Below are positions 1-64,000 of a stretch of 64,000 bases of DNA, piece after piece. Where the stretch lies: assembly GCF_947503795.1 (NCBI RefSeq), contig NZ_CANNEZ010000001.1, positions 797,001-861,000 of the forward strand, read 5' to 3'. The stretch is from an uncultured Jannaschia sp. Its GTDB lineage: Bacteria; Pseudomonadota; Alphaproteobacteria; Rhodobacterales; Rhodobacteraceae. Numbering within the stretch: the first letter of the stretch is position 1; each line of letters opens with the position of its first letter. The notes under the pieces were generated by a model. The model had not been told where the DNA came from. It made no database searches and saw only the letters and a list, made by a program, of their open reading frames with translations. A program made the translations under genes and the position numbers.

Positions 1-268
1 CGCGCTTGATCTGCTCGACGGCGTGAATCATCTGCCAGGTCGCGTTCTCGACCGAGCCCTCCTCGCCCTCGGACTGCACGGCGGCGAGGCGGCGGAAGGC
101 GGCGGCGCGCACGGGTTCGACCCCGAGGCGTTCGGCATTGGCCATCAGGTTTCGGAGACCGTCGGGGTCGTCCATCGTGGCCACGCGGGCGAGGGCGGCC
201 GCGTCGCGCTTGGCGATCGCGGCCTCGGTCGGGGCGGCTTTGGCGGGGGGGGGCTTGGTTTTGCTCAT
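1..268 (-). CDS. Hypothetical protein downstream of preT (partial, 3' end outside window)
   Basis: The first 89 codons are visible, beginning with ATG at 266-268, and the gene runs off the left edge. The N-terminus is rich in Lys, Pro and Ala and looks disordered; a helical Ala/Arg-rich segment follows, with no motif I recognise. The start codon overlaps the preT stop in an ATGA arrangement, so the two are almost certainly translationally coupled. In this family of operons preA would be expected downstream of preT, but this protein is not PreA. Function unknown; being a real gene is well supported by the overlap and continuous frame. Confidence 0.7.
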   Translation of the reverse strand, partial: MSKTKPPPAKAAPTEAAIAKRDAAALARVATMDDPDGLRNLMANAERLGVEPVRAAAFRRLAAVQSEGEEGSVENATWQMIHAVEQIKR

Positions 269-1596
269 TCGCGACTCTCGGACAGTGCCGCGTGGATGTC
301 CATGGCTGCATCGCGCCCTTCGGCGACGGCGGTAACGGTCAGATCCTCGCCGCCCGAAGCGCAATCGCCGCCCGCCCAGACGCCGGTGACGCTGGTCCGG
401 CCGGCCCCGGTGACGGCGATCTTGCCGCCATCGAGCGACAGGCCGTCGACGGCTTCGAGTTTCTGGCCGATGGCCCGGAAGAGCTGGTCGGCGGGCAGGC
501 GGATCGTCTCGCCCGTGGGGGCCATGTCCGGGCCGACATAGGCCAGTTCCACCTCGCGCAACCGGTCGTCGCCGTGCAGCGCGTGGGGGATCAGGCCGAA
601 GACGAGGCGGACGCCGTGGCTGGCCGCGAGATCCTGCTCCCAGCGGCTCGCGGGCATCTTCGCGCGGTCGCGGCGATAGGCGATCGTGACGGTCTCGGCC
701 CCCAGAAGCTTGGCCTGCACGGCCGCATCCACTGCCGTCATCCCGCCGCCGATGACGACGACATGGCGCCCGATGGGCAGCTGCGTCAGATCGTCCTGCT
801 GGCGCAGGGCCGCGATGAAGTCGACGGCATTCTCGGCGCCGGTCAGGTTCTCGCCTTCGAGCCCGAGCGCGCCGACGCCCGCAAGGCCGATCCCGAGAAA
901 CACCGCGTCATGCGCGTCGCGCAGACCTTCGAGCGTCAGGCCGTCGCCGATGGACTTGCCGGTCTCGACGGTGATGCCGCCGATCTTCAGCAGCCAATCG
1001 ACCTCGGCTTGGGCATAGCCGTCGGGGGTCTTGTATTGCGCGATGCCGTATTCGTTCAGCCCGCCGGGCTTCGGTCGCGCGTCGTACATGGTGACGTCGT
1101 GGCCGTGCATCGCCAGCCGGTGCGCGCAGGCAAGACCCGCGGGCCCCGCGCCGACGACCGCCACGGTTTTGCCGGTGGCGGGGGCGCGGGTGAAGGGATG
1201 CTCGCCCGCCGCCATCATGCTGTCTGTGGCGTAGCGTTGCAGGCGGCCGATCTCGACCGGCTTGCCCTCGGCGACTTCGCGGACGCAGACTTCCTCGCAG
1301 AGCGTTTCGGTCGGGCAGACGCGGGCGCACATGCCGCCGAGGATGTTCTGGTCGAAGATCGTCTTGGCCGAAGCCTCGGGCATTCCCGTCGCGATCTGGC
1401 GAATGAAGAGCGGGATGTCGATATCGGTGGGGCAGGCCGTCACGCAGGGCGCGTCGTGACAGAAATAGCAACGGTCCGCGGCGACCAGCGCCTCGTGATC
1501 CGAGAGCGCGGGATGCAGGTCGTCGAAATTCGCCGCCAGGTCTTCGGCCCCCAGCCGTCCAGCCCGGATTCCGTCCAGTCGCATCGCCTCGGTCAT
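265..1596 (-). CDS. preT: NAD(P)-dependent oxidoreductase, PreT/GltD-like small-subunit type
   Basis: About 443 residues. The family transfers electrons from NAD(P)H through FAD to a partner; PreT with PreA reduces uracil and thymine. The N-terminal Fe-S domain shows two cysteine clusters (C43, C46, C51, C55 and C90, C94, C100, C104). A first Rossmann fold has VGAGPAG near residue 148 and a second has IGGGMTAVDAA near 283. The start at 1596 is preferred over an ATG at 1611 because GAGGG lies just upstream of it and nothing lies upstream of the other. No PreA is seen before the window edge, so GltD-like or other roles stay possible. Confidence 0.85.
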   Translation of the reverse strand: MTEAMRLDGIRAGRLGAEDLAANFDDLHPALSDHEALVAADRCYFCHDAPCVTACPTDIDIPLFIRQIATGMPEASAKTIFDQNILGGMCARVCPTETLCEEVCVREVAEGKPVEIGRLQRYATDSMMAAGEHPFTRAPATGKTVAVVGAGPAGLACAHRLAMHGHDVTMYDARPKPGGLNEYGIAQYKTPDGYAQAEVDWLLKIGGITVETGKSIGDGLTLEGLRDAHDAVFLGIGLAGVGALGLEGENLTGAENAVDFIAALRQQDDLTQLPIGRHVVVIGGGMTAVDAAVQAKLLGAETVTIAYRRDRAKMPASRWEQDLAASHGVRLVFGLIPHALHGDDRLREVELAYVGPDMAPTGETIRLPADQLFRAIGQKLEAVDGLSLDGGKIAVTGAGRTSVTGVWAGGDCASGGEDLTVTAVAEGRDAAMDIHAALSESRE

Positions 1597-1683
1597 GTCG
1601 CGCCCTCGCATGAATTCACTGGACAGAGTGCCACGGCTTCATTTTTTATCAACTGGTAAAATTTCAGCAGTTTGGAGACGGCC

Positions 1684-1974
1684 ATGCCTAAGGGATACTG
1701 GATCGCGCATGTCACGGTGACGGACCCCGAGCCCTATGCGCTCTACGCCAAGGGCGCGACGGAGGCCTTCGCCAAGCATGGCGCCAAGGTCCTGGCGCGC
1801 GGCGGCACGGTCGTGGGCCTCGAAGGCGAGAGCCGACCGCGCAACGTCATCATCGAGTTCGAGAGCCTTGCCGCGGCGCAGGCCTGCTACGACTCGCCTG
1901 AATATCAGGCGGCGCGGGCGCATCGCGATGGGGCGGGGGACGCGCAGATCATGCTGCTCGAGGGCGCGGACTGA
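1684..1974 (+). CDS. DUF1330 family protein
   Basis: A 96-residue protein of the DUF1330 dimeric ferredoxin-like (alpha-beta barrel) family. It begins MPKGYWIAHV and carries the typical ...RPRNVIIEFESLAAAQACYDSPEYQAA block near residues 55-80. A GGAG sequence lies just before the ATG at 1684, so the in-frame TTG at 1672 is not used. The gene is divergent from preT and ends about 70 bp before the hydroxybutyrate dehydrogenase gene. The biochemical role of the family is not established; many members accompany catabolic dehydrogenases. Confidence 0.85.
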   Translation: MPKGYWIAHVTVTDPEPYALYAKGATEAFAKHGAKVLARGGTVVGLEGESRPRNVIIEFESLAAAQACYDSPEYQAARAHRDGAGDAQIMLLEGAD

Positions 1975-2044
1975 GGCCACCGGCCTTCCCTTCGCACCCG
2001 CAGCATCTATGATCCCTTCCGACACGCCATGACAGGAGGGGCCG

Positions 2045-2833
2045 ATGGGCACCGGGACCGAGGGCCTCAAGGGCAAGACCGCGATCGTCACGGGATCGAA
2101 TTCCGGCATCGGGCTGGGCATCGCGCGGAGCTTCGCCGAAGCCGGGCTGACGGTCGTGCTGAATTCCTACACCGATAGCGAGGACGATCACGCGCTGGCC
2201 CGCGACATGGCCGAGGAATTCGGGACCGAGGTGCGCTACATCTCGGCGGACCTGTCGGACGGTGATGCCGCCCGGCGGCTGGTGCGGGAGGCTGGCGCCT
2301 GCGACGTGCTGGTGAACAACGCGGGCATCCAGCACGTGGCCGGCATCGAGGAGTTCCCGGCGGCGAAGTGGGACGCAATCATCGCGATCAACATGTCGTC
2401 TGCGTTCCACACGACCGCCGAAGCGCTGCCGATGATGCGCAAGGCCGGCTGGGGCCGGGTCATCAACGTCGCTTCCGCCCACGGGCTGACGGCGTCGCCC
2501 TACAAGTCGGCTTATGTCGCGGCCAAGCACGGCGTGGTCGGCATGACCAAGGTCGTGGCGCTGGAGACGGCGGAGGAGCCGATCACGGCCAACGCGATCT
2601 GTCCCGGCTACGTGATGACACCGCTCGTCGAGAGCCAGATCCCCGACACGATGGAGAAATACGGCATGGACCGCGAGACGGCGATCCGCGACGTGCTGCT
2701 GACGCGCCAGCCGTCGAAGGAATTCGCGACGACGGACCAGCTCGGCGGGACGGCGCTGTTCCTCTGCTCGGACCACGCGGCCCAGATCACCGGCACGACC
2801 ATCAGCGTGGATGGCGGCTGGACCGCCTTGTGA
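2045..2833 (+). CDS. bdhA: D-3-hydroxybutyrate dehydrogenase (SDR family)
   Basis: 262 residues, the usual length. It interconverts 3-hydroxybutyrate and acetoacetate with NAD in the cytoplasm, mobilising polyhydroxybutyrate. It shows TGSNSGIG at 16-23, NNAG at 91-94, catalytic S144, Y157 and K161 (SAYVAAK). The AxGLTASPYKSAYVAAKHG and NAICPGYVMTPLVE blocks are characteristic of BdhA rather than other SDRs. Its stop overlaps the start of a small ORF and the patatin gene follows closely, suggesting one operon of PHB or lipid-linked enzymes. Confidence 0.9.
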   Translation: MGTGTEGLKGKTAIVTGSNSGIGLGIARSFAEAGLTVVLNSYTDSEDDHALARDMAEEFGTEVRYISADLSDGDAARRLVREAGACDVLVNNAGIQHVAGIEEFPAAKWDAIIAINMSSAFHTTAEALPMMRKAGWGRVINVASAHGLTASPYKSAYVAAKHGVVGMTKVVALETAEEPITANAICPGYVMTPLVESQIPDTMEKYGMDRETAIRDVLLTRQPSKEFATTDQLGGTALFLCSDHAAQITGTTISVDGGWTAL

Positions 2834-2958
2834 GCGGCGGGCCGGCCGATGATGCGCCGCCGCCGAACGCGCTGGAGATCGAGGACGCGGCGCTGGACGG
2901 CATGACCATCGACGGCATCCGGGTGACGGACCTATTGGAGCGGTGGCGCAATGGCTGA
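2830..2958 (+). CDS. Small hypothetical protein between bdhA and patatin gene
   Basis: A 42-codon frame starting at GTG inside the bdhA stop (GTGA overlap) and ending 8 bp inside the patatin gene. The product is acidic with a C-terminal DLLERWRNG helix and no recognised domain. The double overlap is what makes it a plausible coupled gene. It is short, so it could also be a fortuitous frame. Confidence 0.45.
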   Translation: MSGGPADDAPPPNALEIEDAALDGMTIDGIRVTDLLERWRNG

Positions 2959-3967
2959 GGCGAAGCGGATCAACCTGGCCTTGCAGGGTGGCGGCGCGCA
3001 TGGCGCGTTCACCTGGGGCGTGCTCGACGCGATCCTGTCGGACGACCGGATCGAGATCGCGGGCATCTCGGGGACGAGCGCGGGCGCGCTGAACGGGGCG
3101 GCCGTGAAATGCGGGCTGGCGCGGGGGTCGCGCGCGCTGGCGATGGAGACGCTGGAGGAGGTCTGGACGCAGGTCGGCGCGGTCACCGACGAGCGCCTGA
3201 CGGGCTGGTTCTCGGCCTGGTCGCCGATGGCGGTCAGCTACGCGATCGAGATGTCACCGCTCTACCAGGCGGCCGACGGCATGAGCCGTGCGATCTCGCC
3301 CTATATGGGCGCCGATTTCGGGCAGCGGTCGCTGGCGCGGATCGTCGCGGGCCTGAGCTTCGAGAACATCTGTTCGGACCGGGGGCCGCAATTCCACGTC
3401 TGCGCGACCAACGTGCGGACGGGGAAGATCCGCCTCTTCACACGGGACGCCATCACGCCCGACGCGATCCTCGCCTCGGCCTGCCTGCCGACGCTCTTCC
3501 CGGCGGTGGAAATCGAAGGCGAGCATTACTGGGACGGCGGCTACACCGGCAACCCGGCGCTGTTTCCGCTCTTCGAGGCGGACCTGCCGCGCGACATCCT
3601 GATCGTGAACATCAACCCGCTGGAGCGGCCGGACCTACCGGTCACCGCGCGCGATATCCAGAACCGGATCAACGAGATCAGCTTCAACACCTCCCTCCTG
3701 CGCGAGTTGCGCGCGATCGAGTTCGTGCAGCGCCTCGTCCGGACGGGCCGCGTGCCCGAGGGGGCGATGAAGGACGTCCTGATCCACATGATCGCCGATG
3801 ACGGGCTGATGCGGCAGCTTTCGGTTGCCACGAAAACCGTGCCCAACCCGACCGTCATGCACCAGCTTCGCGTCGCGGGGCGTGACGCCGCCGAGACCTT
3901 CCTCGGGCGCGAGTTCGATGCGCTGGGCACGGGCTCGACGGTCGATCTTGCGGCGATGTTCGCCTGA
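2951..3967 (+). CDS. Patatin-like phospholipase
   Basis: 338 residues. Patatins are serine acyl hydrolases with a Ser-Asp dyad. The oxyanion-hole GGGAHG is at 13-18, the nucleophile S43 sits in GTSAG, and the DGG dyad is at 195-197. The roughly 340-residue form is the common RssA/PHB-depolymerase-linked type. There is no signal peptide, so it is cytoplasmic. Its position behind bdhA is consistent with lipid or polyhydroxybutyrate turnover, which is inference only. Confidence 0.88.
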   Translation: MAEAKRINLALQGGGAHGAFTWGVLDAILSDDRIEIAGISGTSAGALNGAAVKCGLARGSRALAMETLEEVWTQVGAVTDERLTGWFSAWSPMAVSYAIEMSPLYQAADGMSRAISPYMGADFGQRSLARIVAGLSFENICSDRGPQFHVCATNVRTGKIRLFTRDAITPDAILASACLPTLFPAVEIEGEHYWDGGYTGNPALFPLFEADLPRDILIVNINPLERPDLPVTARDIQNRINEISFNTSLLRELRAIEFVQRLVRTGRVPEGAMKDVLIHMIADDGLMRQLSVATKTVPNPTVMHQLRVAGRDAAETFLGREFDALGTGSTVDLAAMFA

Positions 3968-4036
3968 GGTCCGAGGAACCCGCCGGGGCAGGGGGCGTTG
4001 ATCCTGCGCCACGCACAACTCGAATGGAGATCCGCC

Positions 4037-4384
4037 ATGAGCCGCCAGCAGTTCCAGGACGACTGGAGACCCTTCCGCGATGCCCTGCTCAGCCGTTATC
4101 CCACGCTGACGGACGGCGACCTGTCGGATGCCGACGGCTCGACCGCCGCGCTGGCCAAGACCATCGCCGGCAAGGACGGCATCGAGCCCGCCGAGGCCCA
4201 GCAGCGGCTGCATGAATTCCTCGACGGCCCGATGCCGGCGGATGCCTATGCCGCGCCGATCCACGACAACGCCGCCGTCATGGACAGCGGCGACTACGTG
4301 CCCGCGGGCGAGGACCCGCTGGCCGACGACCGCCGCTTCGGGGACGACAACGTTCCGTCCACGCCGATGGGGCGGGACCGGTGA
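4037..4384 (+). CDS. CsbD-like stress-response protein
   Basis: 115 residues. The first ~60 match the CsbD pattern: a W..F..A motif, then LT-D-DL, a short Gly-rich stretch and a KTIAGKDGI-A-AEAQQRLHEF helix. A low-complexity acidic tail ends in PMGRDR. ATG 4037 is chosen over an upstream ATG at 3998 because GGAG precedes it and the CsbD homology starts there. The stop overlaps the next gene's GTG. CsbD proteins are general-stress proteins of unknown mechanism. Confidence 0.75.
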   Translation: MSRQQFQDDWRPFRDALLSRYPTLTDGDLSDADGSTAALAKTIAGKDGIEPAEAQQRLHEFLDGPMPADAYAAPIHDNAAVMDSGDYVPAGEDPLADDRRFGDDNVPSTPMGRDR

Positions 4385-4776
4385 GGGCCCCGGTCCTCGC
4401 CGCGCTGGCGATCGCCCTGGCCGTTCCCGCATCGGCGCATGAACGTCCCGGCCAGCGCCTGACCCACGAGCCCGCGATCTACTGGAACGGCGGCCCGACG
4501 GCCAAGCGCGCGGGCGATGGGCGCATCCGCCTTGTCTATCACGGGCACCGCGTCGCGGCCGTGCTCGGGGTGAACCAGTTCGACATGTACCAGCGCGAGT
4601 ACAAGCGCTGCCTTGCCCAACTCGCCATGATCGGACCGATCGGGCACCACCAGATCGCCCGTGCGCGGCACCACGCCTTCCACGAAGTCGTGCGCGCCTA
4701 TCCCGCGATCCGAGTGAATGCGATCGACCTCGAGCCGTTGCGCGGCGGGCGGTTGGCCACCGATCTGTGGTATTGA
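4381..4776 (+). CDS. Hypothetical exported protein
   Basis: 131 residues starting at GTG in a GTGA overlap with the CsbD-like gene. The first ~19 residues form a signal peptide (MR, then a hydrophobic Ala/Leu stretch, ending ASA|HE), so the mature protein is periplasmic. The remainder is rich in His and Arg (HGHRVAAV, GHHQIARARHHAFHEVV) without a domain I recognise. It ends just before the convergent regulator gene. Confidence 0.7.
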   Translation: MRAPVLAALAIALAVPASAHERPGQRLTHEPAIYWNGGPTAKRAGDGRIRLVYHGHRVAAVLGVNQFDMYQREYKRCLAQLAMIGPIGHHQIARARHHAFHEVVRAYPAIRVNAIDLEPLRGGRLATDLWY

Positions 4777-4783
4777 TCGGCGG

Positions 4784-5407
4784 TTATTCGCCCGAACGCG
4801 CCGTGACCCATAAAATCGTCGCGTCCTCGGGGGACGTGCTGACGACGTTGTGGCCCATCGTGGCATCGTAATAGGCACTGTCGCCGCGCTTCATGTCGAC
4901 CGGTTCGTAGAATTCGGTGAAGAGGCGGATGGTGCCCGTCAGGACCAGCAGGAACTCCTCGCCGTCGTGGCGCACCCAGCCGTCGAACTCTTCGAAGTCG
5001 CGCGCGCGGATACAGGCACGGTAGGGCAGCATCGCCTTGCGGGTCAGCGAACCGGCCAGCAACTCGTGTTCGTAGGTAGTGGTCAGGTGCGCCTGACCTT
5101 CGCCCGCCTTCGTCACGTCCCGTCGCCCGTTCACCTGGCCGCGCGTCGGCGGTGTGAAGAGCTGCGGAATGCCGATCTCCAACCCCGTCGCAAGCTTCTT
5201 GAGCGCATCGTAAGTCGGTGACATCTGGCCATTTTCGATCTTCGAGAGGGTCGAACGCGCCAGACCTGCCTGCCGCGCCGCCTGCTCCAGTGTCCAGCCC
5301 CGCGAGGTGCGCAGATCGCGCACCCGCGAGCCCAGATCGAGCGGTTCGGGCGCGGTACGCGCTTCGCCCTCGCGCGCGAGCTGGATCAGGGACGGGATCT
5401 CGGTCAT
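4784..5407 (-). CDS. XRE-family regulator with C-terminal cupin
   Basis: 207 residues. An HTH_3 domain spans about 28-82 (LRTSRGWTLEQAARQAGLARSTLSKIENGQ). A cupin_2 sensor domain covers about 110-205, including the DGEEFLLVLTG barrel motif. Members of this class, such as PuuR-like regulators, sense small metabolites. The target is not obvious: its 5' side faces the small RNA terminator and the solute-binding gene, so those are candidates. No strong Shine-Dalgarno is seen at ATG 5407. Confidence 0.88.
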   Translation of the reverse strand: MTEIPSLIQLAREGEARTAPEPLDLGSRVRDLRTSRGWTLEQAARQAGLARSTLSKIENGQMSPTYDALKKLATGLEIGIPQLFTPPTRGQVNGRRDVTKAGEGQAHLTTTYEHELLAGSLTRKAMLPYRACIRARDFEEFDGWVRHDGEEFLLVLTGTIRLFTEFYEPVDMKRGDSAYYDATMGHNVVSTSPEDATILWVTARSGE

Positions 5408-5489
5408 GGGCGGGGTCTAGGCTCAGGCCCTTCGCGCGGCAAGGCGGCGCGGCGTCGCGTCACGCTGGACGATGCCGTTCGGGGGTGCG

Positions 5490-5566
5490 AAAAAAAAACG
5501 CCCGCACAAGGCGGGCGTCAAGTCATTGAGGCAGGTTTCATACAGGCAAGAAACCTATCGAGCAGT
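5490..5566 (-). ncRNA. Candidate small RNA (about 77 nt) with own promoter and terminator
   Basis: No protein frame explains this segment. Reading leftward there is a sigma70-like promoter (-35 TTGGAC, 17-nt spacer, -10 TATAAA) and then a predicted start near 5566. A hairpin with a 7-bp stem (5533-5539 with 5550-5556) and a 10-nt loop follows. Last comes an intrinsic terminator with an 8-bp G+C-rich stem (5498-5505 with 5511-5518) and nine U residues at 5490-5498. The whole unit sits between the XRE gene and the solute-binding gene. I do not recognise the family; the architecture is typical of trans-acting sRNAs. Confidence 0.65.
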
Positions 5567-5572
5567 GCTTGT

Positions 5573-5601
5573 TTTATAGACGTTAACGTCACCGAGTCCA
5601 A
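5573..5601 (-). promoter_or_regulatory. Sigma70-type promoter of the 5.5-kb small RNA
   Basis: The -35 box TTGGAC lies at 5596-5601 and the -10 box TATAAA at 5573-5578, both on the minus strand, with a 17-nt spacer. It is the closest match to consensus noticed in the window, fitting a constitutively strong small-RNA promoter. It points away from the solute-binding gene. Confidence 0.65.
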
Positions 5602-5610
5602 GCAAAAGTT

Positions 5611-5639
5611 TTGCACTGGGATTCCGGGCCGGATAGGGT
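5611..5639 (+). promoter_or_regulatory. Putative promoter of the solute-binding protein gene
   Basis: TTGCAC at 5611-5616 and TAGGGT at 5634-5639 are separated by 17 nt. Start of transcription would be near 5646, giving a ~35-nt leader. The TTGC...TAGGnT form recurs upstream of other genes here. Confidence 0.4.
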
Positions 5640-5680
5640 CTGGGCCAAGGAAACATGGGCTTCTGAGGCGGATCGAGACA

Positions 5681-7534
5681 ATGCTAAGCAAATGGTTCAC
5701 CGGGGCACCAGATCGCACCCGTCCGGGCACCCGCGCATCATGCGTGCGAATGGCGGTCGCAGCCCTTGTTTTACAGGCCGGAGCGGCGATGGCCGACGGG
5801 CACGGGATCGCCCTCTACGGTGACCCTGCGCTGCCCGCCGATTTCACCCACCTGCCGCATGTCAATCCGGACGCGCCGAAGGGGGGCGCGTTCTCGGACG
5901 GGCAGGTCGGCAGCTTCGACAGTCTCAACCCGCATATCCAGCAAGGGCGGGTCCCGTGGCAGCTGCGATTCCTCGCCTACGAATCCCTCATGGGCCGCTC
6001 CTATGGCGAGCCGTTCACGCTCTACGGCCTGCTGGCCGAGCGGGTCGAGGTCTCCGATGACGCGACGCAGGTGACCTACACCTTGAACCCCGCCGCCCGC
6101 TTCGCCGACGGCGCGCCTGTCACGGTCGAGGATGTCATCTGGTCGCACGAAATCCTGGGTCAGGAGGGGGCGAACGGACGCTACCGCACCGCGTTCTCGA
6201 AGGTTACGGGTGTCGAGGCGGTGGGCGAGCGGGGCGTGCGGTTCACCATCGATGCGCCCGACCGCGAGCTTCTGATGGTCCTCGGGATGCGTCCGATCAT
6301 GAAGAAGGCGCAGTTCGAGGGGCGCGAGGAGGCGTTCTTCACCTCCGGCACCGACACCGTCCCGATGACCTCGGCGCCCTATCAGATCACCGATTTCGAT
6401 GCCGGACGCTATGTCGAGCTGACGCGCGACCCGGATTACTGGGGCGCCGATCTGCCATTCCGGCGCGGCACCAACAATGTCGACACGATCCGCATGGAGT
6501 TCTTTGGCGACGCGACCGCCCATTTCGAGGCGTTCAAGGCGGGCGAGTTGTCGACCATGCGCGAGACCAATGCCGCGAAATGGGGCCGGGAATACGACTT
6601 CCCGCGCGTCCAGTCCGGCGAGGTCGTCCTGTCGGAGATTCCGCACCAAAGGCCGACGGGGATGACCGGCCTCGTGATGAACACGCGGCGCGCGCCTTTC
6701 GACGACTGGCGCGTGCGCGAGGCGCTGATCCAGGCTTTCAACTTCGAATACATCAACGGCGTCATCAACGGGGGCACCCAGCCGCGCATCACCTCCTATT
6801 TCGCCAACTCGCCGCTGGGGATGCTGCAGGGTCCGGCCGAGGGGCGCGTGGCCGAACTTCTCGCGCCGATGGCCGACAGCCTGCTGCCCGGCACGATTGA
6901 GGGGTATACGCTGCCCGAAGGCGACGGTCAGGCGGCGAACCGGCGGGGCTTGCGCGCGGCGACCCGGCTTCTGGAGGAGGCGGGCTATGTGGTCGAGGAC
7001 GGCGTGCTGACCGGCCCGGACGGCCCCGTCGCCTTCGAGATCCTGCTGCCGCAGGGCTCGTCCGAAGTGCAATCGATCGTCGATATCTACATCGAGGGGC
7101 TGAAGCGGCTGGGGATCGCGCCGACCGTCGCCTCGATCGACAGCGCCCAGTTCAAGGAGCGCCAGACCGCCTACGATTTCGATATGATCTGGTACATCTG
7201 GGGCCTGTCGCTCAGCCCCGGCAACGAGCAGCTGGCCTATTGGGGCCCGGACGGGGTCGAGACGCCGGGCACGCGCAACCTGATGGGCGCGGACGATCCG
7301 GCGATCAAGGCGATGATCGACGCGATGCTCGGGTCCGAGACGCAGGAGGACTACGTCGCGGCCGTGCGCGCGCTGGACCGCGTTCTGACGGCGGGGCGCT
7401 ACGTGATCCCGAGCTGGCACAATCCGGTCAGCTGGATCGCGCACGAGGCGTCGCTTACCTATCCCGCCGACCGCCTGCCGATCTATGGCGACTGGATCGG
7501 GTTCCAGCCCGACCTGTGGTGGTTCGAGGAGTGA
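5681..7534 (+). CDS. ABC transporter periplasmic solute-binding protein, family 5 (YejA-like)
   Basis: 617 residues. A basic N-terminus plus a hydrophobic stretch ending GAAMA|DG near residue 38 is a signal peptide, so the protein is periplasmic. The rest is a typical SBP_bac_5 domain: ...AYESLMG near residue 98, VTYTLNPAARFADGAPVTVEDV, and the RVREAL-QAFNFE block. Overall it resembles YejA/microcin-C and murein-oligopeptide binders. Start 5681 is kept because the next in-frame ATG would remove all positive charge from the signal. No permease or ATPase lies nearby, so it must work with components elsewhere. Confidence 0.88.
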   Translation: MLSKWFTGAPDRTRPGTRASCVRMAVAALVLQAGAAMADGHGIALYGDPALPADFTHLPHVNPDAPKGGAFSDGQVGSFDSLNPHIQQGRVPWQLRFLAYESLMGRSYGEPFTLYGLLAERVEVSDDATQVTYTLNPAARFADGAPVTVEDVIWSHEILGQEGANGRYRTAFSKVTGVEAVGERGVRFTIDAPDRELLMVLGMRPIMKKAQFEGREEAFFTSGTDTVPMTSAPYQITDFDAGRYVELTRDPDYWGADLPFRRGTNNVDTIRMEFFGDATAHFEAFKAGELSTMRETNAAKWGREYDFPRVQSGEVVLSEIPHQRPTGMTGLVMNTRRAPFDDWRVREALIQAFNFEYINGVINGGTQPRITSYFANSPLGMLQGPAEGRVAELLAPMADSLLPGTIEGYTLPEGDGQAANRRGLRAATRLLEEAGYVVEDGVLTGPDGPVAFEILLPQGSSEVQSIVDIYIEGLKRLGIAPTVASIDSAQFKERQTAYDFDMIWYIWGLSLSPGNEQLAYWGPDGVETPGTRNLMGADDPAIKAMIDAMLGSETQEDYVAAVRALDRVLTAGRYVIPSWHNPVSWIAHEASLTYPADRLPIYGDWIGFQPDLWWFEE

Positions 7535-7550
7535 TCGGGCGGGGCGGCGG

Positions 7551-7826
7551 TCAGGTCCAATGGGGCAGGTTGCCGCCCGGCAGCGCGGCGCGCGCGGCGA
7601 GAAGGCGGTCGTAGGGGAGCGATTGCGCCGCGCAGGCGCCTTCGACCCAATCGTCCTGCATCAGTATGAAATCGAGCACGGCGCCCAGGAAATCGGCATC
7701 CTCGGCGGCTGCGACGATTTGCGCGCGCTCCGCGCCGGTCGTGGCCTGGAAGGTATCGAGGAGCTCGGCCCCGACCAGCCATTCAAGGGCCCGAAGCGCC
7801 ACGACCTCCGCCTGCTCCTGTCGCAT
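7551..7826 (-). CDS. DUF3572 family protein
   Basis: 91 residues from the preferred ATG at 7826, which has GGAGGG upstream; an ATG at 7844 lacks one. It is a helical protein with the family core EVVALRALEWLVG and DADFLGAVLDFILMQDDWV. DUF3572 genes commonly sit beside divK/pleD in alphaproteobacteria, exactly as here, where the gene is divergent from pleD. No function is assigned to the family. Confidence 0.85.
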   Translation of the reverse strand: MRQEQAEVVALRALEWLVGAELLDTFQATTGAERAQIVAAAEDADFLGAVLDFILMQDDWVEGACAAQSLPYDRLLAARAALPGGNLPHWT

Positions 7827-7921
7827 CCCGGCCACTCCCTCCATTTGGAAACGGTTTATTAACTTTCACGGTCCATTAAGGAAGGTGACCCGACCGGTAA
7901 ACATTGCGAGACATCCAACCC

Positions 7922-9331
7922 ATGACAGGGCGCATTCTCATCGTCGACGACGTGGCCACGAACCGCATCGTGATGAAAGTGAAGCTTGCGGCCGCGCGCT
8001 ACGACGTGGTGCCCGCGGCGAGCGGCGCCGAGGCGTTGAAGATCGCGCGCGATGGCGGCATCGACATCGTGATCATGGACATGATGATGCCTGGCCTTAC
8101 GGGCGCGGAGACCTGCCGGATGCTGCGCGCCGATCCCGCGACCGCGGCGATCCCCGTGATCCTCGTGACGGCCGTCGACGATAGCGAGGCTCGGATGGAG
8201 GGGCTGTCTGCGGGCGCGGACGATTTCCTGTCGAAGCCGGTGGACGAGATCGCCCTTCTGGCGCGCGTGCGCTCGCTTCTGAGGACACGCGAGGAGGAGC
8301 GCGACTACGAGGCGCGGGGCGGCGCCCTGCTGGAAATGGCGGGCGACGACATGCACCGGGGCTTCGGCGAGCGGGCGCAGGCGGGCTTCGCCGTCGCGCC
8401 GGCCGGACCGGCCGAGGGGCGCATCGCGCTGATCGGCGGCGCCGAGGCCGGATGGCTCTTGTCGCAGCGCGACCGTCTCCGCCCGCTCTTTCGCGAGGAG
8501 GTCTCGGTGATCGACCGCGACCGCGCGCTGGCGCTGACGCCCGAGCGCGCGCCCGACCTCTTCCTGATCGACGCCGATATGGGCAAGCGCAACGAAGGCC
8601 TGCGCCTGATGTCCGAGCTGCGCTCGCGGCAGGCGACGCGCCACGCGGCCTTCATCGTGCTGCTGCCCGCAGGCGACAGCGAGCGGGCTGCCACCGCGCT
8701 CGACATGGGGGCCGCTGACGTGGCCTATCACCCGTTCCCCGTCGACGAGGTGGCGATGCGGGTGCGCACGCAGCTCTCGCGCAAGCGCCGCGCCGACCGG
8801 ATGCGCGACACGCTCGACACCGGGCTGCGGCTGGCGGTGATCGACCCGCTGACGGGTCTGCACAATCGCCGCTACGCCTTGCACCATCTCGACCGCGTGG
8901 CGATGCGCTGCCGGGCGCAGGGCATCAAGGCGGGCGTCATCCTGATGGATATCGACCACTTCAAGGCGGTCAACGACACCCATGGCCACCCGGCCGGCGA
9001 CCGCGTGCTGTCGCGGGTGGCCCAGATCCTGGCCGACAGTCTGCGCGGCGAGGATCTCGTCTGCCGGATCGGGGGCGAGGAGTTCCTCGCGGTGCTGCCC
9101 GATGCGGGCCCCGACCAGGTGCGCGCCGTGGCCGAGCGCCTGCGGGCCGCCATCGCCGATATCCGCGTGACCTTGCCCGAGGGGGGCACGCTGGGCGTGA
9201 CGATGTCGCTGGGCGTGGCGATGCTGACCGATCGCGACGATGCCGGGACGGACGCGCTGACCCGCGTGGACCGCGCGCTCTATGCGGCCAAGCATGACGG
9301 GCGGAACCGGGTGCGGGTCGCCGCCGACTGA
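7922..9331 (+). CDS. pleD: PleD-type response regulator diguanylate cyclase
   Basis: 469 residues: receiver 1 (DD at 9-10, phospho-acceptor D53, K105), a second receiver at about 155-285, then a GGDEF domain. The active site reads GGEEF at 384-388, and R375-x-x-D378 supplies the product-inhibition I-site, so a feedback-controlled active cyclase is predicted. The second receiver has lost the acidic pair and its conserved Lys (HPFPVDE in place of KPF), as in Caulobacter PleD, where it serves dimerisation. It makes c-di-GMP controlling the motile-sessile switch. Confidence 0.93.
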   Translation: MTGRILIVDDVATNRIVMKVKLAAARYDVVPAASGAEALKIARDGGIDIVIMDMMMPGLTGAETCRMLRADPATAAIPVILVTAVDDSEARMEGLSAGADDFLSKPVDEIALLARVRSLLRTREEERDYEARGGALLEMAGDDMHRGFGERAQAGFAVAPAGPAEGRIALIGGAEAGWLLSQRDRLRPLFREEVSVIDRDRALALTPERAPDLFLIDADMGKRNEGLRLMSELRSRQATRHAAFIVLLPAGDSERAATALDMGAADVAYHPFPVDEVAMRVRTQLSRKRRADRMRDTLDTGLRLAVIDPLTGLHNRRYALHHLDRVAMRCRAQGIKAGVILMDIDHFKAVNDTHGHPAGDRVLSRVAQILADSLRGEDLVCRIGGEEFLAVLPDAGPDQVRAVAERLRAAIADIRVTLPEGGTLGVTMSLGVAMLTDRDDAGTDALTRVDRALYAAKHDGRNRVRVAAD

Positions 9332-9354
9332 CGCCTTGATCGAACGGGCCCGCG

Positions 9355-9795
9355 TCAGCCTTGCGGGCGACGACGGCTCATGCGCGCGGCCAATTCGGCG
9401 CGCGCTTCGGGCGTCATGCCTGCCACGGCATCGGCGAACGCCTCGAACCCCCGATCCGTGAGCCGGCCCTGCAGCGCCTGCCGCGCGCGCATCGCATCCA
9501 GAAGCGCGGCCCGATCGAACGGATCGGCCACCAGCGCGGCCCGCAGTTCGCTCTGGGCGGCGCGCATCGCCGCGCGGTCGGCGCGGATCGCGGGATCGTC
9601 ACGCAGCGCACGCCCCATGGCCCGGCGCGTCGGCGCATCGAGCCCGCGGGCGATGGCCCCGATCTCGGACCGGCCCGTGCCGCCGTCGCGACCCGGCGGC
9701 CCGCCGGATAGACGCGCACCCACGACCGCTCCCGCCACCACGAGGTTCAAAGCCAGCGACAGCCCGAGCGCGATCTTGAGGCTGCGCGGGCTCAT
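9355..9795 (-). CDS. Periplasmic heavy-metal-sensor/CpxP-like protein, membrane anchored
   Basis: 146 residues. One N-terminal membrane segment (residues ~7-27) precedes a long helical periplasmic part rich in Arg and Ala, with the AIRADRAAMRAAQSELRAAL repeat-like helices of the Spy/CpxP (metal-resistance) superfamily. The ATG overlaps the stop of the anti-sigma gene (ATGA), so this is the last gene of the sigma operon. A periplasmic sensing or chaperone role is inferred. Confidence 0.75.
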   Translation of the reverse strand: MSPRSLKIALGLSLALNLVVAGAVVGARLSGGPPGRDGGTGRSEIGAIARGLDAPTRRAMGRALRDDPAIRADRAAMRAAQSELRAALVADPFDRAALLDAMRARQALQGRLTDRGFEAFADAVAGMTPEARAELAARMSRRRPQG

Positions 9796-10091
9796 GCCTC
9801 GTCCCCGAGAAGCGGGCCGGCGAAGACGTCGTCGAGCACCGCCTCCTGCGCCACGAGGCCCGGAACGACGTCCCACACCGCCTCGGGCTGGGTGCCGCCG
9901 ATCCAGAGGCCGGTCAGCGCGGCGGCCGAGAGCCCCGCAAGACCGGGCCAGATGCGCCACCACGGGGCCGGGCGCAGGGGGGCGGGACGTGCCGCGGCGG
10001 CGTCGGCGAGGATGCGGGACCGAAGCGCGCGGGGCATCGGCGTGGTCGTCTCGCGCAGCGCGGCGAGGGCATCGTCGAGATCACGGGTCAT
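9792..10091 (-). CDS. Putative anti-sigma factor, membrane anchored
   Basis: 99 residues. A short N-terminal cytoplasmic helix (DLDDALAALRETTTPMPRALRSRIL) precedes one membrane span near 45-66, then a short periplasmic tail. No zinc-binding His/Cys motif is visible, so it is not a ZAS-type factor. Four-base overlaps with the ECF sigma gene upstream and the periplasmic gene downstream make a coupled three-gene operon, and that position is the main reason for the call. Confidence 0.7.
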   Translation of the reverse strand: MTRDLDDALAALRETTTPMPRALRSRILADAAAARPAPLRPAPWWRIWPGLAGLSAAALTGLWIGGTQPEAVWDVVPGLVAQEAVLDDVFAGPLLGDEA

Positions 10092-10645
10092 CGCGGGTCC
10101 TCCGTCCTCAGTAACTCGGCCAGGCGGCGCTTGCCGCGGGCGGTCAGGCTCTCGACCGCCTCGACGCCGCAGCCCATCATCGCGGCGATGTCGGGGTTGG
10201 AATAGCCCTCGACATGCCGCAGCACCACCGCCTGCCGCTGGCGATCGGGCAGCGCGGCGAGCGCCGCGTCCAGTGCGGACGCCCCCTCGGCGGCGATCAT
10301 CCGTGCGGCGACCGAGGGGACCGGGTCCGGCGCGTCGTAGCCGTCCGGCAGGCCCGTCAGGCGCGCGGCGCGCCGGTGGCGGTCGATGGCGAGGTTCGCC
10401 GCGACCCGACCGAGCCAGGTCGAGACCTGCGCCGCGCCGCCCGCATCCCACTCGCCGGCCTTCTTCCAGAGGCGCAGGAACGCCTCCTGCACGATGTCCT
10501 CGGCCTCGGCGGTGTCGCCGCCCGTCATCCGGCGTACGAAGGCCATCAGGCGCGGCCCCTGCCGGTCGAGCAGGGTCGCGGCCGCGCGGCCGTCGCCCGC
10601 GGCGAAGCGGGCCAGCAGCGCGGCGTCGTCATCGGTGTCATCCAT
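10088..10645 (-). CDS. ECF-type RNA polymerase sigma factor
   Basis: 185 residues. Region 2 shows AEDIVQEAFLRLWKK near residues 52-66, the -10-recognition helix. Region 4 carries LPDRQRQAVVLRHVEGYSNPDIAAMMGCGVEAVESLTARGKRRL, the -35-binding HTH. The spacer and size are normal for ECF factors. I chose ATG 10645 because region 2 begins directly after it. It is cotranscribed with an anti-sigma factor and a CpxP-like protein, so an envelope or metal stress regulon is likely; the adjacent EF-hand gene is a possible target. Confidence 0.9.
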   Translation of the reverse strand: MDDTDDDAALLARFAAGDGRAAATLLDRQGPRLMAFVRRMTGGDTAEAEDIVQEAFLRLWKKAGEWDAGGAAQVSTWLGRVAANLAIDRHRRAARLTGLPDGYDAPDPVPSVAARMIAAEGASALDAALAALPDRQRQAVVLRHVEGYSNPDIAAMMGCGVEAVESLTARGKRRLAELLRTEDPR

Positions 10646-10697
10646 CCCGTCCCCATCGGCGGCGGCACGGGGATCGCCCCGCGCCGCCCTCGGGTCT

Positions 10698-11165
10698 TCA
10701 ATTGCCGCGCGCGCCGCGCCGGTCGACCATCGCGGCCCACTCAGCGGCGTCGATCGCGCCGTCGCCATTGGCGTCCGCCCGCTCGAACATGCGCGCGCCG
10801 CGATCGCCGCGGCGACCTTCGCGCCCTTCGCGCCCGGCCGTCAACTCGGCCTGCGAGAGCGCGCCGTCGCCATCGGTGTCGAGCCGTTCGATCATCCGAC
10901 CCGCGCGGGATGCGGCGCGGTCGCCCGCCGCCGCGACAAGTTCGGCCTCGGTCACGGTGCCGTCGCCGTTCGTGTCCGTCTGCGCGAAGCGTTGGGCGCC
11001 GCGCGACGTGCGGAACGTCTCGAGCTCGGCCGGGGTGATCGTGCCGCTGCCATCGGCGTCGAGCTGCTGGAACGTCGGGCGCTGGCGGTCTTCGCCGCGG
11101 GCCTCGGCGGCGAGGGGGGCGGCCAGCGCGGCGGCGAGGGCGAGGAGGGTCAGGGTCTTGGTCAT
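10698..11165 (-). CDS. Exported EF-hand calcium-binding protein
   Basis: 155 residues with a signal peptide (MTKTLTLLALAAALAAPLAAEA). Four EF-hand loops follow at regular spacing: DADGSGTITPAE, DTNGDGTVTEAE, DTDGDGALSQAE and DANGDGAIDAAE. All keep the Asp at positions 1, 3 and 5 or equivalents, so four calcium sites are predicted. It lies just upstream of the ECF sigma gene in the same direction, with a 52-bp gap. Confidence 0.9.
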   Translation of the reverse strand: MTKTLTLLALAAALAAPLAAEARGEDRQRPTFQQLDADGSGTITPAELETFRTSRGAQRFAQTDTNGDGTVTEAELVAAAGDRAASRAGRMIERLDTDGDGALSQAELTAGREGREGRRGDRGARMFERADANGDGAIDAAEWAAMVDRRGARGN

Positions 11166-11324
11166 AAGGTGTCCTTCTGGGTTCTACGCACCGCCCATCT
11201 GCGGCGCGCTCCCCTGTCACACGGGGGAACGTTCGGGTTCCGTCGCACGTTTTTTCGCGATGTTGCCGCACCCCCCTGTGAGACCGGATATGACAGGGCT
11301 AGGGTGCGCCGCGAGGAGACCGCC

Positions 11325-11726
11325 ATGACCGACACGATGCCCGGCACCACCACTGACCGCGAGATGAAGCGCGCGCTCTGGCGCGGCTGGCGGCGGCGCT
11401 GCCCGAATTGCGGGGAGGGGGCGATGATGGACGGCTACCTGGCCGTGAACGACGCCTGCCCGCATTGCGGCGAGGCGCTGCACCATCACCGCGCCGATGA
11501 CGGCCCGCCCTACCTGACGCTGCTGATCGTCGGGCATATCGTCGGGCCCGCGATGCTCTGGGGCTATATCGCCTACGAACCGACGCCGCTGGTGTTCATC
11601 GCGGTGTTCGGTCTCGCCTCGATCCTGATGTCGCTGTGGTTCCTGCCGCGCCTCAAGGGGTTCCTCGTGGCGATGCAATGGGCCACGCGGATGGGCGGGT
11701 TCGGCCGCGCCGACCCCGCCGCGTGA
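11325..11726 (+). CDS. DUF983 family membrane protein with zinc ribbon
   Basis: 133 residues. Two CxxC pairs (C26/C29 and C45/C48) form a zinc ribbon typical of DUF983, followed by the LHHHRADDGPPYLTLLIVGHIV signature and two membrane helices. GAGGAG precedes the ATG. Some members sit near cytochrome oxidase assembly genes, but here the partner is a NUDIX hydrolase, overlapping by GTGA. Function unknown. Confidence 0.85.
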   Translation: MTDTMPGTTTDREMKRALWRGWRRRCPNCGEGAMMDGYLAVNDACPHCGEALHHHRADDGPPYLTLLIVGHIVGPAMLWGYIAYEPTPLVFIAVFGLASILMSLWFLPRLKGFLVAMQWATRMGGFGRADPAA

Positions 11727-12367
11727 CGGACGCCCAGCCGATCCGCGATGCCGCGACGGTCATCGTCCTGCGCGAGACGGGGGCGGGGCCGGCGGTCCTG
11801 ATGGGCCAGCGCGGCGCGTCGGCCGCGTTCATGCCGTCGAAATATGTCTTTCCCGGCGGGGCCGTGGATGCGGGCGATGGCGATGTGACCTTTGCGCGCC
11901 CGTTGGTCGGCCCGGTGCGCGCGGCGCTGACGCGGCGCGCGGCGACCGCGCCCGAGGCGCTCGCCGGGGCCGCGCTGCGCGAGCTGGCCGAGGAGACGGG
12001 GCAGGTCATCGCGGGCGCGGGGCCGGGCTGCGGCTGGCCGGGCTTCACGGATCGCGCCCCCGACGCCCATCCGCTGCGCTTCGTGTTCCGCGCGATCACG
12101 CCGCCCGCGCGGCCACGCCGCTTCGATGCGCGGTTCTTTCTCGCTATGGCGGATGCGCTGGTGACGGATCCGGACGATTTCTCGGCGGCCGAGGACGAGT
12201 TGAGCCATCTGCACTGGGTGCCGCTGGCCGAGGCGCGGGCGCTGGACATGCCCTTCATCACCGAGGTCGTGCTGGCCGAGATCGCGGCCATCACCGACGG
12301 GACGGACGTGCCCGGCGTGCCGTTCTTCGACAATTCGGGCGCGGCCTCGACCTTCCACCGCCTCTAG
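11723..12367 (+). CDS. NUDIX hydrolase
   Basis: 214 residues starting at GTG inside the DUF983 stop. The fold is NUDIX: GQRGASAAFMPSKYVFPGG near 28-46 and the catalytic helix RELAEETG at 86-93. There is an insertion between the GG and the helix, seen in the CoA-pyrophosphatase/NUDT19-like group. The substrate is probably a nucleoside diphosphate derivative or CoA. Its stop codon shares the four bases CTAG with the convergent permease gene. Confidence 0.85.
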   Translation: MTDAQPIRDAATVIVLRETGAGPAVLMGQRGASAAFMPSKYVFPGGAVDAGDGDVTFARPLVGPVRAALTRRAATAPEALAGAALRELAEETGQVIAGAGPGCGWPGFTDRAPDAHPLRFVFRAITPPARPRRFDARFFLAMADALVTDPDDFSAAEDELSHLHWVPLAEARALDMPFITEVVLAEIAAITDGTDVPGVPFFDNSGAASTFHRL

Positions 12368-13257
12368 GTCTGGAGAAGGATCAACCCGACCACGCTGACC
12401 GTCAGAAGGACGATGCCCGCCAGTTCCTTGCGGGTCTGCCGCTCGCCCAGGATCAGCCACGAGATCCCCATCGACAGGATGAGCTCGACCTGCCCCACCG
12501 CGTTCACGTAGGCCGCTGTCTGCAGGGTGTAGGCCGTGAACCAGCCCAGCGAACCCGCCATCGACGTGGCCCCCACCAGCGTCGTCACGCGCCAGCGGGT
12601 GAAGACCGCGCGCAGCATGTCACGCTCGCGCCAGGCCATCCATGCGATCAGCATCGCCGATTGCAGCACCGTCACGAGGCCCAGCGTCACCGTCGCCCGC
12701 AGGATCGGCAGGTCCGACATGACCGCGAGCGACGCGCCGCGATAGCCGACCGCCGAGACCGAGAAGAACGCGCCGGACGCGAGGCCCAGCAACGTCGCGC
12801 GGTTGCCCAGCTTCCAGCCGCCATCCGCCGGGACCGAGAGGAGCACGACGCCGAGGAACCCGATGGCCATCGCGGCAAAACTGGCCCAGGTGACGGTCTC
12901 GCCCAAGACGATGAAGCCCGTGACCACGGTCATCAGAACCGTCGTCTTCGAGAACGCCATCCCGACCGCGAAATTGCGATGCGCGAAGAGGGCGACGACG
13001 CACATGGTCGCGAGGATCTGGCAGAGGCCGCCCGCGATGGCATAGCCCCAGAACGAGGGCGCGATGGGCGGCAGGGAGAGGCCCGTGAGCGAGGTCCAGA
13101 CCGCCAGCGCGCCTGCGATGACGAAGGGTGGCCAGATGAACCGCGCCAGCGTCGACGCCGCCGGTGAGAGACCCGCCTGGGCCAGCCGCTTCTGCAACAG
13201 GAAGCGAAGCGCCTGGACCGTGGCGGCGAAGAGGGTGGCGACGAGCCAGAGCGACAT
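12364..13257 (-). CDS. EamA/DMT-superfamily permease
   Basis: About 297 residues from MSLWLVATLF, with ten hydrophobic segments in two EamA halves. The second half ends ISWLILGERQTRKELAGIVLLTVSVVGLILL, with the E-R/K motif usual for the last repeats. In-frame ATGs further upstream would add a non-hydrophobic, low-quality extension and are not used. Substrate unknown; drug or metabolite efflux is typical. The stop overlaps the NUDIX stop. Confidence 0.85.
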   Translation of the reverse strand: MSLWLVATLFAATVQALRFLLQKRLAQAGLSPAASTLARFIWPPFVIAGALAVWTSLTGLSLPPIAPSFWGYAIAGGLCQILATMCVVALFAHRNFAVGMAFSKTTVLMTVVTGFIVLGETVTWASFAAMAIGFLGVVLLSVPADGGWKLGNRATLLGLASGAFFSVSAVGYRGASLAVMSDLPILRATVTLGLVTVLQSAMLIAWMAWRERDMLRAVFTRWRVTTLVGATSMAGSLGWFTAYTLQTAAYVNAVGQVELILSMGISWLILGERQTRKELAGIVLLTVSVVGLILLQT

Positions 13258-13447
13258 GCGCGCATCTGGCACGGGGCGATTCACATAGGCCAGAACAATG
13301 TGCCGACGGGTGGTCGCCAGGACGGGGATGATGCAGTGAAACGGGGGCGAGTCGTTCGGAAATCGTGGACAGGGCCCGGCCGTTTTGCCACATTCCCGCC
13401 ACAAATCCGCTCTAGGTTCGTCTTAATTCTGCTGGAGTCCTGCCCGA

Positions 13448-13951
13448 ATGTCGCTTGAAGACGCCGTTTCCGCCACATTTTCGTCTTTTCGGGAATTCGG
13501 GGCGCGTCTGGTGGACGGGGTGGACGGCGTGTCCCGGTTCGAGACGATGTGCCTGACGTTGGGGCTGGGGGGCCTCGCGACGGCGCTGGGCGTGACGGTC
13601 GCGCAGGCGATGTTGCCCTCGGTGATCGACACCGAGGCGGCGCTGCGGCGTGCGGTTGTCGATGCGGGCTTCGAGGCGTCGGTTTGCCCCGACGGATGGG
13701 CCGCCGATCATGCGCTTCTTCTGACGATGACCGAGCCGGAGATCTTCGCGTGGTATCTGCGCGAATCCTTCTCTCTGACGGATCGCGAGGTCATTACCGG
13801 TGTTGGGGTCTACCTGCAGAACGCGAGCGACTTCCGCATGATCCAGGGACCCGCGCTGACGCGGAACCAGATCCTGCTCTGCATCGCCGAGAGCCGTCGC
13901 CTGACGGTCGATCCGATCGAGCGTATCCCGCCCTTCCTGCGCGGCGTCTGA
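13448..13951 (+). CDS. Hypothetical protein with one membrane segment
   Basis: 167 residues. A hydrophobic stretch LTLGLGGLATALGVTVAQAML at about 36-56 could anchor it. The rest includes DHALLLTMTEPEIFAWYLRESFSLTDREVITGVGVYLQNA, resembling no family I can name. Only 74 bp separate it from malic enzyme. Clear coding composition and a Rhodobacter-type CTGGAGT ribosome site support a real gene. Confidence 0.65.
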   Translation: MSLEDAVSATFSSFREFGARLVDGVDGVSRFETMCLTLGLGGLATALGVTVAQAMLPSVIDTEAALRRAVVDAGFEASVCPDGWAADHALLLTMTEPEIFAWYLRESFSLTDREVITGVGVYLQNASDFRMIQGPALTRNQILLCIAESRRLTVDPIERIPPFLRGV

Positions 13952-14025
13952 TCGCCGCCGCCTCTGGCGGTCCGGGATAGTTCAATGTTAAAGCATCTGC
14001 GGCAGACCGCCCGCAGGAGAGCCCG

Positions 14026-16314
14026 ATGAGCGACCGGACCGACGACCAGAACGCGGCCCTTCGACAGGCGGCACTGGACTATCACCGTCTGCCCCGTCCC
14101 GGAAAGCTCGAGATCCGCGCGACCAAGCCTTTGGCCAACGGTCGCGACCTCGCACGGGCCTATTCTCCCGGCGTGGCAGAGGCATCGGTGGCGATCCGCG
14201 ACGATCCCGCGACGGCCGAGGATTATACCGCGCGAGGCAATCTCGTGGCCGTGGTGACCAACGGCTCGGCCGTGCTGGGCCTCGGCAATATCGGCGCGCT
14301 GGCCTCGAAGCCGGTGATGGAGGGCAAGGCGGTCCTCTTCAAGACGTTCGCCAATATCGACTGCTTCGACATCGAGCTCGACTGCGCCGATCCCGAGAAG
14401 CTGGCCGACATCGTCTGCGCGCTGGAGCCGACCTTCGGGGCGATCAATCTCGAGGACATCAAGGCGCCCGACTGCTTCATCGTCGAGAAGCTGTGCCGCG
14501 AACGGATGAACATCCCCGTCTTCCACGACGACCAGCACGGCACGGCCATCGTCGTGGGCGCGGCGGCACTCAACGCGCTGCGCCTGACGGATCGGGACTG
14601 GGCCGAGATCAAGGTCGTCTCGACGGGCGGCGGGGCGGCGGGGATCGCATGCCTCAACATGCTGGTGTCGCTCGGGGTGCGGCGCGAGAACGTCTGGCTC
14701 TGCGACCTGCACGGGCTCGTCCACGAGGGCCGCGACGCGGACATGACGCCGCAAAAGGCCGCCTTCGCCCAGCCCGGCGGCGCGCGGGGCCTGGCCGAGG
14801 TAATCGAGGGCGCGGACCTCTTCCTCGGGCTTTCCGGCCCCGGCGTCCTGACGCCCGAGATGGTGGGCCGGATGGCGCCGCGCCCGATCATCTTCGCGCT
14901 GGCCAACCCGAACCCCGAAATCGCCTATGCCGACGCCAAGGCCACCGCCCCCGACGCGATCATCGCCACGGGGCGCAGCGATCATCCCAACCAGGTCAAC
15001 AACGTCCTGTGCTTCCCGTTCATCTTCCGCGGCGCGCTGGACGTGGGCGCGACCGAGATCAACGAGGCGATGAAGATCGGCTGCGTCGAGGGGATCGCGG
15101 CGCTGGCGCGGGCCACCACCTCCGCCGAGGCCGCCGCCGCCTACCAGGAGGAGCAGCTGACCTTCGGCACCGACTACCTGATCCCGAAGCCCTTCGATCC
15201 GCGCCTGATGGGCGTCGTCGCTTCGGCGGTAGCGGAGGCCGCGATGGAGAGCGGCGTCGCGCGCCGCCCGATCGAGGACATGAAAGCCTACAAGGCAAAG
15301 CTCGACGCCAGCGTCTTCAAGTCGTCCATGATCATGCGCCCCGTCTTCGCCGCCGCCCGCGAGGCCGAGCGTCGCATCGTCTTCGCCGAGGGCGAGGACG
15401 AGCGCGTGCTGCGCGCCGCGCAGGCCATGATGGAGGAGACCACCGACATCCCCATCCTGATCGGCCGCCCGGACGTGATCGCCACCCGTGCGGCCCGCGC
15501 GGGTCTCACGATCGAGCCCGGGCGCGACGTCGAGATCGTCAATCCCGAGAGCGACCCGCGCTACCGCGACTACTGGGAGACCTATCACGCGCTGATGGCC
15601 CGGCGGGGCATCGCCCCCGACCTCGCCCGCGCGGTGATGCGGACCAACACGACCGCGATCGGCGCCGTCATGGTCAGCCGCGACGAGGCGGACTCGCTGA
15701 TCTGCGGCACCTTCGGGCAATTCCTCTGGCACCTGCGCTACATCACCGAGGTGCTGGGGCAGGGCGGCCTCCATGCGGTCGGCGCGCTCAGCCTCATCAT
15801 CCAGGAGGAGGGGCCGCTCTTCATCGCGGACACCCATGTCCACGCCCAGCCGACGCCCGACCAGGTGGCCGAGACGGTCATCGCCTGCGCCCGCCACGTC
15901 CGCCGCTTCGGGGTCGAGCCCCGGATCGCGCTCTGTTCGGCCTCGCAATTCGGCAACCTCGCCTCGGCCAGCGGCCAGACGATGCGCGACGCGATGACGT
16001 TGCTCGACGCGATGGCGCTCGACTTCCAGTACGAAGGCGAGATGAACGTGGACGCCGCGCTCGACCCCGAGCTCCGCGCCCGCTTCCTCGCCGATTGCCG
16101 GATGGACGGCGCGGCCAATGTGCTGGTCTTCGCTTCGACCGACGCGGCGGGCGCCACGCGCAACATCCTCAAGGCCCGCGCCGGCGGGCTCGAAGTCGGC
16201 CCCCTCCTGATGGGCATGGGAAACAAGGCCCATATCGTGACCCCCTCGATCACGGCGCGGGGGTTGTTGAACGTCTCGGCGTTGGCGGGCACGCCGGTGG
16301 CGCATTACGGGTGA
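14026..16314 (+). CDS. maeB: NADP-dependent malic enzyme with phosphotransacetylase-like domain
   Basis: 762 residues, standard for the hybrid MaeB class. Residues 1-430 are the malic-enzyme part: SPGVAEA near 46, the [12 protein letters not shown] block at ~81-92, the FHDDQHGTA motif, and the nucleotide-binding [12 protein letters not shown]. Residues ~430-762 are a phosphotransacetylase-like regulatory domain, catalytically inactive in studied members. It decarboxylates malate to pyruvate making NADPH, in the cytoplasm. AGGAG precedes the ATG. With pyruvate carboxylase at 50.9 kb it spans the pyruvate-C4 node. Confidence 0.95.
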
Positions 16315-16407
16315 GGGGGAAGGGGAAGGGGCGAGGCAGGTGGGGGAAGGCCGCTATGCGGACGAAACTGCCGTCCGTTCTATCTGCACGAAAGACCGTT
16401 CCCAGTC

Positions 16408-16417
16408 CGAAGCGGAC
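16408..16417 (+). repeat. 10-bp direct repeat, left copy
   Basis: CGAAGCGGAC. The same ten bases occur in the same orientation at 17640-17649, so the pair brackets the low-G+C gene. It may mark an insertion boundary or be chance. Confidence 0.4.
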
Positions 16418-16462
16418 ACGGCCTTCGTCGCGTCTGGCAGCTTTCGGCTTCTACCTGAGAGC

Positions 16463-17527
16463 TTAGTTGTAGCGTTTTCTTAGTTCCTCCGTCCAAGTGT
16501 TCCAAAGGTTGCACTTGGTCAAAATCAGAAATCTTGCGATTTGCTGAACGTTGTAGACCTCGTAAGGCCCGAGACGGCTGGACTCTGAAGAAAAAGCGTG
16601 GGCAGTCATTTTGCTGCGCAAGAACTCGCTGAAATTGATCGCGTCGGGCACCGAAATCTGACGATCTCGGACCTCAACACCATCCGAAGTTTCCGAAGGC
16701 TGGTTGAGCATTTCATATACCGGCACTTCGGATTGATCACCACGGGCCACCCAATCAATGGTTCTTTCCGGATCAATACCAGCATTTCGCAAACGTGCCT
16801 TGAATGGATCCAAAACCTTCGGGTTCCACACAAAAGTCCCATTTCCAACCGATCGCGGCACCTCTCGGCTCGCTTTTACGCCGAGATCAAGTTCTTCGAT
16901 TGCCGAATATGCAAGGTTTATCGCCACTGACGTTCCTACGTGCGAGGTAAAATTGTCGGTATGTTTATCAAACACTTGCCCGTAACGAGGGTGCATTGAC
17001 CACGGCGTCACGCACCCGGTTTCGTAGCTCTGTGCCAACTTGTGAATGGCATATAAAAGCTTCTTGTTGCGCCAAGCTTCAGCAGCGATGGCGACCGCAA
17101 CTGGCAGCGTTTGACGGTAGGTGAACCATTGAAAGAGGCCATCGCTCCGAAAAAGCTTCTCAAAGGTTATCTCCCGATCTGCTTCGTCTTCAGATAGTTC
17201 GAACCCGGAAGTAGGTGGGTTTTTAATAACCGGGAACCCCTCAAGAATGACATTCGCTGAGCAGACCAATTGAACAATATTGTCAGCCTCGGTTTGCTCT
17301 GTTTCGAGCAGAAGCAATCTACCGACTTGTTGTCCTTCGCGTCGGACACCTATGCCCCTTAACGCACTGGCTTGGGATATTTCGCTGATACCTCCTCTTT
17401 CGGAGAAGGCAAATCGCATTGATGGGTCAGGAATGTCCCGTGTGGACCAGTTCGCAGTAGCGCAAATTGAATGGATCAAATCAACTTCACAGGGTCGAAA
17501 CACAAGGAAGCTACAATACTCTGGCAT
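16463..17527 (-). CDS. Low-G+C accessory protein with HEPN-like C-terminal region
   Basis: 354 residues, about 50% G+C by eye against two thirds in neighbours, and no close relative I recognise. The C-terminal half has features of HEPN RNase domains: a helix VAINLAYSAIEELDLGVKAS and, after an insert, FLRSKMTAHAF. The latter gives an R-x5-H element within the R-x(4-6)-H range of catalytic HEPN proteins, followed by an EVYNVQQIARFLI helix. The N-terminal half is unassigned. A solitary recently acquired defence or toxin-type gene is the best guess; family assignment rests on the motif pattern only. Confidence 0.6.
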   Translation of the reverse strand: MPEYCSFLVFRPCEVDLIHSICATANWSTRDIPDPSMRFAFSERGGISEISQASALRGIGVRREGQQVGRLLLLETEQTEADNIVQLVCSANVILEGFPVIKNPPTSGFELSEDEADREITFEKLFRSDGLFQWFTYRQTLPVAVAIAAEAWRNKKLLYAIHKLAQSYETGCVTPWSMHPRYGQVFDKHTDNFTSHVGTSVAINLAYSAIEELDLGVKASREVPRSVGNGTFVWNPKVLDPFKARLRNAGIDPERTIDWVARGDQSEVPVYEMLNQPSETSDGVEVRDRQISVPDAINFSEFLRSKMTAHAFSSESSRLGPYEVYNVQQIARFLILTKCNLWNTWTEELRKRYN

Positions 17528-17639
17528 TGGTCCCCCGTGAAATATGTACGATCTGTAATCGTTCGGCCCAACCTTGCAGAGACCGCTCTTTGCGCATAGC
17601 AGACGTTAGATCATGGCGCAGCATCCGATAAAATGGGCT

Positions 17640-17649
17640 CGAAGCGGAC
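17640..17649 (+). repeat. 10-bp direct repeat, right copy
   Basis: Second CGAAGCGGAC, 13 bp beyond the acyl-CoA dehydrogenase stop and about 110 bp upstream of the low-G+C gene's start. See the left copy at 16408-16417. Confidence 0.4.
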
Positions 17650-17661
17650 CTCCGCCCCTCC

Positions 17662-18900
17662 CTACCGCAACCCCCGCGCTTTCATCTCTGCCCGGTACAC
17701 CGTCCTGAGATGCACCGCGTCCGGGCCGTCGACCAGCCGAAGCGTGCGGATGTGGCCGTAGAGCCTCGCAAGCTCGGTATCCTGGCTGACGCCCGCCGCG
17801 CCGTGGAGCTGGATCGCCATGTCGCAGACGTCCTGCGCCACGCGGGGGACCAGAACCTTGGCGGCGCTGATGGCGGGGGCGGCGGCCTTCATGTCTCCTG
17901 TCGCGGCATGGGCCGCGTCCATCTCGGCGGCGGCGCGCAGCGTGGTCAGGCGCGCGGTGTCGATCATCATGCGGGCCTCGGCGATGCGCTCGGCATTGCC
18001 GCCCAGGTCCAGGAGGTCGCGCCCGAAGGCCACGCGGGACGCGCCGCGCGCGACGGCGAGGGCGAGCGCCTTCTCGGCCATCCCGATGGCGCGCATGCAG
18101 TGGTGGATGCGCCCCGGCCCGAGGCGGCCTTGCGCGATCTCGAAGCCGCGCCCGGGCCCGAGCAGCATCGCATCGGCCGGCACGCGGACGTCGGTGTAGC
18201 GGACATGCATGTGGCCATGCGGCGCCTCGTCGTCGCCGAAGACCTGCATCCCGCGCAGGATCTCGACGCCGGGGGTCGCGGTGGGCACGACGAGCATGGA
18301 ATGGGAGCCGTGGCGGGGGCCGTCGGGGTCGGAGCGGGCGAGCACGATATGGACCGCGCAGCGCGGATCGCCCGCGCCCGTCGCCCACCACTTCTCGCCG
18401 TTCAGCACCCAGTCGCCGCCGTCGCGGTCACAGCGCATCTCGATATTCGTGGCATCGGATGAGGCGACCTGCGGCTCGGTCATCAGGTAGGCCGAGCGGA
18501 TCTCGCCCGCCATCAGGGGCGCCAGCCAGCGGTCGCGCATCTCGTCCGTGCCGTAGCGGGCGAAGACCTCCATGTTGCCGGTGTCGGGCGCGTTGCAGTT
18601 GAAGACCTCGGGGGCCAGCCAGGACCGTCCCATCTCCTCGGCGATCCAGGCGTAGTCGACCGTGCCGATGCCCGGCCCGCCGTCGAGATGGGTCTGCCAG
18701 AGGTTCCAGAGGCCCCGCGCGCGCGCCTCGGCCTTCAGCCCTTCGAGGATCTCCGTCTGGCGCGGCGCATGGCTCCAGCGGTCGCCCCCCGCGCCGGTTG
18801 CGGCGTGGTACTCGGCGTCCATCGGCGCGATCTCGTCGCGCACCATCGCGGCCACCGCGTCGCGCAGCTCGCGCCCGCGCGCGCTAAGTCCAAGGTCCAT
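17662..18900 (-). CDS. Acyl-CoA dehydrogenase family protein
   Basis: 412 residues. It oxidises an acyl-CoA with FAD, passing electrons to ETF. Visible are [19 protein letters not shown] (FAD/substrate loop), [11 protein letters not shown], and [30 protein letters not shown]. The C-terminus has [34 protein letters not shown], typical of the ACAD10/11-like subgroup. It is divergent from an APH-like kinase gene, as in human ACAD10/11, where the two domains are fused and act on 4-hydroxyacyl-CoAs. A similar joint role here is inference. Confidence 0.92.
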
Positions 18901-18960
18901 CGCACGTCCTCCCGTCGGGGCACAGTTGCCAAGCCGCGCGCGGCGCGCAACCCTCGGCGG

Positions 18961-19947
18961 ATGGACGGTTTGCCCGACACGCTTGCGCCTTGGCTTTCGG
19001 CCCGCCTTCCGGGGCGGCCCCGGATCACGGGCGCGCGGCGCTTCGGCACGGGCCAGTCGAACCCGACCTGGGCGCTGGAGACGGATGCGGGCCCGCTGGT
19101 GCTGCGCGCCAAGCCGCCGGGGCGGCTGCTGCCGAAGGCGCATATGATCGAGCGGGAGTACCGCGTGATGGCCGCGCTGGCCGGGTCCGAGGTGCCGGTG
19201 CCCGCGATGCATCTTCTGGTCGAGGAGGAGAACCCGCTCGGGCGCGCCTTCTTCGTGATGGCGCATTTGGACGGGCGGATCTTCTGGGATCCCGCCTTGC
19301 CGGACGCGCCGGACCGGGCTGCGATCTACGCGGCGATGGGCGATGTGCTGGGCGCACTGGGACAGGTCGATCCCGGCGCGGTGGGCCTCGGGACCTATGG
19401 GCGTGCCGAGGGGTTCTTCGCGCGGCAGGTCGCGATCTGGACGGCGGCCTATGCCGCGTCGGTCGAGGTGCCGGACCCGGATATGCGAGCGCTGGGCGAT
19501 TGGCTGGCCGCAAGGGAGGTCGCCGACGCGCCCCCCGCGCTGGTCCATGGGGATTTCCGGCTCGACAACATGATCTTCCATCCCTCCGAGCCGCGCGTGA
19601 TCGGCCTGCTCGACTGGGAGCTGTCGACGCTGGGCCACCCGACCGCCGACCTCGCCTATCAGGTGATGCAGTGGCAACTGCCCCATGACGGCCCGCTCCG
19701 GGGCCTCGGCGGCGTCGACCGCGCGGATCTGGGGTTGCCGACGGATGCGGCGCATGTAGCACGGGTCCGGGGCGACGTGCCCGACGATTGGGAGGCATGG
19801 CTGGCGCTCTCGGCCTACCGGCTGGCGTCGATCCTTGCGGGCGTGGGCGCGCGGGCGGCGGTGGGGAATGCATCGAACCCCGAGCAAGGGCGGCGCTACG
19901 GCGCGATGGTCCCCGACCTCGTGCGGTTGGGCCTCGGCTGGACCTAG
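18961..19947 (+). CDS. APH-family phosphotransferase (ACAD10/11 kinase-domain-like)
   Basis: 328 residues. Protein-kinase-like fold with the catalytic loop HGDFRLDN near 195-202 and the metal-binding [18 protein letters not shown]. The N-terminal [12 protein letters not shown] and VLRAKPPG(R)[12 protein letters not shown] blocks are those of ACAD10/11-type kinases, which phosphorylate 4-hydroxyacyl-CoA, rather than antibiotic kinases. It is divergent from the acyl-CoA dehydrogenase with a 60-bp shared promoter region. The stop overlaps the next convergent gene in CTAG. Confidence 0.88.
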
Positions 19948-20939
19948 AGGGTCGTGCGCGGCGCGCCGGTGCGGTGCGCCATCCGCGCCATCACGTCGAC
20001 GCCCATCTGCGCCATCAGCCCGATCGTGTCGTTGGGCAGCCAGTTCTCCGCGATCAGGTTGTCCGCATCGAAGCGATAGAAATCCATCACCCGGAAGCGC
20101 AGCGTCCGGCCGGTCGGCGCGATGCCCATGTACTCCGCACCCGTGTGCACGACCTCCACATCGCCGCCGGTAACCGCGAAGGGTCCGTCCGAGAGGCGGA
20201 TGAAATGCCCGGCCCCCTGCGCCTGCGGAAAGGCGCGGCGATAGGGGATCTGGTGATGCGCGCGGAAGCCCGCGACGCCCCGGCAGGCACCGATGCCGCC
20301 GCCCGCCCAATACATGAAGTCGGGATGCCAGTGGTGCATCGGGATCGACGTGATGTCGCCGCCCCGGAAGGCGTTGAGCCCCGCATGCATGTCGAGCACG
20401 CGGTCGAGGCTCCCGGTCTCCTCGGACGGGGCCAAACGAACACCGTCGCCGCCGCGGGGCGCGGGCCAGTGAAACGGCGCGCCGAGCGGGGGCGACATCG
20501 GCCAGACGCCCGCCTGCATCATCAGTTGGGCGATGTCCCAGACGAGCCACGAGGCGCGCACGCGGCCATCCTCGATGGCATGGGCCTCGCCATAATTGAG
20601 CGACACGACGCCGCCGGTGGGCGGGATGCCCGCAAACGGTTCGCGGAAGGTGCCGACATAGCTTCCGCAGCAGGCAACGAGACGGTCGGGGCGCGGCTCG
20701 GCCCAGCGGTCATCCTCGTGATTGGCACCGGCCAGGAAGATGTCGTCGCGCCGCTCGAGATCGGGGAGCGCGCGGCGAAGCTGGGCGAAGAGATCGACGA
20801 GCCCCGAGCCATCCAACCGGCCGAACGGCGCCGATGCCTCGGCGCGGGCATCCGGCGCGACCGCCGTATCGTCGCCTCGGGTCAGTCTCTCGAGCGTCGC
20901 GAGGGCGGCGTGCCGGTCTGGGGTCGAGAAGGGGGTCAT
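19944..20939 (-). CDS. SnoaL-like / NTF2-fold protein, two tandem domains
   Basis: 331 residues, about double a single SnoaL domain. The C-terminal half ([25 protein letters not shown] ... [32 protein letters not shown]) is a clear SnoaL-like ester-cyclase fold. The N-terminal half repeats the pattern more weakly. Such proteins often accompany carbohydrate or polyol ABC transport in Rhodobacteraceae. It is divergent from the ABC ATPase gene, with a palindrome between them and close to its start codon. The substrate is unknown. Confidence 0.8.
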
Positions 20940-20948
20940 CGAGGCCTC

Positions 20949-20966
20949 TTTGCATACGATTGCAAA
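20949..20966. promoter_or_regulatory. 18-bp inverted repeat, probable operator
   Basis: TTTGCA-N6-TGCAAA between the divergent SnoaL and ABC ATPase genes, ten bases upstream of the SnoaL start. Its centre is not symmetric. Placement suits simultaneous repression of both genes. No regulator gene is adjacent; LacI- or GntR-type binding is a guess. Confidence 0.5.
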
Positions 20967-20970
20967 ATGC

Positions 20971-21000
20971 TTGCCGCAGGGGTGTTCGCCTGTCTAGGGT
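20971..21000 (+). promoter_or_regulatory. Putative promoter of the ABC ATPase-GMC operon
   Basis: TTGCCG at 20971-20976 and TAGGGT at 20995-21000, spacer 18 nt, 28 bp before the ATG. The palindrome abuts the -35 box. Confidence 0.4.
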
Positions 21001-21027
21001 GATCGTCAGACAAGTCCGGGGGACGTC

Positions 21028-22077
21028 ATGGCCGAGATCACACTCAAGCAGGTCACGAAGCGGTGGGGCGATTTCGTCGGGGTCCACGAATTCGATCTGG
21101 ATATCCGCGACCGGGAGTTTCTCGTCCTGCTGGGCCCGTCGGGCTGCGGCAAGACGACGACGATGCGGATGATCGCCGGGCTCGAGGATCCGACCTCGGG
21201 CGATATCGTCATCGACGGCGCACGGGTGAACGACCTCGACCCCAAGGACCGCGATGTCGCGATGGTGTTCCAGTCCTACGGGCTCTACCCGAACATGGAC
21301 GTCTACGAGAACATCCGCTTTCCGCTGAAGGTCCGCAAGATCCCCGAGGCCGAGCATGACGAGCGTGTGCGCCGGGCCTCGGCCATGGTCGAGCTGGACG
21401 ATTTCCTGCATCGCAAGCCCGCCGCCTTGTCGGGTGGCCAGCGACAGCGCGTGGCACTGGCCCGCGCCATCGTGCGGACGCCGAAGGTCTTCCTGATGGA
21501 CGAGCCCTTGTCGAACCTCGACGCCAAGCTGCGCGTCTCGACGCGGGCGCAGATCAAGAACCTCAGCCACGAGCTGCAGGTCACGACGATCTACGTCACC
21601 CACGACCAGATCGAGGCGATGACGCTGGCCGACCGCGTGGTCGTGATGAAGGCCGGCATCGTCCAGCAGGTCGGCACCCCGACCGATATCTACGACAACC
21701 CCGCCAACACGTTCGTCGCGGGTTTCATCGGCAGCCCCGCGATGAACCTGATGGAGGGCGAGGTGGTCGACGGCGTGTTCCAGGCGCCGGGCATCGAGAT
21801 CCCCGGCTTTCCGGGCATCAAGGGGCCGGTGACCTGCGGCTTCCGCGCCGAGGATGCCTCGGTTGCCGAGACCGGGGGCGAGCTTTCGGCGCCGGTCTAC
21901 TCGATGGAGCTCTTGGGGGACTCGACGATGGTGACCGTTCGCGCGGGCGGCGGCCTCGTCGCGGTGAAGGCCCCGAAGGAATTCCGCACCACCATCAAGG
22001 CGCCCTTTGCCGCCCATGTGCCTGCCGCGATCTGCCATCTCTTCGATTCCAAGACCGGCGAGCGTGTCCCCCGCTGA
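21028..22077 (+). CDS. Carbohydrate-type ABC transporter ATP-binding protein (UgpC/MalK family)
   Basis: 349 residues. Walker A GPSGCGKTT near 36-44, Q-loop VFQSYGLYPNMDV, signature LSGGQRQRVALARA, Walker B VFLMDEPLSNLDAKLR, and the switch-loop THDQIEAM. The C-terminal TOBE/regulatory domain is present from ~240 (FIGSPAMNLMEGEV). It would power a sugar, polyol or glycerol-phosphate importer at the inner membrane. The binding protein and permeases are not in the window, which is unusual. It overlaps the GMC gene by 14 bp. Confidence 0.9.
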   Translation: MAEITLKQVTKRWGDFVGVHEFDLDIRDREFLVLLGPSGCGKTTTMRMIAGLEDPTSGDIVIDGARVNDLDPKDRDVAMVFQSYGLYPNMDVYENIRFPLKVRKIPEAEHDERVRRASAMVELDDFLHRKPAALSGGQRQRVALARAIVRTPKVFLMDEPLSNLDAKLRVSTRAQIKNLSHELQVTTIYVTHDQIEAMTLADRVVVMKAGIVQQVGTPTDIYDNPANTFVAGFIGSPAMNLMEGEVVDGVFQAPGIEIPGFPGIKGPVTCGFRAEDASVAETGGELSAPVYSMELLGDSTMVTVRAGGGLVAVKAPKEFRTTIKAPFAAHVPAAICHLFDSKTGERVPR

Positions 22078-23518
22078 ATTCGACGTCCTCGTGCTGGGCG
22101 GCGGGGCCGCGGGTGCCACGCTCGCGGGCGAGCTTTCGCGCCTGTCGCCGGACCTTTCCATCGCCATCGTTGAAGCGGGTCCGAGCGATCGTCACCCCTT
22201 CGTGCGGATGCCGTTCGGTCTGGTGGCGCTGATGGGGTCGCGCCGGGACTGGGCGTTCCGCTCGGCGCCGCAGGCCGCCCTCGGCGGGCGCCGCGTGGCG
22301 ATCCCGCGGGGCCGGATGCTCGGCGGCTCGGCCTCGATCAACTCGATGGTCTGGTTCCGGGGCCGGGCGGATGATTTCGATCATTGGGGGCCGGGCTGGG
22401 GCCGGGACGACGTGATGCCCGCCTTCGACGCAGTCGAGAGCGCGATGCGCCCCGCGCCGATCGCCGATCCCCACCCGCTGAGTGCCGCGCTGGCCGGGGT
22501 GCATCCCGGCCCGCCGACGCCCGAGCGGGTGTCGGCGGGTCCGTTCATCTGCAATCTCGAGCGGGGGCGCCGACGCTCGCCGGTCGACGCCTTCCTGAAG
22601 GGCGCGCGCGTCACCGTCTTGACCGGCCGCGTGGTCGACCGCCTGACCGTCTCGGACGGCCGCGCGACGGGCGTCATTCTGGCGGATGGCACGCGCATCG
22701 CGGCGCGTGCGGGCGTGGTACTCTCGGCCGGGGCGATCGGGTCGCCAACGCTGCTCCTGCGGTCCGGGATCGGGCCGGGCGGGGCGGTCGCCGACCTGCC
22801 GGCCGTCGGCGCGAACCTGCACGACCACCCCGCCATCGCCGTCCACCACGAGGGCCGGGGGTCCGGGCGCGGCCTGACGCTGGCGCAACTGCCGGGCTGG
22901 GCCGTGGCACCCTTGCGCTGGGCGTGGCGTGGGACGGGGCCGCTCGCGTCGAACACCGTCGAGGCCGGGGCTTTCCTCTCCACCGATGGCGCCTCGCGAC
23001 CGGACGTGCAGGTGCATTTCATTCCGGCGCGCCTCGGCCATGCGGGCCGCGCGATCGGTTGGGGCGCCGGGTACTACGCCGATGTCTGCGTGATGCAGCC
23101 GCGGTCGCGCGGACGGCTGACGCTGGACGGTGCGGGGCAGCCGGTCATCGACCTCGAGCTGCTCACGGACGACCGGGACCGGGCGACGCTGCGGGCGGGG
23201 CTGCGCGCGCTCCGGCGCCTGCTCGCGGCCGCGCCCTTCGGGACGCGCCGCGCGCCCGAGGTCTTCCCCGCCACCGGCGACGACGACGCGGCCCTCGACG
23301 CCCATATCGACGCCCGCGCAGGCACGGCCTATCACCCCGTCGGGACCTGCGCGATCGGCGCGGTGACGGATGCGGCGCTGGCGGTGCGGGGCGTGGACGG
23401 CCTCTGGGTGGCGGATGCGTCGGTCATGCCGCGCATCACTTCGGCCAACACGAACGCCCCGTCGATCATGATCGGATACCGCGCGGCCCGGATGGTCGCC
23501 CAAGCCCTAAGAGGATGA
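22064..23518 (+). CDS. GMC-family oxidoreductase (choline/alcohol dehydrogenase-like)
   Basis: 484 residues from GTG 22064, where the flavin-binding LVLGGGAAGATLAGEL begins immediately. It is shorter than typical choline dehydrogenase (~550). Signature one PRGRMLGGSASINSMVW is present. The catalytic region has YHPVGTCAIG (His) and ITSANTNAPSIMIGYRAA (Asn). It oxidises an alcohol or polyol with FAD. Overlap with the ABC ATPase upstream and a 3-bp gap to the SnoaL gene downstream place it in one operon, presumably for the same transported alcohol or sugar. Confidence 0.9.
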   Translation: MSPAEFDVLVLGGGAAGATLAGELSRLSPDLSIAIVEAGPSDRHPFVRMPFGLVALMGSRRDWAFRSAPQAALGGRRVAIPRGRMLGGSASINSMVWFRGRADDFDHWGPGWGRDDVMPAFDAVESAMRPAPIADPHPLSAALAGVHPGPPTPERVSAGPFICNLERGRRRSPVDAFLKGARVTVLTGRVVDRLTVSDGRATGVILADGTRIAARAGVVLSAGAIGSPTLLLRSGIGPGGAVADLPAVGANLHDHPAIAVHHEGRGSGRGLTLAQLPGWAVAPLRWAWRGTGPLASNTVEAGAFLSTDGASRPDVQVHFIPARLGHAGRAIGWGAGYYADVCVMQPRSRGRLTLDGAGQPVIDLELLTDDRDRATLRAGLRALRRLLAAAPFGTRRAPEVFPATGDDDAALDAHIDARAGTAYHPVGTCAIGAVTDAALAVRGVDGLWVADASVMPRITSANTNAPSIMIGYRAARMVAQALRG

Positions 23519-23521
23519 GAG

Positions 23522-24055
23522 ATGACCGGAGCCCGCCCCGAACAGGCGATCCTGACCCGCGACACGGACCTGTCGAAGACCGAGGCCACCCGCGCCGTGA
23601 TCGAGGGCATGGTCGACGGCCTGAACGACCACCGCATCGCCGATATCGGCGAGTTCTTCTCGGAGACGTTCCGCTGGATGGGCAACCGGGGCTGCGGCAC
23701 CAAGACCGGGCTGCGGGAGTTCCAGGCCAACTGGCAGGCGCCGTTCCAGGCGGCCTTCGGCGACAAGGTCTGCATCGACGAGGCGCGGCTCTACATGGGC
23801 GAATGGGCCGCGGCCTTCGGGCGGCAGGAGGCGACCCATCGCGGCACGTTCATGGGCGTGGAGGCAACGGGCAAACGGGTCGAGATCCGGTACATGGATT
23901 TCTGGAAGGTGGTGGACGGCAAGATCGTCGACAACTGGGTGATGGTCGATTTTCCACACGTGCTCGCCCAGCTCGGGGTGGACGTGTTCGACGGCGCGGG
24001 GTGGGAGGCGTTCGACAGGGGCGATGCAGTGCCGCCCACGCCGCCATCGGCCTGA
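23522..24055 (+). CDS. SnoaL-like / NTF2-fold protein, single domain
   Basis: 177 residues. The pattern VIEGMVDGLNDHRIADIGEFFSETFRWMGNRGCGTKTGLREF ... GKRVEIRYMDFWKVVDGKIVDNWVMVDFPHVLAQLG is a standard SnoaL-like ester-cyclase fold. It is a homologue of the tandem protein at 19.9-20.9 kb, especially of that protein's C-terminal half. Last gene of the ABC-GMC operon. The substrate is unknown; the family includes isomerases, cyclases and non-enzymes. Confidence 0.85.
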   Translation: MTGARPEQAILTRDTDLSKTEATRAVIEGMVDGLNDHRIADIGEFFSETFRWMGNRGCGTKTGLREFQANWQAPFQAAFGDKVCIDEARLYMGEWAAAFGRQEATHRGTFMGVEATGKRVEIRYMDFWKVVDGKIVDNWVMVDFPHVLAQLGVDVFDGAGWEAFDRGDAVPPTPPSA

Positions 24056-24059
24056 TGGC

Positions 24060-24455
24060 CTAGCCCGCCGCGCTGGCCCGACGGATGGGCGTCAGCCGCG
24101 CCAGCGCCATCGGAAGCGCGCCCTCGGCCGAGGGCTTCGACAGGGTGATCGAGCCGGGATAGGCGTGGCCCATCACGCGCGGATCGGCATGGCCGGAATG
24201 GAACACGATGGGGATGCCCCGCTCGGCGAGACGATCGGCGGCGGGAAAGATGTCGCCATCGGACAGACGCACGTCGAGCACCGCGGCATCGACGATCTGA
24301 TCGGCGCAGGCGCGGGCCTCGGAGACGGTGCTGGCCGCGACCACGGTCGCGCCCGCATCCTCGAGCTGCATCTGAATGTCCATCTGGATCAGGAATTCGT
24401 CCTCGACGAGCAGGATGGTGCGCCCGTGGAGCGGTCGTTCAGTCGTTGTCATCAT
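24060..24455 (-). CDS. Single-domain response regulator
   Basis: 131 residues, one CheY-like receiver. ILLVEDEFLIQMDIQMQLEDAG carries the acidic pair, AAVLDVRLSDGD the phospho-acceptor Asp, and SKPSAEGAL the conserved Lys. There is no output domain. The DVRLSDGD form is typical of receivers paired with HWE-type histidine kinases. ATG 24455 and 24452 are both possible starts. Partner kinase not in the window. Confidence 0.85.
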   Translation of the reverse strand: MMTTTERPLHGRTILLVEDEFLIQMDIQMQLEDAGATVVAASTVSEARACADQIVDAAVLDVRLSDGDIFPAADRLAERGIPIVFHSGHADPRVMGHAYPGSITLSKPSAEGALPMALARLTPIRRASAAG

Positions 24456-24550
24456 TCGGTCCGTTGCGGTGTCTGACGTCGCCCGTGAAGTCTGACCGAT
24501 GCGCGCCCGCCTTGTCAAATGACATCAACGGGCGCGGGGCCCGGCCTCCG

Positions 24551-24766
24551 TCACGTCAGGAAGACGCCAAGGACCACCATCATCAGGCCGATGGTGGAGA
24601 TCGCGAGCGCCCCGAGGTTCAGCGCCACGAGCTTGCGCAACCGCGCCTCCATCGCCGCGCCCTCGAGCCCCTCGCGCCGCGCGCGCAGGGCCACGGCGAT
24701 GCACCATCCGAGCCCCGCGAGCCCGGTGACCGCCAGCGCCGCACCGATCCAGACCAAGGCCGCCAT
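24551..24766 (-). CDS. Small two-helix membrane protein
   Basis: 71 residues. Hydrophobic segments at about 3-26 and 48-70 flank a basic, helical loop (RARREGLEGAAMEARLRKL). GGGAGGATGC precedes the ATG. No family recognised. It lies divergent from gapR. Confidence 0.65.
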   Translation of the reverse strand: MAALVWIGAALAVTGLAGLGWCIAVALRARREGLEGAAMEARLRKLVALNLGALAISTIGLMMVVLGVFLT

Positions 24767-24844
24767 GCCGCATCCTCCCGCGTTGCATCATCCCGCCCCG
24801 GGCGCTACCGAAGGCATCCGAGCAGGACAAGAGGAGCAGACCCC

Positions 24845-25120
24845 ATGGCCGACCTTAAAGTCGTCGACGACGGACCCACCGACACCTACCGCGTCACCGC
24901 CGACGAGCTGCGTCAGTTCATCGAGCGGATCGAGCGTCTGGAGCAGGAAAAGAAGGACATCGCCGAGCAGTCCAAGGAGGTCTATGCCGAGGCCAAGGGG
25001 CGCGGCTACGACACCAAGGTGATGCGCAAGGTCATCGCGCTGCGCAAGCGCGAGCCCGACGACATCGCCGAGGAAGAGGCCGTGCTCGACATGTACAAGG
25101 AAGCGCTCGGGATGACCTGA
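24845..25120 (+). CDS. gapR: GapR family DNA-binding domain protein (DUF2312)
   Basis: 91 residues. The family core ADELRQFIERIERLEQEKKDIAEQSKEVYAEAKGRGYDTKVMRKVIALRKRE is present nearly entire, with the basic coiled-coil N-terminus and RGYD turn. GapR is an alphaproteobacterial nucleoid protein that encircles overtwisted DNA and stimulates topoisomerases, needed for replication and chromosome segregation. Size matches the Caulobacter protein. It has its own leader and no operon partners. Confidence 0.93.
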   Translation: MADLKVVDDGPTDTYRVTADELRQFIERIERLEQEKKDIAEQSKEVYAEAKGRGYDTKVMRKVIALRKREPDDIAEEEAVLDMYKEALGMT

Positions 25121-25180
25121 GCGGGTCGCGGTGCGCGACCCGCGCACCGGTCGAATGAGGGCGCGCGGCGCGCCACCCGT

Positions 25181-26059
25181 CTAGGGCTGGATGAAGGTGA
25201 TGTCGTCGCGGGCCCGGATACGCTCGAGGTCGGCCTCGTAGAGCGCCGAGAGACCCGCGATCATCTCCTCCGACCAGCCGGGCAGGGCGATTTCCTGGTC
25301 GATCTTCGCCTCGTCGGCATATTTGCCCAGAAACGCCGTCATCACCTTGCGATGGGTCGAGAGATCCGGCGCGGGATTGTCGCGGAGATAGGTTTCGAGC
25401 CGGTGGAAGCCGGTCGCCGTCATCACGTCGCGCAGGATCGCATCCTCGCCGTCGAGCGGGGTCTCGACATCGGCGGTCTCGCGCAGGATCTCGGGCCAGA
25501 GGAGCGGCAGGTCCTCGTTGCACCAAACCGTCAGCGGCACCTCGGGACAGGCGTCGCGAATGGCCGCGAGCGGGGTGGACCACGTCATGCGCGACAGGTC
25601 CTGACCCGCGATGAACGCCTCGAACGTATCGACGCTCGACGCTTCGAACAGCGCGGGCACGAAGGTCGCGGGATTGCGGATCGCGATGAAGAACGCGACC
25701 GAATGCCCCGGAAAGAGATCGCGCAGCGTCTCGGCCCGTCGCCCCGCATCGGCATAGAGCGTCGTGCCCGCAAGCACCTTGGCATAGGTCCCGAGAAATC
25801 CCTCGTAGCTCAGGATCATGCGGCGGGCCCCCTCGGGGTCCGCGACCCCGTCCAGCAGCTCGTCGACCAGGGTCGGACCGCCGCCGGGCATCAGGCTCCC
25901 GCCGCGCGCCTGCATCGCCTTTCGGATCGCGGGCCGCACCCGACCGGCCGACGGCACGACGACCCCGTCCGCGGCCAGCGCGTCGGCGTTCCGGGCCAGT
26001 GTCTTGAGCAGGAGGTCGTCATCGGTGCAATGCGCCCCGAGATGTATGGCGATGTCCAA
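25181..26059 (-). CDS. Hypothetical protein, sulfotransferase-like P-loop fold possible
   Basis: 292 residues. It begins MDIAIHLGAHCTDDDLLLKTLARNADAL, which parallels the 'HIG-H-TGTTSIQ' start of sulfotransferase-like proteins, but the P-loop residues are changed (CTDDD for KTGTT). FFIAIRNPATFVPALF resembles the PAPS 3'-phosphate-binding strand. Rhodobacteraceae carry many such proteins without known function. Catalysis is doubtful given the altered loop. Confidence 0.6.
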   Translation of the reverse strand: MDIAIHLGAHCTDDDLLLKTLARNADALAADGVVVPSAGRVRPAIRKAMQARGGSLMPGGGPTLVDELLDGVADPEGARRMILSYEGFLGTYAKVLAGTTLYADAGRRAETLRDLFPGHSVAFFIAIRNPATFVPALFEASSVDTFEAFIAGQDLSRMTWSTPLAAIRDACPEVPLTVWCNEDLPLLWPEILRETADVETPLDGEDAILRDVMTATGFHRLETYLRDNPAPDLSTHRKVMTAFLGKYADEAKIDQEIALPGWSEEMIAGLSALYEADLERIRARDDITFIQP

Positions 26060-26145
26060 GGGGCCGACGTCCTTCCGCTGCGATCGGCGGGACGATAGCC
26101 GTGCCCCGCTGGACAGGCAAACGGCAATGGCCTAGGCCCGATCCC

Positions 26146-27804
26146 ATGTCCGACGGAAACGCTCAGGTTCCTCCGCTTCGCTGGTACCGGCCCGACCCGT
26201 GGTCGGTGGGCGCGCTGGTCGTGGCCGCGCTTGTGATGGTTCCGATCCTCGCGGTCGTCTGGCTGGCCTTCAACCCGACGGACAACATCTGGCCCCACCT
26301 GATGTCGACCGTCCTGCCGCGCTATCTGGGCAATACGCTGGTGCTGATGACGGGCGTCGGCGTCCTCGCGGCGATGATCGGGACGGGGACCGCGTGGCTC
26401 GTCGCGATGCACGAGTTTCCCGGCCGCCGCTGGCTCTCTTGGGCGCTGCTGATGCCGCTCGCGATCCCGGCCTATGTCGGGGCCTACGCGCTGGTCGATT
26501 TCCTCGACTACGCAGGGCCCGTGCAGACCGCACTCCGGGGCGCGATGGGCTGGACCAGTGCCGCCGACTACGCCTTTCCCGATATCCGCTCGATGCCTGC
26601 CGCGATCCTCGTGATCGGCTTGTCGCTCTATCCCTATGTGTACCTCCTGGCCCGTGCGGCCTTCTCCGAGCAGTCGGGTGCGGGGTTCGAGGTCGCCCGC
26701 GCGCTGGGGGCGGGACCCTGGGCGCGGTTTCTGCGCGTCGGCCTGCCGCTGGCCCGGCCCGCCGTCGCCGCGGGCACCGCCGTCGCCATGATGGAGGCGG
26801 TCAACGATTTCGGCACGGTCGATTTCTTCGGGGTCCAGACGCTGACAACGGGGATCTTCTCGGTCTGGCTCTCGGGCGGGAACGCGGGCGGCGCGGCGCA
26901 AATCGCTTGCGTGATCCTCGTGCTGATCGCGGGGCTCGTCGCCATCGAGCGCGCCTCCCGCCGCCGCCGCCGCTTCTGGCAGGCCGCGCGCGCCCAACGC
27001 CCGGTCACGCGGACGACCATGACGCGCAAGGCAGGCTGGGTCGCGACGCTGGCCTGCCTTCTGCCTTTCGGCGCAGGCTTCGCGTTTCCCGCGGGCGTGA
27101 TGGCGTGGCACGCACTGACGCGGACCGAGAACTGGCTCGCCCCCGGTCTGGCCGAAGCCGTCGCGAACACCGTCCTCGTTGCGGGCTCGGCCGCCCTTCT
27201 GACCGTGGGGCTGGCGCTCTTCATGGTCTACGGCGTGCGGATGGCGGGGCGCACCGTGCCCCGTCTCCTGATGCCGATCACGGGGGTCGGGTACGCCGCC
27301 CCCGGCGCGGTGCTGGGCCTCGGGGTGCTGATCCCGCTCGCCGCGCTCGACAACCGTGTGGCCGACGCGATCCTCGCCGTGACCGGCCACGATCCGGGCC
27401 TGATCCTGACCGGCGGTATCGGCGCGCTGGTCTTCGCGTACACGGTCCGCTTCTTCGCGATCGGGCAGGGGGCGGCGGATGCCGCATTGGGCCGCATCCC
27501 GCCCTCGCTGCCGCTGGCGGCCCGGTCGCTCGGACGCGGGCCGGGCGGCACATTGCGCGCGATCCACCTGCCGCTGATGCGCGGCTCGGTGGCGATGGCG
27601 CTGCTCCTCGTCTTCGTCGATGCGGTCAAGGAACTGCCCGCCACGCTCCTCCTGCGACCCTTCGGCTTCGACACGCTGGCCACGCGGGTCCACGATCAGG
27701 CGTCGCTCGAGCGCCTCGAAGCCGCCGCCCCGGCGGCGCTTGTCATCACCCTCGTCGGCCTCGTCGCCGTCCTCTTGCTGGCCCGCGCCGACGCCGCTAG
27801 ATGA
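26146..27804 (+). CDS. Iron(III) ABC transporter permease, FbpB/AfuB-type fused permease
   Basis: 552 residues with about twelve membrane helices in two BPD_transp halves. Each half has an EAA-type loop: FEVARALGAGPWARFLRVGLPLARPAVAAG and LPLAARSLGRGPGGTLRAIHLPLMRGSVAMA. EAVNDFGTVDFFGV and VKELPATLLLRPF are typical of ferric-iron permeases. ATG 26146 is preferred, as upstream codons are hydrophilic and weak. No binding protein or ATPase gene is adjacent, so it is an orphan in this window. Confidence 0.9.
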   Translation: MSDGNAQVPPLRWYRPDPWSVGALVVAALVMVPILAVVWLAFNPTDNIWPHLMSTVLPRYLGNTLVLMTGVGVLAAMIGTGTAWLVAMHEFPGRRWLSWALLMPLAIPAYVGAYALVDFLDYAGPVQTALRGAMGWTSAADYAFPDIRSMPAAILVIGLSLYPYVYLLARAAFSEQSGAGFEVARALGAGPWARFLRVGLPLARPAVAAGTAVAMMEAVNDFGTVDFFGVQTLTTGIFSVWLSGGNAGGAAQIACVILVLIAGLVAIERASRRRRRFWQAARAQRPVTRTTMTRKAGWVATLACLLPFGAGFAFPAGVMAWHALTRTENWLAPGLAEAVANTVLVAGSAALLTVGLALFMVYGVRMAGRTVPRLLMPITGVGYAAPGAVLGLGVLIPLAALDNRVADAILAVTGHDPGLILTGGIGALVFAYTVRFFAIGQGAADAALGRIPPSLPLAARSLGRGPGGTLRAIHLPLMRGSVAMALLLVFVDAVKELPATLLLRPFGFDTLATRVHDQASLERLEAAAPAALVITLVGLVAVLLLARADAAR

Positions 27805-27812
27805 GCGTCAGT

Positions 27813-27888
27813 GCCCCTATAGCTCAGCTGGTAGAGCAACTGATTTGTAATCAGTAGGTCCGCGGTTCGAGTCCGTGTGGGGGCACCA
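27813..27888 (+). tRNA. tRNA-Thr (anticodon TGT)
   Basis: 76 nt including encoded CCA. The acceptor stem GCCCCTA pairs with TGGGGGC through one G-U pair. The anticodon loop TTTGTAA in a 5-bp stem gives TGT, and the T-loop GGTTCGAGTCC is normal. A foreign-looking gene begins 255 bp downstream; no second copy of the tRNA end was found. Confidence 0.97.
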
Positions 27889-28143
27889 TCTTTCTAGCAA
27901 AATCAGCATCTTAAGTGTTGTAGTGCTGTCTTGGTTGTTCCGAAACGGGTGCGTGAAAGCACTGCGGAAGCAGTTGTTCACGTGTCGTTTTTGCCACATC
28001 GGAAGGATGGCTCTGACACAGGCCCCTAAAGCCTGTTTCCACAGGAGAGGGCCGGTCGCGGTTACGGCGGTGAGCGGTCATTGGATCGAGCCGCCGGGAC
28101 TGGTGGGGATGCTGGTGGGCAGTCATTGGAACGGAGTGCGACA

Positions 28144-28857
28144 ATGAAGGTGGACCGAGAGATCGAGGGGATGCCGAAGATGGACCAGGCTGTGGACGTG
28201 GAACAAGGCGTGTGGGTCACCGACTTCATGCAGACGTCGAGTTACATGGAGGGCTTCACCTGCGAAGGCGCTGCGGATGGGATCTCCGCGCCAGTCGGGC
28301 TTTCGGATGCAGGCGAAGAGATCCCGGCCGAACGATTCCCACCGGCCATGTGGATCGGCGGCTCCTTCAAAGAGCCGAAGAAGCTCAAGCACATCTTCTC
28401 CGCCGGTGGCCTCTTCGCGGTCTCAGGCGCCTTCGCCGAGATCCTGCGGCGTCACGACTTGGGCCAGAACGCGCTGTACCCGGTGACGTTCCTGAGTAAG
28501 GACCGCACGACGGCCTATGAGGGTGAGTATTTTTTCCTGAACATCTGCGAACAGAAGAGCGGGTTCGATCCCGAGAGGTCTTCGAACTTCCGAGACTATC
28601 GAGAGCGTCCTTCGCCGCGTCTTGGTGGAACGCCCCTGATCCTGGATCACGGGGACATCGCGGTCTCCGCCTCCGTCCTCGACGGTCCCGATCTCTGGAT
28701 GGATCCCACTTTGGCGACATCTCACTTCTACAAGGGCGAGCTCGCGCGCGAGCTGCTTGCCAAGAAGATGTTTCACTCGAGCGGGACCGAGAGCCTCTCC
28801 ATCGCCCGCTGCCGGGTGATCGACGCGGACGGTACAGTCATTGGGGGAGATGCATAA
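28144..28857 (+). CDS. Immunity-protein-like (Imm11/DUF1629 type) hypothetical protein
   Basis: 237 residues, G+C around 58% by eye. The layout agrees with the Imm11/DUF1629 immunity superfamily: ...FSAGGLFAVSGAFAEILRRHDLGQNALYPVTF, then EYFFLNIC, then a C-terminal LDGPDLWMDPTLATSHFYKGELARELLAKKMFH and a Cys-containing last strand. Such proteins protect against polymorphic toxins. No toxin is seen. Its stop overlaps the start of a truncated frame. Located next to tRNA-Thr; sign of transfer. The 255 bp between tRNA and ATG hold no gene I can support. Confidence 0.6.
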   Translation: MKVDREIEGMPKMDQAVDVEQGVWVTDFMQTSSYMEGFTCEGAADGISAPVGLSDAGEEIPAERFPPAMWIGGSFKEPKKLKHIFSAGGLFAVSGAFAEILRRHDLGQNALYPVTFLSKDRTTAYEGEYFFLNICEQKSGFDPERSSNFRDYRERPSPRLGGTPLILDHGDIAVSASVLDGPDLWMDPTLATSHFYKGELARELLAKKMFHSSGTESLSIARCRVIDADGTVIGGDA

Positions 28858-28931
28858 TGGCTATTAGCCTCCGCTCTCCGTTCAGCTTCGACATTCACCA
28901 CATTTCCCCACGCGAACCAGAAGCAACCGGC
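28857..28931 (+). pseudogene. Remnant 5' end of a gene coupled to the immunity-like gene
   Basis: ATG at 28857 overlaps the upstream stop (TAATG), and about 25 codons read MAISLRSPFSF... before the frame enters the end of the opposite-strand SDR gene at 28932. The frame technically stays open, but antisense to SDR coding sequence. The likely event is loss of the rest of a partner gene at this junction. The fragment is too short to identify. Confidence 0.4.
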
Positions 28932-29669
28932 TTAATACGTGGCCCGTCCCCCGCTGAGGTCGAACACGGCCGCTGTCGTGAAGGCGTTCTGGGGCGAGAC
29001 GCACCACGCGATCATGTCGGCGGCCTCGGTGACCTCGAGGAAGCGCTGGCGCGGGATCTTCGAGAGCATGTAGTCGATATGCTCCTGGCTCATCTGGTCG
29101 AAAATCGGCGTGCGTGCGGCGGCGGGGGTGACGCAGTTCACCGCGATGTCGTGGCCCGCCAGTTCCTTGCCCAGCGACTTGGTGAATCCGATCACCCCCG
29201 CCTTCGACGCCGAGTAGGCGCAGGCGTTGGGGTTGCCCTCCTTGCCGGCGATGGACGCGATGTTGAGGATGCGACCATAGCCTGCCTCGGTCATCGCGGG
29301 CACGACCGCGCGGTTCACGAGGAAGGTGCCGGTCAGGTTGATCGCCACGATCCGCGACCAATCGGCGGGGTCGTATTCGGTGACCGGCCGGTTTGGTCCG
29401 GCGATCCCCGCCGAGTTCACGAGGATCTGCGGCGCTCCGAGGGCCGCGACCGTCTCGGCATAGGCGGCATCGACCGAAGCGGGGTCCGACACGTCGCAGG
29501 TGACGGCGACGGCACCGGTCTCGGCGGCCATTGCGGCATTGGCGTCGCCGTTGGCATCCCAGCTGGCGACGCGCACGCCTTCGGACTGAAGCCGGCGCAG
29601 CACCGCCAGCCCGATTCCCTGCGCCCCGCCGGTCACCACCGCGACCTGTCCGTCCATTCCCAGCGCCAT
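28932..29669 (-). CDS. Short-chain dehydrogenase/reductase (FabG-like)
   Basis: 245 residues. TGGAQGIG at ~13-20, NSAG in place of NNAG, Ser in ILNIASIAGKEG, and YSASK (Tyr/Lys). SIAGKEGNPNACAYSASKAGVIGFTKSLGKELAGHDIAVNCVTPAA is typical of sugar-acid or 3-oxoacyl SDRs. Cofactor preference is probably NAD, given WDAN after the second strand. Substrate not determinable. Its stop TAA abuts the foreign segment. Confidence 0.85.
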   Translation of the reverse strand: MALGMDGQVAVVTGGAQGIGLAVLRRLQSEGVRVASWDANGDANAAMAAETGAVAVTCDVSDPASVDAAYAETVAALGAPQILVNSAGIAGPNRPVTEYDPADWSRIVAINLTGTFLVNRAVVPAMTEAGYGRILNIASIAGKEGNPNACAYSASKAGVIGFTKSLGKELAGHDIAVNCVTPAAARTPIFDQMSQEHIDYMLSKIPRQRFLEVTEAADMIAWCVSPQNAFTTAAVFDLSGGRATY

Positions 29670-29754
29670 ATCCTGTCCCCTCGATTGATCGCCGCGACCC
29701 TAGCGGCGCGGTGCGGGCACGGGAACCCGGCGCGGGGCGCGCGCGTAGGTGGGT

Positions 29755-30234
29755 ATGGAACATCTGGACCGCACGCCCGACACGCCGCCCCGCGCCCCCG
29801 CCCGCATCCCCGGACGGGCCCCCGCGCGGAGCCGACCCGAAACACTGCATCGGGACGCCGAGACCGACCCGGATCACGCCGCCCGGCTGGATCGGCTCGA
29901 TCGTCTGGCCTGGAACCTCGACAGCCGCTACCGCCTGCCGGGGACGCAGATCCGCTTCGGCTGGGATGTGCTTCTGGGCCTCGTGCCCGGTCTCGGCGAT
30001 GTCGCGGCACTGGCGCCCGCGAGCTACATCTGGCTCGAGGCGCACCGGATGGGCGCGCCGACCCACGTGAAGGCGCGGATGGCGTTGAATACCGGGATCG
30101 ACTGGGTCGTGGGCACCATCCCGCTGGTGGGCGACATCTTCGATGTCGGGTTGAAGGCGAACCGCCGGAACGTCGCGTTGTTGCGGTCGCATTTCGGCCT
30201 GCCCGCCGCTGATGACGACCCGACCGGGGCCTGA
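29755..30234 (+). CDS. DUF4112 family membrane protein
   Basis: 159 residues. An Arg/Pro-rich disordered N-terminus of ~40 residues precedes the DUF4112 core LDSRYRLPGTQIRFGWDVLLGLVPGLGDVAALAPASYIWLEAHRMGAP and GIDWVVGTIPLVGDIFDVGLKANRRN, with membrane-inserted Gly-rich hairpins. The start could be GTG 29749. Unknown function. A short gap leads into the EEP phosphatase gene. Confidence 0.85.
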   Translation: MEHLDRTPDTPPRAPARIPGRAPARSRPETLHRDAETDPDHAARLDRLDRLAWNLDSRYRLPGTQIRFGWDVLLGLVPGLGDVAALAPASYIWLEAHRMGAPTHVKARMALNTGIDWVVGTIPLVGDIFDVGLKANRRNVALLRSHFGLPAADDDPTGA

Positions 30235-30249
30235 GCGGGGCCGCTCGGA

Positions 30250-31197
30250 ATGCTGCGTGCCTTTCTCGGACTGCTGGCGCTGGCGCTGGTGGTCGTCACC
30301 CTTCTGCCGCTGCGCGATTCCGGTGCGTGGTGGATCCGCGGGTGGGAATTCCCGCGCCTCCACATCTTCGCACTGGCTGTCGCCGTCGGCGTTGTCGCCG
30401 CCCTCACGCTGACCGGGACGTGGCGCGGCACGGTCGTCCTCGCCATGATCGCCGTCATCGGCTGGCAGGGGTCTTGGCTCTGGCGTTACGTGCCGGGAAT
30501 GCCGGTCGCCGTGCCGCTGGTCGCGGGCGAGGGCGGCGTGAAGATCATGGCGCTCAACCTTCTGCAGGAGAACGAGGATCACGACGCGGTCCGCACACTG
30601 ATCCGCGACGAAGACCCCGACGTGCTGCTTCTGATGGAGGTTGATCAGGTCTGGGCCGACGCGCTGTCGGAGGAGTTGGCGCGCTACGAGACCCGCCGCG
30701 AGGAGATCCGCGACGACCATTACGGCATGATCTTCGCCACGCGCATCCCGGTCGAAAGCGCGGAGTTGCACCAGCTCGAGGGCACGGATGTCCCCATCGC
30801 CACCGCCATCCTCAGCACGCCCGATGGCCCGATGCTCGTCACGGGTCTTCATCCCCGGCCACCGGTGCCCGGCAATTCGACCGACGACCGCGACCGCCAG
30901 CTGGCGGCGATGGCGACATTGATGCGCCGGGTCGACATGCCCGCCGTGGCCGTCGGCGACTTCAACGACGTGCCGTTCTCGCGGCGCGGCAGCCGGCTGC
31001 GCGAGGCGGGCGGCCTCAGGGACACACGCGAAGGGCGGGGGCTGATGACGACCTTCGACGTGACGCATCCGATCCTGCGCTTTCCGATCGATCAGGCGCT
31101 GGTGACCGAGGACGTCATCCTCCACGACAAGCGCCTCGGCCCCGAGGTCGGTTCGGACCATCTGCCGCTCCTGCTCCGGGTCCGCGCGGGGTCCTGA
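30250..31197 (+). CDS. Membrane-anchored endonuclease/exonuclease/phosphatase family protein
   Basis: 315 residues. Three hydrophobic helices occupy roughly residues 1-90, then an EEP catalytic domain. It shows NLLQEN (Asn), LLLMEVD (metal-binding Glu), TGLHPRPP (His), VGDFNDVPFS (Asp-x-Asn) and the final GSDHLPLLL (Asp-His). All catalytic positions are retained. The active site would face the periplasm. The substrate may be a phosphodiester or phospholipid; not determinable. Confidence 0.85.
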   Translation: MLRAFLGLLALALVVVTLLPLRDSGAWWIRGWEFPRLHIFALAVAVGVVAALTLTGTWRGTVVLAMIAVIGWQGSWLWRYVPGMPVAVPLVAGEGGVKIMALNLLQENEDHDAVRTLIRDEDPDVLLLMEVDQVWADALSEELARYETRREEIRDDHYGMIFATRIPVESAELHQLEGTDVPIATAILSTPDGPMLVTGLHPRPPVPGNSTDDRDRQLAAMATLMRRVDMPAVAVGDFNDVPFSRRGSRLREAGGLRDTREGRGLMTTFDVTHPILRFPIDQALVTEDVILHDKRLGPEVGSDHLPLLLRVRAGS

Positions 31198-31273
31198 GTT
31201 TCGCGGGCCGGGACGGGAACCGGCGGTCATCCGCCTGCGTTGATCCGTCGCACAATCACGTCTGGAGAACGCC

Positions 31274-32293
31274 ATGGGCAGGTCTGAACGGCTGGAGGAC
31301 ATCTCCGAAGCCGGGCGCCACGCCACCGCGGCCGAAATCGCTGAGGCCCAACCGGGTCGCGGACGCGACGCAACGCGTCCGACCGAGATCCCGAAGGCCG
31401 GATGGCTGGATATCGCGGTCCGCGTGAAGGACGAGATTTCGGCGGACCACGTGCTGCTCGTCGCCGCAGGCGTCGCGTTCTATGGCCTGCTGGCGGTCTT
31501 CCCCGCCATCACCGCGCTGATGTCCATCACCGGGTTGATCTACGAGCCGACCGAGCTGGTGGCCGCACTCGAGGGCATCACGGCCGTCGTGCCGCCCGAT
31601 GTCAGCCAGATCATGCTGGACCAGGCGGAAGCCGTGGCCGGATCGCAGGAGGGTGGGCTGACGCTCGGGCTGATCGTCGGACTGGGCCTCGCGCTCTGGT
31701 CGGCCTCGGCGGGCGTCGGCAGTCTGATCGAAGGCATCAACCTCGCCTATGACGAGAAGGAGACGCGCGGTTTCGTGCGCGTCAAGCTGATGACCATCGG
31801 ACTGACGCTGGCGATGATCCTGGGCGTGCTCGTCGCGGCGCTGCTCATCATCGCGGTTCCCGTGGCGTTGGAGTTCCTGGCCTGGAGCCCCACGATGGAG
31901 ACGCTTCTGCAATGGCTGTCCTACGTGCCGTTGGCGATCATCGTCACCGTGGGCCTTGGCATCCTCTACCGCTACGGCCCCGACCGCGACGACGCCAAGC
32001 TGCGCTGGATCGCGCCGGGGACGATCATCGCGGCGCTCGTCTGGCTTGTGGCGTCGGTGGCCTTCTCGATCTACGTGCAGAATTTCGGCTCCTACAACGA
32101 GACGTTCGGGTCGATCGCGGGCGTCGTGGTCCTTCTGATGTGGATGTGGCTCTCGGCGGCGGTCATCCTGATCGGGGCGGAGCTCAATTCCGAAATCGAG
32201 GCCCAGACCGCGCGCGACACCACCACCGGACATCGGGAACCCTTGGGCCACAGGGGGGCCGTGAAGGCGGATACCATTGGCGCCGCGCGATGA
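31274..32293 (+). CDS. YihY/BrkB family membrane protein
   Basis: 339 residues, six membrane helices. The family signature AAGVAFYGLLAVFPAITALMSI lies near 67-88, and WSASAGVGSLIEGINLAYDEKETRGFVRVK and LLMWMWLSAAVILIGAELNSE follow. The N-terminal 45 residues are hydrophilic and family-variable. Once called ribonuclease BN in error; the actual function is unresolved. Its 3' end lies 10 bp from the next gene's GTG. Confidence 0.9.
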   Translation: MGRSERLEDISEAGRHATAAEIAEAQPGRGRDATRPTEIPKAGWLDIAVRVKDEISADHVLLVAAGVAFYGLLAVFPAITALMSITGLIYEPTELVAALEGITAVVPPDVSQIMLDQAEAVAGSQEGGLTLGLIVGLGLALWSASAGVGSLIEGINLAYDEKETRGFVRVKLMTIGLTLAMILGVLVAALLIIAVPVALEFLAWSPTMETLLQWLSYVPLAIIVTVGLGILYRYGPDRDDAKLRWIAPGTIIAALVWLVASVAFSIYVQNFGSYNETFGSIAGVVVLLMWMWLSAAVILIGAELNSEIEAQTARDTTTGHREPLGHRGAVKADTIGAAR

Positions 32294-32303
32294 GCCGGGT
32301 GGC

Positions 32304-33461
32304 GTGAGCGCCACTCCCGAGCGGGTCGACACGATCCGCGGCGATGCCGGCTCGACCGAGTTGGCCGCGGCGCCCGCGCGCCCCAAGCGCCATCCGCTCG
32401 CCGTACCGGTCACCGGCATCTTCATCCTCCTGCTGATCCAGGCCCTCTTCTTCGCGGCGGAATTCCTGATCCCGGTCACGAGCGCCGTGTTGGGCTATTT
32501 CATCCTGAATGCGCCGCGGCGCGGACTTGGCCGGATCGGTGTGCCCGCCCCCGTTGCCGCCGCGCTCTTCACCGTGACGATCGGTCTGGCCCTCGTCTTC
32601 GGTGGCATGATGGCGGCCGACCCCATCCAGAACTTCGTTACCGATATCCCGAACCTGCTGAGCCAGGTGATGGGGCAGCTTACCGGACCCGGTGGCCCGT
32701 TCGAGGCCTTCACCGTCGCCGCCGACGCCACGGGCGAAGTTCTCGCCGAAGCGGGTGCCGAGCGGCCCATGCAGGTCGAGGTCGTCTCGGATTCCGGGCT
32801 CGCCAGCACCGTCTTTGCCATCGCGCCCGCGCTCCTCAGCCAGGTCGTCTTCGCGATGTGCCTGCTGTTCTTCCTGACCGCCTCGGGCGATCTCTTCATC
32901 CAGAAGGCCGTACAGGTCGTCGACCGGTTCGAGGACAAGCGCACGACCGTCCAGACCATCCGCACCATCGAGGCGCGGCTTGGCAACTATCTCGGCGCGA
33001 TCACCTTGATCAATATCGGCCTCGGCGTGGTGATCGGGGCCGCGATGTGGTGGTGGGATCTGCCGTCGCCCTGGCTGATCGGGCTGATGGCGACGGTCCT
33101 CAATTTCATCCCTTTCGTCGGCGCGGTGATCGGTGCGGGCATCGCGGGGATCATCGCCTTCGTGTCCTTCTCGGATCCCTGGGCCGGGCTGGGCGTCTTC
33201 GCGACCTATTACGCGCTGACCTCGATCGAGGGGCAGTTCGTGACGCCCGCCCTGATCGGCACGCGGCTGCGCCTGAACGTGACGATGGTGTTCCTGTCCG
33301 TCGCGTTCTTCGCCTGGACCTGGTCGGTCATGGGCATGGTCGTTGCCGTTCCGATGCTGATCGTGGTCAAGGTCATCTGCGACGCCATCCCGAAATTCCG
33401 GAAGGTCGGCCTGTTCCTCGGCGATGCGGAAGGCTTCGTGCCGAGCGAGAAGCGCGCCTGA
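32304..33461 (+). CDS. AI-2E family transporter
   Basis: 385 residues from GTG 32304 (an in-frame TTG at 32277 is possible). Eight hydrophobic segments carry the family blocks PVTSAVLGYFILNAPRRGL, RTIEARLGNYLGAITLINIGLGVVIGAAMWW, NFIPFVGAVIG and EGQFVTPALIGTRLRLN. Members are exporters or Na+/H+ antiporters, so autoinducer-2 transport should not be assumed. Probably cotranscribed with the YihY gene. Confidence 0.88.
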   Translation: MSATPERVDTIRGDAGSTELAAAPARPKRHPLAVPVTGIFILLLIQALFFAAEFLIPVTSAVLGYFILNAPRRGLGRIGVPAPVAAALFTVTIGLALVFGGMMAADPIQNFVTDIPNLLSQVMGQLTGPGGPFEAFTVAADATGEVLAEAGAERPMQVEVVSDSGLASTVFAIAPALLSQVVFAMCLLFFLTASGDLFIQKAVQVVDRFEDKRTTVQTIRTIEARLGNYLGAITLINIGLGVVIGAAMWWWDLPSPWLIGLMATVLNFIPFVGAVIGAGIAGIIAFVSFSDPWAGLGVFATYYALTSIEGQFVTPALIGTRLRLNVTMVFLSVAFFAWTWSVMGMVVAVPMLIVVKVICDAIPKFRKVGLFLGDAEGFVPSEKRA

Positions 33462-33482
33462 GCCTCACCGGCGCGAGACGTC

Positions 33483-33510
33483 TTGCGGTTACGCGCGAGG
33501 CGTCTAGGCT
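33483..33510 (+). promoter_or_regulatory. Putative promoter of tctCBA
   Basis: TTGCGG at 33483-33488 and TAGGCT at 33505-33510 with a 16-nt spacer, 50 bp before the tctC start. It matches the TTGC...TAGGnT pattern seen elsewhere. Confidence 0.4.
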
Positions 33511-33560
33511 CCCCATGTCGCCCACCCCGGGAGAGGGTCGGCGCCCAAGGGAGGAAGACC

Positions 33561-34520
33561 ATGACCTACACGTTTCGCGCAGCCCTGACCGGGATCGCCC
33601 TCGTCATCGGCGGGGCCGCCACCGCGGCCGAGTGCATCGCGCCCGCCAACCCCGGCGGTGGCTGGGACTTCACCTGCCGCCAGATCGGCAAGATCATGAC
33701 CGATATCGGTGTCGTCGACGGCCCCGTGCAGGTCACCAACATGGCCGGTGGCGGTGGCGGCCTGGCCTATCAGACCGTGGCCAACGAGCGCACCGATGAC
33801 GCCGAGCTGATCGTTGCCGCGAGCCAGGCGACCGCGACCCGTCTGGCGCAGGACGCCTATGGTGGCGCCACCGCCGACCAGGTGCGTTTCCTCGGCGCGA
33901 TCGGGGCCGATCCGGGCGTCATCGTCGTCGCTGCCGACAGCCCCTTCCAGACCCTGGGTGACATGCTCGACGCCATCGCCGCCGATCCCGGCAGCGTGGC
34001 CTTCGCGGGCGGCTCGGCGGCGGGCGGCTTCGACCACCTGAAGGTGCTGCAGCTGGCCAAGGCGCATGGCGTCGAGGATGTGCGCCAGATCAAGTATATC
34101 GGCGTCGATGGCGGCGCGGATGCGATCACCCAGACGGTGGGCGGCTTCACCCAAGGCATGACCGGCGACATGTCCGAGGTCGTGGGCTTCATCGAATCTG
34201 GTGACGTGCGCGTCCTCGCCGTCCTCTCGGACGAGCGGGTGCCCGGCTTCGACGACATCCCCACCGCCGTCGAGCAGGGCGTGGACGTCGTCGCGGTCAA
34301 CTGGCGCGGGCTCTACGTTCCGAAGGACATCTCGGACGAGGCCTTCAACGACTGGGTCGCCAAGCTCCAGGCCGTCGGCGAGAGCGAGGAATGGGCCGAG
34401 GCCATGGCCGCCAACGGTCTGGCGCCCTTCAACGTGACCGGCAGCGATTTCGAGGCGTTCATAGCCCAGAACATCGAGGACGTCCGCACGCTGAGCCAGG
34501 AAATCGGCGTCATCCAGTAA
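33561..34520 (+). CDS. tctC: Tripartite tricarboxylate transporter substrate-binding protein
   Basis: 319 residues. A signal peptide covers ~1-22 (GIALVIGGAATAAE). The TctC/Bug fold shows ECIAPANPGGGWDFTCRQIGKI, VTNMAGGGGGLAYQTV, FLGAIGADPGVIVVAADSPF and FAGGSAAGGFDHLKV. It is periplasmic and binds citrate or related carboxylates before handing over to TctAB. GGAGGAAG precedes the ATG. Two hairpins separate it from tctB, suggesting higher expression of this soluble component. Confidence 0.92.
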   Translation: MTYTFRAALTGIALVIGGAATAAECIAPANPGGGWDFTCRQIGKIMTDIGVVDGPVQVTNMAGGGGGLAYQTVANERTDDAELIVAASQATATRLAQDAYGGATADQVRFLGAIGADPGVIVVAADSPFQTLGDMLDAIAADPGSVAFAGGSAAGGFDHLKVLQLAKAHGVEDVRQIKYIGVDGGADAITQTVGGFTQGMTGDMSEVVGFIESGDVRVLAVLSDERVPGFDDIPTAVEQGVDVVAVNWRGLYVPKDISDEAFNDWVAKLQAVGESEEWAEAMAANGLAPFNVTGSDFEAFIAQNIEDVRTLSQEIGVIQ

Positions 34521-34541
34521 GGGCCGTTCGCGGCGACAACC

Positions 34542-34591
34542 GAACGGGCGCACCGCCCGTTCCTCCGCCCATCCCGTCCCGACGGGATGGG
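34542..34591 (+). promoter_or_regulatory. Two intercistronic hairpins between tctC and tctB
   Basis: Stem one pairs 34542-34549 with 34555-34562 (8 bp). Stem two pairs 34568-34578 with 34581-34591 (11 bp, very short loop). No U-tract follows, so 3'-end protection of a processed tctC message is more likely than termination. Confidence 0.5.
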
Positions 34592-34658
34592 CCTCCGCGA
34601 CCGGTGCGGGGCCCGCCCGGGCCCGCTGGCGCACAGACGATATCGGGGGATAGTCACC

Positions 34659-35099
34659 ATGCTCGCAAGCGACCGTATCTTCGGCGCGATCGTGATCGTC
34701 GGCGCGCTGGCCTACGTGGCCAGTGCAGCCCAGATCGCGGCACCCTTTTTCTCCGATCCGCTCGGGTCGCGCGCCTTCCCGATGGCGGTCGGCATCGTCG
34801 CGGCGATCTGCGGCGTGGTCATGGTGCTCAAGCCCGACGACGAACCGGAATGGCCGCCGCTGCGTTCCGTCGGCGCCCTCGCCATCGCAACGGTCATGCT
34901 GGTCGGATACGCCTATGCGCTCAAGCCGCTGGGCTTCCTTCTGCCCACCGCGATCGTCGCCGGCGTGCTCTCGTTCCAGATCGCGCCGCGCTGGAAGGCG
35001 GCGATCGTCACCGGGCTCGCACTCAGCATCGGGCTCTTCGTCCTCTTCCGCTTCGTCCTCGGCCTAAGCCTCTTCGGTCTGCCGCGGGGACTCTTCTGA
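34659..35099 (+). CDS. tctB: Tripartite tricarboxylate transporter small membrane subunit
   Basis: 146 residues with four membrane helices and a polar loop KPDDEPEWPPLRSVG between the second and third. GSRAFPMAVGIVAAICG is the TctB signature. ATG 34659 follows a long upstream gap. It forms the membrane complex with TctA; the two genes are separated by one base. Confidence 0.9.
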   Translation: MLASDRIFGAIVIVGALAYVASAAQIAAPFFSDPLGSRAFPMAVGIVAAICGVVMVLKPDDEPEWPPLRSVGALAIATVMLVGYAYALKPLGFLLPTAIVAGVLSFQIAPRWKAAIVTGLALSIGLFVLFRFVLGLSLFGLPRGLF

Positions 35100-35100
35100 C

Positions 35101-36618
35101 ATGGATATTCTCAACAACCTGATTGGCGGCTTCTCCGTCCTGACATGGTTCACCCTGGCCCTCGCCGTGCTCGGGTGCTTCATCGGCACCATCGTCGGCG
35201 CGCTTCCGGGGCTCGGGCCGTCGAACGGTGTGGCAATCATGATCCCGATCACCTTCACCATGGGGCTCGACGCGGTCGCGGCCCTCGTTCTGCTGACCTC
35301 GATCTATTACGGCGCGATGTATGGGGGTCGGATCAGTTCGATCCTCCTCAACATTCCCGGCGACGAACCCGCGATGATGACCTGCCTCGACGGCCATCCG
35401 ATGGCCCGGAACGGCCGGCCGGGCGACGCGCTGGTGATCTCGGGCGTGGCCAGCTTCGTCGGCGCCACGCTCTCGACCATCGGGCTGATGTTCCTCGCGC
35501 CGATCCTGTCGAACATCGCCTACCAGTTCGGCCCGGCCGAGTATTTCGCGCTCTATCTGCTGGCGTTCTGCACGCTGGGCGGCGTCGCGTCGAAGAACCA
35601 GGCCAAGGCCGCCTTCGCCAGCGTCCTCGGCATCGGTATCGCGATGATCGGCCTCGATCCCAATTCGGGCATGGCGCGACTGACGGGTGGCAACCTGCAT
35701 CTCTATGACGGCGTCGATTTCCTCGTGGCGATCGTCGGCCTGTTCGCGGTTTCCGAGGTGTTCTTCTTCATCGAGAAGCACGGCGCGCAGGGCGCGCTCA
35801 ACATGGTGATCGGCAAGGTCACGATCCCCTGGCGCGAAATCTGGTCGACGCGCTGGACGATGCTCCGCTCGTCGGTGATTGGCTTCATCGCGGGCGTGTT
35901 GCCCGGAGCGGGCGCGTCGCTGGGCTCGTTCCTGACCTACGTCACCGAGAAATCCATCGCGGGCGAGAAGGGCGGATTCGGCACCGGGGTTGCCAAGGGG
36001 ATCGCGGCACCCGAGGTGGGCAACAACGCCGCCGCGGGCGGCGCCTTGGTCCCGATGTTGACGCTGGGCGTGCCCGGCTCGGGCACGACGGCGGTGCTGC
36101 TGGCGGTGCTGGTTACGCTCAACATCACGCCGGGCCCGACGCTCTTCACCGAGCGGCCCGACGTGGTCTGGGGCTTGATCGCCTCGCTCCTGATCGCGAA
36201 TTTCGTCCTTCTGGCGATGAACGTGCCGATGGTGAAGGTCTTTGTGAAGATCCTCCAAGTGCCGCCCGCGATCCTGATGCCGGGCGTCACGATGGTCAGC
36301 TTCGTCGGCATCTACGCGCTGACGGGCAGCTATTTCGACCTGCTCCTCGTCACGGCCTTCGGTGTGCTGGGCTACGTCCTGCGCAAGCTCGACATCCCGA
36401 CGGTGCCCGTGATCCTCGGGATCCTGCTGGGCGGCAAGATGGAGAAGCAGCTCCGCGACGCGATGGTGCTTTCGGACGGGGACTGGACTTACCTCGTCTC
36501 CTCGCCCATCGCGATCGGCCTGCTGGTGGCGGCGTTCCTCGGGTTCATCGCCCCGATGTTCCTGCGTCGCATCATCCGCAAGCCCGAGGTACCGGATCAT
36601 GCCAAGCCTCTCGACTGA
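35101..36618 (+). CDS. tctA: Tripartite tricarboxylate transporter large permease
   Basis: 505 residues, about twelve membrane segments. The two conserved family motifs are plain: GTIVGALPGLGPSNGVAIMIPITF at ~32-55 and the related FIAGVLPGAGASLGSFLTYVTEK, plus GIAAPEVGNNAAAGGALVPMLTLGVPGSGTTAVLL. Cation-driven uptake of carboxylates across the inner membrane. Its end overlaps the AtuA-like gene by 20 bp. Confidence 0.95.
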   Translation: MDILNNLIGGFSVLTWFTLALAVLGCFIGTIVGALPGLGPSNGVAIMIPITFTMGLDAVAALVLLTSIYYGAMYGGRISSILLNIPGDEPAMMTCLDGHPMARNGRPGDALVISGVASFVGATLSTIGLMFLAPILSNIAYQFGPAEYFALYLLAFCTLGGVASKNQAKAAFASVLGIGIAMIGLDPNSGMARLTGGNLHLYDGVDFLVAIVGLFAVSEVFFFIEKHGAQGALNMVIGKVTIPWREIWSTRWTMLRSSVIGFIAGVLPGAGASLGSFLTYVTEKSIAGEKGGFGTGVAKGIAAPEVGNNAAAGGALVPMLTLGVPGSGTTAVLLAVLVTLNITPGPTLFTERPDVVWGLIASLLIANFVLLAMNVPMVKVFVKILQVPPAILMPGVTMVSFVGIYALTGSYFDLLLVTAFGVLGYVLRKLDIPTVPVILGILLGGKMEKQLRDAMVLSDGDWTYLVSSPIAIGLLVAAFLGFIAPMFLRRIIRKPEVPDHAKPLD

Positions 36619-37966
36619 GGTCGCCGGGCCGACCTGCCGCGTCCTCGTGCCGGCGGGCGCACTGGGCCTCGGCTGGGATGGCGACGCGCTGGCCGCGGGC
36701 CTGGCACGCGGGCCGGATCTCATCGCCATCGACGGCGGCTCAACCGATAGCGGGCCGGCCTATCTTGGGCGCGGCGTGTCCAAGTATTCCCGCGCACAGG
36801 TCAAGTCGGACTGGGGCGAGTTGGTCCGCGCGGCCCTCGCGGCCCGCGTGCCGCTGGTGATCGGCACCGCGGGGACCTGCGGGGCGGGGTCGGCGGTCGA
36901 CTGGCTGGTCGAGATTACGCGCGAGGTCTTGGCCGAGGCCGGGCAGGGGGCCAAGATCGCCGTCCTCTACTGCGACCGGGATGCCGATCGGCTGGCCGCC
37001 GAATGGGACCGCGTGTCACCCCTGCCGGGTGCGCCGGACGTCGCGGCCGACGCCTTGGCCGACTGCACCAACATCGTGGCCCTCGCCGGGGCGGAGCAGG
37101 TGCAAGCCGCGCTGGCGACGGGCGCCGGGATCGTCATCTGCGGGCGCACCACCGATACCGCCATCCTCGCGGCCCTGCCTTTGGCGCGCGGCTGCGACGC
37201 GGGCGGCGCGTGGCACGGCGCGAAGGTGGGCGAATGCGGCGCGCTCTGCTGCACCCATCCCGACACCGGCGTCATCGAGATCTTGTTCGACGGGACGGGC
37301 TTCACGGTGACCCCCATGGCCGAGATCAGCGTCGCCACCGAGCGGACCGTCGCCGCCCATCTCCTCTACGAGAATTCCGACCCGGTCATCCTGCACGAAC
37401 CCGGTGGCGCGCTCGACACCTCCGCTGCGACCTACCGCGCCGAGGGCCGCGCGGTGCGGGTCGAGGGCGCGGTCTGGACGCCTGCGCCCTATACCGTGAA
37501 GCTCGAGGCGGCGCGCGTGGCCGGGCACGGCGTCATGAGCCTCGCCCTCGTCCGCGACCCGCACTACGTGGCGGAAATCGACGACTGGTGCGCCTCGCTC
37601 GAGGCCCGTGCCCGTGCCCGCATCGCGCGCCAGATGCCCGGCGCGGCCTACGATCTGGAGCTGCGACGGATCGGTCTCGACGCCGCACTCGGCGCGCTCG
37701 AACCAGGCGCGACCCGCCCCAACGAAATCGGCATCATGGCGCAGGTCATCGCCCCCGATGCGGCCACCGCGCAGGAGGTGGCCAAGCTGGTGAACCCGCT
37801 CCTCCTCCACCATCCGCTCACCCCCGAAGAGCCGATGCCCACCTTCGCGTTCCCCTTCTCGCCGCCCGAGGTCGATCTCGGCACGCGCTACGAATTCGTG
37901 CTGCATCACGTGCTGGCGCTGGACGATCCGATGGACGGCTTCCGGCTGGAGGTCCTCGATGTCTGA
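36599..37966 (+). CDS. AtuA-like (DUF1446) protein
   Basis: 455 residues of the DUF1446/acyclic-terpene-utilisation AtuA family. GADLIAIDGGSTDSGP-type opening (here PDLIAIDGGSTDSGPAYLG), AGTCGAGSAVDW and GIVICGRTTDTA mark it. In Pseudomonas, AtuA belongs to citronellol degradation, but many relatives lie in carboxylate operons. Overlaps with tctA (20 bp) and the DUF4387 gene (8 bp) tie it to whatever acid TctCBA imports. An enzymatic role is likely but unproven. Confidence 0.85.
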   Translation: MPSLSTEVAGPTCRVLVPAGALGLGWDGDALAAGLARGPDLIAIDGGSTDSGPAYLGRGVSKYSRAQVKSDWGELVRAALAARVPLVIGTAGTCGAGSAVDWLVEITREVLAEAGQGAKIAVLYCDRDADRLAAEWDRVSPLPGAPDVAADALADCTNIVALAGAEQVQAALATGAGIVICGRTTDTAILAALPLARGCDAGGAWHGAKVGECGALCCTHPDTGVIEILFDGTGFTVTPMAEISVATERTVAAHLLYENSDPVILHEPGGALDTSAATYRAEGRAVRVEGAVWTPAPYTVKLEAARVAGHGVMSLALVRDPHYVAEIDDWCASLEARARARIARQMPGAAYDLELRRIGLDAALGALEPGATRPNEIGIMAQVIAPDAATAQEVAKLVNPLLLHHPLTPEEPMPTFAFPFSPPEVDLGTRYEFVLHHVLALDDPMDGFRLEVLDV

Positions 37967-38246
37967 CCTGGGCGACCTCGCGCGCGTCCGCTCAAAGAAC
38001 GCGGGCCCGTTCTGGATCACAATCGACATCTTCTGCGACGCCGCGACCTACGACCGCGTCGCGGCCCTCCCGACCGAGGCATTCGCCGCTCGTCTCGGCG
38101 GAGCGGAGATCAAGCGCTTCGACCTTCCCGCGCTGCATGTCGTGAAGCTGTCGCTGCCGCGCCCGGCGGTGCAGGGCAGCGCGCGCGACCGCGACATGCA
38201 CGGCGCGGCGCTGGCCCACGCGCTGACGGGGATGGCGGTGGCCTGA
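37959..38246 (+). CDS. DUF4387 family protein
   Basis: 95 residues. LGDLARVRSKNAGPFWITIDIFCDAATYDRV and the end DRDMHGAALAHAL are the DUF4387 hallmark. It is nearly always encoded directly after a DUF1446/AtuA protein, as here by 8-bp overlap, and some proteins have the two fused. A small partner subunit of the AtuA-like enzyme is the natural reading. Confidence 0.85.
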   Translation: MSDLGDLARVRSKNAGPFWITIDIFCDAATYDRVAALPTEAFAARLGGAEIKRFDLPALHVVKLSLPRPAVQGSARDRDMHGAALAHALTGMAVA

Positions 38247-38261
38247 CCCCCGCGAGTGCGG

Positions 38262-38744
38262 CTACCTGAAGGTCTCCAACCGCAGCTCCGCATCGCAGAA
38301 CTGCCCGTCATGGGTACCGACCCAGATGTCGAGAATGCCCGAGGACGGCGAGGTCAGCGTGATCTTCGCGTCGAGGTTCCCGTTGTCGTCATCGTCGTAA
38401 TACCAGTTCCCCGCGGGCGTGTTCACCAGCAGCGCGCTGTCGCATTCGCTGACCACCGCGATCTCCAGCGTGTAGCCCGACATGCCCGGCGTCTCGATCG
38501 TGAAGTCGGGCGGCGTCGGGAAGTAGCCGTCGCCCCGGTCGGATTTCAGGCTCTTGTAGATCGACCCGCATTGCATGCGCAGGTTGTTGGTCCCGCCCGC
38601 CGTGATATCGAAGAGCCGCGGCTCCCAGAGATCGGCCCCCGAAAAACGTCCGACCGCCCCGTTCTGGCGCCAATCCGGGCAAGCCGCCGCGACGGTCGCC
38701 CCGGCCAGCAGCGCGGCCGCGGCGCAGGTGATGAGTTTCAGCAT
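38262..38744 (-). CDS. Hypothetical exported protein
   Basis: 160 residues with a signal peptide (LKLITCAAAALLAGATVAAA|CP). The mature part includes FTIETPGMSGYTLEIAVVSECDSALLVNTPAGNWYYDDDDNGNLDAKITLTSP and GILDIWVGTHDGQFCDAELRLETF, reminiscent of bacterial pre-peptidase C-terminal (PPC-like) beta-sandwich proteins. Four cysteines suggest two disulfides. GGGGGGACATC precedes the ATG. Convergent with DUF4387. Confidence 0.7.
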   Translation of the reverse strand: MLKLITCAAAALLAGATVAAACPDWRQNGAVGRFSGADLWEPRLFDITAGGTNNLRMQCGSIYKSLKSDRGDGYFPTPPDFTIETPGMSGYTLEIAVVSECDSALLVNTPAGNWYYDDDDNGNLDAKITLTSPSSGILDIWVGTHDGQFCDAELRLETFR

Positions 38745-38865
38745 GATGTCCCCCCAGTCCTCGTATCTGGGAACGGTAACATCCGGCGAACCGTTGCGGC
38801 CAGACCGGAGAGCATCCGATGCCGCGCCCGCCGGGGGCGGAGGTTCCGTGATGTCGGATGTTCGA

Positions 38866-38949
38866 TGGTGGGCGACCCTGGAATCGAACCAGGCGTGAGT
38901 CGCCTCGAGGGAGTTACAGTCCCCTGCCACACCTTGCGGCCTGTCGCCC
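38866..38949 (-). tRNA. tRNA-Tyr (anticodon GTA)
   Basis: 84 nt including CCA, with a long variable arm. The acceptor stem GGGCGAC pairs with GTCGCCC and the anticodon loop CTGTAAC gives GTA. Divergent from rlmB. Confidence 0.97.
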
Positions 38950-39049
38950 ACTGGCGGGCGGGATAGCGGCGGCATGGGGTGGGGTCAAGCGGTGTTGTGG
39001 ACCGGCCGGACGCGCGCGATAAGCCTCGGGTCGCACGAGGGGATCGGAC

Positions 39050-39838
39050 ATGGCGCAGAAGCCGAAATGGGTGGTCGAGAAGGAGCGGGATCGCCGCGCC
39101 TCGGCCCGCGAAACGGTTTGGCTCTTTGGCTTGCATGCCGTGCGCGACGCGCTGCAGAACCCGATGCGGGAGCGGCTGCGACTGGTCCTGACGAAGAACG
39201 CCGCCGACCGGCTGGGCGATGCCGTGCCCGCCTCGGGAATGACGCCCGAAATCGCCGATCCGCGCAAGTTCCCGGTCCCGCTCGACCCCGGCTCGGTTCA
39301 TCAGGGCGCAGCCCTCGAAGTGCGCGCGCTCGACTGGGGGCGGCTGGACGACGTGGCGCGGCCTGGCGGCGGGGCGCCCCTGATGGTCCTTCTCGACCGT
39401 GTCACCGACCCGCACAACGCGGGCGCCATCCTGCGCTCGGCCGAAGTCTTCGGCGCGCATGCCGTGATCGCGCCCCAGCGCCATGCCGCTCCCGAGACCG
39501 GCGCGCTGGCCAAGACCGCGTCGGGTGCGCTGGAACGCCAGCCCTATCTCCGGGTCGGCAATCTGGGCGACGCGATGGAGCGGTTGAAGGAGATGGGCTA
39601 TCTCTGCGTCGGGCTCGACGGCGAGGCGCCCGAGACGCTGGGCGAGGCCGCCCCCGGCCTTCGCGACGCGCCCGTCGCCATCGTACTGGGCTCCGAGGGT
39701 CCGGGCCTGCGCGACCGCACCCGCAGCCTCTGCGACCGGATGGTGCGGATCGACCCCGCGGGGGGGTTCGGCTCGCTCAACGTGTCGAACGCGGCGGCGG
39801 TCGCGCTCTTTGCCCTGCGCGAGGGCCGCGATGTTTGA
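39050..39838 (+). CDS. rlmB: 23S rRNA (guanosine-2'-O-)-methyltransferase RlmB
   Basis: 262 residues. N-terminal substrate-binding domain (VWLFGLHAVRDALQNPMRERLRLVLT), then the SPOUT knot: LLDRVTDPHNAGAILRSAEVF, VLGSEGPGLRDRTRSLCDRMVRIDP and GSLNVSNAAAVALF. It methylates G2251 in the peptidyl-transferase P-loop of 23S rRNA using SAM. The next small zinc-ribbon gene overlaps by 8 bp. Confidence 0.92.
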   Translation: MAQKPKWVVEKERDRRASARETVWLFGLHAVRDALQNPMRERLRLVLTKNAADRLGDAVPASGMTPEIADPRKFPVPLDPGSVHQGAALEVRALDWGRLDDVARPGGGAPLMVLLDRVTDPHNAGAILRSAEVFGAHAVIAPQRHAAPETGALAKTASGALERQPYLRVGNLGDAMERLKEMGYLCVGLDGEAPETLGEAAPGLRDAPVAIVLGSEGPGLRDRTRSLCDRMVRIDPAGGFGSLNVSNAAAVALFALREGRDV

Positions 39839-40112
39839 ACCCAAGAAGGCGACCTGCTGCTATTGTGGGCGTCGGACCATCCTGCGGAATACCGCCCATG
39901 GCGGGCACGAGCTGGCCTGCGGCTCTTGCGGGGCACCGCTCCACGTGATGAAGCCGCTGAAAATTGCCCAGGTTGCGGATGTCTCACCCAAGGTGAAGCG
40001 GACGCCGGAGAGGCCGGGGACGAGACGAAAGACCAAGAAGAAGAAATCGAAATCCATCTGGTACGCCGTCGCGTCCGAGATCTGGGACGAGATCGACGAC
40101 ATCTTCGACTGA
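39831..40112 (+). CDS. Small zinc-ribbon protein
   Basis: 93 residues. CCYCGRRT and ACGSCGAP supply two CxxC pairs at roughly C10/C13 and C31/C34, a rubredoxin-like zinc ribbon. A Lys/Arg-rich stretch RKTKKKKSKS follows, then an acidic tail DEIDDIFD. An RNA- or nucleic-acid-associated role fits the composition and the overlap with rlmB, but this is inference. Conserved next to rlmB in relatives as far as I recall. Confidence 0.7.
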   Translation: MFEPKKATCCYCGRRTILRNTAHGGHELACGSCGAPLHVMKPLKIAQVADVSPKVKRTPERPGTRRKTKKKKSKSIWYAVASEIWDEIDDIFD

Positions 40113-40156
40113 CGTATCGATGCGTAATCCGCTGACGTGAAAAATAATAATCGCGC

Positions 40157-40288
40157 GGCGGAACCAACTGGGCCGAGGGGCAGTTACCCGATTGTCTGTG
40201 GAAAGTGGGTTCGGAACACCCACTCTCTGTTCACTGTCCCTCGTTCCATACCTCGGGCCCGCGTCTTCATTGCCGCGGGCCTTTTTTT
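40157..40288 (+). ncRNA. Candidate structured RNA upstream of the CoA-binding protein gene
   Basis: About 130 nt ending at a strong terminator; no gene covers it. An 11-bp stem pairs 40174-40184 with 40233-40243 (one G-U pair). It is extended by 40160-40163 with 40244-40247 across a one-sided 10-nt bulge. Inside is a 7-bp hairpin (40204-40210 with 40218-40224). Bases 40170-40178 can instead pair with 40251-40260, so two exclusive folds exist. A long bulged hairpin of this kind resembles 6S RNA, but I cannot confirm the family. A TAATAA -10-like box lies at 40145. Confidence 0.5.
40256..40288 (+). terminator. Intrinsic terminator of the structured RNA
   Basis: An 8-bp stem GGCCCGCG / CGCGGGCC (40256-40263 with 40274-40281), a 10-nt loop, then seven T. 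It lies only 18 bp before the next start codon, so it either ends a free RNA or attenuates that gene. Confidence 0.85.
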
Positions 40289-40305
40289 CTGCCCATCCTG
40301 CGGCC

Positions 40306-40779
40306 ATGACCACGACCCCCTCCGATGCGCTCCTGCGGGACGTCCTGACGCGGGCGAAGACCTTCGCCTGTGTCGGCGTGTCCCCGAACCCGATCCGGCC
40401 CAGCCACTACGTCGCGCGCTACCTTGCGCGGCGGGGCATCCGGGTCGTGCCGGTCAACCCGGTCGATGCGGGCACCACGCTCTTTGGCGAGATGGTCGTG
40501 CCTGATCTCGGCTCGGTTTCTGGGCCGGTCGACGTGCTGGATGTGTTTCGCCGACCCGAAGCGGTGCCGGCCATCGTCGAGGAGGGTCTACGCGAGCTCG
40601 ACGGGCTCTGGTGCGTCTGGCTGCAGGTCGGCGTGGTCAGCCTCGAGGCCGAGGCAATGTGCGACGCGGCGGGTGTGACGATCATCCAGGACCGCTGTCC
40701 CAAGATCGAACGTCAGCGGCTCTTCGGGGAACTGCGCCAGGGTGGCTTTGCCACCGGCATCATCAGCTCGAAGCTCTGA
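40306..40779 (+). CDS. CoA-binding domain protein (YccU-like)
   Basis: 157 residues, Rossmann-type CoA_binding_2 fold: ACVGVSPNPIRPSHYVARYLARRGIRVVPVNP near 20-50, VDVLDVFRRPEAVPAIVEE, and WLQVGVVSLEAEAMCDAAGVTIIQDRCPKIE. These domains bind CoA; the catalytic role is unknown. The start has no clear ribosome site and lies just after a terminator, which suggests conditional expression. Upstream in-frame starts would run through the terminator hairpin. Confidence 0.85.
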   Translation: MTTTPSDALLRDVLTRAKTFACVGVSPNPIRPSHYVARYLARRGIRVVPVNPVDAGTTLFGEMVVPDLGSVSGPVDVLDVFRRPEAVPAIVEEGLRELDGLWCVWLQVGVVSLEAEAMCDAAGVTIIQDRCPKIERQRLFGELRQGGFATGIISSKL

Positions 40780-40785
40780 CGCGAA

Positions 40786-40810
40786 ACGGCCCGCCGGGGG
40801 GGCGGGCCGT
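40786..40810. terminator. Hairpin between convergent genes
   Basis: Perfect 10-bp stem, 40786-40795 with 40801-40810, loop of five G. No U-tract, but its place between convergent stops suggests a shared terminator. Confidence 0.55.
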
Positions 40811-40819
40811 GAAGGGTGG

Positions 40820-41896
40820 TCAGTCGTCGTATTCCGGAAGCGCCTCGAGCTGTTCGCGCGTGGCGTCCACATAGGCCCGGATGCCTCTTTCGCCGTCGAG
40901 GAAGGACATTCGTTTGGCGTGCATCGCGACCTCGTGGTCGCCGATCCCGAGGAAGCCACCGATCGACACGACCACGACGGTGACGTCGCTGCTGCGAGTG
41001 CCGGGCGAGAACGCGTATGAGATCACGCCGATCTCCTCGTCGGTCACGTCGAAGACCGGTACGCCCTCGAGTTCGGGCAGGGTCAGCGTGTTCTGCATCC
41101 GCGGGGTGTAGCCGTCGCGCGCGACCGCCGGGGCCTCGTTCTCGAACTCGACGCCGGGGATGTAGGTCACGGGCGGCGCATCGCTGTCGGCTCCGCCGGC
41201 CATCTCGGCATCGCCCGTCGCGAGATCGGTGCCCGGCGCGGTCGTCTGCACGCCGGAGGCGGTGACGATTGCCGTCGCAGGCGTCTGCGGATTGGCGACG
41301 ACCGTGCCCGCGTCGAGCGTTGCGGTGTCGGTGTCCGTGCCTTCCATCGCACCGTCCGAGCGGGGGCTGGCAGTGCTCCCTGTCTCGACGGTCACAACGC
41401 TGGCAGACGCGGCGGTGGTGACGCCAGAGCCTTCATTGGTGACGGCGCGCGCGCCATCGGTACGGCTGCCGGTGGACAGGTTCTCGAATATCGGTGCGTT
41501 CTCGATCTCGTCCCGCGCGGCCATGACCACGAGCACCATCTCGTCCGAGCCTTCAGCCACGGGCACCATCACGAGCTGGTCGATATCGAACGCGACCTCG
41601 CGGTCGCCAATCCCGAGAAAGCCGCCGATGTCGGCGATGACCGCATCGACCCCACCATTCGGCCCGAGCACGATGTCATCCACCTCACCCAGTCGCTCCA
41701 GGCCCGAGGGCAGGCTGTCTGACGGGTCGAGCCGTGTCTCGGAGGCGTAGATCGCCATATCGTCGAGCATCGAAGCGCGCAGGGCCGGGGTATCGTATCC
41801 GGCGACAAACGCGGGGTTTGCGGCAACTTGGGCATGGGCGCCCGCCACGCCGAAAGCCGTCCACGCAATCGCGGTGGACGCAAGGACGGATTTCAT
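40820..41896 (-). CDS. Exported protein with two PRC-barrel domains
   Basis: 358 residues with signal peptide ending AHA|QV. Two PRC-barrel units, at about 50-115 and 265-345, each contain the near-identical IGGFLGIGDREVAF / IGGFLGIGDHEVAM block. They are joined by a Thr/Ala/Ser-rich, low-complexity linker of about 130 residues (ends TYIPGVEFENEAP). AGGAG precedes the ATG. PRC barrels mediate protein or RNA contacts; the exported double form is common in Rhodobacteraceae, with unknown role. Confidence 0.8.
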   Translation of the reverse strand: MKSVLASTAIAWTAFGVAGAHAQVAANPAFVAGYDTPALRASMLDDMAIYASETRLDPSDSLPSGLERLGEVDDIVLGPNGGVDAVIADIGGFLGIGDREVAFDIDQLVMVPVAEGSDEMVLVVMAARDEIENAPIFENLSTGSRTDGARAVTNEGSGVTTAASASVVTVETGSTASPRSDGAMEGTDTDTATLDAGTVVANPQTPATAIVTASGVQTTAPGTDLATGDAEMAGGADSDAPPVTYIPGVEFENEAPAVARDGYTPRMQNTLTLPELEGVPVFDVTDEEIGVISYAFSPGTRSSDVTVVVVSIGGFLGIGDHEVAMHAKRMSFLDGERGIRAYVDATREQLEALPEYDD

Positions 41897-42097
41897 CTTA
41901 GGCTCCTGATCGTTGTCGCGGTGACCTGTTTGCAGGTTGGTCATCAAGGCAACACGCAAGGCGATGCGATGGTTCCGCACCCGGAGCGTCGCCTTGCGGC
42001 TTTCTTCCCGTCGATGAAAAATGTCGCGTTAACAATGGTTGCGCGCAAGGCGCATGGGCAGTGTCCGTCGCACCGCTCGCGTGCCGTCCGCGCCCGA

Positions 42098-42412
42098 CTA
42101 GTCGGGCCGCGCGGCCTTCTCGGTGATTCCCGACACACCGGCCCGCGCCTCGAGCCGCGCCATCACGTCGGCCAGATCGACATCCGCCGCTGCCAGCATG
42201 ACGCAAAAATGATACAGCAGGTCCGCGCCTTCCTCGGCCAGCTTCTCGCGGTCGCCGCGCACCGCCTCGATCAGCGTCTCGACCGCCTCTTCGCCGAATT
42301 TCTCGGCGCATTTTGCCGGTCCGCGGGATAGAAGCTTCGCCGTCCAGCTCTTCTCGGGATCGGCATCGCGGCGCGACTGCACGGTCTGCCACAGGGCGTC
42401 GAGCGGGTGCAT
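42098..42412 (-). CDS. hisE: Phosphoribosyl-ATP pyrophosphatase
   Basis: 104 residues, single-domain HisE (no HisI fusion). Motif SWTAKLLSRGPAKCAEKFGEEAVETLIEAV includes the metal-binding Glu residues (KFGEEA), and EGADLLYHFCVML is the second conserved helix. It hydrolyses phosphoribosyl-ATP in step two of histidine synthesis. Two bases separate it from hisF. Confidence 0.92.
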   Translation of the reverse strand: MHPLDALWQTVQSRRDADPEKSWTAKLLSRGPAKCAEKFGEEAVETLIEAVRGDREKLAEEGADLLYHFCVMLAAADVDLADVMARLEARAGVSGITEKAARPD

Positions 42413-42414
42413 GG

Positions 42415-43179
42415 TCAGTCCTCCATCCGCATGGGGATACCCGCGGCCTGCATATGCGCCTTGGCCTGGGCGATGGTGTAGTCGCCGAAATGGAAGATCG
42501 AGGCGGCCAGCACGGCGGACGCGCCGCCCTCGGTCACGCCCTCGACCAGATGATCCAGGTTGCCGACGCCGCCCGACGCGATCACCGGCACCGGCACCGC
42601 GTCGCTGATCGCCCGCGTCATGGCGAGGTTGAACCCCGCTCGCGTCCCGTCGCGATCCATCGAGGTCAGCAGGATCTCTCCTGCGCCCCGTTCCGCGGCC
42701 GTGCGCGCGAAGGCCACCGCGTCGATGCCGGTGGGCTTCCGGCCGCCATGGGTAAAGATCTCCCATTTGCCGGGTGCCACGGTCTTGGCGTCAATGGCGC
42801 AGACGATGCACTGGCTTCCGAACCGGTCGGCCGCACGCGCCAGCACGTCCGGGTCGGCCACGGCGGCCGAGTTGAACGAGACCTTGTCGGCCCCCGCCAG
42901 CAGCAGGTCGCGCACGTCCTCCACCGCTCGGACGCCGCCGCCGATGGTCAGCGGCATGAAGCACGCCTCGGCGGTCCGGGTGGCAAGGTCGTACATCGTG
43001 CCCCGGTTCTCATGCGTGGCGTGGATGTCGAGAAAGCACAGCTCGTCCGCACCCGCCGCATCGTAGGCGCGCGCGCTTTCGACCGGATCGCCCGCGTCGA
43101 TGAGGTCCACAAAGTTCACGCCCTTCACCACGCGGCCATCGGCCACGTCGAGGCAGGGGATGATCCGCGTCTTCAGCAT
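42415..43179 (-). CDS. hisF: Imidazole glycerol phosphate synthase, cyclase subunit
   Basis: 254 residues, (beta/alpha)8 barrel. Catalytic Asp in [18 protein letters not shown] (D11) and the second Asp in [14 protein letters not shown]. Phosphate-binding [12 protein letters not shown]. With HisH it converts PRFAR plus glutamine-derived ammonia to IGP and AICAR. It is followed directly by hisE; a gene on the other strand separates it from the upstream hisA block. Confidence 0.95.
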
Positions 43180-43301
43180 GGGCGCGGTTTGGCGAGGAAT
43201 GGCCGGTTTGGCAACCGGCGCGGGCGATCACGCGCACGTGCATTGGACAGCACCCCCGCCTGCCACAGGTTGTGCGCCACCAACCCCGAGGAGGTTTTCC
43301 C

Positions 43302-43739
43302 ATGATCCGCACCGCAATCGCCGTCTTCGCACTCACCGCCATGCCCGCGCTGGCCGAGATGGTCACCAAGCCCTCGCCCCATTCCGTGGCCGAAACCGCC
43401 GACCGCCTCGTCGCCGCCGCCGAAGGGGCGGGCGCCTCGATCGTCGCCCGTGTGCCGCACACCAAGGCCGCCGCCAGCGTCGACATGGAGCTTCCCGAAG
43501 CCGAGCTCGTCATCTTCGGCAATCCCAAGGCCGGCACGCCCGTCATGCAGGAAGACCTGCGCGCCGGCCTCGTGCTGCCGCTCCGGGTTCTGGTCCATGC
43601 CGCGGATGACGGGACCGCCGTGACCTACCAGACGGCCGAGGATCTGTTCGCCGGGATGGATATCGACCCCGCGGGCGAGGCGGCGGCCCGCATCGACACC
43701 GCGCTCGGCAATCTCACCGACGCGGCGGTCGCCGAGTAG
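43302..43739 (+). CDS. DUF302 family exported protein
   Basis: 145 residues. Signal peptide MIRTAIAVFALTAMPALA. The DUF302 core is VAETADRLVAAAEGAGASIVARVPHTKAA and ELVIFGNPKAGTPVMQEDLRAGLVLPLRVLVH. GAGGAGG precedes the ATG. Function unknown. It is on the opposite strand to the histidine genes between hisF and hisA and has its own leader. Confidence 0.85.
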   Translation: MIRTAIAVFALTAMPALAEMVTKPSPHSVAETADRLVAAAEGAGASIVARVPHTKAAASVDMELPEAELVIFGNPKAGTPVMQEDLRAGLVLPLRVLVHAADDGTAVTYQTAEDLFAGMDIDPAGEAAARIDTALGNLTDAAVAE

Positions 43740-43740
43740 G

Positions 43741-44013
43741 TCAGCGCCCCCGCCACGGATAGGCGACGGCGAGGAACGTCCCCGCCGCCGCCATCCAGGG
43801 CAGCGCGAGGTGCCAGTCCGCGGCCCGCAGACCCCGCGCGGTTCGCACGATGGGATCGTCCGCGCAGCCCGACGCCCAGGCCGGCCACCATCCCGGCAGC
43901 CAACCGAAGCCGCAGGCGCCGCGCTCAAGGATCGCCGCCACGACCAGCGTGGCCACGACGAACGCCCCGATGGCCGCCAGGAGGCCGAGCAGGATGCGCC
44001 CGCCCGACCTCAT
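43741..44013 (-). CDS. Hypothetical membrane protein (downstream of hisA)
   Basis: 90 residues; two membrane segments (LLGLLAAIGAFVVATLVVAAIL and LALPWMAAAGTFLAVAY) around a Trp-rich, two-Cys periplasmic loop. ATG overlaps the previous stop by ATGA. Family not recognised. In the hisA transcript. Confidence 0.65.
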   Translation of the reverse strand: MRSGGRILLGLLAAIGAFVVATLVVAAILERGACGFGWLPGWWPAWASGCADDPIVRTARGLRAADWHLALPWMAAAGTFLAVAYPWRGR

Positions 44014-44312
44014 CGCCGCGCGCGCCATTCCAGCGCCGCCAGCAGGACGAGGGCGGCAAGCGCGATCATCGGAAAGGCCATGTAGGTCAGGAGGAGCGGC
44101 AGGAGCCGGTCCACCGTCGGCTCGTCGCAACTGAAGATGCTGTGCACGAACCCGGCGCCGCAGGACCGCGTCAGGATGGCGAGGGCGATGAAGGCGGTCG
44201 ACAGCACCACGCTCCCCCAGCGCAGGATCCGCGTCGCTGCGCGCGACTGCAGCCGAAAGGACAGCGCGAACCCGACCGCGAGGATGGAGAGGTAAAGGAT
44301 GAAGGTCGTCAT
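44010..44312 (-). CDS. Hypothetical membrane protein (downstream of hisA)
   Basis: 100 residues with three predicted membrane helices (FILYLSILAVGFALSF, VVLSTAFIALAIL, LLLTYMAFPMIALAALVLL). A Cys-containing loop (SCGAGFVHSIFSCDEP) resembles the Cys-loop of its downstream neighbour (GACGF...GCADDP). The two may be a paralogous or interacting pair. Starts 10 bp after hisA. Confidence 0.65.
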   Translation of the reverse strand: MTTFILYLSILAVGFALSFRLQSRAATRILRWGSVVLSTAFIALAILTRSCGAGFVHSIFSCDEPTVDRLLPLLLTYMAFPMIALAALVLLAALEWRARR

Positions 44313-44322
44313 CCGGCCGCCC

Positions 44323-45042
44323 TCAGCCGCGCAGCGCCGCCAGCGCCTCCGCCAGATCGATCGCCCCGTCATAGAGCGCCCGCCCGGAGATCGCGCCCGC
44401 GATCCGGCCCGTCGCGGCGAGCGCGTGCAGATCGGCGAGCGACGACACGCCCCCGCTCGCGATGACGGGGATCGACACGGCCTGCGCCAGCGCATCCGTC
44501 GCGGCGACATTCGGGCCGCCCATCGCACCGTCGCGGTCGATATCGGTATAGACGATCGCCGCGACGCCGGCCTCCTCGAACCGCCGGGCGAGGTCGGTTG
44601 CGGTCACGTCTGTCGTCTCGGCCCAGCCCTTCGTGGCCACCATACCGCCCCGCGCGTCGATGCCGACGGCGACCTGTCCGGGGAAGGCCCGCGCGGCCGC
44701 GCGGACGAGCTCGGGCTCCTCCACCGCCACGGTCCCGAGGATCACGCGCGCGAGGCCCTTCTCCAGCCAGCCCTCGATGGTGCCCATGTCGCGGATGCCC
44801 CCGCCGAGCTGGCAGGGCACGTCGACCGCGGCGAGGATCGCCTCGACCACCGCCCCGTTGACCGGCCAGCCCGCGAAGGCCCCGTTCAGGTCCACCAGAT
44901 GCACCCATTCGCAGCCCGCATCGGCAAAGGCACGCGCCTGGGCCGCCGGATCGTCGTTGAAGACCGTGGCACTCTCCATCTCGCCATGGACGAGGCGCAC
45001 GGCCCGCCCGTCCTTCAGGTCGATCGCGGGATAGAGGATCAT
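44323..45042 (-). CDS. hisA: ProFAR isomerase HisA
   Basis: 239 residues from [12 protein letters not shown], with catalytic Asp at residue 8. Barrel repeats include [39 protein letters not shown] (second Asp) and [13 protein letters not shown]. It isomerises ProFAR to PRFAR. The start at 45042 is used because the family begins at MILYPA; ATG 45051 would add three residues. Confidence 0.94.
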
Positions 45043-45183
45043 GGCAGGCACTCCGGCGGCTCAGGGTCGCGCGCGTTCTGCAACACCCGGAGCCCGCAGG
45101 AAACCCCGTGCCGAAACGTCACGCTTGCCACGAGGTCCCCCCGCACGGCACCAAGCGTCCAGTCTTTGGGAGGACACCAGACC

Positions 45184-45570
45184 ATGAAACGCTTTATCCT
45201 GACCGCCATCGCGGCCATCGCGCTGACCGGCGCCGCCCATGCCGACCCGATCGAGGGCGTCTGGCAGACCGAGGTCGACGACGGCTCCTACGCGCATGTC
45301 ACCATCGCGCCCTGCGGCGCCAACTTCTGCGGCACTATCACCCGTACGTTCCAGAATGGCGGCGAGTACAATTCGCCCAACAAGGGCAAGCAGATCGTCC
45401 GCAACATGGCCGCCCAGGGCGGCGGTGCCTACGAGGGCCGCGTCTGGCGCCCGTCGAACGACAAGGTCTATCTCGGCAAGGTCCAGCTCAGCGGCAACCA
45501 GATGGCTCTGCGCGGCTGTGTCGCCGGCGGCCTGATCTGCGCCCGGCAGAACTGGGTCAAGATCAACTGA
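45184..45570 (+). CDS. DUF2147 family exported protein
   Basis: 128 residues, signal peptide ending AHA|DP. The DUF2147 signature DPIEGVWQTEVDDGSYAHVTIAPCGANFCGTI is here, and the end LRGCVAGGLICARQNWVKIN fits as well. Two Cys pairs likely form disulfides. A lipocalin-like fold is known for the family, with no ligand. Placed on the strand opposite the histidine genes, between hisA and hisH. Confidence 0.88.
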   Translation: MKRFILTAIAAIALTGAAHADPIEGVWQTEVDDGSYAHVTIAPCGANFCGTITRTFQNGGEYNSPNKGKQIVRNMAAQGGGAYEGRVWRPSNDKVYLGKVQLSGNQMALRGCVAGGLICARQNWVKIN

Positions 45571-45585
45571 TCGGGCGGGTGCGGT

Positions 45586-45604
45586 CGGCGGGGCGACCCC
45601 GCCG
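45586..45604 (+). terminator. Hairpin after the DUF2147 gene
   Basis: 8-bp stem CGGCGGGG / CCCCGCCG with a 3-nt loop, 16 bp past the stop. No U-tract. It could terminate in combination with the palindromes that follow. Confidence 0.4.
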
Positions 45605-45641
45605 CGCCGCCCGTCTTTGCTCGGCAAACATGCCGGGGGGT

Positions 45642-45692
45642 CCGGGGGGCTGGCCCCCCGGCGGATCGGCCCGCGCACCGCGCGGGCCGATC
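45642..45692. repeat. Tandem palindromes (REP-like intergenic element)
   Basis: Two adjacent perfect inverted repeats: 45642-45650 with 45653-45661 (9 bp) and 45664-45676 with 45680-45692 (13 bp, 3-nt loop). They lie between convergent DUF2147 and hisH. The GGTCCGGGGGGC core resembles a dispersed intergenic sequence common in Rhodobacteraceae. Bidirectional terminator function is plausible. Confidence 0.6.
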
Positions 45693-45697
45693 TGCGT

Positions 45698-46336
45698 TCA
45701 GGGCGTCCAGCGCAGGAAATTCGCGATCAGGCGCAGTCCCGTCCGCTGGCTCTTCTCGGGATGGAACTGCGTGCCGATCACGTTGTCCCGTGCGACGATC
45801 GCCGTGACGTCCCCGCCATACTCGACATATGCCAGCCGGTCCGCCGGATCGGCCATCGTCATCGCGTAGGAATGCACGAAGTAGGCGTGATTGCCCGTCT
45901 CGATCCCCTCCAGCACCGGATGGTCCCCGGTGAGCACGAGGTCGTTCCACCCCATATGCGGCACCTTCAGCGCCGCGTCCGAGGGCACGATCCGGTCGAT
46001 CGTTCCGGGCACGAGGTCGAACCCTGCGACAGGCTCGTATTCGCGCCCTTCGGTGGCCAGCATCTGCATGCCCACGCAGATCCCCAGAAATGGCACCGCG
46101 CGGGCCGTCACGGCGTCCAGCAAGGCCTCCTCCAGCCCGTCGAACCCCTGCAACCCGCGCCGACATGCCGGAAAGGCGCCGTCGCCCGGCAGGACCACGC
46201 GATCCGCGCGCGCGACGTCCTCGGGACGCTGCGACACCAGCACCTCGCCCGCATCCGCCTCCCGCGCCATGCGCTCGAAGGCCTTCTGCGCCGAATGGAG
46301 GTTGCCGCTGTCGTAATCGACGAGAACCGTCAGCAC
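45698..46336 (-). CDS. hisH: Imidazole glycerol phosphate synthase, glutaminase subunit
   Basis: 212 residues from GTG at 46336, one base after the hisB stop. Class-I amidotransferase: nucleophile Cys in LGICVGMQML (near residue 85), His and Glu in GTQFHPEKS. VDYDSGNLHS opens the protein as usual. It supplies ammonia to HisF. Confidence 0.94.
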   Translation of the reverse strand: MLTVLVDYDSGNLHSAQKAFERMAREADAGEVLVSQRPEDVARADRVVLPGDGAFPACRRGLQGFDGLEEALLDAVTARAVPFLGICVGMQMLATEGREYEPVAGFDLVPGTIDRIVPSDAALKVPHMGWNDLVLTGDHPVLEGIETGNHAYFVHSYAMTMADPADRLAYVEYGGDVTAIVARDNVIGTQFHPEKSQRTGLRLIANFLRWTP

Positions 46337-46337
46337 G

Positions 46338-46925
46338 TCAGAGCGACCCCTTCGTGGACGGGATCGCATCCGCCTTGCGCGGGTCGGTCTCGAGCGCGTC
46401 GCGCAGCGCGCGCGCCACGGCCTTGAAACTCGCCTCGGCGATGTGGTGCGAATTGACGCCGCGCAGCCCGTCGACATGCAGCGTGATCCCGCCATGGGTC
46501 GCGAAGGCCTGGAAGAATTCGCGCACCAGCTCGGTGTCGAACCCCTTGATGGAAGGCGCCGTCATCGGCACCTCCCAGGCCAGCCATGGCCGACCCGACA
46601 GGTCCAGCGCTGCCCGCACCAGCGCATCGTCCATCGGCAGGTAGCAATGGCCGTAGCGGCGGATGCCGCGCTTGTCGCCCATCGCCTGCGTCAGCGCCTG
46701 GCCCAGCGCGATGCCGACATCCTCGACGGTGTGGTGGTCGTCGATATGGGTGTCGCCCGTGCAGCGCACCTCCATGTCGATCAGCGCGTGGCGGGCCAGC
46801 TGGTCGAGCATGTGGTCGAAGAACCCGACGCCGGTCTTGTTGTCGTAACGTCCGGTCCCGTCGAGGTTCACCGACACCGTGATCTCGGTCTCGGCGGTGG
46901 TGCGGGTGATGGTGGCCTGGCGCAT
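46338..46925 (-). CDS. hisB: Imidazoleglycerol-phosphate dehydratase
   Basis: 195 residues, monofunctional HisB. Manganese-binding motifs [10 protein letters not shown] near 65-74 and [10 protein letters not shown] near 163-172 are both present. [17 protein letters not shown]-type segment (here [13 protein letters not shown]) also. First visible gene of the leftward histidine cluster. Confidence 0.95.
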
Positions 46926-47163
46926 GGGGGCGGCTCCGAATTGCGGTCCGGGCCGTCATAGGACGCGACCGCCCCCGTTGAAAGACCCCGGACAATCCCC
47001 GCCGGGGCCACGGATCCCGCCACGTTGCCCCCCGGATCGCAATGCCGGGCGGACGGCAAAAGTCATATTTGAGACAATATGCGCCGGTATTCCGGACAGG
47101 CGGAGGGTCGGCGCAAAGATCGGCCCACGCGGGGCAAACCACGAGCACGGGTCCGACCACAGA

Positions 47164-49728
47164 ATGCCGACTTATTCGTTTCGAATCTACGGGATAGACC
47201 CGTGGAATGTCTTCAGTCAGACGGCGGGCAACACGTCGACATGGAGCTCGACCTCCGCCGCGACGGGCACGCTGGATCTCACCGATGACGGCGGCGGGGC
47301 CGAGGAAACCTACCTCACGGATGCCAGTAATGGCGAAACTGCCACAGGTGACATCACCTTCCCCGGCACCACGATCACCAATGCCGATATCCACGCTGGC
47401 GAGACCTGGATCCTCGAGGACAGCGTCACCGGCGAGCAGATCAAGGTCACCACGATCACGGTCAATGGCGGCGCGAGCTACTACACCATCTCCTCGGTGC
47501 CGCTGGTCGAGGGGCGCAGCTACGAGACGATCCAGTTCGACGCCACGCCGGACCAGCCGTCGGGCACCCAGTTCGACTATGACGAATACAATGACGGCAC
47601 GGTGCTCGGGACCGCCGGCAACGACACGATCGACCGCGACTACACGGGCGATCCCAACGGCGACAAGGTCGATGCCAACGATCTCTATACCTCGCAGACC
47701 TCCGAGCAGCTCTTTCAGTGGAACACCTTCGCCGCGAACCAGGACATGTCGGCCGGGGCCACGCAGACCCTCGACGACGTCTTGGTCACGATCACGTCCA
47801 GCCTGCCCACCGGCTCGACCTTCATCGCCAATTACGATGTCGGCAACGCCGCCGCCGACGAGCTTCCGTCCGGGCAGGGGTTCTCGACCACCTCCAATGC
47901 CCGCTTCTTTTCCAACGGCAACGAGACGAACACGACCCTGACCGTCGATTTCGACAGCGCGGACCCCTCGAAATCGACCGAGGTCCACAATGTCGAGTTC
48001 ATCATCTCGGATATCGACGGCATCACGAATGGCGGAAACAATTTCCTCGACGTGATCACGATCGACGCCTTCGACGCGGCGGGCAACGCGATCACCGTCG
48101 ATATCGAGATCCTCGGCGACGATCTCCCGTCCGGCAACACGGTCACAGCCGCGAACAATCTCGACTCCACGAACCAGACGGACGGCGCGATCCGGGTCAC
48201 GATCCAAGGGCCGGTCGAACGCATCGTCATCGATTACGACAACCTGCCCGCGGGCGGCGGCACGCTGACGCAGCAGGCGATCCTGATCTCGGACATCCAG
48301 TTCGACGCGGTCTCGTCGCAAGGCAATGCCGACCTGATCGACGCGGGTGCGGGCGATGACGACGTCTTCGCAGGCTCGGACAACGACACGGTCTTCGGCG
48401 GGACCGGCAACGACACGATCGACGGCGGCAGCGGGGATGACAGCCTCTCGGGCGGCGCCGACGATGACAGCATTCTGGGCGGGTCCGGCAACGACACGCT
48501 CGAAGGCGACGGCGGCAACGACACGCTCGACGGCGGGGCGGGCAATGACAGCCTCTCGGGCGGTGCAGGCAGCGACAGCCTGATCGGCGGCTCGGGCAGC
48601 GACACGCTCGACGGCGGCGCGGACAACGATGTGCTCGACGGGGGCGGCAATGCCGACAGCCTCGTCGGCGGGGCGGGCAACGACACCATCATCGGCGGCG
48701 GCGGCGCGGATACCGCCTTCGGCGGCGACGATGCCGACAGCATCACCGGCGGTGGCGGCAACGACGTGCTGGATGGCGGGTCGGGCAGCGACACGATCGA
48801 CGGCGGCAACAACAACGACAGCATCACCGGCGGCGCGGGCGACGACAGCCTGATCGGCGGCGCGGGCAGCGACACACTCGCGGGCGGTCTCGGCAACGAC
48901 ACGATCCTCGTGGGCACCGGTGACACCGCGACCGGCGGCGACGGCGACGACCTCTTCCTCATCGACCCCGCGCAGGTCGGTGGCGGCACCCTCACGGTCG
49001 TGGGCGGCGAGGGCAGCGAGACGGGCGGCGACACGCTCGATTTCAACGGGCTCTGGGTGCCGGGCCAGGTCTTCATCGACAACAGCCTGCCCGACAGCGC
49101 GGGCGGCTTCTCGGGCAGCGCCACGCTCTCGGACGGCACGGTCGTCACCTTCGAGCAGATCGAGAAGATCATCTGCTTCGCCCATGGCACCGAGATCTCG
49201 ACCCCGCAGGGTGCGCGACGGGTCGAGGACCTCGCGCCCGGTGACATGGTGCTGACGCGCGACGCGGGCGCACAGCCGCTGCAATGGATCGGCTCGCGCC
49301 ACGTCCTGACCGCCGCCGACCAGGCCCCGATCCGCTTCGCGCCGGGCACGGTCGGCAATTCGCGCGTCCTGCGCGTCTCGCCGCAGCACCGGATGCTCGT
49401 CCGCGGCTGGCGCGCCCAGCTCACCTTCGGCGAGGACGAGGTCCTGGTGCCGGCCAAGGCCCTGATCGACGGTGCGGGCGTCGTGCAGGAGGGCGTCGGC
49501 CCGACCAGCTATTTTCACCTGATGACGCCCGATCACGAGTTGATCTTCGCCGAGGGCGCCGAGACCGAGACCTTCCTGCCGGCCGCCTTCGGCCTCGAGG
49601 GCATCGCCGCGGCCGACCGCGAGGCGCTGTTTCGCGTGCGGCCCGAACTGCGCGCCGACCTCGCAGCCTATGGCCGCGCCGCGCGGCCGCTGGCGCCGAC
49701 CCGCCTCGCGCGCCTGCTCGCCGCCTGA
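47164..49728 (+). CDS. Large RTX-repeat protein with C-terminal Hint domain
   Basis: 854 residues, acidic, no Sec signal; RTX proteins leave by type I secretion. Residues ~1-385 are beta-rich and of unassigned fold. About 25 glycine-rich nonapeptide-type repeats (GGxGxDxLx) fill ~390-600, binding calcium. From ~670 a Hint domain begins at ICFAHGTEIS, with RVEDLAPGDMVLTRD, VLRVSPQHRMLVRG and PTSYFHLMTPDHELIFAEGAETETFLP. The Hint Cys and His residues are kept, so self-cleavage is possible. Such RTX-Hint proteins abound in Rhodobacteraceae. The T1SS genes are not here. Confidence 0.88.
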   Translation: MPTYSFRIYGIDPWNVFSQTAGNTSTWSSTSAATGTLDLTDDGGGAEETYLTDASNGETATGDITFPGTTITNADIHAGETWILEDSVTGEQIKVTTITVNGGASYYTISSVPLVEGRSYETIQFDATPDQPSGTQFDYDEYNDGTVLGTAGNDTIDRDYTGDPNGDKVDANDLYTSQTSEQLFQWNTFAANQDMSAGATQTLDDVLVTITSSLPTGSTFIANYDVGNAAADELPSGQGFSTTSNARFFSNGNETNTTLTVDFDSADPSKSTEVHNVEFIISDIDGITNGGNNFLDVITIDAFDAAGNAITVDIEILGDDLPSGNTVTAANNLDSTNQTDGAIRVTIQGPVERIVIDYDNLPAGGGTLTQQAILISDIQFDAVSSQGNADLIDAGAGDDDVFAGSDNDTVFGGTGNDTIDGGSGDDSLSGGADDDSILGGSGNDTLEGDGGNDTLDGGAGNDSLSGGAGSDSLIGGSGSDTLDGGADNDVLDGGGNADSLVGGAGNDTIIGGGGADTAFGGDDADSITGGGGNDVLDGGSGSDTIDGGNNNDSITGGAGDDSLIGGAGSDTLAGGLGNDTILVGTGDTATGGDGDDLFLIDPAQVGGGTLTVVGGEGSETGGDTLDFNGLWVPGQVFIDNSLPDSAGGFSGSATLSDGTVVTFEQIEKIICFAHGTEISTPQGARRVEDLAPGDMVLTRDAGAQPLQWIGSRHVLTAADQAPIRFAPGTVGNSRVLRVSPQHRMLVRGWRAQLTFGEDEVLVPAKALIDGAGVVQEGVGPTSYFHLMTPDHELIFAEGAETETFLPAAFGLEGIAAADREALFRVRPELRADLAAYGRAARPLAPTRLARLLAA
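48330..48950 (+). repeat. In-frame RTX nonapeptide repeat tract
   Basis: Near-tandem 27-bp units rich in ggcggc...gacacg, encoding GGxGNDTLD-like repeats within the RTX-Hint gene. Sequence similarity between units makes slippage variation likely. Confidence 0.85.
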
Positions 49729-49762
49729 TCGCGACCTCCGCAAGGCCGACCCCCGCAAACGC

Positions 49763-49796
49763 AAAGACCCCCGGCCGTTCCCGGCCGGGGGTCTTT
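49763..49796. terminator. Bidirectional terminator between RTX-Hint gene and tRNA-Gly
   Basis: A 14-bp perfect stem (49763-49776 with 49783-49796) beginning AAAGACCCCC and ending in its complement, with a 6-nt loop. The A/T ends act as U-tract on either strand. Confidence 0.8.
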
Positions 49797-49807
49797 CGCG
49801 TCCGAAT

Positions 49808-49883
49808 TGGAGCGGGCGAGGCGATTCGAACGCCCGACCCTAACCTTGGCAAGGTTATGCTCTACCCCTGAGCTACGCCCGCC
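49808..49883 (-). tRNA. tRNA-Gly (anticodon GCC)
   Basis: 76 nt including CCA. Acceptor GCGGGCG pairs with CGCCCGC. The anticodon loop TTGCCAA gives GCC; the T-loop is GTTCGAATC. Flanked by the terminator on its 3' side. Confidence 0.97.
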
Positions 49884-49976
49884 CTCTTCGGTGTGGGTCA
49901 CTTAGAAAACACGCGGCGCGGGTGCAAGGGGAAATGCGGGCGCATCCCCCGGTTTTTCGACTGGTTCCCGCCCGGC

Positions 49977-50693
49977 TCAGGCCGGGTCGGCGAGACCCTG
50001 CATGGTGAAGTTGTCGATCGCGAAACTCTCGTCCGAGATGTCCTGGTTGGCATCGGATCCGAAGCCGAACTTGATCGAGTCGCCCGGATTATTGACGGTG
50101 ATCTGGATGCTCGTGCGGCTGTCGCGCGACCAGCTCTGCTCGATCATCATGCCGCCCAGCTCGACATCCTGTTCGATGACCTTGCCGACGATCTCGATGC
50201 CGGTCTGCTCGACCGCCGTGAAGGTCGAGACGCCGTGCTCGGACGTCACGTAACCGACGACCTGGTCGCCGATATAAACGTAGCCGCTTTCGTTATCGAG
50301 GCTGTCGAGCGACAGCAGATCGAAGCTGATCGTGGCCACGGTCGCGTCGGCCGCGACGTCGAAGACCTTGGTGACGGTCTGCGCGCCCGAGCCGCCCGCG
50401 ATGGGGCCCAGCACCGTGCCCACGCCGAACATCTTCTTGGCATCGGCGCCGACCCAGCCGACGGCCCCGTTGTCGAACCCATCGCTATAGACGAGGCCCG
50501 GTCCCGAATATCCGGGCTGGCCGCCAAGCTCTTCGTTCACGTTGCCCGCAAGCACGCCCATCCCGCCGAACAACACCTCGTTCACCGCGAACCCGAGGCC
50601 CACGGCCGCGGCGGTGATGACGACGTAATCGACGGTCACCGCACCGCGCGTGTCAGCGACGAAGCGGCGAATGGGGGTGAGGGGGGCAAACAT
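49977..50693 (-). CDS. Pilin-signal protein with lectin-like C-terminal domain
   Basis: 238 residues. The start (RRFVADTRGAVTVDYVVITAAAVGLGFAVNEVLF) matches Flp/Tad pilin leaders: a basic stretch, a G-A cleavage context, then D/E-Y in the hydrophobic helix. From residue ~67 a beta-rich domain (YSDGFDNGAVGWVG ... ISFDLLSLDSLDNESGYVYIGDQVVGYVT ... IKFGFGSDANQDISDESFAIDNFTMQ) resembles concanavalin-like or PEP-CTERM-associated modules. The combination would make a minor, surface-displayed pseudopilin. It is isolated from any tad cluster here. Confidence 0.7.
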   Translation of the reverse strand: MFAPLTPIRRFVADTRGAVTVDYVVITAAAVGLGFAVNEVLFGGMGVLAGNVNEELGGQPGYSGPGLVYSDGFDNGAVGWVGADAKKMFGVGTVLGPIAGGSGAQTVTKVFDVAADATVATISFDLLSLDSLDNESGYVYIGDQVVGYVTSEHGVSTFTAVEQTGIEIVGKVIEQDVELGGMMIEQSWSRDSRTSIQITVNNPGDSIKFGFGSDANQDISDESFAIDNFTMQGLADPA

Positions 50694-50852
50694 GGGGGCA
50701 CTCGTTTTATGACGGTTGACCCGAATGACTAACCCGGAAGCCTGACGCTGGGATGGCGGAAACCGGGCACGGATGGGGCGCTGCCACGTCGAAACGGCGA
50801 CAATTCGTCCGATCCGACGCCGTCGTCGCCGCCCCGATGGCGGATCAGGCGG

Positions 50853-53800
50853 TCATTCCAGCTCGACCAGCAGGTCCTTGGCGTCGATCTGGGCACCCGG
50901 CGCGACATGCACCGCCTTGACCACCGCGTCACGCTCGGCATGGAGGCCGGTTTCCATCTTCATTGCCTCGATGGTCAGCAGAAGGTCGCCCTTCAGCACC
51001 TTCGCCCCCGCCTGCGCCGCAACCGACGCGACGACGCCGGGCATCGGTGCGCCGACATGGTTGGCGTTGCCGGGCTCGGCCTTGGGCATCTTCGCGGCGC
51101 TGCCCGTGACCCGACGATCCGGCACGCGCACGACGCGCGGCTGGCCGTTCAGCTCGAAGAACACGCGGCGATCGCCGTCCTCGTGGGTGTCGCCCTGTGC
51201 CACGCAGCGGATGTTGAGCGTCACGCCGGGGTCGATCTCGGCCTCGATCTCGTCGCCGGGCTCCATCCCGTAAAAGAAGACCGGCGTCGGCAGGGCGCGC
51301 ACGGGGCCATACAGCGCATGCCGCTCGGCGTAATCGGTGAAGACCTTCGGGTACATCAGGTAGCCGTTCAGATCCTCGTCGTCGATCGCCACGCCCAACT
51401 TGCCTGCAAGCGCGGTCCGCGTCGCCTCGAGGTCGACGGGTGCAAGGTGCTTGCCCGGACGATCCGAGAGTGGCGCCTCGCCCTTCAGGACCTTCTTCTG
51501 CAACCCCTTCGGCCAGCCACCCGGCGGCTGGCCCAGATTGCCCTTCATCATGTCCACGACACTGTCGGGAAAGCTGACCTCGGTCTTCGGGTCGGCCACC
51601 TGCGCGGTCGTCAGACCCTGCGCCACCATCATCAGCGCCATGTCGCCAACGACCTTCGAGGACGGCGTGACCTTCACGATATCACCGAACATGGCGTTCA
51701 CGTCGGAATACATCTGCGCCACCTCGTGCCAGCGGTCCTCCAGCCCCATCGAGCGCGCCTGCGCCTTGAGGTTGGTGAACTGCCCGCCCGGCATCTCGTG
51801 GAGGTAGACCTCCGACGACGGCGCCTGCATCCCGCTTTCGAAGGCGAGGTACTGCGCGCGCACCGCATCCCAGTAGTCGTCGATCCGCCGCACCGCATTC
51901 ATGTCGATGCCCGTGTCGCGCTCGGATCCCTTGAGCGCCTCGACCACGGTGCCGAACGTGGCCTGCGACGTGTTCCCCGAGAGCGAGTCCATCGCCACGT
52001 CGGCCGCGTCCACGCCCGCATCGGCGGCGGCGAGGATCGTGGCGCTCGCGATGCCTGCCGTATCGTGGGTGTGGAAATGGATCGGGATCGCGATCTCGTC
52101 CTTCAGGGCCTTGATCAGCACCCGCGCCGCTGCGGGCTTCAGAAGCCCCGCCATGTCCTTCAGCCCGAGGACATGCGCCCCCGCCGCCTCCAGCTCCTTC
52201 GCCATGCCGACATAATACTTGAGGTCGTATTTCGCGCGATCCGCGTCGAGGATATCGCCGGTATAGCAGACCGTGCCTTCGCAGATGCGGCCCGTCTCGA
52301 TCACCGCGTCCATCGCGACGCGCATGTTCTCGACCCAGTTGAGGCTGTCGAACACGCGGAAGACGTCGATCCCCGTCTCGGCGGCCTGCGCCACGAAGCT
52401 TTGGACGACGTTGTCGGGATAGTTGGTGTAACCCACCCCGTTCGACGCGCGCAGCAGCATCTGGGTCAGGAGATTCGGCATCGCCGCGCGCAAATCACGC
52501 AGCCGCTGCCACGGGCATTCCTGCAGGAAGCGGTAGGCGACGTCGAAGGTCGCGCCGCCCCAGCATTCCATCGAGAAGATCTGCGGCAGGTTCGTCGCGT
52601 AGGCCGGGGCCACGCGCACCATGTCGATCGAGCGCATCCGGGTCGCCAGAAGCGATTGATGCCCGTCCCGCATCGTCGTGTCGGTCAGGAGAAGCGGCGT
52701 CTGCGCCAGCATCCAGTCGGCCACGGCCTTCGGACCTTTCGCGTCGAGCAGAGTCTTGGACCCCGCGGGCGGCGCGTCCGCGATGCGCTCGGGCGGTCGC
52801 GGCGCGCGGATATCGGCGGGCGGGCGCGGGCGCCCTTCGGTCTCGGGATGCCCGTTGACCGAGATGTCGGCGATATAGGTCAGGATCTTGGTCGCGCGGT
52901 CCCGCCGCGGCTTGAAGTCGAACAGCTCCGGCGTCGTGTCGATGAACTTGGTCGTGTACTCGTTCGACAGGAAGGTCGGATGCTTCAGGAGGTTGATGAC
53001 GAAGTCGATATTCGTGCTGACGCCCCGGATGCGGAACTCGCGCAGCGCCCGGTCCATCCGCCGGATCGCCGCCTCGGGTGTCGGTGCCCAGGCGGTGACC
53101 TTCTCGAGAAGGCTGTCGTAGTAGCGCGTGATGACCGCGCCCGAATAGGCCGTGCCGCCGTCCAGCCGGATTCCCATGCCCGTGGCCGACCGGTAGGTCG
53201 TGATCCGTCCGTAATCGGGGATGAAGCTGTTGGCCGGGTCTTCGGTCGTCACGCGGGTCTGGATCGCGTGGCCGTCCAGCTTGACGTCGTATTGCGATGC
53301 GATGCCGGTGGCCTCGGTCAGGGACTTGCCCTCGGCGATCAGGATCTGGGCGCGCACGATGTCGATGCCGGTGACTTCCTCGGTCACCGTATGCTCGACC
53401 TGCACGCGGGGGTTCACCTCGATGAAGTAGAATTCGCCCGAATCCATATCCATCAGGAACTCGACCGTGCCGGCGCACTCGTAGCCGACATGCTCGCAGA
53501 TCTTCTTGCCGAGATTGCAGATCTGCTCGCGCTGGGTGCCGCTGAGATACGGGGCAGGGGCGCGCTCGACGACCTTCTGGTTGCGGCGCTGCACCGAGCA
53601 GTCGCGCTCGTAGAGGTGGTAGGTGTTGCCATGGCTGTCGCCCAGCACCTGCACCTCGACGTGACGCGCGCGCTGGATCATCTTCTCGAGGTATCCCTCG
53701 CCGTTGCCGAAGGCGGCCTCGGCCTCGCGGCGGCCCTCCAGCACCTTCTCCTCCAGCTCGTCCTCGCCCGTGATGGGCCGCATCCCGCGCCCGCCACCGC

Positions 53801-54293
53801 CCCAGGAGGCCTTCAGCATCAGCGGATACCCGACCTCGGCGGCCTGCTTGGCGATCAGCGCCATGTCGTCGCCCAGCACCTCCGTCGCCGGGATGACAGG
53901 CACGCCCGCCTCGATGGCCACTTGCCGCGCGCTGGCCTTGTCGCCCAGCTTGCGCATCGTCTCGGCCTTCGGGCCGATGAACGTGATCCCCGCCGCGGTG
54001 CAGGCATCGACGAATTCGGGGTTCTCGGACAGGAGGCCATAGCCCGGATGGATCGCGTCCGCGCCCGACGCCTTCGCGACCCGGATGATCTCGGGGATCG
54101 AAAGATAGGCCGCGACCGGCCCCAGCCCTTCGCCGATCTTGTAGGCCTCGTCCGCCTTGAAGCGATGGAGGCCCAGCTTGTCCTCCTCGGCATAGACCGC
54201 GACCGTCCGTTTCCCCATTTCGTTGGCCGCGCGCATGACGCGGATGGCGATTTCCCCCCGGTTGGCGATCAGGATCTTCTGGAATTCGGCCAT
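50853..54293 (-). CDS. pyc: Pyruvate carboxylase
   Basis: 1146 residues, full-length single-chain enzyme. Biotin carboxylase at 1-~460 (SWGGGGRGMR ATP grasp loop, ERDCSVQRRNQKVVE). Carboxyltransferase from ~540 (DTTMRDGHQSLLATRMR, metal-binding HFHTHDT, GLKDMAGLLKP). The C-terminal carrier has the biotin lysine in EAMKMETG, about 35 residues from the end. It makes oxaloacetate from pyruvate and bicarbonate with ATP. ATG 54293 begins MAEFQKILIANRGEIA, the normal start. Confidence 0.97.
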   Translation of the reverse strand: MAEFQKILIANRGEIAIRVMRAANEMGKRTVAVYAEEDKLGLHRFKADEAYKIGEGLGPVAAYLSIPEIIRVAKASGADAIHPGYGLLSENPEFVDACTAAGITFIGPKAETMRKLGDKASARQVAIEAGVPVIPATEVLGDDMALIAKQAAEVGYPLMLKASWGGGGRGMRPITGEDELEEKVLEGRREAEAAFGNGEGYLEKMIQRARHVEVQVLGDSHGNTYHLYERDCSVQRRNQKVVERAPAPYLSGTQREQICNLGKKICEHVGYECAGTVEFLMDMDSGEFYFIEVNPRVQVEHTVTEEVTGIDIVRAQILIAEGKSLTEATGIASQYDVKLDGHAIQTRVTTEDPANSFIPDYGRITTYRSATGMGIRLDGGTAYSGAVITRYYDSLLEKVTAWAPTPEAAIRRMDRALREFRIRGVSTNIDFVINLLKHPTFLSNEYTTKFIDTTPELFDFKPRRDRATKILTYIADISVNGHPETEGRPRPPADIRAPRPPERIADAPPAGSKTLLDAKGPKAVADWMLAQTPLLLTDTTMRDGHQSLLATRMRSIDMVRVAPAYATNLPQIFSMECWGGATFDVAYRFLQECPWQRLRDLRAAMPNLLTQMLLRASNGVGYTNYPDNVVQSFVAQAAETGIDVFRVFDSLNWVENMRVAMDAVIETGRICEGTVCYTGDILDADRAKYDLKYYVGMAKELEAAGAHVLGLKDMAGLLKPAAARVLIKALKDEIAIPIHFHTHDTAGIASATILAAADAGVDAADVAMDSLSGNTSQATFGTVVEALKGSERDTGIDMNAVRRIDDYWDAVRAQYLAFESGMQAPSSEVYLHEMPGGQFTNLKAQARSMGLEDRWHEVAQMYSDVNAMFGDIVKVTPSSKVVGDMALMMVAQGLTTAQVADPKTEVSFPDSVVDMMKGNLGQPPGGWPKGLQKKVLKGEAPLSDRPGKHLAPVDLEATRTALAGKLGVAIDDEDLNGYLMYPKVFTDYAERHALYGPVRALPTPVFFYGMEPGDEIEAEIDPGVTLNIRCVAQGDTHEDGDRRVFFELNGQPRVVRVPDRRVTGSAAKMPKAEPGNANHVGAPMPGVVASVAAQAGAKVLKGDLLLTIEAMKMETGLHAERDAVVKAVHVAPGAQIDAKDLLVELE

Positions 54294-54409
54294 GGCGGGT
54301 CCCCCGGACATCTGTGACGGTTTGGTAACGCCCATGCCGCGCTGCGGCAACCGCCGGGTTCTGGGTAGGCGGCGGCCCGTGATAGCATCATCGCGGAAGG
54401 ACGGGCCCC

Positions 54410-54643
54410 ATGCCGCGCATCATCCGCCTCTATCTCAACGCCATCGCCGTGGGCTTCGGCGCAGCCGCGCTCTTCACCGCGCTCCTCCTCTTGTTGGACG
54501 TGGGCGGGCTCGGCCACCTGATCGCGGGATCGGACCGGGGCGCGCTCGCGACCTTCCTTCTGTGGTTCTTCAACGGCATCGTCTTCACCGGCGTGCAGGT
54601 CGTCTGGATCCTGAGCCAGATGTCCGGGGGCGACGAAGACTGA
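54410..54643 (+). CDS. Small two-helix membrane protein
   Basis: 77 residues. Helices at ~10-32 and ~45-67 and an acidic C-terminus (GGDED). Divergent from pyc, convergent with the LysR gene with a 3-bp gap. No family recognised. Confidence 0.7.
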   Translation: MPRIIRLYLNAIAVGFGAAALFTALLLLLDVGGLGHLIAGSDRGALATFLLWFFNGIVFTGVQVVWILSQMSGGDED

Positions 54644-54646
54644 GCC

Positions 54647-55492
54647 TCAGGCCACGACATGCGACCGGAGCCGCGCCTCCATTGCCGCCATGAACGCCTC
54701 CAGCCGCCGGGTCCGGCGCTCGGGGGCGAAGGCCATATGGACGGGCAGGGGGGTCGCCTCGGCCAGCCGCACCAGAAGCCCCGCGTCCAGCTCGCGCCGT
54801 AGGTACCAGTCCGGCGCGATCGCCACGCCGAGCCCTTCGGTCAGGGCCCGCGCCACGACCGCGATGGAGTTGGTGTTGAGGCCCGGCGCCGCATCGAAGC
54901 GCCGGTCGGCCAGCACGATCTGCCGTCCCTCGTAGGGCCCCAGCGTGATCCAGGGCGCGTCCGCCAGATCGACATCCGCGAACCGGGGATGCCCGATCGC
55001 ATGGCGCGCCACGTCGCCCACATGCCGCACCACCAGCGTGGCGTCGGGCACCGGCCCGACCCGGATCCACAGATCCGCCCCCGTCTCGGAGAGGCGCACC
55101 GGCGCATCCGTCAGCTGCCAGTTCACCGTCACGGCCGGGTGCGCAGCCCGAAACGCGGCCAGTGCGGGCATCAGCTCCGTCTGGCCCAACGCGATCGGCG
55201 CCACGACATGCAGCGGCCCCGACAGCGTATCGCACTCGGCCAGATCCTCGGCAATCCCGGCCCACGCGGCCAGCATCCGCCGCGCGCGGGGCAGGAGGGT
55301 CCGCCCCGCCTCGGTCAGCGCCAGCGCGTGGGTTGTGCGATGCAGAAGCCGGGTGCCCAATTCCGCCTCCAGCGCGGCGATGGCCCGCGTGACCGTGGGC
55401 TGCGACACCGACAGGTCGCGCGCCGCCGCCGTCAGCGAGCCGCGTTCGGCCACGCGAAGGAACACCGCAAGATGGGACAATCGATCTGCCAT
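54647..55492 (-). CDS. LysR-family transcriptional regulator
   Basis: 281 residues. HTH at ~1-60 (LAVFLRVAERGSLTAAARDLSVSQPTVTRAIAALEAELGTRLLHRT), then a LysR substrate domain of the CrgA/DsdC-like group. ATG 55492 begins the family-typical MADRLSHL. A perfect LysR box overlaps this start codon, implying autoregulation and control of the divergent aldo-keto reductase gene. Confidence 0.92.
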   Translation of the reverse strand: MADRLSHLAVFLRVAERGSLTAAARDLSVSQPTVTRAIAALEAELGTRLLHRTTHALALTEAGRTLLPRARRMLAAWAGIAEDLAECDTLSGPLHVVAPIALGQTELMPALAAFRAAHPAVTVNWQLTDAPVRLSETGADLWIRVGPVPDATLVVRHVGDVARHAIGHPRFADVDLADAPWITLGPYEGRQIVLADRRFDAAPGLNTNSIAVVARALTEGLGVAIAPDWYLRRELDAGLLVRLAEATPLPVHMAFAPERRTRRLEAFMAAMEARLRSHVVA

Positions 55493-55505
55493 ACAATTCT
55501 TGTAT
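55491..55505. promoter_or_regulatory. LysR-type operator (ATAC-N7-GTAT)
   Basis: The palindrome ATAC-N7-GTAT satisfies the LysR T-N11-A rule and extends to CATACAA-TTC-TTGTATG at 55490-55506. It covers the lysR start codon and lies 76 bp before the reductase ATG. Confidence 0.75.
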
Positions 55506-55581
55506 GACAAAGATGCAGGCCATGCCCATACCGTTGGTCCGCCGCGGGTGCCATCTCTCCGATCAGCAAAGGAGACACGAC

Positions 55582-56349
55582 ATGGACAGCTTCACCTTCC
55601 TCAACGGCCGCACGATCAACCGCCTCGGGATGGGCGTCATGCGCCTCACCGGCCGACCCGGCAATTTCGGCCCCTATCCCGATTGGGATGCGGGCCTCGC
55701 CCTGCTGCGTCAGGCGGCGGACGCGGGCGTCCAACTCTTCGACAGCGCCCGCGCCTATGGCCCGGAACATGCAGATCGCATCCTCGGGGAGGCACTCGGG
55801 CATCGAGACGACGTTTTCTTCGCGACCAAGGGCGGCATCGACAAACGCTCGCCCAACGAGATGTCCCGCGACGCCTCGCCCGAGCGGCTGGCCGCCCAGA
55901 TCGAGGACGCGCGCCGCAACCTCCGGCGCGACCGGATCGACCTCTTCCAGCTGCACTGGGTCGACCCGGAAGTGCCGCTCGAAACCTCCGTCGAGGCGAT
56001 GGCGAGGGCCCGCGACGCCGGCCTCATCGACATGATCGGGCTCAGCAACGTCACGCCCGAGGAGCTCGACCGCGCCCGCGCCGTCGCCCCCATCGCCAGC
56101 GTCCAGAACCGGCTCAACATGGACGACACCGAACAGCTCGAGATGGTCGAGAAGACCCGCGAACTGGGCATCGCCTTCCTGCCCTACGGACCGCTTGGCG
56201 CGAACCCGATGCAGCCGGGCGCGACGCTCGACCCGGCCCGCGCGATCCGCTGGCTTCTGGACCTGTCGCCCAACGTCATCGCGATCCCCGGCACGACCAA
56301 CCCCGACCACCTCGCGGCGAACGTCGCGGCGGCCGAGGTCGCGACTTGA
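55582..56349 (+). CDS. Aldo/keto reductase
   Basis: 255 residues, somewhat short for the family. Catalytic tetrad visible: Asp in LFDSARAYGPEHAD, its Tyr, Lys in FATKGGIDKR, His in LFQLHWVDPEVPLE. NADPH-binding end IAIPGTTNPDHLAAN. GGAG precedes ATG 55582. Divergent LysR regulator with operator. Substrate unknown; a carbonyl detoxification role is common. Confidence 0.9.
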   Translation: MDSFTFLNGRTINRLGMGVMRLTGRPGNFGPYPDWDAGLALLRQAADAGVQLFDSARAYGPEHADRILGEALGHRDDVFFATKGGIDKRSPNEMSRDASPERLAAQIEDARRNLRRDRIDLFQLHWVDPEVPLETSVEAMARARDAGLIDMIGLSNVTPEELDRARAVAPIASVQNRLNMDDTEQLEMVEKTRELGIAFLPYGPLGANPMQPGATLDPARAIRWLLDLSPNVIAIPGTTNPDHLAANVAAAEVAT

Positions 56350-56426
56350 GGCAATTCGCGCCGACCGGGGAACGCAACGCGAACACGGGCTTCCCTTGGC
56401 GGGAGGCCCGTCCTATCTGTGGGGCC

Positions 56427-58847
56427 ATGGTCCAGCACGATGATTCCGACGCCTTCGAGGCGGCCTCGCTGTCGTCCCGCGCGATGGCGGCGCGGCCCGC
56501 GCCCTATCTCGAAGGGTTGAACGCCGCGCAGATCCAGGCGGTCGAGACGCTGGACGGCCCCGTCCTGATGCTGGCGGGGGCAGGCACCGGCAAGACCCGC
56601 GCCCTGACCGCGCGGATCGCGCACCTGATGGCTCGGGGTAAGGCGCGCCCGAACGAGATCCTTGCCGTCACCTTCACCAACAAGGCCGCCCGCGAGATGC
56701 GCGAGCGCGTCGGCGCCATGATGGGCCAGGCGGCCGAGGGGATGCCGTGGCTCGGCACCTTCCACTCGGTCTGCGTCAAACTCTTGCGCCGCCACGCCGA
56801 ACTCGTCGGCCGCACGATCATGGTCAATGGCGATGCGCGCGAGGTGCATCTCCGTTCGAACTTCACGATCCTCGACACCGACGACCAGAACCGCCTCCTC
56901 AAGCAGCTGATCGAGGCCGAGGGGGTCGACACCAAGCGCTGGCCGCCCCGGATGCTGGGCGGCATCATCGACCATTGGAAGAACCGTGCCTGGACCCCCG
57001 ACAAGATCCCCGCCCACGAGGCGCAGGCCTTCGATGGCAAGGGCGTCGCGCTCTACCGCGCCTATCAGGACCGCCTCCTGACGCTGAACGCCTGCGATTT
57101 CGGCGACCTGCTGATGCATGTCATCGACATCTTCCAGCGCCATGACGACGTTCTCGCGCAATATCGCCGCTGGTTTCGCTACATCCTCGTGGACGAGTAC
57201 CAGGATACCAACGTCGCCCAGTATCTCTGGCTCCGCCTTCTGGCCGGTGGGCACAGGAACATCTGCTGCGTGGGCGACGACGACCAGTCGATCTACGGCT
57301 GGCGCGGCGCCGAGGTCGGCAACATCCTGCGCTTCGAGACGGATTTCGAGGGCGCCGAGATCATCAAGCTGGAGCAGAACTACCGCTCTACGCCCCATAT
57401 CCTCGCCGCCGCCTCGGGCGTCATCGCCGGCAACAAGGGGCGGCTGGGCAAGACACTCTGGACGGACGCGACCGATGGCGAGAAGGTCCGGCTGATCGGG
57501 CATTGGGACGGCGACGAGGAAGCCCGCTGGATCGGCGAGGAGGCCGAGTCGATGCAGCGCGGCACGCGCGGCCTCGACCCCTACACGCTCGACGACATGG
57601 CCATCCTTGTGCGCGCCGCCCACCAGATGCGCGCCTTCGAGGATCGCTTCCTGACCATCGGGCTGCCCTACCGCGTCATCGGCGGCCCCCGCTTCTACGA
57701 GCGCTTGGAAATCCGCGACGCGATGGCCTATTTCCGCCTCGTCGTCAGCCCCGACGACGACCTCGCCTTCGAACGGATCGTCAACACCCCCAAGCGCGGT
57801 CTGGGCGACAAGGCCCAGCAGACGATCCAGGTCATGGCGCGGTCGAACGGCGTTAGCCTCGTCGAAGGCGCGCGGCTCTGCGTGCGCACGAAGACCATCG
57901 GCGGCAAGGGCGGCAAGGCGCTGGGCGAGCTGGTCGATGGCCTCGACCGCTGGCGGGCCGAAATGCTCGACGGGCGCGACCACATTCACCTCGCCGAAGA
58001 GATCCTCGACGAGTCCGGCTATACCGGCTTCTGGCAGAACGAGAAGACGCCCGAGGCACCCGGCCGCCTCGAGAACCTCAAGGAACTCGTGAAGGCGCTG
58101 GAAGGGTTCGAGAACCTGCAGGGCTTCCTCGAACACGTCTCGCTCATCATGGACAACGAGCAGGCGCAGGACGAGCCCATGATCACGATCATGACCCTCC
58201 ATGCCGCCAAGGGCCTCGAATTTCCTGTCGTGTTCCTGCCCGGCTGGGAGGATGGCCTCTTTCCCAGCCAGCGCAGCATGGACGAGAGCGGCGTGAAGGG
58301 CCTCGAGGAGGAGCGGCGCCTAGCCTATGTCGGCATCACGCGCGCCGAGGAGGTCTGCACGATCAGCTTCGCCGCCAACCGGCGCGTCTATGGCCAGTGG
58401 CAATCGGCGCTGCCGTCGCGCTTCATCGACGAGCTGCCCGCCGATCACGTCGAGGTTCTGACGCCCCCCGGCCTCTATGGCGGCGGCTTCGGCGCGTCCG
58501 GCATGGCCGCGGCCCAGAAGACCGCGATGGGCGGCGGCGTCGAGAGCGATCTGCACGACCGCGCCACGAAGGCCGATGTCTACAACTCGCCCGGCTGGCG
58601 GCGGCTGCAATCGAACGCGACGCGCCCCGTGCGCCAGCCCGCCGAGGCCAAGAACCTCGTCATCGATGCCACGGCCGTCTCGGCCTTCTCCATCGCCGAC
58701 CGCGTGTTCCATACGAAGTTCGGCTATGGCGAGGTGATGGCGATCGAGGGCGACAAGCTGGAGGTCGAGTTCGACAAGGCCGGGTCGAAGAAGATCGTCG
58801 GCCGCTTTCTGATGGCCGCCGATCAGGCGGGCGAGACGCCCTTCTAG
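56427..58847 (+). CDS. uvrD: UvrD/PcrA-type DNA helicase II
   Basis: 806 residues. SF1A motifs in order: LAGAGTGKTRAL (Walker A) near 48, VTFTNKAAREM, LVDEYQDTN, GDDDQSIYGWRGA, LEQNYRST, TLHAAKGLEFPVVFLPGWEDGLFP, RRLAYVGITRA. The C-terminal ~60 residues (VFHTKFGYGEVMAIEGDKLEVEFDKAGSKKIVGRF) form the Tudor-like RNA-polymerase-binding domain of PcrA/UvrD. Functions in nucleotide-excision and mismatch repair and in transcription-coupled repair. The stop overlaps the next convergent gene in CTAG. Confidence 0.94.
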   Translation: MVQHDDSDAFEAASLSSRAMAARPAPYLEGLNAAQIQAVETLDGPVLMLAGAGTGKTRALTARIAHLMARGKARPNEILAVTFTNKAAREMRERVGAMMGQAAEGMPWLGTFHSVCVKLLRRHAELVGRTIMVNGDAREVHLRSNFTILDTDDQNRLLKQLIEAEGVDTKRWPPRMLGGIIDHWKNRAWTPDKIPAHEAQAFDGKGVALYRAYQDRLLTLNACDFGDLLMHVIDIFQRHDDVLAQYRRWFRYILVDEYQDTNVAQYLWLRLLAGGHRNICCVGDDDQSIYGWRGAEVGNILRFETDFEGAEIIKLEQNYRSTPHILAAASGVIAGNKGRLGKTLWTDATDGEKVRLIGHWDGDEEARWIGEEAESMQRGTRGLDPYTLDDMAILVRAAHQMRAFEDRFLTIGLPYRVIGGPRFYERLEIRDAMAYFRLVVSPDDDLAFERIVNTPKRGLGDKAQQTIQVMARSNGVSLVEGARLCVRTKTIGGKGGKALGELVDGLDRWRAEMLDGRDHIHLAEEILDESGYTGFWQNEKTPEAPGRLENLKELVKALEGFENLQGFLEHVSLIMDNEQAQDEPMITIMTLHAAKGLEFPVVFLPGWEDGLFPSQRSMDESGVKGLEEERRLAYVGITRAEEVCTISFAANRRVYGQWQSALPSRFIDELPADHVEVLTPPGLYGGGFGASGMAAAQKTAMGGGVESDLHDRATKADVYNSPGWRRLQSNATRPVRQPAEAKNLVIDATAVSAFSIADRVFHTKFGYGEVMAIEGDKLEVEFDKAGSKKIVGRFLMAADQAGETPF

Positions 58848-59542
58848 GCCACGCCCAGCCAGTCGAAGGCTTCGGCAACCACTCCATGCGCGTCCGCGGT
58901 CACGGGCGGGCCGTGCGCGAAGACCGCCTGCCGGATCGGCCAGTCGAGGATGCGCCGCACCGCCGCCCGGCCCGCCCGCCGGTCCGTCTGCGCCAGCCGG
59001 AACTTCAATGGCACCTGCGGCCGCGGCCCCGTCATCCGGTCGAGCCGCGCGACCGCGCCCCGCCAGCCGGTATTCGCCTCGGGCGGCAGTTGTTGGATCA
59101 GGTCGGTGAAAAGAACCGTGCCGCTCGGCGCGTGGAACGCCACGATCTCGGTCGTGATGCGGTTGCCCGGAACGGTCACCGCATCGAGCGTGCCGGCCCA
59201 GCTGTCGGGCCAGGGCGCGGACAACAAGCCGTCCAAGGCAAGGTCCGGTCGTTTGGCCGCCAGCCCCGGCGCGGCGAGAGCGCGCGCTTCGGGGAACCGC
59301 CCGGCCCAATCCGAGATCCAGAGGTGGTGCAAGTGGTTGGGGGCCACGATCTCTTCGACCGGGCCGAGGGCCGCGACCTCTGCGACCAGCGCGTCCCGCG
59401 CCGCGACCGGCGACCAGAGCACCGACCCGCCCGACGCCAGCCGGATCACCACCATCCGCGTCGGATAGCGAAACCCGGCCACCGTCGCGGTGGCGCCATC
59501 CGCAAGCCAGAGGCTTGGGCCGAAGGGCAGGAGACCTGTCAC
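58844..59542 (-). CDS. DUF4336 family protein (metallo-hydrolase-like)
   Basis: 232 residues from GTG 59542. GLLPFGPSLWLADG and TRMVVIRLASGGSVLWSP lead into EEIVAPNHLHHLWISDWAGRFPEARALAAPGL, FHAPSGTVLFTDLIQQ, and a DRMTGPRPQVPL segment, as in the DUF4336 family related to metallo-beta-lactamase folds. The His in NHLHH and Asp in FTD are candidate metal ligands. An ATG at 59611 is rejected: it lies in the terminator hairpin of the upstream RNA operon. Confidence 0.8.
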   Translation of the reverse strand: MTGLLPFGPSLWLADGATATVAGFRYPTRMVVIRLASGGSVLWSPVAARDALVAEVAALGPVEEIVAPNHLHHLWISDWAGRFPEARALAAPGLAAKRPDLALDGLLSAPWPDSWAGTLDAVTVPGNRITTEIVAFHAPSGTVLFTDLIQQLPPEANTGWRGAVARLDRMTGPRPQVPLKFRLAQTDRRAGRAAVRRILDWPIRQAVFAHGPPVTADAHGVVAEAFDWLGVA

Positions 59543-59584
59543 GGCCCTGAGTTTAGTCGGATCGAACGTCGCGGAAAACGAAGA

Positions 59585-59617
59585 ACGGCGGTGCTCCACG
59601 CCGTGGGGCACCGCCGT
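59585..59617 (-). terminator. Terminator at the end of the ccaF1-ccsR transcript
   Basis: A stem of about 15 bp (59585-59599 with 59603-59617, one G-U) with a 3-nt loop, followed on the minus strand by a T-rich TTCTTCGTTTT tract. It lies after the last CCTCCC motif. Confidence 0.75.
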
Positions 59618-59784
59618 CTATAGTGCGCCGTCCGCTTCGGGGGGGACGATGTGCGGTCGCGGCGCGTCGGACGATCGCCAGAGGGAACAAGCGGCGTCCA
59701 ATCATTCACCGAACGCCGTTTCGGCGATCCGGTTCCGCCAGGGCGCGAAGTTTTTTCTTACGCGCCGCGCGTCAACGTTGGAGT

Positions 59785-60162
59785 CAAGGGGAAGGGAGGG
59801 TCGTCCGGTCCGGCGATCCCCAAGGGAGGATGGGTATCGCCGAACCGGTCGATATCGCGCATCCGGCCCAAGGGAGGATGAGGGATGCGCGGAACGGTCT
59901 CGCCCGAGGGAGGACGGGGAGCCCGTATCGTGTCGGCCGGTCGCGGAAGCGGCCCGGCGCGGGGTCAGTCGGCCCCCGGCGGCGCCCCTCAGGGAGGGAT
60001 GGGGCGCCGTCAGGGCCTTCCGTGTGCACCGGCCCCGTGGGAGGACGGAGGCGCGGTGCGGATCGGCCCGAGGGAGGTCGGGCCGGGCCGCGGCGGCAGG
60101 TCCGGGAGGGGGACGCCGCCACGAGGACCCGTCGGAACGCAAGGGAGGATGCGCCCGCCGGG
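59785..60162 (-). ncRNA. ccsR: CcsR-like small RNA array (about nine CCTCCC hairpin units)
   Basis: Downstream of the ccaF1-like gene, the minus strand has CCTCCC nine times (plus coordinates starting 59794, 59824, 59872, 59908, 59992, 60039, 60072, 60104, 60143). Eight sit in the loops of distinct hairpins, for instance 60064-60071 with 60078-60085 (8 bp perfect) and 59856-59864 with 59883-59891 (9 bp). Three loops are identical, ATCCTCCCTT. Stems differ, loops are conserved. R. sphaeroides CcsR1-4 are four such RNAs processed from the RSP_6037 (ccaF1) transcript and induced by stress sigma factors; here the number seems doubled. Loops mimic the anti-Shine-Dalgarno. Confidence 0.85.
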
Positions 60163-60169
60163 ATGGGAA

Positions 60170-60394
60170 TTACTTCGTGCCGTAGGCCGCTTCCATCGCG
60201 ATCCACGGGATGTTCGAACGCGCGATGGCGAGATCCGCCAGGTCGCGATCCGAGAGCGCCGAGAGCTCGTTGAGCGTCTGGCGGTAGACGCGCCACTGGC
60301 CCCATTGCACGCGAGCGAGACGCAGGCGGTCGGCGATGCGATCGCGCAGCGTGGTGGAGGTGGCGGCCGTATTGCCGTAGGTGGTGACAGTCAT
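60170..60394 (-). CDS. ccaF1: DUF1127 protein, CcaF1-like RNA-binding protein
   Basis: 74 residues. The DUF1127 core is WGQWRVYRQTLNELSALSDRDLADLAIARSNIP, preceded by a basic helix LRDRIADRLRLARVQ. In R. sphaeroides the cognate protein CcaF1 is an RNA-binding protein acting on processing of its own CcsR RNAs. Order and strand here (DUF1127, then RNA array, then terminator) are identical. AAGGG precedes the ATG. Just upstream, a CAAGGAAAC-containing segment occurs twice (60453-60471 and 60538-60554 on the other strand), possible regulator sites. Confidence 0.88.
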   Translation of the reverse strand: MTVTTYGNTAATSTTLRDRIADRLRLARVQWGQWRVYRQTLNELSALSDRDLADLAIARSNIPWIAMEAAYGTK

Positions 60395-60619
60395 GTCTGA
60401 CCCTTTCAGTGAGGGACATTCTGCCCCGCCGGTGCCCGACCCCATTGCCAGGTGCATCCGTGTTTCCTTGAGAGGAAGATGGGCCGGATGCTGCACCCGC
60501 ACAACGCCCCGATCCTTCAATGCTGCTATGCGGCATTTGCATGGGTTTCCTTGCGTCAGAACCCTTGTTTCGCCGCCGCGCCCTGTCGAAGCGCCCGGCA
60601 TGCGCCATATCGCAATGCG

Positions 60620-61819
60620 ATGAGCGCACTCTCCCATATCGGCTTCCGGGCTTATTTCGTGGCTGCCGTTCCGCTGGTGCAGGCGCTCTGGGCGCAGCGC
60701 GTCACGCTGGGCTGGCTCGCTTGGGACGTATCGGGCTCGGCACCCTTCGTGGGGCTGATCGCGGCGCTGGGTCTGGCGCCGATGCTGGTCTCGGGCCCGA
60801 TCTTCGGCGTGCTCGTGGACCGGGCCGACATTCGCCGCGCACTCTTCGCGACAAGCATCTCGATGGCGTTGCTCCTTGCGCTCGCGGCCCTTCTCGCCGG
60901 CGGGCCGGGGCTCGGCCGCTGGGGGCTGGCCGGGCTGGCGCTTGCCATCGGGGTCGTCACCTCGGCGCATCACCCCGTCCGCATGTCCCTCGGGCCGCGC
61001 CTCGTGCCCCGCGCCGAGGTGCCGTCGGTCGTCGCCCTCTCGGCCCTCAACTTCAACCTCGCGCGACTTCTGGCACCCGTCCTGACCGGCATCGCCATCG
61101 CGGCCTTCGGTGCGGTCGCGACGCTCTGGGCCTCGGCACTTCTGTATTTGCCGATGCTGGTGGCGATCCGCTGGATGGATCCGCGGCCGCTGTCGGCCCG
61201 CGCCACGCAAGGCAGCATCGGCGCCGGCATTGCCGAGGCCGCGCGATACCTCTGGACCACGCCCGTCGCCCGTCAGGCGGTGATCCTGACGGCGGCGATG
61301 GCGATCCTCGTGCGCGGGTATCTCGAATTGCTGCCCGTCATGGCCGAGGGCGTCCACGCGCGCGGCGCCGAAGGCCTCGGCTGGCTGACCGCGGCGGCCG
61401 GGGCAGGGGCGCTGCTGGCGGCGATGGCCAAGACCATGGGCGCGGGGCAAGCCGAGACCGGCACCTCCCGCGCGACGCTCGCGATCCTCGTGGCGGGCAT
61501 CGCGTCCCTTTCGGCGCTGGGCGCCTCGGTCTCGTGGCAGGGCGCGCTGGTCTGGACCGCGGTCGCGGGCTTCGCGTCGACCTTTTGCGGCGTCAGCTTC
61601 CAGGCGGCCGTCCAGCAGGCGCTGCCCGACGACCTCCGAGGCCGGGTGATGTCGCTCTGGGTGGTGGTGGGGATCGGCGCAGTGGCGATCGGCTCGGGCC
61701 TTCTCGGCTGGCTCGCCGGGCCGTTCGACCTGCCGACCGTGCTGCGCTGGGCCGGGGCGGTCGGTGCCGGGATGGCGGCGCTCCTGGTCTTGCCTTCCCT
61801 GCGCCGCGCCGCCACGTAA
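60620..61819 (+). CDS. MFS transporter (enterobactin-exporter/EntS-like)
   Basis: 399 residues, about eleven to twelve membrane helices. The motif GVLVDRADIRRAL is in the loop between helices 2 and 3. MFS_3-type segment SLGPRLVPRAEVPSVVALSALNFNLARLLAPVLTG and GVSFQAAVQQALPDDLRGRVMSLW also fit. The start MSALSHIG at 60620 is used; upstream frame codes no hydrophobic continuity. Exports an unknown compound. Divergent from ccaF1 by 225 bp that hold promoters but no gene I can support. Confidence 0.85.
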   Translation: MSALSHIGFRAYFVAAVPLVQALWAQRVTLGWLAWDVSGSAPFVGLIAALGLAPMLVSGPIFGVLVDRADIRRALFATSISMALLLALAALLAGGPGLGRWGLAGLALAIGVVTSAHHPVRMSLGPRLVPRAEVPSVVALSALNFNLARLLAPVLTGIAIAAFGAVATLWASALLYLPMLVAIRWMDPRPLSARATQGSIGAGIAEAARYLWTTPVARQAVILTAAMAILVRGYLELLPVMAEGVHARGAEGLGWLTAAAGAGALLAAMAKTMGAGQAETGTSRATLAILVAGIASLSALGASVSWQGALVWTAVAGFASTFCGVSFQAAVQQALPDDLRGRVMSLWVVVGIGAVAIGSGLLGWLAGPFDLPTVLRWAGAVGAGMAALLVLPSLRRAAT

Positions 61820-61847
61820 GGCCCGACACGGCGACAGGGGACGGGCC

Positions 61848-62930
61848 ATGGCGATCACGCGCGACGACGTAAAGGCGGAACTGGCCCGCGTGGCGGTGCC
61901 CGACGGGCGCAATCTCGTCTCCGCCGACCTGGTCCGCGCGCTCACCGTGACCGACGGCGCGGTCAGCTTCGTCATCGAGGCCCCATCCGCCGAGATCGCC
62001 CGCCAGATGGAGCCGCTGCGCGCCGCCGCCGAGGGCCTCGTGGCCAAGATGCCCGGCGTCGCCCGCGTGCAGGCCGTGCTCACCGCGCCGACCGAGACCA
62101 AGGCGCCACCGTCCCTGAAGGTGGGCGGTCACCCGAAGTCACAGGACGGGCCGATGCGCGTGCCCGGCGTGGATCGCGTCGTCGCCATCGCGTCCGGCAA
62201 GGGCGGCGTGGGCAAGTCCACGCTCGCCGCGAACCTCGCCGTGGCGCTGGCACGGCAGGGACGGCGCGTCGGTCTGCTCGACGCCGATATCTACGGCCCG
62301 TCCCAGCCTCGCATGATGGGGGCCAACCAGCGCCCCGCTTCGCCCGACGGCAAGACCATCCATCCGCTTCAGGCCCATGGCGTCACGCTGATGTCGATCG
62401 GCCTGATGCTCGATGCCGACAAGGCCGTGGTCTGGCGCGGCCCGATGCTGATGGGTGCCTTGCAGCAGATGTTGGGACAGGTGGCCTGGACGCATCACAC
62501 CGATGGCGCCAACCTCGACGTCCTCATCGTCGATCTGCCGCCGGGGACCGGCGACGTGCAGCTCACGCTCTCGACCAAGGCCGTCGTGACCGGCGCGGTC
62601 GTTGTCTCGACCCCGCAGGACGTGGCCCTTCTGGATGCACGCAAGGCGCTCGACATGTTCGCCACGCTCAAGACCCCGGTGCTGGGGCTGGTCGAGAACA
62701 TGAGCCTCTTTCACTGCCCGAATTGCGGCCATGAGGCGCATATCTTCGGCCACGGGGGCGTCGCGGCCGAAGCGGAAGCGCTGGGCCTGCCGCTTCTGGG
62801 AACACTGCCCATCGACCTCGAGACCCGGCTGGCCGGGGACGAGGGGACACCCATCGCGGCCGGTGACGGGCCGATGGCCGACGCCTTCGCCGACCTCGCG
62901 CGGCGTCTGATCGAGATGGACGCCGGCTAA
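61848..62930 (+). CDS. mrp: Mrp/NBP35-family iron-sulfur carrier ATPase
   Basis: 360 residues. N-terminal MIP18-like domain (DDVKAELARVAVPDGRNLVSADLVRALTV), then deviant Walker A ASGKGGVGKSTLAAN, LLDADIYGPSQPRMMG, DVLIVDLPPGTGDVQLTL, and CPNCGHEAHIFGHGG with the CxxC that bridges an Fe4S4 cluster between subunits. It assembles and transfers Fe-S clusters (ApbC role). 28 bp after the MFS gene. Confidence 0.93.
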   Translation: MAITRDDVKAELARVAVPDGRNLVSADLVRALTVTDGAVSFVIEAPSAEIARQMEPLRAAAEGLVAKMPGVARVQAVLTAPTETKAPPSLKVGGHPKSQDGPMRVPGVDRVVAIASGKGGVGKSTLAANLAVALARQGRRVGLLDADIYGPSQPRMMGANQRPASPDGKTIHPLQAHGVTLMSIGLMLDADKAVVWRGPMLMGALQQMLGQVAWTHHTDGANLDVLIVDLPPGTGDVQLTLSTKAVVTGAVVVSTPQDVALLDARKALDMFATLKTPVLGLVENMSLFHCPNCGHEAHIFGHGGVAAEAEALGLPLLGTLPIDLETRLAGDEGTPIAAGDGPMADAFADLARRLIEMDAG

Positions 62931-63266
62931 AGCCGATCACACGAGGGCATGGAATCTCATGCCACCACGTCCACCAGTCGAGCCGTCGTTCAATGACGCG
63001 CAGAGGCCCGCTCCGATTCGGAATCATGCCTCGAATGGGTGATTCTGAAGCAAACCCCTGACTCCACGGAAGGATTCAGGGTTCAGCCGGAAATTCAGGC
63101 AGTTTGAGAACGCCGCCATCGGTTGGTCGAGGCTGACGCAGGGGCCCATTCTGTGGGCAATTTGCCACTGTTGCGCCGGAAGAACGGAACTTTTCTCCGT
63201 TTGAGAAAAACACAACAATTTCCGAAATTTCTCAACAGACATACAAGATATTGTGCCGATTTCCGC
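62931..63266. other. Intergenic region before the mraZ leader, no gene supported
   Basis: About 340 bp of lower G+C. Open frames are short and without coding character. A weak 5-bp hairpin (ACGGA / TCCGT near 63184-63200) follows mrp. The last 80 bp are A+T-rich up to the DnaA-box cluster. I looked for RNase P RNA signatures, often found before mraZ, and saw none. Confidence 0.6.
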
Positions 63267-63299
63267 TTATCCCCAGTGTTATCCCAAGCCTGTGGATAA
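63267..63299. promoter_or_regulatory. Three DnaA-box-like sites upstream of mraZ
   Basis: TTATCCCCA (63267-63275) and TTATCCCAA (63279-63287) on plus, and a perfect TTATCCACA on minus (63291-63299). They sit directly before the putative leader promoter, so DnaA could couple division-gene transcription to replication. Confidence 0.55.
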
Positions 63300-63320
63300 C
63301 TCTGGTGGCGTGAAGTGGCA

Positions 63321-63326
63321 TATAGT
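63321..63326 (+). promoter_or_regulatory. Putative -10 box of the mraZ leader
   Basis: TATAGT; the expected -35 position is poor and adjoins the DnaA box, suggesting activator dependence. Start would be near 63333. Confidence 0.35.
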
Positions 63327-63332
63327 GGGTTC

Positions 63333-63575
63333 CCAGGGCGGTCCGTCTCTGGCATCAAGATTTCACAGAGCAGAGGGTGGCTACGGAGCGAAGACTTCAG
63401 ACCCCCAAATCGAGTTGAGGCAGGTTAAAACAGGCACCCCCCTTCGTCTCTGAACGACGAAAAGATCCAAAGCGCGCCGTGGCAGACATCCCCCCAGGTG
63501 ACAGCGCGCCAAGGACGCCCGGCAACGGGACACCAAGGCGGACCGGGTATTGGCAGACACCCGGTCCGCTTTTTT
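63333..63575 (+). ncRNA. upsM: UpsM-like small RNA from the mraZ 5' leader
   Basis: Non-coding leader of roughly 240 nt ending in an intrinsic terminator 63 bp before mraZ. In R. sphaeroides the abundant sRNA UpsM (206 nt) arises this way, by premature termination of the dcw leader. Position, length and terminator agree; primary sequence could not be compared. The 5' end is uncertain. Confidence 0.65.
63538..63575 (+). terminator. Intrinsic terminator in the mraZ leader
   Basis: Perfect 11-bp stem (63538-63548 with 63559-63569), 10-nt loop, then six T at 63570-63575. It precedes a rather long gap to the mraZ start, the arrangement expected for partial read-through into the dcw genes. Confidence 0.9.
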
Positions 63576-63638
63576 ACGTCCGGGGGGCAAATTCAACCCT
63601 GGCGTGTGCTCTCCCGCACGCCGAAACGGATTAGATCG

Positions 63639-64000
63639 GTGACGCTCCGCTTTCGAGGCAACAGCACGCACAAGGTCGATGGCAAGGGCCGGGTATCCAT
63701 CCCGGCGGATTTTCGCCGCGTCCTCGATGCCGCCGATCCCGATCGCGAGCCGGGCACGAATGCCCGCGTCCACGTCCTTTACGGCGACACGCGCAACCCC
63801 TGGTTGACCTGCTATTCGGTCGCGGCGCTGGCCGAGGAGGACGCCAAGATCGAGCGGCTTCCCGACGGTCACCCCGACCGCGAGGTGCTCGAGGATTACT
63901 TCTACACCTTCGTCGAGACGCTCAGCATCGACGATAGCGGGCGGCTCGTGCTGCCCCGCGCGTTGCGCGATCAGGTCGGCATCGGCGACGAGGCGGTCTT
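63639..64000 (+). CDS. mraZ: Division/cell-wall cluster regulator MraZ (partial, 3' end outside window)
   Basis: The first 120 codons from GTG 63639. AbrB/SpoVT-like repeats: RFRGNSTHKVDGKGRVSIPADFRRVL near 3-28 and TLSIDDSGRLVLPRALRDQVG near 93-113. MraZ is a nucleoid-associated regulator, first gene of the dcw operon for peptidoglycan and septum synthesis. The upstream RNA leader and terminator likely set its expression. Confidence 0.92.
   Translation, partial: MTLRFRGNSTHKVDGKGRVSIPADFRRVLDAADPDREPGTNARVHVLYGDTRNPWLTCYSVAALAEEDAKIERLPDGHPDREVLEDYFYTFVETLSIDDSGRLVLPRALRDQVGIGDEAV

Follow-up and report, generated by a model that had tools for sequence, protein, structure and literature searches.

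Does a DUF1127 gene with a series of same-strand CCTCCC motifs behind it, found in 64,000 nt of an uncultured Jannaschia sp. (this whole stretch is the window), correspond to the ccaF1-CcsR locus of R. sphaeroides, and is its array of anti-Shine-Dalgarno (anti-SD) loops an enlarged one, as an earlier note on this DNA had claimed? Judged by its sequence, the locus is identified as the orthologue of the R. sphaeroides ccaF1-CcsR locus (CIN1-type) in a Jannaschia-type variant, and its array is assigned on the same grounds as a real, conserved regulatory RNA array; the array is ordinary in size, eight loops being the normal dose of the family.

Organization of the Locus

On the minus strand the order is the DUF1127 gene, nine exact CCTCCC motifs (60148-59794), and a terminator-like hairpin. 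The ccaF1-like gene (60394-60170, -) encodes 74 aa with a DUF1127 domain (Pfam PF06568, E 2.3e-11); its product shares 63% identity with a same-genus orthologue across residues 1-73, and the first motif starts 21 nt past its stop codon. Eight motifs lie in the loops of hairpins predicted by local folding, with unpaired probabilities of 0.93-1.00, and three of these loops are identical, all being CATCCTCCCTTG. The hairpins are all on the minus strand and are given here with their scores in a covariance model of same-genus hairpins (R3, described below): hairpin 1 (60126-60164, motif 60148-60143, 23.2 bits), hairpin 2 (60091-60122, motif 60109-60104, absent from the model's matches), hairpin 3 (60056-60093, motif 60077-60072, 27.3 bits), hairpin 4 (60024-60060, motif 60044-60039, partial match at 60053-60030 with 14.3 bits), hairpin 5 (59976-60013, motif 59997-59992, 25.5 bits), hairpin 6 (59892-59928, motif 59913-59908, 22.1 bits), hairpin 7 (59856-59891, motif 59877-59872, 15.5 bits), and hairpin 8 (59808-59845, motif 59829-59824, 31.8 bits). 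The ninth CCTCCC (59794-59799, -) stands outside a clean hairpin loop (unpaired probability 0.62, local fold z -0.97) and is perhaps a remnant. The predicted terminator, of the Rho-independent type, consists of the stem GACGGCGGTGC..GCACCGCCGT (59584-59618, -; z -3.8, 14.7 bits in R3), whose loop has no CCTCCC, followed by the U-rich TCTTCGTTTT. The earlier note had described the gene with its nine motifs, the eight motifs in hairpin loops, the three identical loops and the terminator, and had compared the whole with ccaF1-CcsR; all of this is borne out, the locus being assigned to ccaF1-CcsR by its gene, order, strand, upstream element, and terminator-like end and by an order of the hairpins that is common to the genus.

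The array is laid out as 5+3, i.e., hairpins 1-5, a wide gap, and hairpins 6-8. The gap, the widest in the array, is a linker without motif (59929-59975, -), possibly a cleavage region or a separate structure; in 13 of the 20 distinct genus loci, window included, the widest gap likewise follows the fifth motif, with 83-115 nt from motif to motif.

The closest known system is ccaF1-CcsR1-4 of R. sphaeroides (RSP_6037, RSs0680a-d), which shares with the window the short DUF1127 gene, the same-strand tandem anti-SD hairpins behind it, the upstream element, and the terminator. The two differ in the loops and in their spacing, since the window lacks the nonamer CCUCCUCCC and has a 5+3 arrangement in which a single wide gap takes the place of recurring pairs; furthermore, the window is unmatched by a covariance model of Cereibacter hairpins. 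In the wider cuckoo RNA family (CIN1 locus) of Alphaproteobacteria, e.g., SmelA075 and SmelA099, a varying number of hairpins, an anti-SD loop, and variable adjacent stems are likewise reported. The loop described for this family is CCUCCUCCC, whereas the window loops are (N)CCUCCC; judged by the nonamer, the array stands outside the strict description of cuckoo RNAs.

Loci Compared

The comparison was based on 130 loci, namely 29 loci (the top 29 apart from the window, out of 351 genomes with a match among 394 drawn from the family), 80 loci (the best 80 named, with at least 249 relatives among 594 stretches), the window, 19 further genus genomes, and the locus of a genome taken as R. sphaeroides. 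The latter genome (G051) is presumably that species because its reaction-centre L protein is identical over 281 residues to the R. sphaeroides sequence. Its CcaF1 has 71 residues, equal to the length reported for R. sphaeroides. The removal of 10 duplicates left 120 distinct loci, 114 of which, window included, extend at least 700 nt past the stop codon; two genus loci duplicate those of Jannaschia pohangensis (L042) and J. faecimaris (L102), as seen from the sequence behind the gene, and the genus of the window is accordingly Jannaschia or a group that GTDB unites with it. The sample is biased toward proteins resembling the queries.

An array with at least two motifs follows the CcaF1-like ORF in 118 of the 120 distinct loci, and none was found in the other two, L064 (with just 159 nt of flank) and L108. 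No array follows any of the three other DUF1127 genes in the window's own assembly, although one of them has a single motif at the stop codon; these genes (L001, L003, and L004, on contig C1 at 557 kb and 1861 kb) include two that are close together.

Motif Clustering and Covariation of the Stems

Besides the nine motifs of the array, 19 exact CCTCCC occur elsewhere in the window on both strands. Across the whole window CCTCCC/GGGAGG is found 28 times against a mean of 61 in dinucleotide shuffles, i.e., it is rarer than predicted, and therefore the cluster is no effect of composition. In a first-order Markov simulation (200 sequences, 400 strands) the maximum was 4 CCTCCC in 361 nt. A search of the whole assembly for three closely spaced CCTCCC gave five overlapping matches in the array and one elsewhere, with 0 in the reversed control.

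The 456-nt stretch folds with a z of -6.1. The pairing of the individual stems was analyzed by arm swaps, in which each native hairpin was set against the mean of 12 between-species swaps of the 3' arm in 13 of the 20 genus loci (those with eight or nine motifs). The native arms folded better than the chimera mean in 98 of 104 cases. All eight window hairpins beat the chimera mean; six of them beat every chimera, and two fold worse than the best one. Between genus loci the stem arms share just 44% identity. From 14 genus arrays RNAalifold predicted 45 pairs, 22 of which show one or more compensatory changes; it recovered hairpins 2, 5, and the last well, 3 and 4 partly, and 1, 6, and 7, where the alignment is poor, not at all. 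It should be considered that the window's eighth hairpin is no strict orthologue of the terminal hairpin in the other genus loci. A pair count on 48 genus hairpins gave 91% paired cells versus 38-50% when slid, a value that is inflated because these 48 were picked out of 147 for a good symmetric stem. The note's placing of the loops on diverged stems is upheld, with the addition that the stems co-vary.

The locus has a G+C content of 71%, which would favor the array being a chance product of a G+C-rich intergenic region; such an origin has practically no probability, as five motifs in such a length occurred in none of the 400 simulated strands, the motif is strongly strand-biased among relatives (908 sense versus 2 antisense CCTCCC in the first 500 nt of 114 distinct loci), and the stems co-vary within the genus by both arm swaps and compensatory changes.

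The covariance search proposed in the earlier note, with fewer than five units as the refuting limit, gave a divided outcome. The model built from 28 Cereibacter hairpins with the structure given (R2) found no array signal in the window, its best array match (12.8 bits, E 1.3) ranking below eight unrelated places; the same model does match nonamer loci from other genera as well as some loci of the genus. A model on RNAalifold's own consensus (R1) had kept two pairs. The model R3, made from 48 same-genus hairpins with the window left out, has its five best matches in the 64 kb all in the array (E 1.7e-4 to 0.022), and in a search of the array alone it detects seven of the eight hairpins at 14 bits or more, hairpin 2 being the missing one; two antisense matches in the array, at 17.6 and 19.3 bits, score above two of these seven. 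Taken literally, the note's refuting limit is reached with R2, which counts against its finding, and is not reached with R3; we read the failure of R2 as loop and stems having diverged from the R. sphaeroides type, the array itself being real. The authors of the RNA family reportedly found that covariance models lose power for SmelA075.

The search of Rfam (E up to 10, positions 58000-62000) yielded nothing above the gathering score. Its sole match, 6C RNA at 60092-60024 (-), was rejected at 22.4 bits against a cut-off of 47.

Number of Anti-SD Loops

The earlier note had spoken of nine hairpins instead of four, i.e., of a doubled copy number, and had considered nine unusual. This sets hairpins against RNAs. 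RSs0680a of R. sphaeroides, which was reportedly renamed CcsR1 when RSs0680a-d became CcsR1-4, is described as having two stem loops, each with an anti-SD motif, and SmelA075 and SmelA099 as having three and four stem loops, respectively (PMC3927594). With two loops per described CcsR, four CcsRs therefore amount to eight loops, the number found in the window.

The count of motifs across Rhodobacteraceae, which the note had suggested as a check, was performed by taking motifs within 12 nt as one and entering R. sphaeroides with its 14 nonamers, and it reveals no expansion. The 114 distinct loci have a median of 8 loops (range 0-16), with nine or more in 39 of them, window included; the 20 genus loci also have a median of 8 (range 5-11), with nine or more in three, window included. 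In the genome taken as R. sphaeroides, 14 nonamers form seven pairs, and seven of its 21 CCTCCC in total lie outside the nonamers. Four other Cereibacter genomes have 8, 8, 8, and 10 nonamers, a further copy with 8 being present on a short contig in one of them. A sponge expanded to about double the usual units, to which the presence of nine motifs had pointed, is thus extremely unlikely in view of the two loops of the described CcsR RNA, of both medians, of the 39 loci with nine or more and the maximum of 16, and of the 14 nonamer loops of G051. The comparison corrects a tempting error, that of comparing hairpins with RNAs, and the count over many loci gives about eight anti-SD loops per CcaF1 locus. 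Published loop counts per species were sought by title and abstract and none was found; neither the counts nor the motif-bearing terminators described below are claimed to be new.

As a side observation, the presumed R. sphaeroides locus (L135/L142, G051:C4) comprises seven two-loop units, several near-identical, versus four published CcsRs, and its relatives have four or five.

Loop Sequence and End of the Array

The family nonamer CCUCCUCCC is found in none of the nine window motifs, in 53 of 156 genus loops (34%), and, outside the genus, in 675 of 764 loops (88%); it is also missing from one other genus locus, L127. Since CCTCCC was the search key, the conservation of the hexamer cannot be read from these counts. 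The loss of the first three bases of the nonamer from most loops of the genus suggests that the hexamer CCUCCC is the working part, and this bears on which mRNAs are within reach of such RNAs.

These counts also bear on a simpler role of the hairpins, that of a mere stabilizer or terminator region in the 3' UTR whose C-rich loops have no function in trans. Strong hairpins and a terminator-like end would suit this role; nevertheless, it is very unlikely, because the arms are so weakly conserved (44% identity) and yet CCT precedes CCTCCC in 675 of the 764 loops from other genera, and stability alone does not demand a kept loop sequence.

At the end of the array, the last motif lies in an unbroken stem of at least 8 pairs followed by a U-run in 85 of the 113 distinct loci with a motif, versus 32 of 807 other motifs; in these 85 loci the terminator itself would carry an anti-SD loop, an example being L125:2072-2102. 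The test is strict and misses some, such as L118 (judged by eye), and the 28 loci failing it include the window and R. sphaeroides. The terminator-like stem of the window is much like the motif-bearing last hairpins of the genus, its loop being without the motif, and we infer that it is their orthologue. A scan with a terminator consensus also lists this hairpin but is weak in itself, with 2 sites in the region, one of them on the other strand, versus 0.7 in shuffles.

A parallel for a terminator loop with an anti-SD site is reported in the LhrC family of Listeria, in which UCCC sites recur in loops, including that of the terminator, and pair with target mRNA (PMC4132741). LhrC is unrelated to the array and is likened to it by mechanism only, having no tandem hairpin array of the window's kind. 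It is not known to have a DUF1127 partner.

Upstream Region

An element of the type TTGTGC-N-GCAGCA, a pattern that was loosened after the first look at the loci, is present in 104 of the 120 distinct loci, about 65-195 nt before the matched ORF start. In the window it was located by regular expression as TTGTGCGGGTGCAGCA..CCCATCTT, from 60504 within the region 60544-60475 (-), and this TTGTGC..CCCATCTT element resembles the one that precedes ccaF1 in the presumed R. sphaeroides genome. CCCATNT occurs upstream in 45 of the 120 distinct loci versus 8 of 130 loci on the opposite strand. By its resemblance to the consensus, the upstream element is a candidate RpoH promoter. The R. sphaeroides transcript reportedly starts at an RpoHI/RpoHII promoter.

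A second block, roughly YATGCANNTGCTGCATRGCAGCATTG, lies about 15 nt farther upstream and was seen by eye in the locus excerpts, as was the conservation of the corresponding window block CCATGCAAATGCCGCATAGCAGCATTG (60544-60518, -). CTGC-N3-GCAG in the upstream block was considered as a PhaR-type operator by its consensus. Regarding the specificity of these sequences, the core TTGTGCNNNNGCAGCA has two matches in the window's own assembly, one at this locus, and 7 in four genomes, 4 of which are at ccaF1 loci; CTGCATNGCRGCATTG with one mismatch has 20 matches in four genomes, 4 at ccaF1 loci. The upstream region (60544-60475, -) seems to exceed the length that a promoter by itself requires.

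Proposed Mechanism

In R. sphaeroides, ccaF1 is reported to be co-transcribed with the four CcsRs, the transcript being cleaved by RNase E; effects of CcaF1 and PNPase, induction by stress, and an influence on C1 metabolism are also reported. The locus of the window probably is, as a whole, a ccaF1-CcsR-type locus with R. sphaeroides-like processing and selective mRNA control. By orthology, one stress-induced transcript would start from an RpoH-type promoter and RNase E, helped by CcaF1, would cut it to short RNAs that each comprise at least one hairpin; by pairing with the ribosome-binding sites of particular mRNAs, the loops would reduce the translation or stability of these mRNAs. As far as pairing energies indicate, the loops would favor GGGAGG-type sites over the canonical AGGAGGU sites, which the 16S tail would bind best; such a preference would make the control selective and not global.

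The loops could instead mainly bind a protein, CcaF1 or another one, titrating it or regulating its own mRNA, with mRNA pairing being secondary. CcaF1 is in fact reported to bind RNA and to act on the maturation of CcsR, and gene and array are neighbors in 118 of 120 loci, a figure to be read knowing that the loci were found by the gene; against this stand the anti-SD sequence of the motif and the modulation of target genes reported for the R. sphaeroides RNAs, so that this possibility is considered unlikely.

Target-Site Preference

The pairing energies were computed without the strain of the hairpin loop and with an assumed 16S tail; the 16S 3' tail was sought in the window's own assembly and was not found there. 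The loop AUCCUCCCUU pairs with AAGGGAGG (AAAGGGAGGAAG) at -15.8 kcal/mol versus -11.5 for the assumed tail, and with AAGGAGGU (AAAAGGAGGUGA) at -8.7 kcal/mol versus -16.1 for the assumed tail. The nonamer loop gives -15.9 and -9.9 for the same two sites (AAGGGAGG and AAGGAGGU, respectively); these energies are nearly equal to the former, and therefore the preference for AAGGGAGG is not caused by the shortening of the loop. For a different loop of the window, GUCCUCCCAC, the energy on GAAGGAGGACG is -14.3 versus -11.9 for the 16S tail, i.e., this loop would outbid the tail at one AGGAGGAC site, and this modeled result speaks against strict selectivity.

Such energies raise the possibility that the anti-SD loops are a selective switch that reads the spelling of the SD, outbidding the ribosome on AAGGGAGG and losing on AAGGAGGU, by which a small regulon would be turned down; this proposal is an unlikely one. 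If it were true, one stress-induced array would act on 16 candidate start sites, four of them belonging to solute-binding proteins, and the shortened loops of the genus would show which part of the nonamer matters, namely its 3' half. The start sites were identified by searching the assembly for AAGGGAGGN4-10ATG, which gave 17 matches versus 1 in the reversed control. One of these 17 AAGGGAGG sites is antisense to the array, leaving 16 candidates, and one opens an ORF of 47 aa. They are offered as a short list for testing the reach of CCUCCC loops.

The 15 other AAGGGAGG proteins were all tested with Pfam and include four solute-binding ones (TctC, DctP, Peripla_BP_6, and SBP_bac_1). The comparison sites, AAGGAGG, had 45 matches versus 8 in the reversed control; 30 of the 45 were fetched and, five ORFs being shorter than 60 aa, 25 were tested. 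Solute-binding proteins thus make up 4 of 15 AAGGGAGG genes versus 1 of 25 AAGGAGG genes (one-sided Fisher p 0.056), a weak excess that is a lead and not a result. One AAGGGAGG site is located inside the window itself, at 33547-33563 (+), and its gene is TctC.
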